Of a stretch of 37,965 bases of DNA, positions 1-37,965 are shown piece after piece (positions within the stretch are counted from its first letter, which is position 1; the number at the start of each line of letters is the position of its first letter). The notes under the pieces are model-generated. The model ran no database searches, was not told the DNA's origin, and saw nothing but the letters and a program-made list of their open reading frames with translations. Both the position numbers and the translations under genes were made by a program. This DNA comes from Calditrichota bacterium (GTDB lineage Bacteria > Calditrichota > Calditrichia > RBG-13-44-9 > J075), in assembly GCA_020434205.1 (NCBI GenBank), contig JAGRBF010000062.1:4028-41992 (forward strand). Reading direction: 5' to 3'.

Positions 1-1122
1 GAAAACGCCCGTCTCCAATCCGGCGAAGAGGAGGAGCTGAATGCCGAACTCAAGGTGCTCAGTAATGTGGAAAAGTTATTTAGCCTCTGTGCAACCCTGA
101 ACAACCTTTTCTCCGGGGAGGCGTTTAGTCTTCTGCAGGGTGCTCAGGAAGCGGACGTCAAATTGAAGGAGCTGGCCCGCTATGCTACGGAATTGGGCAG
201 CATAAGCGAGGAGGTCTCGAGCGCCAGAATCGTTCTGGAAGAAGCCGCGCGAAGCGTGGAAAGTTTTGAAAGTTCCCTCGCCTATGATCCGGAGCGCCTG
301 GAAGCGGTGCAAAGCCGTCTGGAGGTGATCAACCTCCTTAAGAAGAAATACGGCGGCTCGGTCGAGGCGGTTTTGGCCCATCAGCAAAAACTTGCCGAAT
401 CTTTGGATCTCCGCAACAATTTTGAAGGGGAAATTTCACGACTGGGTAAACAGGTTGCGGAAAGCGCCGCCAATTATGCCCGCGCAGCGGAAACCCTGTC
501 TTCCGGACGGCATCGGGCCGCAGAGGCTATGCAGGCCTCGGTAGCTGAGAAGCTGATGGATCTGGGGATGCCCCGGATTCGCTTTCGGGCCGCGGTTGAG
601 CTGACCCCCGATCCCCGGGGAATTTACCTGAAAGACGGTGAACGGTATTCGGGAGACGGCCACGGAATTGACGCGGTAGAGTTTTTTATCTCCCCCAACC
701 CCGGGGAAGACTTTAAGCCGCTCAGCAAAATCGCCTCCGGTGGGGAAATTTCCCGCATTATGCTGGCCCTGAAATCGATCCTGGCCGATGTCGACCAGGT
801 CCCCACCCTCATTTTCGATGAAATCGACAGCGGGGTTTCCGGGCGAATTGCACAGGCGGTAGGTCGTAGTATTCTTGAACTTAGCACCAGCCACCAGATT
901 TTTTGCATCACCCACCTGCCCCAGATTGCCGCACAGGGGCAGACCCACTTTTCGGTGGAAAAATATGTTGAAGAGGATCGGACCTTTACCCGGATTTTGC
1001 CATTGGATGATCCGGGGCGCATCGAGGCCATCGCCAGCCTGATTGCCGGGGAAAACCTCAATGAAACGGTGCTGGCCAGTGCCCGTCAGCTCCTGGACGA
1101 AAACAGGGGAGCCGGTATTTAG
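1..1122 (+). CDS. recN: DNA repair protein RecN, C-terminal part (5' end outside window)
   Basis: The reading frame is open from the first base, so this is the last 373 residues of a protein usually about 550 long. RecN is an SMC-like ATPase that acts in double-strand break repair. Seen: an N-terminal stretch with the RecN-type 'LSNVEKL' segment, a long coiled-coil-like helical region, then the ABC-type C-terminal head with the signature motif 'ASGGEISRIMLALKS', Walker B 'TLIFDEIDSGVSG' and the H-loop 'ITHLPQIAA'. These motifs in this order are diagnostic of RecN rather than SMC or RecF. A GTG at position 55 lies inside the protein and is not the start. The stop is 35 bases before the next gene on the same strand. 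Intact at its 3' end. Confidence 0.96.
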   Translation, partial: ENARLQSGEEEELNAELKVLSNVEKLFSLCATLNNLFSGEAFSLLQGAQEADVKLKELARYATELGSISEEVSSARIVLEEAARSVESFESSLAYDPERLEAVQSRLEVINLLKKKYGGSVEAVLAHQQKLAESLDLRNNFEGEISRLGKQVAESAANYARAAETLSSGRHRAAEAMQASVAEKLMDLGMPRIRFRAAVELTPDPRGIYLKDGERYSGDGHGIDAVEFFISPNPGEDFKPLSKIASGGEISRIMLALKSILADVDQVPTLIFDEIDSGVSGRIAQAVGRSILELSTSHQIFCITHLPQIAAQGQTHFSVEKYVEEDRTFTRILPLDDPGRIEAIASLIAGENLNETVLASARQLLDENRGAGI

Positions 1123-1157
1123 GTTGGTGCGCCGGCTTATAACGGATTTCAGGATTT

Positions 1158-2927
1158 ATGATGACCTCATTTTGGTTTAAATCAGCATGCCTTTTTTTCC
1201 TGATGGTCGGTTTGGCAAACGCCGCGCCGGAGGAAGAGGCCGTGTCGACCTTCGACTGGTCCGCCCCCCAGGAAGTGCGCATCGCCCTGTGGCGGTATAC
1301 GGTCGGCAGCCAGGCGCCGGGCGATCCGACCCCGCCCACGGACTGGGTGGTGCTGGACAGCCTCCTGAATTACCCCGAAAACGGCAAAACAAATTATTGG
1401 CTGCGGCACCGCCTGCTAATTACCGGCCAACCGGATTCCTTGACCTTTCTGGCCCTTGCCTTGGCCAACGTTCCCACCGCCTACCAGGTTTACTGGGACG
1501 GGACCCTGGTCTTTACCAATGGGGAAGTGGCCGAAGGTGAAACACCCGAATCTCCCGGAAAATACAAGACCAGGGTAATCCTGTCGCAACAGAGAACGAC
1601 CCCGGGCCAACACATTCTGGAGCTGAGAGTCTCGGATTTGGGCGCCGCCGGGGAACGTTTCGTGGGGCGGGTCCGTTTTGGGCGGGCCGACCAACTGTGG
1701 ACCCGCGCTGATGCGCTCCGGGAACAGCAGATTTTCCATGTCGGCGCCTTTGGGCTGGCGGCGATTTTCGCTTTTGCCCTTTTCCTGGGCGGCGGCCGCA
1801 ACAGCGCCTATCTGTATTTTGCCATCTACAGCCTGGCGGTGGTGGTAAACGGGCTGGTCAATATTCTGACCCTCTTCGGCGATTTCCCGGTTAATCGTTT
1901 TGAATACATCCGGTGGTTTTTCCATTTTATTGCGCCCTGCGCCATGTTCCTGCTCGGGGTTTTTATCATTAAAAATTTCCGCATTCCCCACCAGCGTTTC
2001 CACGCCGTCGTTCTGGCGGTGGCGTTAATCATCCTGGAGGGGCTGGGGGGAGAGGAAAAGCTGCTCTGGGTGGTGGTTTATTTTGCCCTGCTGCTGGGGT
2101 ATGCCATTCGGAAACGCCGGGCCGGGAGTATCCTGGTATCCCTGGGAATTCTGGTCTCCTCTTATCTGGATCTGCGCTTTTTTCTCAATGAAGGAACCTA
2201 CGGCTATTCTTTCGGCATGATGTTTATGGTATTCTGCGTGGCAATGGGCATCAGCCGGCAAATCCGTCAGCAAAACCGCGAAACGGAAAGGGCCCTTCTT
2301 CATTCCGCACGGCTGGAAAACGAACTGCTGAAAAGAAATATCCAGCCCCATTTCTTAATGAATACCCTGCTGTCCGTGGTGTCCTGGATTCGCCAGGATC
2401 CCGATAAAGCGGTAGCGCTGATCCAGGCCCTTGCCAAGGAATTCCGCCTGATCAACCAGATTTCCGGGGAACGGGAAATTCCCCTGCAGCGGGAAATCGA
2501 ATTGTGTCGCATACACCTCGATTTGATGGGATATCGACACAATGCTTCCTATACGCTGGAACTCCCCCAAAGCCCACCGGAAGCCAGCATTCCCCCGATG
2601 GTATTCCATACCCTGGTGGAAAATGGCCTTACCCATGCCTATCGCTCCACCGAGGATGGCACCTTCCGCCTGGATTGGGAAATCTCCGAGAGCGAAATTT
2701 GCTATCACCTCAGTAATGACGGCTCCCGCCTCAAACAACTCAAGGTGGATTCTCCGGAAACCATTGAGGAGGGCATGGGGATTCGCTACGTTAAAGCCCG
2801 CCTGGAGGAGAGTTACCCCGGCCGCTGGGACCTGAAATACGGCATGCTCGGGGAGCGTTGGCGCGTTTCCATTGTTCTGCCGAAAACGACCGTATTATCC
2901 GAGAACAGCTTTCCGCAGGCCGGTTAG
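1158..2927 (+). CDS. LytS-type sensor histidine kinase with periplasmic sensor and 7TM region
   Basis: 589 residues. An N-terminal signal segment (residues 1-22, ending at ANA) is followed by a periplasmic beta-rich domain (about 40-190), resembling sensor domains that precede 7TM receptor modules. Next comes a block of about seven hydrophobic helices (about 195-375), then a LytS/His_kinase-type transmitter with phosphoacceptor His398 in 'NIQPHFLMNTL'. The HATPase domain has the N-box 'HTLVENGLTHAY' and the G-box 'EGMGIRYVKARL'. Such kinases normally phosphorylate LytTR regulators. No regulator is adjacent; the nearest LytTR regulator starts at 10954. The start ATG is preceded by AGGA at 1151-1154. 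The next gene begins 12 bases after the stop, suggesting co-transcription with the helicase. The ligand cannot be predicted. Confidence 0.9.
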   Translation: MMTSFWFKSACLFFLMVGLANAAPEEEAVSTFDWSAPQEVRIALWRYTVGSQAPGDPTPPTDWVVLDSLLNYPENGKTNYWLRHRLLITGQPDSLTFLALALANVPTAYQVYWDGTLVFTNGEVAEGETPESPGKYKTRVILSQQRTTPGQHILELRVSDLGAAGERFVGRVRFGRADQLWTRADALREQQIFHVGAFGLAAIFAFALFLGGGRNSAYLYFAIYSLAVVVNGLVNILTLFGDFPVNRFEYIRWFFHFIAPCAMFLLGVFIIKNFRIPHQRFHAVVLAVALIILEGLGGEEKLLWVVVYFALLLGYAIRKRRAGSILVSLGILVSSYLDLRFFLNEGTYGYSFGMMFMVFCVAMGISRQIRQQNRETERALLHSARLENELLKRNIQPHFLMNTLLSVVSWIRQDPDKAVALIQALAKEFRLINQISGEREIPLQREIELCRIHLDLMGYRHNASYTLELPQSPPEASIPPMVFHTLVENGLTHAYRSTEDGTFRLDWEISESEICYHLSNDGSRLKQLKVDSPETIEEGMGIRYVKARLEESYPGRWDLKYGMLGERWRVSIVLPKTTVLSENSFPQAG

Positions 2928-2939
2928 GGCACGTCGCGC

Positions 2940-5900
2940 ATGGATGGAACACCTTACATTTACCTTAACTTTGTGCGCTTTCGCGACCAGTTGGAAACCC
3001 ATCTGATCGACCTTCGCAAGCGTCATCGCGGGGAACTCTTTCCCACCCTGCATCCGGAAACGCCCATTCTGGATTATTTTGTGGAGACCTTCTTCGACGA
3101 AGGGCATCCCGCCACCTATCTTTTCAGCAACAGCTCCCTGAAGGATCGTCAGGTAGACCTGACCATCCGCTCCCCGCGAACACGATTGATCGGGGAAGAG
3201 ATGCCGGAAGGCATTTCTCTCTGCGTTCGCGGAACCCTGGGACCCCCGCACGATCCCAGCCCGGAGGTGGTGGTGGATCGCATCAGTGAGGTTGCCGAAG
3301 CGCCTCAGCGAACCTTTGAGAAAGATGTTGAGGTAATACCGGTTGTTTCTCCCAAAAACCGGGTCAAAAATGTACTGACCCCCGCCTTTGTCCGCAATCT
3401 TCCGGAAATTTCCCGGATTACCCGGGAAAAGCTCTCCCATTGGATCGATTATCTGGACTGGCAGGCAGCCATTCTGGAAAGCCGCCAAAAGGGCTTTTTG
3501 TATCGCCAACTCACCGTCGAGAAGGACCAGGTGGTGCTCAGCGCGGTTTTTCAAAATCAGGATGCCCTTAACGAAGCGCTGGAGATTGTGAAACGGGAAA
3601 GTATGGAAATTTACCCGCCCCGCGCTTCACTACAGGCACTGACCTTTCAACCGGATCGCAATGGGCGCTTTAACGGCCGTTGGCTGGGGAGTTTTATCCG
3701 ATCGGAGCCCATCGAAAAACCGAACCCGGAACTGCTGAACAATTTGCCCTGGCCGGATGCCAAAGCGGCCCGCCTGTTTTTTGCCTTTTCGGAAAAGGAT
3801 CAGCGCAGCTACCAGGCGGTACACCCGGATTACCGGGATGAAACCCGGGACTACATCCGCAAACAATTCCCCGCTGCCGGCTTTTTTAGTGTTTCGCTGT
3901 TCGGGGAAATGTCTCTTTTGCAGCGCCAGAAGGCTGCCCTCAACAAACTGGCGGAGACGTCCGGATATGCCCCGTTTCTGTCCAGTTGGCTTTTTGATAT
4001 CGAACAGGCCAATCTGCCCCAGATTTCCCCGGAAATTGACCACTGGTTGTTGGATGGCATCAACGAAGGGCAACAGCGCGCTATTCACAAAATTCTGGGG
4101 GCTCCCGATGTTGCATTGCTTCAGGGACCTCCCGGGACCGGTAAAACCACCGTCATCGGGGAGGCCATCTACCAGTTGGTGCGCCAGGGGAAAAAAGTTC
4201 TCCTGGCCTCCCAGGCCAATCTGGCGGTGGACAATGCCCTGGAGAAGCTGGCCTCGGTGCCGGAGATCCGGGCAATTCGCCTCGGGCGAAGCCATAAGCT
4301 CTCCGAGGAGGGGCAGGCCTTTGCCGAAGACCAGGCCCTCCGCAAGTTTTACCATGCCATCGGTGAAGCACTGGAAGATCGCTATTTGAGCCGATGGGGT
4401 GCCGCTGATGAAGCCGCCGAGGAACTGCAGGTTTATCTGCAAAAACTCGAGGATCTGGTGGCGCGCGGCAAGGCCGTTAAGGTAGAGAAGGACAATGCCA
4501 TTGCCGGGGAAGGGAGTGCTGCTGAGCTATTCACCGGAGAGGATATCACCCGCGGGGCCAACCGCTCTGAGATGGTGCACCTCCAGCAACAGCGCCTCTT
4601 TGCGCTGGCCGATTTTCTGGAAAAAGGGGGCGAGCACCGCCTGGTAATTCACGAAAAGCTCCTGGATTTAATTTGGCGCTCCCTGGTGGTCCCGCTGTCT
4701 CGCCTCACTCGCTACAAGATTGATATCAATCCGTTTTGGCTGGAAAATGACGAGCGCTATTCCAATGATGAAAAAACCGTCTTCTTCGAAGAGATTTACC
4801 GGAAGTGGTTAAACATCCGGGAAATGCTGCCGGATTTACAGTTGGAATTCCGGGAACGTCTGGAGGTCCCGGACAACAAACCCCGTAATAAGGCGCTTTA
4901 CCAGAAATTGTTTACCCGGGTGGAGAAAGGGCAGCCCTTCTACCGTTACCTGGCCCATCCCGCTTTGGACGATCACAAGGTCGGGCTCTTTCTAAAAGAA
5001 AGCGCCCGGGCTCTGGAAAGCACCGAAAACCATCTCTCCGCAGCCGTGGCAACTCTGGTCAAAAATTTACATGAGATGGCGACCCGGCTTGGGGAGGCGG
5101 GTGAGCTTACGGATTTCCACGGCGAAAACCCGACCGGCGTTTCGGACCAACCCGAAGAGCTGGCGCCAACGGAAGAGGGTATTGGAGAAGAAGAGCAGGA
5201 GAGCGCGGTTTTAATCGCCAAAATGCGCGAGGAGGGTATCATCTCAGGAGAGATGGCCGAGGCCGGCAGCGCGGATTTGATTACCCACCTTCGCCAGCGC
5301 ATTTCCGACCTGCTGGATGCCAATCTGTCGGAGTCTATTGAAGATTCGGGATTCCGCGATAAATGGGAACCCCTGCTGAGGGAATGGTCCGCGTTGATGC
5401 GGGAGCCCGAACAGCTGGCCAATGATAACCAGCATTATATGGACATTTACCTTCGCAACTGTAACGTAATCGGGATTACCTGCAACGAAAATCCCCGCCT
5501 GCTGGAGGGCAAAGGTCAGCACTTTTTTGACGTGGCGATTATCGATGAGGTCAGCAAGGCCACCCCGCCGGAATTAATTATGCCAATGATTATGGCCCGC
5601 AAATCGATTCTGGTGGGAGACCATCGCCAGTTGCCCCCTTTGTTTAAGGAAAGGGAGGGCAGTTGGAGCGAGGCCGTTGCCGCCCTGGCCTTGCACGAAG
5701 AGGAACACCCCGCCGCCCACCTGCTAACCGAGGAAAACTTTTTCAAATTTCGCGATATGGTTACCGCTGCCCTTTTCAAAGAGTATTTTGAAAAGGCCCC
5801 GCAGGCCATTAAAACCACCCTGCTGACCCAATATCGAATGCATCCCCAGATCATGGACGTGGTCAATTTTTTTTACGACCATAATCTGAACTGCGGGCTG

Positions 5901-6572
5901 AAGGACCCTGAGAAAGACCGCAATCACGGCCTTACCCTCACCAACCCCGAACAAATTTCCTGGCTCACGCCCGATTTACATGCCATGTGGATCGACACCA
6001 GCAAGGATGGCGACGGCAAGCCGCACTACGAACGCCAGAGCGGCACCTCCAAAATCAACAATCTGGAAATTGCCGCCATCGACCGGATGCTGGAGGAAAT
6101 GAACCTGGCTTACCGGGAACGCGGTTTTGGCCAGACCCAACGCAAGGAGGTGGGGGTCATTTCTTTTTACGGGCGCCAGGTGGCCGAACTCCGGCGCCGG
6201 ATCCGGCGGGATGCCTACGAATGCTTGGATATCGACGTCAACACTGTGGATCAATTCCAGGGCAAGGAAAAACCGGTCATTCTGGTGAGCCTGGTGCGCA
6301 ACACCCCTGCCGGCGCCGCTGCCGCCAACGCCTTTGTCAAACAATTCGAGCGCATCAATGTCGCCTTCTCCCGGGCTCAGGAGCTGTTGGTGATTTTCGG
6401 GGCCCGCCATACCTTCGAGAAATGCGAGGTGGAGTTGCCCCTGATGGATCAGAAAGGCACCCTAAAAAAGGCGGTTTACGGCGAAATTATGGAAATGCTC
6501 AACCGCAGGGCGGCCATGTGGCCGGCCGGAGAGGTACTGCTCAAGGAGACGGGTAGAGGAGGACGGCGATGA
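2940..6572 (+). CDS. Large Upf1/Dna2-like superfamily 1 helicase
   Basis: 1210 residues. Helicase motifs in order: Q-like 'NEGQQRAI' near 375, motif I/Walker A GPPGTGKT at 396-403, motif Ia 'ASQANLAVDNAL', motif II 'IIDEVSKATPPEL' with Asp869-Glu870, motif III 'VGDHRQLPP', motif IV 'LTQYRMHPQIM', motif V 'NTVDQFQGKEKPVI' and motif VI 'RINVAFSRAQELL'. This is the SF1B Upf1-like pattern, so an ATP-driven nucleic-acid translocase is expected. The first 370 residues match no domain I recognise. About 430 residues separate motif Ia from motif II, with helical and acidic stretches (glutamate-rich near 740-760). No nuclease motif was seen. It lies 12 bases after the kinase and overlaps the next gene by 4 bases (ATGA), implying translational coupling. 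Whether it acts on RNA or DNA is unknown. Confidence 0.9.
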   Translation: MDGTPYIYLNFVRFRDQLETHLIDLRKRHRGELFPTLHPETPILDYFVETFFDEGHPATYLFSNSSLKDRQVDLTIRSPRTRLIGEEMPEGISLCVRGTLGPPHDPSPEVVVDRISEVAEAPQRTFEKDVEVIPVVSPKNRVKNVLTPAFVRNLPEISRITREKLSHWIDYLDWQAAILESRQKGFLYRQLTVEKDQVVLSAVFQNQDALNEALEIVKRESMEIYPPRASLQALTFQPDRNGRFNGRWLGSFIRSEPIEKPNPELLNNLPWPDAKAARLFFAFSEKDQRSYQAVHPDYRDETRDYIRKQFPAAGFFSVSLFGEMSLLQRQKAALNKLAETSGYAPFLSSWLFDIEQANLPQISPEIDHWLLDGINEGQQRAIHKILGAPDVALLQGPPGTGKTTVIGEAIYQLVRQGKKVLLASQANLAVDNALEKLASVPEIRAIRLGRSHKLSEEGQAFAEDQALRKFYHAIGEALEDRYLSRWGAADEAAEELQVYLQKLEDLVARGKAVKVEKDNAIAGEGSAAELFTGEDITRGANRSEMVHLQQQRLFALADFLEKGGEHRLVIHEKLLDLIWRSLVVPLSRLTRYKIDINPFWLENDERYSNDEKTVFFEEIYRKWLNIREMLPDLQLEFRERLEVPDNKPRNKALYQKLFTRVEKGQPFYRYLAHPALDDHKVGLFLKESARALESTENHLSAAVATLVKNLHEMATRLGEAGELTDFHGENPTGVSDQPEELAPTEEGIGEEEQESAVLIAKMREEGIISGEMAEAGSADLITHLRQRISDLLDANLSESIEDSGFRDKWEPLLREWSALMREPEQLANDNQHYMDIYLRNCNVIGITCNENPRLLEGKGQHFFDVAIIDEVSKATPPELIMPMIMARKSILVGDHRQLPPLFKEREGSWSEAVAALALHEEEHPAAHLLTEENFFKFRDMVTAALFKEYFEKAPQAIKTTLLTQYRMHPQIMDVVNFFYDHNLNCGLKDPEKDRNHGLTLTNPEQISWLTPDLHAMWIDTSKDGDGKPHYERQSGTSKINNLEIAAIDRMLEEMNLAYRERGFGQTQRKEVGVISFYGRQVAELRRRIRRDAYECLDIDVNTVDQFQGKEKPVILVSLVRNTPAGAAAANAFVKQFERINVAFSRAQELLVIFGARHTFEKCEVELPLMDQKGTLKKAVYGEIMEMLNRRAAMWPAGEVLLKETGRGGRR

Positions 6573-7945
6573 GGATTGCCCGCATCAATCTCCTGTTTCC
6601 GGTGTGGAAAATGTCCGGCACGGTCGGCTTCAGCCAGCATCGCAGGGCCACCCTTTTTGAGAAAATCCTCCTGGACATCAGCCATAATTTTGGGAATGAT
6701 CCCCATTATGCCGGCGAAACCCTTTACGATCTGCTGACCCGGATTGCCTGCATTTCCGAATGCGATGCCTTTGTTTTGCCCGCCCTGACCCAGATGATCG
6801 ACAACGGCATCATCACCTGCCAGACCCCGTTCCGGTCCCTGAGAGGCGTCCGTCTCGAGGATCTTCACCTCACCGAAGCAGGGGTCGCCATGGCAAAAGC
6901 CGGGTCGGTGGCCGGCGAATTGAGCGAAAAGGCGGTCGAGCTCTACCTGGACCCCCTACGCCGGGAAATCCTCTCCGAGGAGGACCAGGACAACCTGACC
7001 GGCGAACCCTTCGGCCGGACCTTTCCCGAACCGGTGCAGGAGGCGGATCTGGACAATCTGGCGGTGCGGCACTTCCGGGAGGCGCCGCCAGACTGGCTTA
7101 AGGAGGGGGATCAGATAACCCGGGTAAACCTCCACAAACAGGCTACCCTGTGGCGGAGCACCTTCGGAGAAATTCGCCTGGCGGAGAATGCCGAACTGGT
7201 TCTGGATTTTGGTCATGCGGATATCAACGACCATTTTGCCGAAATGGCGCCGGAGGACCTGGCCGAACAGTATTTTGCCCCGGCATTTCGGGCAGACGGG
7301 CTGGAAAAACTGGTCCCGGCAGGGGTGGTGGATCTGGCGCGTTTAAACCCTGCCCCGGAGCAGATTTTCGCGCCGGCCCGAATCGAAGAGTTTATGGCCC
7401 TGGAGAATCCGGGTATCCATTTTTTGCGCTACCGGGAAGGTCTGGAAGATCAGCTGACCCTGCGGGATAACACCCTGATGGTTGTGTTCGAATATTTGCC
7501 CGAAGATAATCCCGAAGGGGTGGCGTGGGATGAAAAACGAAATGCCGCCATTGTTTACCTGGACGAACGTTTTCCCATAAACGGCTGCCTGTACCTCAAC
7601 CACAACCGGGACAACCTCTTCCTGGCCAAAGTCGCCTACCGTTTGCGGGGCAAAACCTTTACCGCGCCGATGGGCTTCGTTTTGTCCGGAAATCACCGCA
7701 GGTTGGATCCCACCCCCTTTTACGAGCTGGTATCCGAAATTCTGGATACCGCGGACAGCAGCGATTATCAGCTCATCAAGCTCTTCTGGAAATCTCCTCA
7801 GGCGGTCTTTCAGGATGTCTACGGTCAGGTAAAACGGCGGGTGCGGGAACGCACCGCCCTCATGGAGGAGCTGGGGGAGTTCCGGGAGCGCATCCGGCGT
7901 ATTCGCCCCGGCAGCACTCTGCGCACCATTGATCTGGATCCGTGA
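6569..7945 (+). CDS. Unrecognised protein translationally coupled to the helicase
   Basis: 458 residues; I do not recognise the family. The start ATG overlaps the helicase stop (ATGA), and there is an AGGA-type sequence about 10 bases upstream, so the two are very probably made together. Residues about 45-115 read like a winged-helix: helices, 'LPALTQMIDNGII', a short beta wing, then 'LEDLHLTEAGVAMAKAG', as in DNA-binding wings that end in LTEAG. The middle (about 120-400) is mixed alpha/beta with no catalytic signature that I can name. The last 40 residues are basic and helical ('VKRRVRERTALMEELGEF'). No signal peptide or membrane segment, so cytoplasmic. Inferred role: specificity or adaptor subunit for the helicase. 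It could equally be a regulator. Confidence 0.75.
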   Translation: MRIARINLLFPVWKMSGTVGFSQHRRATLFEKILLDISHNFGNDPHYAGETLYDLLTRIACISECDAFVLPALTQMIDNGIITCQTPFRSLRGVRLEDLHLTEAGVAMAKAGSVAGELSEKAVELYLDPLRREILSEEDQDNLTGEPFGRTFPEPVQEADLDNLAVRHFREAPPDWLKEGDQITRVNLHKQATLWRSTFGEIRLAENAELVLDFGHADINDHFAEMAPEDLAEQYFAPAFRADGLEKLVPAGVVDLARLNPAPEQIFAPARIEEFMALENPGIHFLRYREGLEDQLTLRDNTLMVVFEYLPEDNPEGVAWDEKRNAAIVYLDERFPINGCLYLNHNRDNLFLAKVAYRLRGKTFTAPMGFVLSGNHRRLDPTPFYELVSEILDTADSSDYQLIKLFWKSPQAVFQDVYGQVKRRVRERTALMEELGEFRERIRRIRPGSTLRTIDLDP

Positions 7946-8002
7946 CGGCGTTTCCCATACCCCAAAGTCCTGAGAGTGGTTCTCTGGCCTTCTACCGGCA
8001 AA

Positions 8003-10672
8003 CTACCACAAAACAACTTCCTGCTTGGCTTGCGCCGCTTTTTCGCCCACGCTGAAGTGGCTCAACATTTCGCGGAGCTCCCGTGCGGTTGCGTTCAGCG
8101 TTTCCGCGGCGGCCGCCGTTTGTTCGGCGCTGGCGGTGTTGGCCTGAGTTACCCGGTCGATTTCGCCCAGGCCGATGTTCATCTGCCGGATGCCCATGGT
8201 CTGCTGCTGGGAAGCATCGGTGATTTCGCCGATCAGCTGGGCAACGCTGCTCACCTGGCTGGCAATCTCATTTAAAGCGCCGGAGGAATGGTCGGCAACT
8301 TTACTGCCGTTTTGCACCTGGGTTATGGAATGTTCGATGAGCCCGGTCGTTTCCTTGGATGCCCGGGCACTCCGCTGAGCCAGACCGCGAACCTCCTCGG
8401 CCACCACCGCAAAACCCTTGCCATGCACCCCGGCGCGGGCGGCTTCCACCGCGGCGTTCAAAGCCAATAAATTGGTCTGAAATGCGATATCATCAATGGA
8501 TCGAATAATGTTGGAGACCTTCTCCGAGGCATCGCGGATACCGCTGATCGCCGACACCATCTGCACCATTTGCAGACTGCCTTTTTCGGCGGCATTTTTC
8601 ATCTTTACCGACAGTTCGTTGACCCGCAAGGCGCTGTCCGTATTGTGCTGACTCTGATGCGTGATCGCGTTGGCGGAGGCGCTGATCTCCTGCACAAATC
8701 CCGCCTGGCGGACGGCCCCCTCGGACATGGTCGTGCTGGCATCCGTAACCTGCTTCGAGGCGTTGAACAAGTCGTTGGCGGTGCCCTGCAGTCTTTGGAC
8801 AAGTTCGCTGAGGTTCTCTACCGTCCGGTTAAAGGAATTTTTCATCAAAGAAAAATCCCCTTCATAATTCCCGGAAATGCGGAAGTTCAGGTCCCCGTTA
8901 TTCAGACGGGAAAGACCGGTTACGATCTCATTAACGGGATTCATAATGGCGTCAACTGCTCCGTTGATGCTGTTGATCAGTTTCCCGTATTCCCCCTCAG
9001 CATTATCCACCCGGACCCGTTCGGTAAAAATTCCGGCCTTCAGGGCCGCTGCGGTGCGGTTTACCTCGCTAATGACCTGGCGAATGGCGGTCATGTCCAC
9101 AATATACTCGAGGCCGCCGACAATTTGCCCCGTTTCATCTTTAAGGGGGGTTCCGGAATATTGAATGGGGAGGTTGAGGTTGCTGGCGGTAACGGTGGTT
9201 TCCCCGGTGAAGACCTTATCCTGGCTCATGGCCTGGTGAACGCGGCAGGCGCTGGTTTGGCAATGGCTGTTGCGAAATAAATCGTAACATTTCTGCCCCA
9301 CGCAGTTTGCCTGGGATTTGCCCGCCAGTTGAGCACCGGTTTTGTTGATGAAGCGGATGTTCATTTTTCGGTCTACCGCCAAAACCGGGGTGGAAACACT
9401 GTTTAAATAATGGACTTTTTGCAGGGCATCATTCATGGAGGCGGTCGTTTCCGCCTTGCTTTTGATGAGGTTCTCCTTCATGCGGATCATGGCCAATCCC
9501 AAATGGTCCTGCCCGGAAGCCGCCTGATAAGATTTTTCGAAATCCCCTTCGGAAATGGCCAGGGCAAAGGCAGTTTTTTGAGTCTGACACTCCTTGATTC
9601 CCCGGAAAGCCTCCGCCAGCTCTCCCAGCTCATCCCTGGAGCGGAAATCGATGGGGACGTCTATGTTGCCGATTGCCAGATTGTGGGCGGCATCCTTGAG
9701 CAGCAAAATCGGGGTGACCATTCTTTTCCCGGCAACAGACCCCACCAGGGCCAGAAATATACCCCCCGCCAGGAGCATCACCCAAAAATTGTTTAACAGG
9801 GCTTTCTGGGAATGAAAAACCTCATCCTGGGCGATTTCGATACCCAAAAGCCAGTTGTCATCTGCATTGTGGGAATAGATCCCGATATAAGGCTGGCCGC
9901 CCTCGTCGGAAAATTCGTATAACCCGAGTCCCCGGTTACCGGCATGATCAACCGCTTCCCGGTCTATCCGCCGGGCCGGCGTGTCCTTGTCCCGTTGAAT
10001 AATCTGGCCGTCCAGGGTGGTCAGAAATGCCCGGGCGGTTTTGCCGATTTCCAACTCCGTGTTGATCAATTTGGTGATGTAGCCGATTTCCAGTTCCAAC
10101 ACCAGCACTCCCAGGGTTTGGCCGGAAGGGTCTTTGAGCGGGGTTAATGCCAGCTGATGATAGTGGTCTTTTTCTTCAAAGCCGAAGAAATCGGTAATCT
10201 GTTGTTGTTGCAGGGATTTGCGAAAATAGGGGGATTGGGAAAGGTCCTCGAATTGATGGGCTGTGGTGGCGTCACCGTGAGCCGGACTCACCAGCACCCG
10301 TCCGGCATCATCGCAAATAAAAACATGATGATAAAGCCCCCAATGCGTCTCCTGGTAAGTCCTCAGAAGTTCCCGGCTTTCGCCATAGGCGCTCAACTGT
10401 TCGGGATTGGCCGTCGCCCCCGCCCGCTGGTAATCGCTGAGAAACTGCATCAAGGCCGGTTGCAGGACCAGAGCCGAGCTGTTGGCTTTAACGATTTTAA
10501 AGTACTGACCCAACAGGTCCTGACGGACCTGAATCGCATCGGTTAATTGATTTTTTATCTGAACAGAAATGGCCGCTTCGCTCTGGCGGAGTTGCAGCCA
10601 GTTCAAAGCGACCAACGGGATCAGCCCCACCCCCACAATTGCCAGCACAAATTTCAACCGGATCGATTTCAT
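8003..10672 (-). CDS. Methyl-accepting chemotaxis protein with Cache-like sensor, two HAMP regions and PAS
   Basis: 889 residues. Transmembrane segment 1 (about 7-27) is followed by a large periplasmic region of about 265 residues with dCache-like character ('YHHVFICDDAGRVLVSP', 'TLDGQIIQRD'). Then come TM2 (about 296-318), HAMP (about 320-375), a PAS domain (about 424-540), a second HAMP-like segment (about 575-620) and the signalling domain. The chemoreceptor hairpin tip is 'IDDIAFQTNLLALNAAVEAARAG' (split here: 'IAFQTNLLALNAAVEAARAG'), followed by 'GFAVVAEEVRGLAQRSA'. The PAS holds three close cysteines ('CYDLF', then 'HCQTSAC'). The C-terminus ends in VVLW with no NWETF-type CheR/CheB tether. 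The start was moved from an upstream in-frame ATG at 10744 to 10672 because an AGGGAAAGGGG ribosome site lies directly upstream. No che genes are in the window. Confidence 0.93.
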   Translation of the reverse strand: MKSIRLKFVLAIVGVGLIPLVALNWLQLRQSEAAISVQIKNQLTDAIQVRQDLLGQYFKIVKANSSALVLQPALMQFLSDYQRAGATANPEQLSAYGESRELLRTYQETHWGLYHHVFICDDAGRVLVSPAHGDATTAHQFEDLSQSPYFRKSLQQQQITDFFGFEEKDHYHQLALTPLKDPSGQTLGVLVLELEIGYITKLINTELEIGKTARAFLTTLDGQIIQRDKDTPARRIDREAVDHAGNRGLGLYEFSDEGGQPYIGIYSHNADDNWLLGIEIAQDEVFHSQKALLNNFWVMLLAGGIFLALVGSVAGKRMVTPILLLKDAAHNLAIGNIDVPIDFRSRDELGELAEAFRGIKECQTQKTAFALAISEGDFEKSYQAASGQDHLGLAMIRMKENLIKSKAETTASMNDALQKVHYLNSVSTPVLAVDRKMNIRFINKTGAQLAGKSQANCVGQKCYDLFRNSHCQTSACRVHQAMSQDKVFTGETTVTASNLNLPIQYSGTPLKDETGQIVGGLEYIVDMTAIRQVISEVNRTAAALKAGIFTERVRVDNAEGEYGKLINSINGAVDAIMNPVNEIVTGLSRLNNGDLNFRISGNYEGDFSLMKNSFNRTVENLSELVQRLQGTANDLFNASKQVTDASTTMSEGAVRQAGFVQEISASANAITHQSQHNTDSALRVNELSVKMKNAAEKGSLQMVQMVSAISGIRDASEKVSNIIRSIDDIAFQTNLLALNAAVEAARAGVHGKGFAVVAEEVRGLAQRSARASKETTGLIEHSITQVQNGSKVADHSSGALNEIASQVSSVAQLIGEITDASQQQTMGIRQMNIGLGEIDRVTQANTASAEQTAAAAETLNATARELREMLSHFSVGEKAAQAKQEVVLW

Positions 10673-10676
10673 TGCA

Positions 10677-10687
10677 CCCCTTTCCCT
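10677..10687 (-). promoter_or_regulatory. Ribosome binding site that sets the chemoreceptor start
   Basis: On the minus strand this reads AGGGAAAGGGG and ends 4 bases before the ATG at 10672. The protein after that ATG begins with a short basic stretch and then the first membrane helix, as expected. The longer reading to 10744 has no such site and adds residues without membrane or domain character. Confidence 0.75.
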
Positions 10688-10812
10688 GAGATGATATTCT
10701 GTTCCGCCCCCGCGGATTGCCTTTCGGATTCCACCGAAAATCACTCAAAATTCTGATGATAAACCCAACATTGCAATTATCGGACTCCGAAGGAAAAACT
10801 CTACACGCAAAA

Positions 10813-10827
10813 TGCGCCAAAGGCGCA
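10813..10827. repeat. Small perfect hairpin, 6-bp stem with 3-base loop
   Basis: TGCGCC-AAA-GGCGCA in the spacer between the divergent chemoreceptor and LytTR genes. No T-run follows it on either strand, so it is not a standard terminator. Similar GC stems with 3-base loops occur at 11676-11690 and 11781-11793. Confidence 0.6.
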
Positions 10828-10940
10828 AATATAGCCTTGGCCAGCGTTTTTTGTTCGACTTCCGGAAATTTATCCTCTACTTTAAAGGGTAGGTATCGGG
10901 GGCTGCTTTGTTTGCCACCATTCCGGAAACCAAACGGGCG

Positions 10941-10944
10941 AGGA
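10941..10944 (+). promoter_or_regulatory. Ribosome binding site that sets the LytTR regulator start
   Basis: AGGA lies 9 bases before the ATG at 10954. The frame is open further upstream to an ATG at 10717, but that extension covers the spacer with the hairpin and has no receiver-domain character. A GTG at 10951 and an ATG at 10960 are also in frame; 10954 has the best spacing. Confidence 0.6.
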
Positions 10945-10953
10945 TACGTAGTG

Positions 10954-11664
10954 ATGAGTATGCGGATATTGATTGTCGAAGACGAAAATCCCATTGCTCA
11001 TTATCTGGGGGATCTGTGCGGCAAGGTGCTCAGCGAACGGGCCCCGCAGATTGCCTTTGCCGAAAGCCTGGATGCCGCCGAGGATTACCTGCGCAATCAC
11101 GAAATCGACTTATGTTTGCTGGACCTCAACCTCAACGGGGAGTCCGGATTCGACCTGCTTAAAACCACCCTCTCCAACGCCTTCCACACCATTGTGATTA
11201 CCGCCAACGAAGAAGAGGCGGTGCAGGCCTTCGAATACGGGGTGCTCGATTTTATTCCCAAACCCTTCGATGAGGAACGCCTGGAAAAGGCTTTTCAGCG
11301 TTACTTCGAGCGCAGCGAAAACCGGGAGGTGGTGACCCGCTTCCTGACCGTGCGCAAGGACCAGCAGAACATCGTTCTGCCCGTTTCCCAGATCCGCTAC
11401 TTCAAGGCGGCCGGGATCTATGTGGAAGCCCATTTGCGCAACGGACGCATTGAGATCCTCGACAAAACCATGGACCGCCTTCAGCAGATTCTACCCGCCC
11501 GTTTTGTGCGCATCCACCGTTCCTTTCTGGTGGACATCGCCGAGATTGCCGCTTACCGCCACGTCGGCGGAGGCTCTTACCAGGTGCGTTTGCACGGCGG
11601 TGACCAGCTTCCCCTGTCCCGCCAAAAATACCGCGATTTGCACGAAATACTCAACTACAATTGA
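10954..11664 (+). CDS. LytTR-family response regulator
   Basis: 236 residues. N-terminal receiver domain (about 3-120): acidic pocket Glu9-Asp10, phosphoacceptor Asp57 in 'LCLLDLNLNGESGF', Thr83 and Lys103 in 'FIPKPFDEERL'. C-terminal LytTR DNA-binding domain (about 135-235) with 'ILPARFVRIHRSFLVDI', the typical RxHRSxLVN-like core, and 'LPLSRQKYRDLHEIL'. It would bind direct repeats upstream of target promoters after phosphorylation. Its natural partner type, a LytS-like kinase, is at 1158-2927, though the helicase pair and the chemoreceptor lie between them. It is divergent from the chemoreceptor gene across 281 bases and stands alone as a transcription unit. The start choice rests on AGGA at 10941. 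Confidence 0.93.
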   Translation: MSMRILIVEDENPIAHYLGDLCGKVLSERAPQIAFAESLDAAEDYLRNHEIDLCLLDLNLNGESGFDLLKTTLSNAFHTIVITANEEEAVQAFEYGVLDFIPKPFDEERLEKAFQRYFERSENREVVTRFLTVRKDQQNIVLPVSQIRYFKAAGIYVEAHLRNGRIEILDKTMDRLQQILPARFVRIHRSFLVDIAEIAAYRHVGGGSYQVRLHGGDQLPLSRQKYRDLHEILNYN

Positions 11665-11675
11665 GTTGCAGTGTT

Positions 11676-11690
11676 ATCGCCTGCGGCGAT
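11676..11690. repeat. Perfect hairpin ATCGCC-TGC-GGCGAT downstream of the LytTR gene
   Basis: 6-bp stem with a 3-base loop, starting 12 bases after the LytTR stop. No T-run follows, so a Rho-independent terminator is not clear. It is followed at once by a direct repeat. Confidence 0.55.
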
Positions 11691-11712
11691 TGTTGATTGA
11701 TGATTGTTGATT
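11688..11712. repeat. 11-bp direct repeat, 14-bp period
   Basis: GATTGTTGATT occurs at 11688-11698 and again at 11702-11712, separated by GAT. It lies in the noncoding spacer between the convergent LytTR and dehydrogenase genes. Confidence 0.7.
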
Positions 11713-11723
11713 GTTCTCCGGCT

Positions 11724-11744
11724 AACGGCCAACGGCCAACGGCC
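11724..11744. repeat. 7-bp tandem repeat AACGGCC, three perfect units
   Basis: Three contiguous AACGGCC units in the convergent spacer 11665-11792. One of several 7-8 bp tandem repeats in spacers of this window. Confidence 0.85.
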
Positions 11745-11776
11745 ACACTTCGACACCCCGACACTTCGACACTCCC
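11745..11776. repeat. 16-bp tandem repeat, two units
   Basis: Two adjacent units beginning ACACTTCGACAC that differ at two positions near their ends (11745-11760 and 11761-11776). Directly follows the AACGGCC repeat. Confidence 0.8.
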
Positions 11777-11780
11777 ACAC

Positions 11781-11793
11781 GCGCCGCAGGCGC
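11781..11793. repeat. Hairpin GCGCC-GCA-GGCGC at the 3' end of the dehydrogenase gene
   Basis: 5-bp perfect stem with a 3-base loop. It touches the first base of the dehydrogenase stop codon (11793-11795, minus strand). Same style as the stems at 10813 and 11676. Confidence 0.5.
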
Positions 11794-12530
11794 TAGTCGC
11801 TCTTGCGAATTTTAGCACGCATGATGCCCGGCATCCAGCGCAGCAGCAGACGAAGAACCTTAATTTTCCCTACGCTAACGGTGTATTGGTCTGCTGTCCA
11901 GGCTCGGCCGAAGGCCGCCGCAACTTCGGCGGGGGTTATTTTCCCGGAGCCTCTGCCGTGGGTCATGGCGGTTTCCACCAGCGGGGGAATCAGCTCAAAC
12001 ACCCGCACCGGACTACCCTCCAACTGATAACGCAGAGCGGTGGTGAAGCTGTGAACCGCGGCTTTGGTGGCGCAGTAGACGGCGGCGTTTTCCTTGGGGG
12101 TAAAAGCCAACCCCGAGGTCAGGTTGACAATCGCCGCTTCCTCTTTGGCGCAAAGCAAGGGCAGCAGCAGGGTGCTGAGGTTTACCACCGCCTCAAAGTT
12201 GACCGCAATTTCCTCCTCGATGCGGGGAAAGGGGAGAGACTCGCGGGTCAGGTCATAATTGTGCTGCACCGCGGCGTTGTTGATCAGCACATTCAAATCA
12301 GAATATTCACGCTCCAGTTGTAAAACCAGCCTCTCCAGGTTTTCCCGCCGGCTCACGTCGCAGGGTATCGCCGAAATACGGGGATGTTTTTGGCAGGCTT
12401 CTCTGAGCTTGTCCGCATTGCGACCGGTAATGATAACCCGGTTGTTTTTTTCTGCGAAAAACGTGGCCAGAGCCAATCCGATCCCGCTGCCGCCCCCGGT
12501 AATCAATATTGTATTGCCTGAATCTTTCAT
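11793..12530 (-). CDS. Short-chain dehydrogenase/reductase (DltE-like)
   Basis: 245 residues, normal for a classical SDR. Rossmann glycine motif TGGGSGIG at 11-18, 'NVLINNAAVQ' (NNAG-type motif), catalytic serine in 'VNLTSGLAF' and the YxxxK motif 'YCATKAAVHSF'. The basic 'ITGRNADKL' after strand 2 suggests an NADP(H) preference. The overall wording resembles the DltE/YqjQ-like subgroup; the substrate is unknown. The start at 12530 was chosen over an in-frame ATG at 12575 because AAAGGAGA (12537-12544 on the plus strand) is ideally spaced before it. Next gene on the same strand: an outer-membrane barrel whose stop is 53 bases upstream. Confidence 0.9.
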   Translation of the reverse strand: MKDSGNTILITGGGSGIGLALATFFAEKNNRVIITGRNADKLREACQKHPRISAIPCDVSRRENLERLVLQLEREYSDLNVLINNAAVQHNYDLTRESLPFPRIEEEIAVNFEAVVNLSTLLLPLLCAKEEAAIVNLTSGLAFTPKENAAVYCATKAAVHSFTTALRYQLEGSPVRVFELIPPLVETAMTHGRGSGKITPAEVAAAFGRAWTADQYTVSVGKIKVLRLLLRWMPGIMRAKIRKSD

Positions 12531-12562
12531 CGCTATTCTCCTTTCAGTTAAATATCTTGTGA

Positions 12563-12580
12563 CCCAACCACCCAACCACC
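12563..12580. repeat. 8-bp tandem repeat CCCAACCA, 2.25 units
   Basis: Two perfect contiguous units and a partial third, in the 53-base gap between the beta-barrel gene and the dehydrogenase gene. Short, but of the same style as the other spacer repeats. Confidence 0.6.
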
Positions 12581-12583
12581 TTC

Positions 12584-13297
12584 CTAAAAGCGATACAAAA
12601 CGCCCAGATTAAAAATATGATAGCGGTTGTGGAAGTTGCCTCTAAAGGCCTCATCCATCCTGGTCTTCAATAAATGGGAATCTGCTTCGGATAAATTGGG
12701 GGAACCGCTAATCGTCACCTCCGGAGTGGCAATGTCATTGAAAAAACCCATCGCCATGTTGGTGTTCAGACTCAGACCGTTGTCAAAATCGTAGCGATAG
12801 CCGAATCCCAGTGCCGGGACAATGCCGCTACCCCGTTTTTGCACGAGAGTCATCACCGAGCGATAGGTGTTTTCCCCAATCTCTCGCTCCCGGTTATCGA
12901 AGCGCATCGTCTCAATATCCGCCCGATTGATAACCAACCCCGCCACCAGGTAGGGACTCCAATCCACCGGCCGGTAATGCACCGCGAATACCAAGCGTTC
13001 GCCAGTAGTCTCTTTTGAGGAGAGCAGTCCCTCAAGCCCGATGTTGCGGGCATTATAGGATTGATCGTTGCGCTCCAGATAATCTTTTAGCTGGTAAGTG
13101 GTGCTGAAGGAAAGCCGGTCGTTGAGGTGAAAACCCAGGGTCAGCCCCGGTTTAAAGCTGCCCGACAAAAAGGGAATTTCCCCGAAGGTGAACCCGATTT
13201 CCCAGGCGTTTTTAAAGCGATCCGGCTGATTGCCCCTGAGGGTAAAACTGCTGAGAAGGAATAAAAATGCCGCCAGACAGCGGGTTCGACTTACCAT
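12584..13297 (-). CDS. Putative outer-membrane beta-barrel protein
   Basis: 237 residues. Signal peptide (about 1-20, 'CLAAFLFLLSSFTLRG'), then alternating amphipathic strands ending in 'FNLGVLYRF'. The terminal Phe with alternating hydrophobics is the usual C-terminal signal for BAM-dependent outer-membrane insertion. Segments such as 'LSFSTTYQLKDYL' and 'SPYLVAGLVINRADI' fit antiparallel barrel strands. No specific family was recognised; about eight strands would suit the length. A strong ribosome site AAAGGAGA precedes the ATG. The Crp/Fnr-type gene lies upstream on the same strand across a 204-base spacer with a 7-bp tandem repeat. Function unknown: structural, porin-like or adhesion roles are all possible. 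Confidence 0.8.
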   Translation of the reverse strand: MVSRTRCLAAFLFLLSSFTLRGNQPDRFKNAWEIGFTFGEIPFLSGSFKPGLTLGFHLNDRLSFSTTYQLKDYLERNDQSYNARNIGLEGLLSSKETTGERLVFAVHYRPVDWSPYLVAGLVINRADIETMRFDNREREIGENTYRSVMTLVQKRGSGIVPALGFGYRYDFDNGLSLNTNMAMGFFNDIATPEVTISGSPNLSEADSHLLKTRMDEAFRGNFHNRYHIFNLGVLYRF

Positions 13298-13450
13298 GAT
13301 GGTCTCCTTTCAAAATGAAGTTCGAAAGAAGATCGTTCAAAGTGGGGGACAGTCTCATTAACATAGGTTAAGAACTTAATGCCGGGATGGTACTTCGGCT
13401 TCGCCGGTTGGCCAGCGCGAGTTGTATATGGCAACTATTTTTGACAAAAT

Positions 13451-13513
13451 GCTTATCGCTTATCGCTTATCGCTTATCGCTTATCGCTTATCGCTTATCG
13501 CTCATCGCTCATC
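13451..13513. repeat. 7-bp tandem repeat, nine units, running across a stop codon
   Basis: Seven perfect GCTTATC units (13451-13499) followed by two GCTCATC units (13500-13513). The last units form the final codons and the stop (TGA at 13502-13504, minus strand) of the Crp/Fnr-type gene. Every reading frame through GATAAGC (minus strand) meets a stop within about three units, so unit loss or gain would change only the last few residues. Confidence 0.95.
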
Positions 13514-14149
13514 GCCAGCGGCCAACTTCGCGCGAATCCGGCTCAGCTGAATAGGGGTGATACCCAGGTATGAGGCGATGTGATACTGGGGGATGCGGTT
13601 TTCCAGCCCCGGATGCTCTTCCAGAAAAAAGCGGTAGCGCTCGGTAGCGTTGTTGAGCACCAGGCGAATTTCGCGGATTTCCTTTTTGGCCCACTCCAGC
13701 TCGATAACCTTGCGGGTGAGCCGCTCCAAAAACTGATGGCGGTCGAAAAGTTCGGTGAAGCGGTGATAATCCAGCAACAGCACCCGGCTGTCGCACAGCG
13801 CCTCGATGTTGATAAGGTTCTTTTCCCCGCGAATCATGGCGGTGAGGGCCACCATAAAGGTGTCTTCAGTAAAGAAGGTCTTGTTGTATTCCACCCCGTC
13901 TTCGGTCCGGTAAAATGAGCGAAACACCCCGCTGCAGATGAAAGCCATATCCCGGGGAAAATCCCCGACTTCGGCGAAAGATTCTCCCCTGCGGTATTCC
14001 CTGAGCCGCAGCAGACTGGAAATATCCTCCCAGCAATCCTCCGGCAGGGGTTGGACCCGGTGCATAATCCGGCGCATGCTTTCCGCGCAGGATCTCCCCT
14101 GAGGGGCCGTCTCCGGAAGTGAAGAAAAAGAATCGGCAGAATCTGGCAT
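13502..14149 (-). CDS. Crp/Fnr-family transcriptional regulator
   Basis: 215 residues. Cyclic-nucleotide-binding-like jelly roll (about 35-145: 'REYRRGESFAEVGDFPRDMAF', 'FFTEDTFMVALTAMI', 'LLLDYHRFTELF'), a long linking helix, and a short C-terminal HTH: 'NRIPQYHIASYLGITPIQLSRIR'. This compact layout is common in Bacteroidota-type Crp relatives. The 'IPQYHIASYLGI' helix matches their recognition region. The phosphate-binding RxS cassette of true cAMP receptors is not apparent, so the effector is unknown. An in-frame Met25 ('MRRIMHRV') is a credible alternative start. The C-terminal end is made of a 7-bp tandem repeat. Divergent from the lipoprotein gene. Confidence 0.88.
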   Translation of the reverse strand: MPDSADSFSSLPETAPQGRSCAESMRRIMHRVQPLPEDCWEDISSLLRLREYRRGESFAEVGDFPRDMAFICSGVFRSFYRTEDGVEYNKTFFTEDTFMVALTAMIRGEKNLINIEALCDSRVLLLDYHRFTELFDRHQFLERLTRKVIELEWAKKEIREIRLVLNNATERYRFFLEEHPGLENRIPQYHIASYLGITPIQLSRIRAKLAAGDER

Positions 14150-14410
14150 ACATTATGCCTTTGTTCGGTGTGGTCGACCGGTCACTATGAAGAACGGCCC
14201 GTCCTTTGTTAATTGATGATTCAGAATAATAAGGCCCTGAGCAACAATTGCCCAATTTTTGATTTTTTTTGCAAGAAACCCGGAATCGAGGCGTCTAAGG
14301 TTAAAATCCGCAAATTCATTTTGCCGAGGGAGAAGCGATTCACCAAACGTTACTACACCCGGGTGCTGCAAATCATGTAATCCATCAACAAAAGATGAGG
14401 TAATATCAAA

Positions 14411-15379
14411 ATGAATCTATCATTTCGGGGGCATTTGCTCCCGCTCTTATTGCTGATCGCCATGCTCTCCGCCTGTTCGGAGAACGTCCAGAATTCGGAC
14501 GGAACTTCAACAGAATTGTCGCTTGGCGAGTCGGTGACCACCCAGATTCTTCTGGATGATGTGCAACTCCTGAAGGACAGCGGGGTGGCAACGGATTCGG
14601 CCTATGGTATTTTTTCCATTGGCTGGAATCAGTTTATCCCGCCCGATCAGGACAGCGCCGCTTTGTCCGGCCATGCCTTTGCCTTTAGCGCCGATACCTT
14701 GCTGCCATTCCTTTCCCCGCGCTTTCATCGCCGGGGTGGCCTGGACATGGGCGATGTCTCCCTGGATTACGGCAGCGGCTCTATCGACCTGCTGAAGCGC
14801 GAAACCCGCGACGGCGGTTACACCTATTCGCTGTTCCAGCACTGTCGGGATACCGTGGATCTGGAACTGCCTTTTATCGGTGGCGCCACCTATACCTTTG
14901 GGGCAACCGGCAGCGATGAATTTTCCCCGCTGAGCGTTTCCCTGAACGCCCCGGACGCCTTGATGGGCTTTACCAGCCATGCCGATGAGGATTCGGTAAG
15001 CATTGCCGAAGACCTGGTGCTAACCTGGAGTGGCGGAAGCCCCACCGCAGATGTGGTGCTTCGCGTTATGGGCTTTGATGAAGGCCATGGCCGGCACGGT
15101 CGCCGCGGTGGCCGGCACGGACGGGGATTCGGGCACCATCCCGGAGAACGTCCCCTGCCGTATCAGCGCGCCGGATCGATTTTTGTGGTGCTGAGCGGCA
15201 ATCCCGGAACCTACACCGTTCCCACCGATAGTCTGCAGGCCTTGGTGAGCGACGGGAATCCCGGGAGCGTGATGATCCACATTTCCCAGAATATTGAAAA
15301 CGGGTTTACGCACGACGGAAAAACTTTCAATGCGGTAATTCGCAACGGAGACCGGGTGCGACTAAACCTGGCCGATTAA
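14411..15379 (+). CDS. Lipoprotein of unknown function with Gly/His/Arg-rich insert
   Basis: 322 residues. Lipoprotein signal peptide with lipobox LSAC (Cys at about 22): 'LLPLLLLIAMLSAC'. The mature part is mostly beta-rich ('FIGGATYTFGATG', 'LVLTWSGG', 'SIFVVLSGNPGTYTV', ending 'FNAVIRNGDRVRLNL') and resembles stacked immunoglobulin-like folds. At about 223-240 there is a low-complexity insert, GRHGRRG-GRHGRGF, encoded by a 21-bp imperfect tandem repeat with the shared core GGCCGGCACGG at 15089 and 15110. The insert is rich in His and Arg and could bind metal or polyanions; that is inference. Ribosome site GAGG at 14397-14400. Ends at a strong terminator, so probably monocistronic. No family recognised. 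Confidence 0.8.
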   Translation: MNLSFRGHLLPLLLLIAMLSACSENVQNSDGTSTELSLGESVTTQILLDDVQLLKDSGVATDSAYGIFSIGWNQFIPPDQDSAALSGHAFAFSADTLLPFLSPRFHRRGGLDMGDVSLDYGSGSIDLLKRETRDGGYTYSLFQHCRDTVDLELPFIGGATYTFGATGSDEFSPLSVSLNAPDALMGFTSHADEDSVSIAEDLVLTWSGGSPTADVVLRVMGFDEGHGRHGRRGGRHGRGFGHHPGERPLPYQRAGSIFVVLSGNPGTYTVPTDSLQALVSDGNPGSVMIHISQNIENGFTHDGKTFNAVIRNGDRVRLNLAD

Positions 15380-15384
15380 CCCAT

Positions 15385-15423
15385 AAAAAAAGCCGGGTCG
15401 CCCCAAAGGCACCCGGCTTTTTT
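15385..15423 (+). terminator. Rho-independent terminator after the lipoprotein gene
   Basis: Stem AAAAAAGCCGGGT / ACCCGGCTTTTTT around a 12-base loop, 5 bases after the lipoprotein stop. A-run before and T-run after make it usable from both strands, so it may also stop transcripts leaving metH. Confidence 0.93.
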
Positions 15424-15454
15424 ACATTTCCTGGATACAGTCGCTGTTTCGTAC

Positions 15455-15532
15455 CCTCGTCCGCGAGGCACGCCTCGCGGCTACCCTCTTACCCTCGCAT
15501 CCTCGTCCGCCAGGTATGCTTCGCGGCTACCC
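15455..15532. repeat. REP-like palindromic repeat, two 32-bp copies
   Basis: Copies at 15455-15486 and 15501-15532 share CCTCGTCCGC and CGCGGCTACCC. The first contains a perfect 9-bp inverted repeat CCGCGAGGC-AC-GCCTCGCGG; the second is a degenerate version. The second copy ends just before the metH stop codon. The text at the window end (37952-37965, CTTCGCGGCTTCGCG-like) resembles one arm. Confidence 0.85.
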
Positions 15533-15533
15533 G

Positions 15534-18500
15534 CTAAACCTGATAACCCAAAATCGGGGCCAGCCAGCGCTCCATCTCCGATTTGCTCATGCCCTTGCGC
15601 CGGGCGTAATCGATGAGCTGGTCCTCGCCGATTTTGCCCACCCCGAAATAACGCGCTTCCGGATTGGCGAAATAAAAGCCGGATACCGAAGCCGCCGGCA
15701 TCATGGCGAAGGTTTCGGTTAGCTGAATTCGGGTGCTGGCGGTAGCCTGCAGCAAGTCGAAGAGGGTCTGCTTCCCGGTATGGTCGGGGCAGGCCGGATA
15801 TCCCGGAGCGGGGCGAATGCCGCGATAAGATTCCCGGATCAACTCCTCGTTGCTGAGGGATTCTTCCCCGGCGTAGCCCCAGTGCAACTTGCGAACCTGC
15901 TCGTGCATCAGCTCCGCAAAGCCCTCCGCCAGACGATCCGCCAGGGCCTTGCACAGGATGGCGTTATAATCGTCCTGCTGGGCTTCAAATTGCTCCACCA
16001 GGGTATCCAACCCCAAACCGGTGGTTAGCGCAAAGCCGCCGAAATAGTCCTTGATGCCGCTTTCCCGCGGGGCGATAAAGTCCGCCAACGCCAGATTAGG
16101 CCGGTCGTCGGGACGCTGCATCTGCTGGCGCAGGGTATGGATTACCGTCCGGACGGTAGTGCGGTTCTCGTCAGTGTAAATTTCGATGTCATCCCCAACC
16201 GAATTGGCCGGGAAAAAGCCGATTACCGCCCGCGCTTCCAGAAGATTCTCCCGGACAATCCGGTCCAGCAACTGCTCGGCATCATCAAAAAGTTTAATGG
16301 CTTCATCCCCGTAAACCGGGTCCTTGAAAATATCCGGGTAGCTGCCTTTCATTTCCCAGGTCTGGAAAAAGGGGGTCCAGTCGATGCGCTCCCGGATATC
16401 CGCCAGGTTGTACTGGACGAATACGCGGCTGCCCAAAAAGGAGGGTTTGGTGATATCCGCCTTTTGCCAGTCCGGCTGCAGGCGATTGCGGCGGGCATCC
16501 CCGATTGGGGCGAGGGTGCGGGCGCCGTGTTTCTGGGAATGGGCTTCCCGCACCTGATCGTATTCCAATTTCAGGTTGGCGACGAAAGGCCCTTTGTTAT
16601 CCTTGCTGAGCAGGCTGCTGACCACCGCCACACTCCGTGAGGCGTCCAGCACGTGCACCACCGGCTGATCGTAACCCGGATCGATTTTGACCGCGGTATG
16701 GGCCCGGGAGGTGGTGGCGCCCCCGATGATCAGCGGGATCCGGAAGCCCAGGCGCTGCATTTCTTTGGCGACATGCACCATCTCGTCCAGAGAAGGGGTG
16801 ATCAGGCCGCTCAGGCCGATCACGTCGACCTTTTGAGCAATGGCCTCCTTGAGGATTTTGTCCGCGGAAACCATCACCCCCAAATCGATGATCTCATAAC
16901 TATTACAGGCCAGAACCACCCCCACAATGTTTTTGCCGATGTCGTGGACGTCGCCTTTAACGGTGGCCAGGAGGATCTTGCCGTTGCTGCTGGTGTCCCC
17001 CGCGGCGGCTTTTTCAGCCTCCATGAACGGGGTGAGGTAGGCCACCGCTTTTTTCATGACCCGGGCGCTTTTGACCACCTGGGGCAGGAACATCTTGCCG
17101 GAGCCGAAAAGATCCCCGACCACGTTCATGCCGTCCATCAGCGGCCCTTCGATAACCGCCAGAGGGCTCCCCAGGGTTACCCGGGCCTCTTCGGTGTCGC
17201 CTTCAATATGCTCGACGATGCCCTTCACCAGGGCGTAGCTGAGCCGCTCCGCGACCGTCTTTTTGCGCCATTCGGCGTCTGCGGTTACCTCTTTTTTGCC
17301 GCTTCCCTTAACGCTTTCCGCCAGAGAGACCAGTTTTTCCGTGGCTTCCGGGTTCCGGTTGAGCAGGACATCTTCAACCGCGGTTAGCAAATCCCTCTGG
17401 ATATCCTCGTATACGGTGATCTGGCCGGCGTTCACAATTCCCATATCCATGCCGGCGCGGATGGCGTGATAGAGAAAGGCGGAATGCATGGCTTCCCGCA
17501 CCGGATCGTTGCCGCGGAAGGAAAAGGAGATATTGCTGACCCCACCGCTTACCAGCGCGCCGGTCAGGTGGCTTTTTATGAGTTTGGTGGCCTCGATAAA
17601 GTTGACCGCGTAATTGTTATGCTCCTCAATACCGGTCGCCACCGCAAAGATATTGGGATCGAAAATGATGTCCTGCGGCAGGAAGCCCACTTCCTCGGTG
17701 AGGATCCGGAAGGCCCGCTGGCAAATCTCGAATTTACGCTCCGTGGTATCCGCCTGACCCTGCTCGTCGAAGGCCATCACAATAACGGCGGCCCCGTAGC
17801 GGTGGGCCAGGGTGGCGTGTTCCAGGAACAGTTTTTCCCCTTCCTTCAGGCTGATGGAATTGACGATACATTTGCCCTGGGCATTGCGCAGGCCGGCCTC
17901 GATAACCGACCATTTGGAAGAATCGAGCATCAGCGGCAGGCGGGCGATATCCGGTTCGGAGCCGATCAGGCGCACAAAAGTTTCCATGGCTGCCTCGGAG
18001 TCCAGCATACCCTCGTCCATGTTGATATCCAGGACCTGGGCGCCGTTCTCCACCTGCTGGCGGGCCACTGCCAGGGCGCTTTCGTAGTCCCCCTCAACCA
18101 CTAAACGGGCAAAACGTCGGGAACCGGTCACGTTGCAGCGTTCCCCGACGTTCACAAAATTGCTGTCCGGGCGCACCACCAGCGGTTCCATACCGCTAAA
18201 GCGCGGATAGGGGGGAAGCTCCGGCAGGGAGCGGGGTTTCTGGTCCCTCATGGTTTCGGCAATTGCTTTGGTGAAGGCCGGGGTGCTGCCGCAGCAGCTT
18301 CCCACCAGATTGAGAAAGCCGCTTTGGGCAAAATCTCTCAGGAGTTCGGCCATTTCCGCCGGGGTTTGGTCGTACTCCCCAAATTCGTTGGGAAGTCCGG
18401 CATTGGGGTAAGAGCTAACGTAAACCGGGGCGATCTCCGACAGCTCCTCGATGTAAGGCCGCATTTCAGCCGCCCCCAAAGCACAGTTGATCCCCACGCT

Positions 18501-19226
18501 CAGCAAATCCACATGGGATATGGAGATCAGGAAAGCCGCCAGGGTCTGGCCGGAAAGGGTTCTGCCGCTGGCGTCCACAATGGTAACGGAAGCCATTACC
18601 GGAACCCGTTTGCCGCTGTCCTGAAAATACTGATCGATGGCGAAGAAAGCGGCCTTGCTGTTGAGGGTGTCAAAAATGGTTTCCACCAGCAACACATCCA
18701 CCCCGCCGTCCATCAAACCGCGAACCTGCTCGTAATACCCTTTGCGCAAATCATCGAAGGTGACGTTTCGGTAAGCCGGCTGGTTAACGTCCGGGGAGAG
18801 GGAGGCGGTGCGATTGGCCGGCCCCAGAGCGCCTGCCACGAAACGGGGATGGTCCGCCGTGCCGACCTTGTCGCAGGCTTCGCGGGCCAGCCGGGCCGAG
18901 GCCAGATTGATCTCATAAACAAGATCCGCCATGTCGTAATCGAGCATGGAGATCCCGTTGGCGTTAAACGTATTGGTTTCGATAATATCGGCCCCGGCCT
19001 CCAGATACTGCTCGTGAATTTCCCGGATAATGGCCGGTTGGGTGAGGCAGAGTAGATCGTTATTGCCCTTGAGGTCCCGGGGATAATCGGCAAACCGTTC
19101 GCCGCGGAAATCCCCCTCCTCAAGTTTGTATTTCTGGATCATCGTTCCCATAGCCCCATCAAGAATCATGATGCGTTGGGCCAGAATGTCGTGGAAGGGA
19201 TGACCGGGGTAAAATCGCTTTTTCAT
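15534..19226 (-). CDS. metH: Cobalamin-dependent methionine synthase
   Basis: 1230 residues, matching the full-length four-module enzyme (about 1227 in E. coli). It transfers methyl from methyltetrahydrofolate via cobalamin to homocysteine. Homocysteine module: zinc ligands Cys248 ('[11 protein letters not shown]') and Cys311-Cys312 ('GSCCGSTP'). Folate module: '[18 protein letters not shown]'. Cap and B12 module: axial ligand His761 in '[15 protein letters not shown]', with '[13 protein letters not shown]' and '[12 protein letters not shown]'. C-terminal SAM-dependent reactivation module: '[19 protein letters not shown]' and '[21 protein letters not shown]'. All modules are intact. A GAGGAG lies about 12 bases before the ATG. 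Isolated from the upstream gene by two terminator-like hairpins. It needs an external reductase and a B12 supply, neither seen here. Confidence 0.98.
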
Positions 19227-19330
19227 GGTGCTTTCGCTCTCCTCGCGAGTGGGTCGGAATTACGGCAGGGACGCTTCCTGGCCCCCATCATCAGCTAATA
19301 AAATCCTTGTTAGAGACAAAAAGTACAAAA

Positions 19331-19353
19331 AAAATAAGGCTGAAGCCCTATTT
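19331..19353 (-). terminator. Terminator-like hairpin upstream of metH
   Basis: On the minus strand AAATAGGGC-TTCA-GCCTTATTT followed by a T-run; one G-U pair in a 9-bp stem. It sits about 105 bases before the metH ATG and downstream of a first terminator, giving a tandem arrangement. It could also be an attenuator in the metH leader if the promoter lies upstream of it. Confidence 0.6.
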
Positions 19354-19404
19354 TTTGCAAAAGTTGTCAGGAAATATTGGCGGAAAATGTGGTTGAGGCC
19401 TTTT

Positions 19405-19428
19405 GGGAAGCCAGTAGGCTTTCTTCCC
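19405..19428. repeat. Hairpin between two terminator-like stems
   Basis: GGGAAG (19405-19410) pairs with CTTCCC (19423-19428). An alternative inner stem, AAGCC with GGCTT, is possible. No T-run follows on either strand. Confidence 0.5.
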
Positions 19429-19441
19429 ATCCGGAATTGGC

Positions 19442-19467
19442 AAAAAAAAGCGGCCGAAGCCGCTTTT
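19442..19467 (-). terminator. Rho-independent terminator of the beta-barrel gene
   Basis: On the minus strand AAAAGCGGC-TTCG-GCCGCTTTTTTTT: a perfect 9-bp stem with a UUCG tetraloop and a T-run, 20 bases after the stop of the upstream barrel gene. Confidence 0.95.
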
Positions 19468-19486
19468 GGAAAAAATCGTAGAAAAA

Positions 19487-20050
19487 TCAGTTTCCCAGGG
19501 GAACCGTGTAGCCGGCGCGAATCCCGATATATTGGGTGTTGATAAAAAAGAAAACCGCCGAAATATCCAGGTTTCCCGAGGTAAAACCACCGGCCGCTCC
19601 CAGATCAAATTCGGTGCTGCTGCCAACCCCACCGCTAAAATTGTTTACGAAAGGATTGTCCGAAGTAATCTTGGTATCCACACTCCACCTGTGGAAACCG
19701 GCCTCACCACCGACATGCCACTGGGGTCCGCTGGAAGGCTTTTGGATATAGTAACGAACACCAAAAAGAATGGGAATGGTGCTGACGGTGTATTCTGCTT
19801 TATAACCTGGAAATTCAGTACTTTCGCCGCCGAAGGTCATCCATCCCAGGGTTCCGGTAAAATCGATCACGTCGGAAAAGGAATAAACGAAAAGCCCGGT
19901 TACCCCGAAGCCAACGCTGCTACCGACATCTCCCAGATCCCCAAAGGGAAGTGCCAGATTGGCAGCCCCACCAATCCGCATCTCTCCCTGGGCAAAAGCC
20001 ACTTGAGATAACGCCACACTAACAATCAAAATCAAGAACAACTTCTTCAT
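19487..20050 (-). CDS. Putative outer-membrane beta-barrel protein (OmpW/opacity-like size class)
   Basis: 187 residues. Signal peptide 'LFLILIVSVALSQVAFAQ' then a Gly-rich, strand-rich mature domain: 'RIGGAANLALPFGDLGDVGSSVG', split by short turns, 'GVTGLFVYSFSDVIDFTGTLG', 'PILFGVRYYIQ', 'WHVGGEAGFHRW' and the last strand 'YIGIRAGYTVPLGN'. Alternating hydrophobic residues suit a small eight-strand barrel. The C-terminus ends in Asn rather than the usual Phe, so the insertion signal is weak. The start was moved from an in-frame ATG at 20113 to 20050, where a GGAGGC site directly precedes the ATG and the signal peptide begins. Ends at a strong terminator; the upstream gene on the same strand is the sorting-domain protein, 94 bases away. 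Function unknown. Confidence 0.82.
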   Translation of the reverse strand: MKKLFLILIVSVALSQVAFAQGEMRIGGAANLALPFGDLGDVGSSVGFGVTGLFVYSFSDVIDFTGTLGWMTFGGESTEFPGYKAEYTVSTIPILFGVRYYIQKPSSGPQWHVGGEAGFHRWSVDTKITSDNPFVNNFSGGVGSSTEFDLGAAGGFTSGNLDISAVFFFINTQYIGIRAGYTVPLGN

Positions 20051-20144
20051 AAATATCGCCTCCAGATGGTGAAACAATTGTTTGTTGGGGAAACCCGTGA
20101 TGATAACACCCAAAGTGAAAACTTTTTACAAAGATTACAAGGAA

Positions 20145-21041
20145 TTATTTCAGCAAGAGCATTCTGTTGGTCTTCAGATAGCTTTTATTGTCTATCGTGC
20201 GAACCGCCATCTGGTAGAAATAGGCCCCGGAAGCAGCGGGCGTTCCGTCTTGCTTAACCCCCTTCCAGGAAAACCGATGGTCCCCGGAGGAGACCCACCC
20301 CAGATCTTTCTCCCAGACTGCCTGCCCGAGGAGATCAAAAACCCGGAAGCTCACCCGGGAGCGGGTGGCGACCGTAAAAGGGATGGTCGTTTCCGGGTTG
20401 AAGGGGTTGGGAAAGTTTTGCGCCAGGGAAAATCCTTCCGGCAGGGCGCTTTCCCGCTGCCCAATCCCGTTAAGGCCGTCAAATCCCAGATCGTCCAGCA
20501 AAAAAGCCGACCCTACCCCCGGCAACCCAGTGATGTTGAAAATGACCAGATTGATGATGCAGGTATCGGGGATTCCCGGCGCGCCGTAGGCAATGGTCAG
20601 GCTGAGCGGCAAATAACCGCCGGTGGTAGGGCCTAAAAAGACCGATGCTCCGCCGAGAGCGGCCCCGTCCTTCATCATAAAAACCTCCACCAAAAAACTG
20701 TCCGCAGGGTTGACTCCCGTAAATTGATAATAGCCGGTCAGGGTCTGGTGCCTCTGGGTAACCGGAAATCCCAGGTCGGGGAAATTACCGGTGGAAGCAC
20801 TGGGTGGAAAGGGGAATCCGCCTAAATCCAGGGTCTCGCCCCGCATCGCCAAATTGCCGCTGTAGCTGTCCGAGCTGGGGGTAATGGCGGGAAATCCCGG
20901 TATGTTGGTGGTATACCAGCCGTCCGGGGTGCTCCCGGACCAACCCTCGAACCCGGGATTGGGAATGGGGTTTTGGGCCGCCAGATTTAGAGTAAGGATC
21001 AACATCAAAATGGTGGAAAGCAGTAACCTTGTCGAAGACAT
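20145..21041 (-). CDS. Secreted protein with type IX-style C-terminal sorting domain
   Basis: 298 residues. Signal peptide (about 1-22, 'LLLSTILMLILTLNLAAQ'), then a beta-rich domain beginning 'NPIPNPGFEGWSGSTPDGW', which resembles carbohydrate-binding or PCMD-like jelly rolls (about 23-205). The last 85 residues are a sorting domain: 'FSLAQNFPNPFNPETTIPF', 'VSFRVFDLLGQAVW', 'SGDHRFSWKGVKQDG' and 'ASGAYFYQM'. This FPNPFNP type is typical of Calditrichota/KSB1/Zixibacteria and related phyla, and is known to mark proteins for type IX secretion or surface attachment. No catalytic motif. The start at 21041 is fixed by AAGGAGG just upstream; the frame is open to 21194 but lacks a leader there. Confidence 0.88.
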   Translation of the reverse strand: MSSTRLLLSTILMLILTLNLAAQNPIPNPGFEGWSGSTPDGWYTTNIPGFPAITPSSDSYSGNLAMRGETLDLGGFPFPPSASTGNFPDLGFPVTQRHQTLTGYYQFTGVNPADSFLVEVFMMKDGAALGGASVFLGPTTGGYLPLSLTIAYGAPGIPDTCIINLVIFNITGLPGVGSAFLLDDLGFDGLNGIGQRESALPEGFSLAQNFPNPFNPETTIPFTVATRSRVSFRVFDLLGQAVWEKDLGWVSSGDHRFSWKGVKQDGTPAASGAYFYQMAVRTIDNKSYLKTNRMLLLK

Positions 21042-21046
21042 AACAT

Positions 21047-21053
21047 CCTCCTT
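21047..21053 (-). promoter_or_regulatory. Strong ribosome binding site fixing the sorting-domain protein start
   Basis: AAGGAGG on the minus strand, 5 bases before the ATG at 21041. It favours this start over the in-frame ATG at 21194. Confidence 0.85.
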
Positions 21054-21218
21054 GGTAATTATGCGAATGAGATTCGTTTTGCCCATAAATCTATTTTTAA
21101 TGCCCGGCCTGGTAAATACCGGGATCGCGGTATTTTGCGGTTTTGAAAATTGAGCTTGGGGGGATATACTTTTGTCAGGCAATGGATTGTTCAAATTCGC
21201 TCCGGGGGCTAACGACTC

Positions 21219-24200
21219 ATGATCCTTTCCAAATCAAATATTGCGGGTTTTCTATTCCTGCTGGGCTGCCAGATTTTTTTCCTTTACGGGGGAGAACTCC
21301 GGGGACGGATGCTTTCCCACCATTTCGATTATAAAACCTATCGGGGGCATCAGGAAAACTGGAGCACCACTCAGGATTCTCTCGGCCGGATTTACGTGGC
21401 CAACAATTCCGGGATCCTGATTTTTGACGGCGCCCGCTGGCAACTGGTCCGCAATCCCGCCAATGCCGCGGTTTTGTCTGTGGATTACGCCCCGGACGGG
21501 CGGGTTTACGCCGGGCTGGAGTCGGATTTCGGCTACCTGGAGTCCGATAGCCTGGGTTTTCCCCAATACGTTTCCCTTAAGGATCGCCTGCCGGATTCCC
21601 TGAGGACTTTCCAGCAGGTCTGGAAGGTGCATGCCCTGCCAAACGCGGTTTATTTTTTTACCGTGAAGCGGGTTTTCCGCTGGGACGGTAGCGAACTCTC
21701 CCTCTTCCACAACTATTCTATCAGTGCCCTTTCCAATAAAGTGGGGAATCGGATTTTCTTCGGGGACTATGGGCAGGGTATTATGGTGGTGGGGGAGGAC
21801 AGCCTGTACCGCCTGCCCGGATGCGAGGATTTTCTAAGGGAAGAGAACTTTGTGGTTACCGGAGGCGGCAAGCCGGAAGAACTCCTCCTGATAACCCGGG
21901 GGCGCGGCATTTTCCGGTATCATCAGGGACAATTTTCGACCTTTCCAACCCCTGTGGGGGAGCGACTGCGAAAAGCCGCGGTGTATTGCGGGACAACCAT
22001 GCCGGATGGACGCCTGCTTTTGGGGACCATTCGCGATGGTCTCTTGGTGCTGGATCAAAACGGGGCGTTGCTCTATCACGTCAACAAGGATGAAGGCCTG
22101 AAGGAAAACACGGTTGTCCATGCCTTTGTCGATGCTCAAAACGGCATTTGGCTCGCGGAGGTCAATGGCATTACCCGTCTGGAGCCGGATGCCGGAATGG
22201 GTACTTTTGGCGAAGCGGAAGGTTTGAAGGGCAACGTGCTTTCCCTTCTGGGCAGCTCCGGGGGGATTTATGCCGGAACCCACGAAGGTCTTTTCAGGCT
22301 GAAGGAAGGGCCACCCGGAAAACGCGGTGAGTTTGATACGGTTTCCGGTATCCGCTCCTTTACCCACGCCTTAAGCGAGCAGGATGGCCAGATCCTGGCC
22401 GGCACGGACCGCGGGGTTTTTATTGTTGAGGGAAACCAGGCCCGCTTTATCGATGTCGCCTGGCCGCGGGTGTACGGATTTCACCGGGGGAAAGCGCACC
22501 CGGAGCAGATCTATGTGGCCTTGTTGAATGGCCTCAGCATCATGCGCAAAAATGCCTCCGGGGCGTGGGATCACCATCGCCGGGTTCAGGGGATTGAAAG
22601 GGAAATCCGCGCCATCGGCGGGGACCGGGACGATCGGCTTTGGCTGGCCCCGGCCGGGGGAGGCCTGCTGCGGGTTTCCGTGCGGTATCCCGACAACCCC
22701 TCAGAATTGCTAACCGCCGCCATCGATACCTTTGGCCAGGCCCACAACCTGCCCGGGGGAGAGGTTTCCATCGCGGAAATAAATGGGGAAAACCTCTTTA
22801 TTACCGGCAATGCCATTTTGATTTTTGATGAAGATCGGCAACAATTTGCGCCGCATCCCCTAATGGAAGGAGCCTACCGGGGGAAGGGCCATCAGTTAAC
22901 CGCCATCCAAAACAACGGCGATCAGCTCTGGATCGCCGGCCAGGAGCGGGACGAGCCGTTTCTGGACCTGATTAACCTCGCCGATCCCGCAAAAAAAGTG
23001 CGTTTCCAAAGGTTGCGGGATCTGGGTCTTATCTCCGCTGTGTGGGCGGAAGCGAATTTTCTTTTGTTGGGGGCCGCGGAAGGCATTGTTCTGCTGTATC
23101 CCGATCGGGTGTTCAAACCGGCGGACGCCTTTGCCGTGGTTCTGCACCAGGTCCGCATCAACGATGGCGAAAAGGTGCGGGGCATCGGCTGGGGGCCGCC
23201 TTCGGCCGGGCTGAGCCTCCATTTCCACCAAAACCGCCTCCGATTCGAATTCAGCGCCACCAGCTACGACGATGCGCAGGCCAATCTGTTTCAGACCCGC
23301 CTGGAGGGATTGGATGAGGACTGGTCTGCCTGGTCTCCGGAAATTCGCAAGGATTTCACCAGTCTCCCCGAGGGAAACTACAACTTCCGGGTTCGCTCCC
23401 GCAATGCCCATGGCACGGTTAGCAAAGCAACGGGCTTCGCTTTTAACGTATTGCCGCCCTGGTATCGGACCGCCTGGGCTTATGGTTTTTACCTGCTGCT
23501 CGGCGGGGGAATGCTGGGTTTATTGGTGCAACTGAGGGTAAACTCGGTGCGCCGGAAAGCGGAAGAAACGCTGGCCAGGGAGCGCGACCGGGCTGAACTG
23601 CAGGAGGCAACCCTGCGGGCCGAGGCCGCGGAAGCGCAGAAAGAGGTGGAAAAAGAGATAATGCGCAGCAGAATTGCCAGCGACCTCCACGACGAAATCG
23701 GCAGCAATCTGAGCAGCATTTCCCTGTTGAGCCAATTGTTGATGAAACGGGAGGACCTCACCGCCAAAGAGCGGGAGCGCTTAAACCACATTGCCTCGGT
23801 TGCCCGGGAAACCGCCCACGCCATGCGCGACATCGTCTGGTTTGTCAATCCCGCCAACGATTCCTTAAGTCGCCTGTGGGCCCGTATGCGGGAAACCGCC
23901 AATCTGATGCTGGAGCCTTATGAGTTCGTTTTCGAGGCCCCGGAAACCGCGGTGAATATCCCGCAGGATCTCAATTTTAAACGAAATCTATACCTCATTT
24001 TCAAAGAAGCCCTCCAAAATATTGTCCGCCATGCCGACCCCAAAAAGGTGGAAATCCGCATTGGGGAAACTTCCGGCGGGTTTTTTATGGAAATTGTTGA
24101 TGACGGTCGGGGATTTAACCCTCAAACGGCGCCTGCCGGTAACGGTCTGGGTAACTTTGCCCGCCGGGCCCGGGACATGGGCGCCGAATTGGAAGTTGCT

Positions 24201-24269
24201 TCACAGCCGGGCAAAGGCACCCGGGTATTCCTGCATCAAAAATACCGCGATTCCGGTATGGATTCCTGA
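21219..24269 (+). CDS. Hybrid-sensor-style histidine kinase with beta-propeller (Reg_prop), Y_Y_Y and HisKA_3
   Basis: 1016 residues. Short N-terminal hydrophobic segment (about 8-24). Then repeated propeller blades with Reg_prop-like phrases such as 'GRIYVANNSGILIFDG' and 'GIWLAEVNGITRL' (about 45-640), then a Y_Y_Y domain (about 660-755: 'LEGLDEDWSAWS', 'LPEGNYNFRVRSRNAHG'). A single transmembrane helix (about 762-782) follows, a coiled coil, and a HisKA_3 dimerisation domain with His824 in 'SDLHDEIGSNLSS'. The HATPase has 'EALQNIVRHADP' and 'DDGRGFNP...GNGLGNFARRA'. This is the architecture of Bacteroidota sensor kinases for extracellular polymers or envelope cues, without the extra regulator domain of full hybrids. 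Partner: the NarL-type regulator 38 bases downstream. The ligand is unknown. Confidence 0.93.
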   Translation: MILSKSNIAGFLFLLGCQIFFLYGGELRGRMLSHHFDYKTYRGHQENWSTTQDSLGRIYVANNSGILIFDGARWQLVRNPANAAVLSVDYAPDGRVYAGLESDFGYLESDSLGFPQYVSLKDRLPDSLRTFQQVWKVHALPNAVYFFTVKRVFRWDGSELSLFHNYSISALSNKVGNRIFFGDYGQGIMVVGEDSLYRLPGCEDFLREENFVVTGGGKPEELLLITRGRGIFRYHQGQFSTFPTPVGERLRKAAVYCGTTMPDGRLLLGTIRDGLLVLDQNGALLYHVNKDEGLKENTVVHAFVDAQNGIWLAEVNGITRLEPDAGMGTFGEAEGLKGNVLSLLGSSGGIYAGTHEGLFRLKEGPPGKRGEFDTVSGIRSFTHALSEQDGQILAGTDRGVFIVEGNQARFIDVAWPRVYGFHRGKAHPEQIYVALLNGLSIMRKNASGAWDHHRRVQGIEREIRAIGGDRDDRLWLAPAGGGLLRVSVRYPDNPSELLTAAIDTFGQAHNLPGGEVSIAEINGENLFITGNAILIFDEDRQQFAPHPLMEGAYRGKGHQLTAIQNNGDQLWIAGQERDEPFLDLINLADPAKKVRFQRLRDLGLISAVWAEANFLLLGAAEGIVLLYPDRVFKPADAFAVVLHQVRINDGEKVRGIGWGPPSAGLSLHFHQNRLRFEFSATSYDDAQANLFQTRLEGLDEDWSAWSPEIRKDFTSLPEGNYNFRVRSRNAHGTVSKATGFAFNVLPPWYRTAWAYGFYLLLGGGMLGLLVQLRVNSVRRKAEETLARERDRAELQEATLRAEAAEAQKEVEKEIMRSRIASDLHDEIGSNLSSISLLSQLLMKREDLTAKERERLNHIASVARETAHAMRDIVWFVNPANDSLSRLWARMRETANLMLEPYEFVFEAPETAVNIPQDLNFKRNLYLIFKEALQNIVRHADPKKVEIRIGETSGGFFMEIVDDGRGFNPQTAPAGNGLGNFARRARDMGAELEVASQPGKGTRVFLHQKYRDSGMDS

Positions 24270-24307
24270 GCCCAATCAAACGACCTTGTTTCTAAAACGG
24301 GAAAAAT

Positions 24308-24961
24308 ATGCCAGACCCCCATTCCGATAAAATCCCGGTTATGCTGGTAGAGGATGACGATGTCTTCCGCGAAGCCCTGCAGGAGATGATCAACTGCAGC
24401 GAGGGTTTTGTCTGCCAGTATGCCTGGGAAAACGCCGAAGATTGCCTGGCCTTTCTGCAAAAGGGCGATGCCCCGGCTCTTATTCTTCTGGATATAGACT
24501 TACCCGGGATGGACGGTATATCGGCCATCACCCATATCCGGATGTTGACCCCGGCCACCCAGGTGGTGATGCTGACGGTTTTTGACGATGACGACAAGGT
24601 GTTTAACGCCATCTGCCAGGGAGCGGTGGGATATCTGTTGAAATCGGTGGAGATGGGAGAGCTTCAGGCCAATTTGAAAGCGGTGATTGCCGGAGGAGCG
24701 GCGATGAGCCCGCACGTGGCCGCTAAAGTGTTAACCATGTTTACCCGCTACGCCCAACCCCGCGAGGAATACGGTCTGACCGGTCGGGAGAAGGAGGTGC
24801 TGTTGCATCTGGTTAACGGACTCAGCAAAAAGCACATTGCCGATCAATTGAACATCAGCTTTTATACCGTGGACACCCACCTCAAGAATATCTACAGCAA
24901 ATTGCGGGTCCATTCCCAGGTGGATGTGGTTGCCAAGGCTATCCGGGAAAGGCTTATCTAA
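24308..24961 (+). CDS. NarL/FixJ-family response regulator
   Basis: 217 residues. Receiver domain (about 10-125): acidic residues Glu15-Asp16-Asp17, phosphoacceptor Asp62 in 'ALILLDIDLPGMDG', Thr90 and Lys112. C-terminal LuxR-type HTH (about 150-215): 'YGLTGREKEVLLHLVNGLSK' and 'STVDTHLKNIYSKLRVHS'-type helices (here 'FYTVDTHLKNIYSKL'). It follows the HisKA_3 kinase by 38 bases, and HisKA_3 kinases pair with NarL-type regulators, so the two form a two-component system. It binds DNA as a dimer; targets are unknown. Only a weak GGGAAAA precedes the ATG. Its stop overlaps the hpnE stop on the other strand by 4 bases. Confidence 0.94.
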   Translation: MPDPHSDKIPVMLVEDDDVFREALQEMINCSEGFVCQYAWENAEDCLAFLQKGDAPALILLDIDLPGMDGISAITHIRMLTPATQVVMLTVFDDDDKVFNAICQGAVGYLLKSVEMGELQANLKAVIAGGAAMSPHVAAKVLTMFTRYAQPREEYGLTGREKEVLLHLVNGLSKKHIADQLNISFYTVDTHLKNIYSKLRVHSQVDVVAKAIRERLI

Positions 24962-26271
24962 AGGTCCGCCAGGGCCTCAACCGCCAGCCTTCCGCTCAGG
25001 ACCGCACTTTCGATGGTAGCCGGCAGGCCGGTATGGACCCAATCTCCCGCCAGAAAAAAACCTCGCAGCGGGGTTTTAACCCCGGGGCGCAGCCGGTTTG
25101 TCGCCGGCGTCTGTAAAATAGTGGCCCGCTTCTCGGCTATCAGTTTAAATCCCGCCAGCATCGGGGTGAGGTTCAGCCCATAAAAGCGGCGTATTTCCCG
25201 GACAACCATATTCAGGATGGATTCCCGACTCTGTCCCAGGAATTCCCGGGCGTCGCTGATAACCCCGGCATAGAGATTGGCTGTCTCCCCGGAAGATTCA
25301 AACAACCACTGCAGCGGCGAAGCAACCAGGGCGGCGGGAAAAGGGCCGGGTAAGGGGGCACTGAGTTTCAGGTATATCGTGAGGATCGGGGAATCGCGCA
25401 GCTGGTCGAGGTTCAGGGAAACGGCACCGGCAACAGGACTTTCTCCAAGAACGGCGGCCAGGGCGTGATGGGGGAGGGTGGAGATCACGGCGTCACCGAA
25501 AATTTCTTCACCCGAGCGGGTTTTTATCCCCTTTACCTGTCCCGAATCGCCAATCAGGGCTTTGGCCGCGGTGCTCAGGCGAATAATGGCATTTTTCTCT
25601 GCGAGAAATGCGGTTGCGGGATCCCCGAATAAACCGCTTAAACCGGCAGCCGGGATGCCCAGGCCGCTGCGGGAATGGGCGCTTAAAAAGGCTTGTTGCA
25701 ATACCGTAAAAAGTAACTCGGCACTGGCCTGGTGAAGGGGCGTGTTTAAGGTGGCCAGGGTCAGCGGTTCCCAGAGGAGATTCTGCAGAAAAGGTGCGTT
25801 ACCGGCTTGCGCCAGCCATTGGGATACCGTCAGATCCCGGAGATCTTCCCCACGGGAAAATGGGAGTTTTTTGCCGAAGTGCCACAAAAAACGCCGGTCC
25901 GGGCGGGTGAGGGGGGCCTTGAGCAACAGGGGAAGGAGGAAATGAAGGGGAGCCGGGAGGGGCATGCTTTTCATGCGGAAAGTGCGCTGCCCTTCGAAAC
26001 GATAGAGAATATCCAGGCCGCGCTGCCAGCGAATCAGATCCGTGGCGTTCAGGGTTTTTAGCAGGGAAAGGGTTTCGTTGTAGCTGGCGGAAAGGGCGTG
26101 CTGTCCATTGTCCAGAATGCAGCCCAGGCTTTTGTCGAAGAAGGAGCGAGCCCGGCCTCCCAGGTGGGGGGTACGCTCCAGAACAACGGGTTGCCATCCT
26201 CGTTGAACCGCCTGGACCGCGGCGGAAATGCCGGCCACACCGCCCCCGAGAATTACCACCCGTTTGGCCAT
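24958..26271 (-). CDS. hpnE: Hydroxysqualene dehydroxylase
   Basis: 437 residues. FAD-dependent amine-oxidase/phytoene-desaturase-like flavoprotein. N-terminal FAD motif 'VVILGGGVAGISAAVQA' and 'LERTPHLGGRARSF', then the HpnE hallmark 'ILDNGQHALSASYNETLSLL' and the C-terminal FAD region 'GFFLAGDWVHTGLPATIESAVLSG'. In the known pathway HpnE reduces hydroxysqualene to squalene after HpnD and HpnC. It is third in a tight operon: the hpnD stop is 5 bases upstream. Carotenoid desaturases share the fold, but the neighbours HpnC and HpnD make HpnE far the better name. Confidence 0.93.
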   Translation of the reverse strand: MAKRVVILGGGVAGISAAVQAVQRGWQPVVLERTPHLGGRARSFFDKSLGCILDNGQHALSASYNETLSLLKTLNATDLIRWQRGLDILYRFEGQRTFRMKSMPLPAPLHFLLPLLLKAPLTRPDRRFLWHFGKKLPFSRGEDLRDLTVSQWLAQAGNAPFLQNLLWEPLTLATLNTPLHQASAELLFTVLQQAFLSAHSRSGLGIPAAGLSGLFGDPATAFLAEKNAIIRLSTAAKALIGDSGQVKGIKTRSGEEIFGDAVISTLPHHALAAVLGESPVAGAVSLNLDQLRDSPILTIYLKLSAPLPGPFPAALVASPLQWLFESSGETANLYAGVISDAREFLGQSRESILNMVVREIRRFYGLNLTPMLAGFKLIAEKRATILQTPATNRLRPGVKTPLRGFFLAGDWVHTGLPATIESAVLSGRLAVEALADL

Positions 26272-26276
26272 GTTGC

Positions 26277-27122
26277 TTATCCGAGGAGTTTGATGCCGGA
26301 AAAGGTTTTGGCGGTAATCCAGATTTTGGAGGCCTTGGAAACCCGCACCGGCTCGCTGAGCACATCGTAGTGCCGTTCCTGCATTTTTTCATACAGCCGG
26401 TAGTAGATATTCTTCATGATTTCCGCCACCAGCATGTTGCGCCGTTCGGATTCCGGCAGGCAGGCTTCGGCCTGATCGTAATAATGCTGGGCCCTTTCCG
26501 CCTGGAAGATCATCAACTGTTCGAAACGATCGCTGAATTGATGGGCCTCCAGCTCGGCCCGGGTAACCCCGAAGCGATCCAGCTCTTCCTTGGGAAGGTA
26601 AACCCGGCCGATATCGGCATCGTGGGCCACATCGCGCATGATGTTGGTGAGCTGCAGGGCAATGCCGAGGTTTTCCGCGTAGTCCTTGATAACCGGATCG
26701 CGGTATCCGAAGATCTGAATGCACATCAGTCCTACAATGGAAGCCACCCGGTAGCAATACACCTTCAGGTCGTCGAAGGACCGGTAATTGATATCGTGCA
26801 GGTCCATGCGAACCCCGGCGATCAATTCCAGAAAGTGTTCCACCGGAATTTTGAAATGTTCGGCCACCTGCTTAAGGCTCTCAAAATAATTGCCCACCTT
26901 CTGGTAAAAGCAGTGTTTGAGTTCCCTTTCCCAGCGGTTCAGGGTGGAAATACGGCTTTCCAGTGGTCCCATATCGTCGGCGATATCGTCGGTTTGCCGG
27001 CAAAAAGCATACAAGGTATAAATGGCCTGCCGTTTTTCCTTGGGCAGCAGAAAAAAGGAATACAGAAAGCTGCTTTTGCTCTGCAGGGTTAACTGATGGT
27101 CCAGGGTCAGGGTGTCATTCAT
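26277..27122 (-). CDS. hpnD: Presqualene diphosphate synthase
   Basis: 281 residues, normal for the family. Head-to-head condensation of two farnesyl diphosphates to presqualene diphosphate. Trans-isoprenyl synthase fold with first metal-binding motif 'DDIADD' (Asp45-Asp50) and second motif 'RDVAHDAD' (Asp164, Asp168, Asp170) in 'LTNIMRDVAHDADIGRVYLP'. Also 'FLYSFFLLPKEKRQAIYTLYAF' (family N-terminal block, split here: 'LLPKEKRQAIYTLYAF'). An AAAGGGA ribosome site precedes the ATG. It lies between hpnC (11-base gap) and hpnE (5-base gap). Phytoene synthase is the alternative reading, but the HpnC/HpnE context argues against it. Confidence 0.94.
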   Translation of the reverse strand: MNDTLTLDHQLTLQSKSSFLYSFFLLPKEKRQAIYTLYAFCRQTDDIADDMGPLESRISTLNRWERELKHCFYQKVGNYFESLKQVAEHFKIPVEHFLELIAGVRMDLHDINYRSFDDLKVYCYRVASIVGLMCIQIFGYRDPVIKDYAENLGIALQLTNIMRDVAHDADIGRVYLPKEELDRFGVTRAELEAHQFSDRFEQLMIFQAERAQHYYDQAEACLPESERRNMLVAEIMKNIYYRLYEKMQERHYDVLSEPVRVSKASKIWITAKTFSGIKLLG

Positions 27123-27133
27123 TTTAAGTCCCT

Positions 27134-27970
27134 TTAGGTTGGGATGGGACCGGCAATAATTTTGAGCCAGTCTTTTTTCCCCAGTTTGGGGCGTTCTGCC
27201 AGTACGTTAAAATCCAGCGCTTCAATTTTATCCAGAATAGCCAGCCCCCCGCGGATGGTGAGGGCCAGTTCCCAGCGCAGCCGCAGGGAAAGGCCCTTTA
27301 ACAGGGGAGTCCCCAGGCGGAACTTCTCCCGGGTGCGGGCGACCAGAACCTGCATCATTAAACGGAAATCCCCGGAAATGGTTCGCCCGGAAAACTCGCT
27401 CTCTTCAACCTGGTATCGACGTAACAAATTCTGGGGAATATAAATGCGATTTTTTGCAATATCCACTTTTACATCCTGCCAGAAGTTGGTCCATTGCAGG
27501 GCGGTACAAATGTGGTCGGAAAAAACAAAACGTTGTTCGTCCTGATAGCCGTGCAGGAGCAGAATAAGCCTTCCCACCGGGTTTGCCGAGCAGCGGCAAT
27601 AACTCTCCAGATCGGCCAGATCCGCATAACGGTTTTGGTGGAGGTCCCGCTCGAAGGCATCCAGGAGGTCGTCAAAAAGCGAAACGGGCAGTTGGCATTC
27701 CCGGATGGTGTTGGCCAGCGCCAGAAAGATGGGATTCTCAGACGGCTGGTTCAGGCAGGCGTGCAGGGCGGTTCGCCAATTGCGCAACGCATTGAGGTCG
27801 GCGGATTCGTCCGCCAAATCGTCGGCGTGGCGAGCAAAGGCGTAAATGGGATAAATATGATGGCGGACCCGGCGCGGCAGGAGTACGGAAGCTACGGGAA
27901 AATTCTCGTAGTGTGCGGTGGTCAGAGCTTTACAGTGCTGATAAGCTTCTGAGAGTTCCGGGTGATGCAT
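27134..27970 (-). CDS. hpnC: Hydroxysqualene synthase (squalene synthase HpnC)
   Basis: 278 residues. Squalene/phytoene synthase fold. In known systems HpnC hydrolyses presqualene diphosphate to hydroxysqualene. First aspartate motif 'HADDLADE' (Asp50, Asp51, Asp54) following 'VASVLLPRRVRHHIYPIYAF'. Second motif 'NFWQDVKVDIAKNRIYIP' (D-x3-D type with the spacing VKVD), and 'CRCSANPVGRLIL' is typical of HpnC. First gene of the hpnCDE operon; a 434-base spacer separates it from the divergent membrane-protein gene. No strong Shine-Dalgarno sequence is visible before the ATG. Squalene-hopene cyclase and later hopanoid genes are not in the window. Confidence 0.93.
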   Translation of the reverse strand: MHHPELSEAYQHCKALTTAHYENFPVASVLLPRRVRHHIYPIYAFARHADDLADESADLNALRNWRTALHACLNQPSENPIFLALANTIRECQLPVSLFDDLLDAFERDLHQNRYADLADLESYCRCSANPVGRLILLLHGYQDEQRFVFSDHICTALQWTNFWQDVKVDIAKNRIYIPQNLLRRYQVEESEFSGRTISGDFRLMMQVLVARTREKFRLGTPLLKGLSLRLRWELALTIRGGLAILDKIEALDFNVLAERPKLGKKDWLKIIAGPIPT

Positions 27971-28404
27971 GTAATTTAAAGACCGTCAGCGGTTTGTGAG
28001 ACACGCGCTAAACTATCAGAAAATTGCAAGGATAGCAAGAAATTTTGCGCGGAAAAGTGCGGCTGGATTCTCCGGAAGCGGCCTTCGGATAAACAAAGTA
28101 TCGGAGCAAGCAGTATTGCGGTAATAAACAATAAAAACGCAAATAATGGATAAATATCACTATAAAAGAATATAAATGACGTAAATATCCAGCCGTATTG
28201 AATGCCTTTTGTGACCGGACCGGCATTTCCCGAACGGATAAAAATGAAGCCTAATGTTGGCACAGCCGCATCCGATACATCTGGTAGAGGAATGTGATTT
28301 ATTTCTGAGGATATTCCGAAAATTTGGCAGTTGTTTTTCCGCGTCGGGCAACGGGGAAAAACTTCGGAAGGTATAAGGGCACTATAAATTTTTGAGGTTC
28401 CATC
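27971..28404. other. 434-base divergent spacer, no gene seen
   Basis: Lies between hpnC (-) and a membrane-protein gene (+), so it should hold both promoters. It is notably AT-richer than its neighbours around 28130-28190. I found no tRNA, no convincing short gene with a ribosome site, no terminator and no tandem repeat. Confidence 0.7.
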
Positions 28405-29214
28405 TTGAAAGGCGCAGCCGAATCTCGTCATCTGGTTCAAAAATCTGTTTTTGCAGGCTTCTTTGGCTTAATTGCCATTGGTTTTATCAGCTGGTCGGTT
28501 CATTCCGTATCGGTGTTCCACACCCAGTTTTCCAGTGCGGCGGTGGTCGCCGGAGAAATGGGGGCCCTGATGCAAAAAGCCGCCGCTCACCTGAATTTGC
28601 TGAAGGACCCTACCTCACGGGATAATTTTGAGGAACACCTGCGCTCTCTGCGAAGCCTGGCCTACACCATTTCCCTGAAGCACAAAAGCCTCTTCCAGGG
28701 AAATCCCCGTCTGGATCTGGAAGAAACGGTAGCGGGGGACATCAAGGCCATTTACCGGCAATCTCCCGGGAGTCCCGCGGAGCAGGTCCAGACCTTCCTG
28801 GCCAACAGTCGTTTTCTGAGCGGCTTGCAGCCGCGCGATATGCTGATCCATGAGGAGCAACTGGCCGCCCTTCAGAACCAGGTCCGCAACGGCCTTATCT
28901 TTGTGGTCACGGACCTCATCCACAGCTATCGCATGGAGCGGGATGAGCGGGTAATCCGCACCACCATCGTTTTGGCCACGTCCTTGCTGTTGCTGCTGGT
29001 GGGGGGGAGTCTCCTTTACGTGATGATCTTTTCCCCCCAAACTCTGGAAAAGCGCTTTGTTCCCGCCATGGTTCCCGATTACCAGCGTCATCGGGATTTT
29101 AAGCCGGACGTCAGCATTGCCCCGGTTTTGAACGGCCTGTCCCATTTTTCTCTGGACGAGCCTGTTTCCCAGGAATCGGAAAATGCTACCCCGGTTTACC
29201 GCAGCAAGTTCTGA
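28405..29214 (+). CDS. Two-pass membrane protein with helical periplasmic region, unknown
   Basis: 269 residues. TM1 about 15-36 ('AGFFGLIAIGFISWSV'), then an all-helical region of about 155 residues that would be periplasmic, TM2 about 193-214 ('TTIVLATSLLLLLVGGSLLYVMI'), and a short cytoplasmic tail without a recognisable output domain. It looks like the sensor half of a chemoreceptor or kinase with the signalling half missing; there is no frameshift remnant downstream before the next gene. The start is TTG at 28405: GAGG at 28394-28397 is 7 bases upstream, the frame is closed by TGA at 28393, and no ATG precedes TM1. Convergent with the GT9 gene across 19 bases. Function unknown. Confidence 0.72.
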   Translation: MKGAAESRHLVQKSVFAGFFGLIAIGFISWSVHSVSVFHTQFSSAAVVAGEMGALMQKAAAHLNLLKDPTSRDNFEEHLRSLRSLAYTISLKHKSLFQGNPRLDLEETVAGDIKAIYRQSPGSPAEQVQTFLANSRFLSGLQPRDMLIHEEQLAALQNQVRNGLIFVVTDLIHSYRMERDERVIRTTIVLATSLLLLLVGGSLLYVMIFSPQTLEKRFVPAMVPDYQRHRDFKPDVSIAPVLNGLSHFSLDEPVSQESENATPVYRSKF

Positions 29215-29233
29215 TTTACTGCTCCCTTTCATT

Positions 29234-30301
29234 TTAATCCACCCGGAGAAGCCCAAGGTCCTTCAGGCGCTTCTCCAGCATCTCCCCAAGCCGGGCATCC
29301 TCCAGCTCCGTTAAACAACTCCCCGCAGCAAATCCGTTTTTGTCGGAATGGGAACAGCTTTGTACGGATTGGGTGAGTACCCACTCTTGCTGATGGTAGG
29401 GACCCCAGCGGCTGGGGGCATAAGGTGCGATTGGGCAATAGAAGCCCAAAACGGGAACCCCGAAGGCATTGGCAATATGGAAGGGTCCGGTGCTGCTGGC
29501 CATAAACAGGGATGCCCCGGCAATTACGCTCATCAGCTCCGGCAAGTCTAACTCCCCACAAAGATTCCGCACCCGCTCTCCCTCGAAATCTCCAATAATC
29601 TCGTCGCCGAGCTCTCTTTCCGCGGCACTCCCGGTCACAAGAATCCGGCACTCCGTTTGTTGCAGAATACCTTTCAGCAGAAAACGATACTGGGTTGGGG
29701 TCAGGTTGGGTGCCGATCCGCCACTCCCGGGATGCACAATCACATAGGGCGTTGAAATGTCCCGGTTGCGCAGCCATTGTTCCCGCCAGGAAACCAGATT
29801 CGCCGCCAGATTAAAGTCGAAACGCACCTCCGGCAAGGTCTCCCCAATAAGCGGTTTCAGGAAGGAAAGGTTATAGTCGGTTTCGTGGCGGGCCCCATCG
29901 CGACGGTGCTCGAAAATCCTGCGGTTCAGGAATAAAGAATACCAGCGATAGCCGATCCCAACCCGGTTGGGTATCCCGGAAAACCACAGGACCGCAGCAA
30001 TGGCAGGGCGGGGACGGCTCATTATGGCCCAGTCGAAATTCTGGTCGCGAAGTTCCTGCGCCAACCGCAGGTGTCCGGCAATGCCGCGATGGCGACCCTC
30101 GGGATCGTAGGTTAGAATATGGTCAATATGACGATGCTGCGCCACCAGGGGCCGGGTGTAGTCCCTTACTAAAAAGGTTATCCGGCAATCCGGGAAATGC
30201 GCCTTGAGCGCCGTGGCCGCCGGGGTGGTTAAAACCACGTCCCCGATTCGGTCGGTTCTGCAGATCAGGATATTGCCGGGGCTTTGGGTCGGATTGGGCA
30301 T
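29234..30301 (-). CDS. Glycosyltransferase family 9 (heptosyltransferase-like)
   Basis: 355 residues. GT-B fold glycosyltransferase of the WaaC/WaaF heptosyltransferase type. N-terminal 'ILICRTDRIGDVVLTTPAATALKAHFPDCRITFL' block (seen in part as 'RTDRIGDVVLTTPAATAL'), then the middle linker, then the C-terminal nucleotide-binding part 'YVIVHPGSGGSAPNLTP', 'RILVTGSAAERELGD', 'NLCGELDLPELMSVIAGAS' and 'STGPFHIANAFGVPVLGFY'. These are the family's HPGSG and (D/S)(T)GP(x)H motifs. It would add a heptose or similar sugar to an inner lipid-linked core on the cytoplasmic face. No clear Shine-Dalgarno sequence upstream. Divergent from the GT2 gene, an arrangement consistent with an LPS-core region. 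Confidence 0.9.
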   Translation of the reverse strand: MPNPTQSPGNILICRTDRIGDVVLTTPAATALKAHFPDCRITFLVRDYTRPLVAQHRHIDHILTYDPEGRHRGIAGHLRLAQELRDQNFDWAIMSRPRPAIAAVLWFSGIPNRVGIGYRWYSLFLNRRIFEHRRDGARHETDYNLSFLKPLIGETLPEVRFDFNLAANLVSWREQWLRNRDISTPYVIVHPGSGGSAPNLTPTQYRFLLKGILQQTECRILVTGSAAERELGDEIIGDFEGERVRNLCGELDLPELMSVIAGASLFMASSTGPFHIANAFGVPVLGFYCPIAPYAPSRWGPYHQQEWVLTQSVQSCSHSDKNGFAAGSCLTELEDARLGEMLEKRLKDLGLLRVD

Positions 30302-30449
30302 GAGATTAATGATTGCTTGTGCAGGGTAACTTTCTTATTCAATTTAGGACGCGCCGGTTGCCCGGATGCGCCAGGGGATGCCCCGACTAACCGCCGTGGG
30401 TTTTAACCCGCGTACATTTAAAGGCCCGATGGCCGGAACAAGGCAAAAT

Positions 30450-31199
30450 ATGCCCGGTATCAGCGGGGTGATCATCACCCTCAACGAAGAAAAAAACATT
30501 GCCCGCTGTATCCGCTCCCTGGAAGGGGTTTGCGACGAAATTATCGTTTTGGATTCCGGCAGCGTGGACAAAACCTCAGCCATTGCTGCTGAGCTGGGGG
30601 CGGTGGTTCTGGAACGCCCCTGGGCCGGGTATGCCGCCACCAAGAATTTCGCCAACGCTCAGGCCAGGTTCGATTACATCCTTTCCATAGACGCCGACGA
30701 GGCCCTCTCCGAGGAATTGCGCGCCAATATCCTGGCTGCCCGGGAGGCGCTGCAGGGCGCCTACCGTTTCAATCGCCTCACCAATTACTGCGGGCACTGG
30801 ATTCGCTATTCCGGCTGGTATCCCGACCCCAAAACCCGTTTGTTTCCCAAAAGCGGGGCCCGTTGGGTCGGGGATTTCGTTCACGAATCCCTGCAGGTGG
30901 ATCCTGAGCTGCCCATCCGCCATCTCCGGGGCGATCTGTGGCATTACTCCTTTGTTTCACTATCCGATCATCTCCGCCGGGTAGACACCTATTCGGATTT
31001 GGCGGCGCGAGAAATGTTAAAGGCTGGCAAACCGGTATCCCTCGCCAAACTGTTGCTAAGCCCCTTCCTCAAATTCTTCAAATCGTTTTTCCTGAAACAG
31101 GGATTCCGGGACGGCTTTCCGGGTTTCAGCATCGCGGTGATATCCGCCTTCGATGTTTTTATCCGCTATGCCAAGGTTCGTATGGGCGGTCCATCATAA
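30450..31199 (+). CDS. Glycosyltransferase family 2, WaaE/KdtX-like
   Basis: 249 residues from the chosen start. GT-A fold: 'ISGVIITLNEEKNIARCIRSL', 'EIIVLDSGSVDKTSAIA', the DxD motif in 'ILSIDADEALSEEL', and the WaaE-like C-terminal part 'YSGWYPDPKTRLFPKSGARWVGDFVHE' (seen as 'GWYPDPKTRLFPK' and 'GDFVHESL') plus 'FFKSFFLKQGFRDGFPGF'. In other bacteria this group adds a glucose or similar residue to LPS core. The start ATG 30450 has AAGG 6 bases upstream and matches the family's usual first residues; an ATG at 30429 also has an AAAGG and is a fair alternative, and the frame opens at 30366. Convergent with the GT4 gene, whose stop overlaps by 6 bases. Confidence 0.9.
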   Translation: MPGISGVIITLNEEKNIARCIRSLEGVCDEIIVLDSGSVDKTSAIAAELGAVVLERPWAGYAATKNFANAQARFDYILSIDADEALSEELRANILAAREALQGAYRFNRLTNYCGHWIRYSGWYPDPKTRLFPKSGARWVGDFVHESLQVDPELPIRHLRGDLWHYSFVSLSDHLRRVDTYSDLAAREMLKAGKPVSLAKLLLSPFLKFFKSFFLKQGFRDGFPGFSIAVISAFDVFIRYAKVRMGGPS

Positions 31200-32348
31200 C
31201 AAGGTCTCCCCGCGCCGCAACAGCATGGCGTAAACTTCCAGGGTCTTTTCCACCAGAGTGCTGTAGCTGAAACGTTCTTCGGCATAACGCCGCGCTTCGC
31301 GGCCCATGTGGAGGCGCACCTCGGGGTTGAAGCACAGCAATTCCAGGCGCCTGGCCAGGGTCTGATGATCGCTGTTGCCCACCACAAACCCGTTGATGCC
31401 GTCGTCCACCATTTCCGGCAGCACGTTAACGTCCGTTACCACCACCGGCTTGCCCATCGCCATATATTCCGCGGCCACCCGGCAAATTACCTCCGAACCG
31501 CGGGAGGTGACCACCCCGATATCCAGGGCGGCGATCAGCTCTCTGGCGCTCCATTCCGGGGTGCGTTCCATAAAATGGCAGCGCTCCTCGATCCCCAGAC
31601 CCAGCGCCTGTTCCCGAAGGGTATCCATTTGAATATTGCAGGATTCCCCGGCTATCAGGAAGCGGGCATTCGGGACTTTGGCTGCCAGGATGGCGGCGGC
31701 CTTCAGAAACATATCGTGATTTTTGACGGGATCCAATCTGGCAACAATGCCGATCAGAATGTCCGATTCCGGAATTTCCAGATGCTGTCGCAGGCGGGAG
31801 CTCTGCGGGTCTGCCTGAAACTGATCGGTATTCAATGCCCCGTAAATAATGGCGCTGTTGTCCTGAAAAATGGGCCAAACCGACTGGTAACGGTCGAAAC
31901 TGCTTTTGCTGGTAAAAATGAAAAAATCGGTTTTTTCGTGAAGCAGGCGATTAAAACGCTGATCCTTCGGTGGGCGAACATCGCTGATGGTGCGAATCAG
32001 GGGAATTTGCCTTTTGCTGCGCTGCCGGGCCAGGTAGGCGAAGATGTGGTCCTCGGGACGATGGGCATTCACGAGCGAAATGGTCGGATTCTGGATGAAA
32101 CGGGTTAGGCGGGCCAGGCTTTGCACCATGGTAACCGGATTGAGGGATTCCAGGTTAATAATGTCGAACAGGGGTAAATCGTAACGGCGGCGCGCTTTTA
32201 CCAGGGGTGGGCTATCCCCTCTGCCGCCGGCATAGCTGCGGAAACCACTCTGGGTGAGGGCGTCGCACAAGCTGATCGCGTAGTAGGCACTGGCATTCCA
32301 CCATCGCACGGAAACCAGTTGCAGGGTCTGAATTCGGTTGAGATCCAT
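31194..32348 (-). CDS. Glycosyltransferase family 4 (group 1)
   Basis: 384 residues, GT-B fold. N-terminal acceptor domain with 'VRWWNASAYYAISLCDALTQ' and 'TISLVNAHRPEDHIFAYLARQ', then the nucleotide-sugar-binding C-terminal domain: 'IVARLDPVKNHDMFLKAAAIL', 'NARFLIAGESCN', 'LGIEERCHFME', and the E-x7-E region 'VICRVAAEYMAMGKPVVVTDVNVLPEMV' followed by 'DGINGFVVGN'. Retaining glycosyltransferase; sugar and acceptor not predictable. Probably works with the neighbouring GT9 and GT2 on LPS core or a surface glycan. No strong ribosome site is visible. Sixty-two bases separate it from the esterase stop on the same strand. Confidence 0.9.
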   Translation of the reverse strand: MDLNRIQTLQLVSVRWWNASAYYAISLCDALTQSGFRSYAGGRGDSPPLVKARRRYDLPLFDIINLESLNPVTMVQSLARLTRFIQNPTISLVNAHRPEDHIFAYLARQRSKRQIPLIRTISDVRPPKDQRFNRLLHEKTDFFIFTSKSSFDRYQSVWPIFQDNSAIIYGALNTDQFQADPQSSRLRQHLEIPESDILIGIVARLDPVKNHDMFLKAAAILAAKVPNARFLIAGESCNIQMDTLREQALGLGIEERCHFMERTPEWSARELIAALDIGVVTSRGSEVICRVAAEYMAMGKPVVVTDVNVLPEMVDDGINGFVVGNSDHQTLARRLELLCFNPEVRLHMGREARRYAEERFSYSTLVEKTLEVYAMLLRRGETLL

Positions 32349-32410
32349 GAGAGCCCAATATAGCCTGAGTCTGGGTAGGGGACAAGGTCAACTTCTCCCC
32401 GGATTACGAT

Positions 32411-33070
32411 CTATTCTAGGAGCTTTTGCAACACCGGCCCAAGGGACGTCCAGACGTTTTTCGCTACGATCTCATGGCCCCGGACGGTGGGGTGGATCCC
32501 GTCGGCCAGGTTGAGGTCGGGATGTCCGGCGACCCCTTCCAGCAAAAAGGGGATCAGTTCCGTTTCCAATTCCCCGGCGATTTCGCCATACAGGGATTTG
32601 AATTGCGCGGCATAAATTTCACCGAGATTGGGGGGCACCTGCATGCCGGCCAGCACCACTTTCACGTTGGGATTTTTTTTGCGGACCTTCCCGATAATCG
32701 CGCGCAGGTTGGCATCGGTAGTTTCCAGGTCGGTGCCGCGCAGCCCGTCGTTGGCCCCCAACTCCAGCACCAGCACCGAAACCGGGGCCCGCAGCAGCCA
32801 GTCTATCCGGCGCAAGCCTCCCGCGGTTGTTTCGCCGCTCAACCCGGCATTTATCACCTCAAACGGCCATTCCAGGGAGTCGATTCGGGTTTGGATTAAT
32901 GCCGGAAAGGCCAGATCTTTATCGATGCCGTAACCGGCGGTCAGACTGTTACCCAAAAACAGAATGCGGGGGCGGGCATTGGTTTCGGCCGATTTCTCCT
33001 GGGCCAGCAGGAAGGTTGAGAATAAACCCAGTATCAAAAACAGGCCAATTTTTCGGGCATTAAATACCAT
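32411..33070 (-). CDS. tesA: TesA-like GDSL esterase/lysophospholipase
   Basis: 219 residues. Signal peptide 'IGLFLILGLFSTFLLAQ' then an SGNH-hydrolase domain: block I 'ILFLGNSLTAGYG' with nucleophile Ser42 (GNSLT instead of GDSL), block II Gly in 'NAGLSGETTAGG', block III 'ELGANDGLRG' with Asn, and block V 'DGIHPTVRGH' with the catalytic Asp and His. This matches the periplasmic TesA/arylesterase family (multifunctional thioesterase and lysophospholipase). The start at 33070 was preferred over an ATG at 33223 because the signal peptide begins there; the longer reading runs through the divergent promoter region. Divergent from ybbA, as in E. coli, where tesA and ybbAP face each other. Confidence 0.9.
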   Translation of the reverse strand: MVFNARKIGLFLILGLFSTFLLAQEKSAETNARPRILFLGNSLTAGYGIDKDLAFPALIQTRIDSLEWPFEVINAGLSGETTAGGLRRIDWLLRAPVSVLVLELGANDGLRGTDLETTDANLRAIIGKVRKKNPNVKVVLAGMQVPPNLGEIYAAQFKSLYGEIAGELETELIPFLLEGVAGHPDLNLADGIHPTVRGHEIVAKNVWTSLGPVLQKLLE

Positions 33071-33179
33071 TTTTGCAGACTTTCGGATTATTGTGAAACA
33101 AAGCGGATGGTGCCGCATGTAAATCTGGGCGGAAGAATATACAGATGCAATCATTTTCACCAAAACGGAAACGGAACAC

Positions 33180-33887
33180 ATGAACGACCCACAGCCTATG
33201 CTTTCGGTCTCCGGACTGAGCAAAACCTATCGCAGTGGAGAGCGCGACCTCACGGTTCTCCACGATGTTACTTTTGATATTGCCGAAGGTTCAACCGCTG
33301 CAATTGTCGGTCCATCGGGCTCTGGGAAAACCACCCTTTTGGGTCTTTGTGCCGGACTGGACCTGCCCAGCAGCGGCACGGTGAGACTCGATGGGGCGGA
33401 CCTGGGCAGACTTTCCGAAGATGAACGGGCCCTGGTGCGCAACCGCCTGGTCGGTTTTGTTTTTCAAAGCTTTCAGCTGATCCCCACCTTAACGGCTCTG
33501 GAGAATGTGATGGTCCCGGCCGAACTGCAGGGTCGAAGCGACGTCCGGAACCGGGCCCGCGACCTCCTGGAAACCGTTGGGCTGGGGGAGCGAATGGGGC
33601 ATTATCCTGTTCAGCTTTCCGGCGGAGAGCAGCAGCGGGTGGCCCTGGCGCGAGCCTTTATCAATTCCCCCAAGATCCTCTTTGCCGACGAACCGACCGG
33701 TAATCTGGACGCAGACACCGGCGCCAGCATTTCCGATCTGATCTTTGAGCTGAACCGGGAAGCGGGAACCACCCTGGTGCTGGTTACTCACGACCAGGTC
33801 CTGGCCGCTCAAACTCAGCGGATTCTGAGAATGCGAGGCGGCCAAATTGTACAGGATGTTTATAGCGAAAGTTCGCTGAATCGATAA
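33180..33887 (+). CDS. ybbA: ABC transporter ATP-binding protein, YbbA/LolD type
   Basis: 235 residues. Walker A GPSGSGKT at 44-51, signature LSGGE at 146-150 followed by [10 protein letters not shown], Walker B '[12 protein letters not shown]', and the H-loop 'LVLVTHDQ'. The MacB/LolD/YbbA class lacks its own membrane domain and pairs with an FtsX-like permease, here the next gene 30 bases downstream. In E. coli ybbA and ybbP sit divergent to tesA, and the same order here supports the YbbA name over LolD. Suggested role: extraction or mechanotransmission of envelope molecules. The start is preceded by a run of ACGGAA repeats and has no classical Shine-Dalgarno sequence. Confidence 0.93.
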
Positions 33888-33917
33888 ATTCGCAAAACAC
33901 AGACTTAGAGATTACCA

Positions 33918-36452
33918 ATGACCTTCTTTCATTCCTGGCTGTGGAAAATGGCCTGGCGGGATAGCCGGGCCCATTTGAAAAGGCTTTTCCTTTTTGTCGC
34001 TTCAATTATTCTCGGGGTGGCCGCCATGGTGGCCATCGGCGGATTCGGCGACAACCTGGAAAGCGCCATTAACGATCAGGCTAAAACGCTGCTGGGGGCG
34101 GATCTGGCCTTTCGAAGCCAGAGTCCCTTTCCGGAGAAAATCGAGGCACTTGCCGATTCTATCGGCGGGGAACAGGCCCGGGAAATCGACTTTTCCTCGA
34201 TGGCCTTTTTCCCGGCCCAAAACGCCACCCGCCTGGTGCGCATCCGCACCCTGGAAGGCCGTTTCCCTTTTTACGGAAAACTGGAAAGCCAACCGGCCGG
34301 CGCCGATGGCTTTTTGCGCCAACATAGCGGCGGGGCGCTGGTAGATCAGAACCTGATGCTCCAATATGGGCTGGCATTGGGAGATACGGTCCGCCTGGGC
34401 AGTGCCGCCTTTGAGATTAAGGGCGAGTTGAAAAAAATCCCCGGACAGGCCGAGGCCGGTTCCGCTATCGCCCCCACCATCTATATCGCCGCAAGGGATC
34501 TGGGCAACACCGGACTGATCCGCTTTGGCAGCCGTGCCGTTTATCGCCTTTATTTTCGCCTCGCCGAGAGCCAGGATCCCGAAAAGATCCGGGAGGAGCT
34601 GGACCCGCAATTGCGGGCAGAGCGAATCCGCGCCAGCACCGTGGAAAGCCAGAAGGAAAGCCTCGGGCAGGCCATGGGTAATCTGTATCGATTTCTCAAT
34701 CTGGTGGCCTTTATCGCCCTCCTTTTGGGGGGGATCGGGGTTGGCAGCGCCATTCACGTTTACATCAAACAAAAGCTGAACACTATCGCGGTTCTGCGCT
34801 GCGTGGGGGCGACCATTCGCCAGACTTTCCTGATTTATCTGATCCAGACTTTTGCGATGGGCGTTGCCGGGGCACTCGCCGGAATTGCCCTGGGGTTGAT
34901 GATCCAGCAGTTTATTCCCGCGGTTGTGGGGGATTTTCTGGTAGTCGATCTGGAGATGTTCATTTCCCCCGCGGCCGTATTGCAGGGGGCGGGCATGGGA
35001 TTGGTCCTGACCCTGCTCTTCGCCCTGCTTCCCTTGCTCGGGATTCGCCGGGTTTCCCCATTGCTGGCCATCCGGGCTTCCTTCGCGGAAAATAGCGACC
35101 GGGATCCGCTGCGCTTGGGGGTGATAGGGCTGATCGCCGCTGCGGTTGTTGCCTTCGCCATCCTCCAAACCCAAAGCGTAGCGGTTGGGCTGGGGTTTGC
35201 CCTGGGGCTGGCCGGTGCCCTGGCCCTCCTAACCGGCGCTGCCAATCTTCTGATGTGGGGTGTTAAACGATTTTTTCCGGGGCGCCTTGGCTACCTTTTC
35301 CGCCAGAGTCTGGCCAACTTGTATCGCCCCAACAATCAGACCCTTGTTCTGATGCTGTCGCTGGGCCTGGGAACCTTTCTGATCGCAACGCTTTATGTCG
35401 CTCAGGAAGGTTTGTTAAATCAGGTCGCCCTGACCGGCAGCGGCAACCAGCCCAATCTCATTTTGTTCGACATTCAGACCGACCAAAACACCGCGGTTCG
35501 CGAAATGGTGGAAGAGCATCAGATGCCGGTCCTGCAGAATGTTCCCATTGTTACGGCCCGCTTATCCCGCATTAAAGATCGCAGTGTTACCGAGATGCTG
35601 GCGGACAGCAGCCAAAGCCCGGGGCGTTGGGCGCTGAACCGGGAATTCCGGCTGACCTACCGGGACACCTTAATCGAAACGGAAAAACTGGTGGCCGGCA
35701 CCTGGGTTCCCGAGGTTGCCGCCGATCAGGACACCATTCCCGTTTCCATCGAGGATGGCCTGGCAGAAGATCTGGGGATTGCGGTCGGGGATTTTCTGGA
35801 GATCGACGTTCAGGGAGTGGCTATGCCGGCCCGGATCGCCTCCATCCGGGACGTGGACTGGCAGCGGGTCCAGACCAACTTTCTGATCGTTTTCCCGCGC
35901 GGTGTTCTGGAATACGCACCCCAGTTTATGGTGGTGGTTACCCGGGCGCCTTCTCGTGAAGTTTCCGCAACCCTGCAGCGCGACCTTGTGCAGCGTTTTC
36001 CCAACGTGGCCGCAGTGGATCTGGCTCTGATCCTGCGAACGGTGGAGGGCATTCTGGATCGCATTTCCGCTGTTATTCGCTTTATGGCTTTTTTCAGCAT
36101 TCTGACCGGGTTGGTGGTTCTGGCTTCGGCGGTGATCACCTCGCGTTATCAGCGGGTTCAGGAAAGTGTGCTTCTGCGAACCCTCGGCGCGACAAAGTCC
36201 CAAATTCGGATTATCATGCTTCTGGAATACGTTTACCTGGGAAGCCTGGCCGCCGCCACCGGGGTGTTATTGTCCCTGGCTTCCGGATGGGCTCTGGCGG
36301 CCTGGGTATTCAACATTGCTTATCATCCACCTCTGGTGGCGGTCGGCGCCTTTACCGGCGGGGTTATTCTGTTAACCACCGTTCTGGGAATGCTGAACAG
36401 CCGGGGTATTGCCACCCGTCCGCCTCTGGAAATATTGAGATCGGAGGCCTAG
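33918..36452 (+). CDS. ybbP: FtsX-like ABC permease, YbbP type
   Basis: 844 residues, close to E. coli YbbP (about 800). About ten transmembrane helices: near 16-40, 257-281, 302-329, 353-376, 400-415, 420-442, 475-494, 721-741, 767-795 and 804-825. Two FtsX-type permease repeats ('[21 protein letters not shown]'-like, written as '[17 protein letters not shown]', and '[26 protein letters not shown]') flank large periplasmic regions (about 42-250 and 500-715). It acts with the YbbA ATPase 30 bases upstream. Its stop overlaps the GTG start of the next gene by one base, so translation of the SDR is coupled. The substrate is not known in any bacterium with certainty. Confidence 0.92.
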
Positions 36453-37219
36453 TGAACCGCTGGAGATTAGAGAATTATCGGGCCGTTGTTACCGGGGCCA
36501 GCAAAGGTATCGGAGCGGCGGTGGCCCGGGAGCTTCTGGAGCTGGGTGCAACGGTATTGCTGGTTGCCCGCAGCGAGGACGGTCTGAGGAACTGCATCGG
36601 GGAGCTGCAACAAGCCGGGTTGGATAAAGTCGAAATGCTGGCTGCGGATGTATCCGGAGAAGATGGGATCGAGCAGGTTATCGACTGGATCGGCCGGGAG
36701 TGGGGGAGCCTGGATATCCTCGTCAATAATGTCGGCACCAACATCCGGAAAGCGCTAACGGCTTATACTTCCGCTGAAATTGATCAAATTTTGCACACTA
36801 ATCTCTATTCCGCCGTCAACATGTGCCGCAAGGGGTACCCATTGCTGACCCGGGGAACAGGAAAAGCCGTGGTCAACATCTCCTCGGTTGCCGGGCTAAC
36901 CCACCTGCGTACCGGGGCGCCCTACGCCATGACCAAAGCGGCTATGAATCAGCTCACCCGCAACCTGGCCGTCGAGTGGGCCGGGGCTGGAATCCGGGTC
37001 AATGCCATTGCCCCCTGGTACATCCGCACCCCGCTTGCAGAAACGGTTCTGCGCGATAAGGCCTATTTGGAGAGCGTTTTGGCACGCACCCCGATGGGAC
37101 GGGTCGGGGAACCGCGGGAAGTGGCTGCCGCAACCGCTTTTCTGTGCCTGCCGGCGGCCGGCTACATCACCGGCCAGTGCCTGGCGGTAGACGGCGGATT
37201 TACCATTTACGGATTTTAA
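36452..37219 (+). CDS. Short-chain dehydrogenase, tropinone-reductase-like
   Basis: 255 residues from a GTG start. Rossmann TGASKGIG at 14-21, '[10 protein letters not shown]', catalytic 'VNISSVAG' and '[20 protein letters not shown]', then '[15 protein letters not shown]' and '[17 protein letters not shown]'. The opening '[14 protein letters not shown]' and the PWYIRTPL segment are characteristic of tropinone-reductase-like SDRs, which in bacteria have varied, mostly unknown substrates. The start is GTG at 36452, sharing its G with the ybbP stop (TAGTG); GGAGG at 36443-36447 serves as ribosome site. A longer open frame from 36287 lies inside ybbP and is not used. NADP(H) is likely as cofactor, from the 'VARSEDGL' segment after strand 2. 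Confidence 0.92.
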
Positions 37220-37321
37220 AGGTGCTTTTCAGCGGATTTGGCACGCCAGTTGTAGTAAGTTTTTGCAGATGACACACACCGCGACTACAAAAACCGTTAT
37301 GACTGGCAATGGAGGCCCAAC

Positions 37322-37630
37322 ATGTATTTGAACACACGGAATCAGGAAGATGTGATTTACGTATCGGTATCCGGCAACGCTTTCGACAGTGACCATCAGG
37401 AACTCATCGAACAAATGAAAAGACTTCTCGACAGCGAATTCGAGGAAATGGTTTTCCAACTGGCCAACGTTCCGGTTGCCACCAAACAAACCATCGGCAA
37501 ACACCTGATGATCTACCGCAATACCGCCGAAAACGGCAAACTGGTAGAGATCAAGGGAATCCACGATGGCAACCTGGTCCTGGGTAAATCCCGCAATCCT
37601 TTCCTCAACGGCAGCATCGCCAGAAACTAG
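37322..37630 (+). CDS. Small STAS-like protein, unknown role
   Basis: 102 residues. Start ATG with GGAGG at 37311-37315. The pattern beta 'VIYVSVSGNAF' - helix 'DHQELIEQMKRLLDSEF' - beta 'EEMVFQLANVPVA' - helix 'KQTIGKHLMIYRNTAENG' - beta 'KLVEIKGI', 'GNLVLG' resembles the STAS fold of anti-sigma antagonists such as SpoIIAA, an inference from secondary-structure style only. The usual phosphorylated serine in a DxSxxxxxG loop is replaced by the stretch LANVPVATKQTIG, so it may not be a classical switch, although a Thr is present. Last gene before a strong terminator, 102 bases after the SDR stop. Cytoplasmic. Confidence 0.7.
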   Translation: MYLNTRNQEDVIYVSVSGNAFDSDHQELIEQMKRLLDSEFEEMVFQLANVPVATKQTIGKHLMIYRNTAENGKLVEIKGIHDGNLVLGKSRNPFLNGSIARN

Positions 37631-37659
37631 GCGAGGCCCTCAAATAGCCCATCAAAGTC

Positions 37660-37674
37660 GGTAACTTTGTTACC
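37660..37674. repeat. Hairpin GGTAAC-TTT-GTTACC
   Basis: Perfect 6-bp stem with 3-base loop, 29 bases after the STAS-like stop and directly before the terminator. Confidence 0.55.
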
Positions 37675-37676
37675 AG

Positions 37677-37716
37677 AGGCTGTTCCAAAAGAACTTGGGA
37701 CAGCCTTTTCTTTTTT
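37677..37716 (+). terminator. Rho-independent terminator
   Basis: Stem AGGCTGTTCC / GGGACAGCCT (10 pairs including one G-T) with a 10-base loop, then TTTCTTTTTT. It ends the transcript that carries the STAS-like gene and perhaps the upstream SDR and ybbAP. Confidence 0.93.
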
Positions 37717-37762
37717 ATAACTGACGTTACGCGCCGGAAGAGATTTGCGGCCCCATTAACCG

Positions 37763-37799
37763 CGAAATCACGAAATCACGAAATCACGAAATCACGAAA
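37763..37799. repeat. 8-bp tandem repeat CGAAATCA, about 4.6 units
   Basis: Four perfect contiguous CGAAATCA units and a partial fifth (CGAAA). Noncoding, downstream of the terminator. Confidence 0.92.
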
Positions 37800-37965
37800 A
37801 CTGAAACCGAACGGTTCTGGCCCTGCACCAGAAAATCTGCTCGTCGTGCGGTTATCCGCAGACCAACATGGATAGCTGGTTTTCGTCCGCTCCCCAAAGC
37901 AGGTGTGGGCGCCGAAATTCTGTATCTGGCAAAAACCAAACACATTAATTCTTCGCGGCTTCGCG

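Follow-up and report, generated by a model that had tools for sequence, protein, structure and literature searches.

A helicase-partner gene pair of Calditrichia as a candidate Mokosh-like module with neither recognised kinase nor recognised nuclease

Three genes that follow one another closely on one strand of a 37,965-nucleotide stretch of DNA (the window; part of a draft Calditrichia genome in 710 contigs) encode a histidine kinase, a large SF1 helicase and a partner protein, and they raise the question of which of the three belong together and in what process they act. A sequence-only reading had proposed them as a candidate undescribed module in which the helicase and partner form a functional unit, possibly under control of the kinase. 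The arrangement itself is as that reading described, with a 12-base gap between the first two ORFs and a 4-base ATGA overlap between the last two (Table 1). The closest described systems are those of Mokosh: in type I a helicase goes with a Ser/Thr kinase (STK) domain and with a PLD nuclease made as its own protein, whereas in type II helicase and PLD are fused (PMC11672841).

Table 1. Coordinates of features in the window and at related loci (window positions unless a locus or contig is named).
Feature	Coordinates	Strand	Length	Basis
LytS-type histidine kinase	1158-2927	+	589 aa	
SF1/Upf1-like helicase, MkoA clade	2940-6572	+	1210 aa	
Partner protein	6569-7945	+	458 aa	
Partner residues 1-240, adaptor module with winged-helix-like region	6569..7288	+		hhalign, AlphaFold
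Partner residues 241-458, no recognised effector	7289..7942	+		Pfam/NCBIfam/PDB, conservation by segment, pLDDT
Coupling site: AGGAGG, then ATGA overlap (helicase stop/partner start)	6556..6572	+		sequence
LytTR response regulator, outside the module	10717..11664	+		Pfam LytTR and Response_reg
RecN, frame in window	55-1122			
RecN, frame on contig C332	C332 3444-4067			
Hybrid sensor	21219-24269		1016 residues	
Helicase-PIN operon	L027 7992-17945			
Helicase-PIN operon	L028 5867-15778			
Helicase-PIN operon	L029 7875-17594			
Helicase-PIN operon	L030 7728-17435			
Helicase-PIN operon	L031 6420-16822			
Nostoc sp. C052 plasmid pC052_C, helicase, DarT fusion and ADP-ribosylglycohydrolase gene	L033 5101-11849			
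MkoA-type helicase locus	L082 4584-12212			
MkoA-type helicase locus	L083 4345-13292			

Recurrence of the pair in Calditrichota

The partner occurs in 3 of the 40 genomes searched in the phylum, all three within one Calditrichia family of seven (3/7); the pair was not found in the other four genomes of the family or in 33 further genomes of the phylum. Every one of the three partners has the helicase directly upstream with an overlap of 1-4 bases, and the fact that the two stay adjacent and conserved in G005 and G002 as well (helicase pieces 44-50% identical, partner 27-33%) shows that both ORFs are real genes. An AGGAGG Shine-Dalgarno sequence inside the helicase 3′ end lies just 5′ of the partner start, and helicase/partner overlaps of 1-4 bases are found not only in G005 and G002 but also in Moellerella, Polaromonas and Photobacterium. 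The three copies occupy unrelated sites in three genera: the window pair neighbours RecN, LytS and MCP genes, the G005 pair UvrC and LysR, and the G002 pair, which abuts a contig end, M16-type peptidase genes (neighbour names were read from sequence). The gene 3′ of the pair (MCP in the window, LysR in G005) is in both cases on the opposite strand, and RecN is followed by other genes in relatives. RecN is split into two frames, one in the window and one on contig C332, abutting at about contig position 4070; it is a single frame of 570-588 residues in relatives, and the split is a frameshift that is either real or an assembly error. Elsewhere the window encodes a hybrid sensor that combines Reg_prop repeats with Y_Y_Y and histidine kinase domains.

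Recurrence in three genera, together with homologous pairs on plasmids (see below), shows that the pair is neither housekeeping synteny of one lineage nor a chance neighbourhood, and the refutation test set by the sequence-only reading does not refute the proposal. With recurrence at unrelated sites, coupled starts and the plasmid counterparts, the proposal that helicase and partner form a functional unit is upheld. None of the three Calditrichia copies (0/3) lies in a defence island, their neighbours being housekeeping genes. Two scans of genome contigs returned only the same two Calditrichia loci, and a scan of viral contigs gave no match; when 385 genomes were searched for the adaptor module, significant scores came from the three known copies and no others, so the family is either rare or too divergent for the profile. 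Among the same genomes RecN is 55-58% identical, against which the partner diverges far faster; this divergence and the patchy presence of the pair fit a defence gene, without proving one.

Helicase clade, partner modules and known systems

The description of the helicase as an SF1 enzyme with a complete motif set is borne out: motifs I-VI were found, with GPPGTGKT at residue 396, DEVSK from 869, GDHRQLP at 893, QYRM at 964, TVDQFQGKE at 1102 and VAFSRA at 1141. The protein matches Pfam AAA_11/AAA_12 and has a clade-specific N-terminal region (residues about 1-370; modelled at pLDDT 65, with only weak Sen1/SETX-like structural rows) and a long insert (about 510-830) between motifs Ia and II; Pfam searches found no Ser/Thr kinase domain (no Pkinase match) and no nuclease domain. 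The PADLOC MkoA profile matches the helicase at 6.9e-111, covering profile positions 423-1098 only, and identification by this score alone was rejected because the profile also gives generic bacterial helicases of ~700 aa E-values of 1e-90 to 1e-100. As a side observation, automated Mokosh calls made from this profile alone (PDLC03920) may be wrong.

As the MkoA score is not specific, the helicase was placed by a tree of 22 helicases. The three Calditrichia helicases form one clade (100/100) and group with helicases of plasmid PIN operons (99/99), although the tree does not settle if the PIN helicases make up one sister clade; the next group out contains cyanobacterial helicases whose partners have the MkoB N-terminus (99/98), followed less firmly by two helicases adjoining Ser/Thr kinase genes, and the short generic IGHMBP2 helicases fall apart from the MkoA clade. 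Full-length relatives, 34-37% identical, are encoded on plasmids of Moellerella, Polaromonas, Acinetobacter and Photobacterium, and Leisingera has a longer version; the best of these relatives align from near residue 6, and the helicase-partner arrangement as a whole has homologues on plasmids of Gammaproteobacteria, Betaproteobacteria, Alphaproteobacteria and cyanobacteria. At all five plasmid loci with a PIN partner the order is helicase, PIN-domain protein, hypothetical protein (~375 aa), ClpB-like ATPase (resembling ClpB D2) and radical-SAM-type protein (NrdG-like). Neither the PADLOC nor the NCBIfam copy used has a name for this five-gene operon, which is itself a candidate defence system.

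Relatives of the pair sit on plasmids, adjoin restriction genes or lie within a BREX operon, and the Acinetobacter copy shares its stretch with BREX and DarT-family genes. In Aulosira the helicase is followed by MkoB (PADLOC 1.7e-34) with a PLD-like domain, and in Nostoc sp. C052 by a fusion of the MkoB N-terminus to DarT within a BREX operon; the partners in G198 and G260 are both matched by PADLOC MkoB. On plasmid pC052_C of this Nostoc, the helicase, the fusion and an ADP-ribosylglycohydrolase gene lie between pglX and pglZ of BREX-1. At two other loci (L082 and L083, from two genomes) an MkoA-type helicase is accompanied by vWA, PP2C, NERD and Ser/Thr kinase genes or domains and by a partner that has an MkoB-like N-terminus and no recognised effector.

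The partner had been called unplaceable, and single-sequence searches against Pfam, NCBIfam, PDB and plasmids indeed gave no match; its N-terminal part could nevertheless be placed by profile comparison. The three Calditrichia partners match the five PIN partners at 99.5% probability (E 1.1e-22), and residues 1-240 match the start of the PIN partners at 99.7% (hhalign, E 2.8e-26), the homology ending before the PIN domain; an unrelated family from the PIN operon, used as a control, scored 0.6%. The PADLOC MkoB profile matches the window partner weakly (E 0.047) and does not match its two orthologues, and that match was given no weight before profiles had been compared alongside controls. Residues of about 1-135 match MkoB N-termini at 90% (hhalign, E 1.7e-6) with the Calditrichia proteins alone and at 96.4% (E 1.4e-9) when the PIN partners are added to the profile; no reversed profile and none of 40 shuffled ones exceeded 0.4%. 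An AlphaFold model of the partner (mean pLDDT 54.8) is confident at the N-terminus only, at about 75-89 over residues 10-140, where it predicts with fair confidence a long hairpin and then helices in winged-helix-like order; Foldseek found no significant fold for the model, only weak winged-helix rows. This N-terminal adaptor module carries PLD, PIN or DarT effectors in relatives. No PLD, PIN, DarT or other recognised effector was found in the window partner (Pfam, NCBIfam and PDB), its orthologues likewise gave no PLD match, and residues 241-458 match the PIN partners at a probability of 6.9% (hhalign).

Compared with known systems, the pair resembles Mokosh type I (MkoA + MkoB) in that its COG1112/Upf1-like helicase belongs to the MkoA clade and has, directly downstream, a coupled partner with an N-terminus homologous to that of MkoB, a shared trait and not a published criterion. 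It differs in that neither the helicase nor an adjoining gene supplies a Ser/Thr kinase domain, the upstream kinase being of the His_kinase type, and in having no PLD nuclease, the partner C-terminus being unrelated to PLD. With type II (MkoC) it shares the branch of the helicase superfamily (MkoC profile E 1.9e-33), but MkoC is a single helicase-PLD protein, whereas the Calditrichia pair is two proteins and has no PLD. The plasmid helicase-PIN operons have the nearest helicases in the tree, the same gene order, the same overlap in most cases and homology over the 240 N-terminal residues of the partner, but the Calditrichia pair does not have their PIN nuclease, the region preceding it or the three downstream genes. 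The Nostoc sp. C052 pair likewise joins a helicase to an adaptor-effector partner of the same group; its effector, however, is the ADP-ribosyltransferase DarT, and it is located within BREX. Bacterial helicases of the IGHMBP2 family (TIGR00376) have the SF1B core and Pfam AAA_11/AAA_12 in common with the window helicase but are about 650-750 aa and outside the MkoA clade, and the window helicase scores 215.2 bits against TIGR00376, below the cut-off of 348.9. Eukaryotic Upf1, Sen1 and SMUBP-2 share the helicase core, and the weak match of the modelled N-terminal region, but have no defence partner and carry other accessory domains.

Because the STK domain and PLD nuclease were both tested for and are absent, the pair is classed as a Mokosh-like variant and not as Mokosh. 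The proposal of an undescribed module is only partly sustained: the helicase and the partner N-terminus belong to the described MkoA/MkoB group of Mokosh, but the kinase-less, nuclease-less form fits neither type.

Function of the pair and competing readings

On balance, the pair is best read as a pared-down Mokosh-like module directed at nucleic acids, with neither kinase nor nuclease, whose role is probably anti-phage defence. This reading is favoured by the recurrence of the pair and its patchy presence, the helicase tree, the partner N-terminal homology with its negative controls, the relatives on plasmids and beside restriction and BREX genes, and the position of the pair inside a split LytS-LytTR operon (see below). 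Against it count the housekeeping surroundings of all three Calditrichia copies, the native base composition and missing target-site duplication, the low specificity of the MkoA score and the weak MkoB match of the partner. We infer a physical complex of the two proteins, with substrate, defence role and mechanism as follows: the 5′-3′ Upf1-like helicase would sense or load on foreign RNA or DNA, and the co-translated partner would bind the helicase or nucleic acid through its winged-helix adaptor, which in relatives tethers the PLD, PIN or DarT effector. In Calditrichia the effector would have been lost, or the conserved C-terminal part of the partner would have taken its place, and the module would act by ATP-driven displacement or stripping of foreign nucleic acid, or by an effector activity as yet unrecognised.

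The C-terminal half may accordingly belong to an effector-less adaptor or be a new effector. That residues 241-458, with a core at 281-351, form a new effector domain, making the module a complete Mokosh-like system with an unrecognised enzyme, is the strongest of the competing readings, though a distinctly less likely one. Residues 281-351 are the most conserved stretch among the three orthologues (28/71 positions invariant vs. 57/387 elsewhere; patterns IHFLR, NTL-V-FE and EG--WD---N-A--YLDER) and lie in the half where relatives carry PLD, PIN or DarT, and the invariant polar residues H284, R287, N301, E308, E316, D321, N325, D332, E333 and R334 could form an active site. Against this, the comparison comprises three sequences only, there is no structure or family match, the predicted fold is poor (pLDDT mostly below 50 over residues 241-458), and residues 354-413 show a weak, collinear likeness to the middle of the PIN partners, which is non-catalytic (score 27 vs. 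a shuffled maximum of 17.5), in which case the whole protein would be an adaptor.

The Upf1-like fold, the housekeeping neighbours and a native base composition would suit a unit for RNA quality control or repair that a few Calditrichia possess and that plays no part in defence; such a housekeeping role is unlikely, as the pair is missing from four of the seven family genomes, went undetected in the 33 others of the phylum and occupies three unrelated loci, its close relatives on plasmids adjoin restriction and BREX genes, and the partner is 29-32% identical where RecN of the same genomes is 55-58%. Decay of a larger PIN/PLD operon into a non-functional remnant is very improbable: the nuclease and three accessory genes of the PIN operon are indeed missing, the third gene being undetected in the phylum in a search that had no positive control, but three divergent genera have kept both frames open and every helicase motif intact, and conservation of residues 281-351 is strong.

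The remaining question is the place of the kinase. Its assignment as LytS-type stands (His_kinase PF06580, E 4.5e-14; QPHF motif present); in place of the seven transmembrane segments ascribed to it, about five to six hydrophobic segments were seen. In G005 and G002 the kinase homologues are on contigs other than those of the pair and have a LytTR response-regulator gene 3-12 bases away. The LytTR regulator of the window is probably the former neighbour of the LytS kinase, being 65% identical to the regulator encoded after the best kinase homologue of G005; the LytS-LytTR operon, contiguous in G005 and G002, is parted in the window by about 8 kb that hold the helicase, the partner and the MCP gene. 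Since the homologues adjoin a LytTR gene and the window operon is split by these three genes, the kinase is a bystander: as gene order indicates, it is outside the module and one half of a LytS-LytTR two-component operon. The suggestion of kinase-controlled expression fails on the same observations, and a three-gene kinase-helicase-partner module, for which the spacing of only 12 bases and the STK genes beside other MkoA-type helicases might speak, can be set aside as already contradicted, because this kinase is a LytS histidine kinase and no STK and its homologues are unlinked to the pair and coupled with LytTR regulators.

On the simplest reading, the helicase-partner-MCP segment entered a two-component operon, and the split is what acquisition as a cassette would produce. 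A search for target-site duplications and for foreign base composition showed neither, the composition of the segment matching its surroundings.

If the Mokosh-like reading of the pair is right, a recognisable nuclease and kinase would be dispensable in Mokosh, the helicase-adaptor pair would be the Mokosh core, and how Mokosh senses and acts would become a two-protein problem; unrecognised effectors would also be predicted on other partners with the same N-terminal module. More speculatively, and somewhat less likely even than a new effector in this one system, Mokosh may exemplify a wider, modular defence platform, with the MkoA helicase always joined by a winged-helix adaptor that bears exchangeable effectors (PLD, PIN, DarT), residues 241-458 of the Calditrichia partner being a previously unknown effector domain. 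The pair may show that the helicase core can work with different or still unrecognised weapons, and the profile of the N-terminal module can serve to search for systems of this kind, among them the five-gene plasmid operon without a name in the libraries used.
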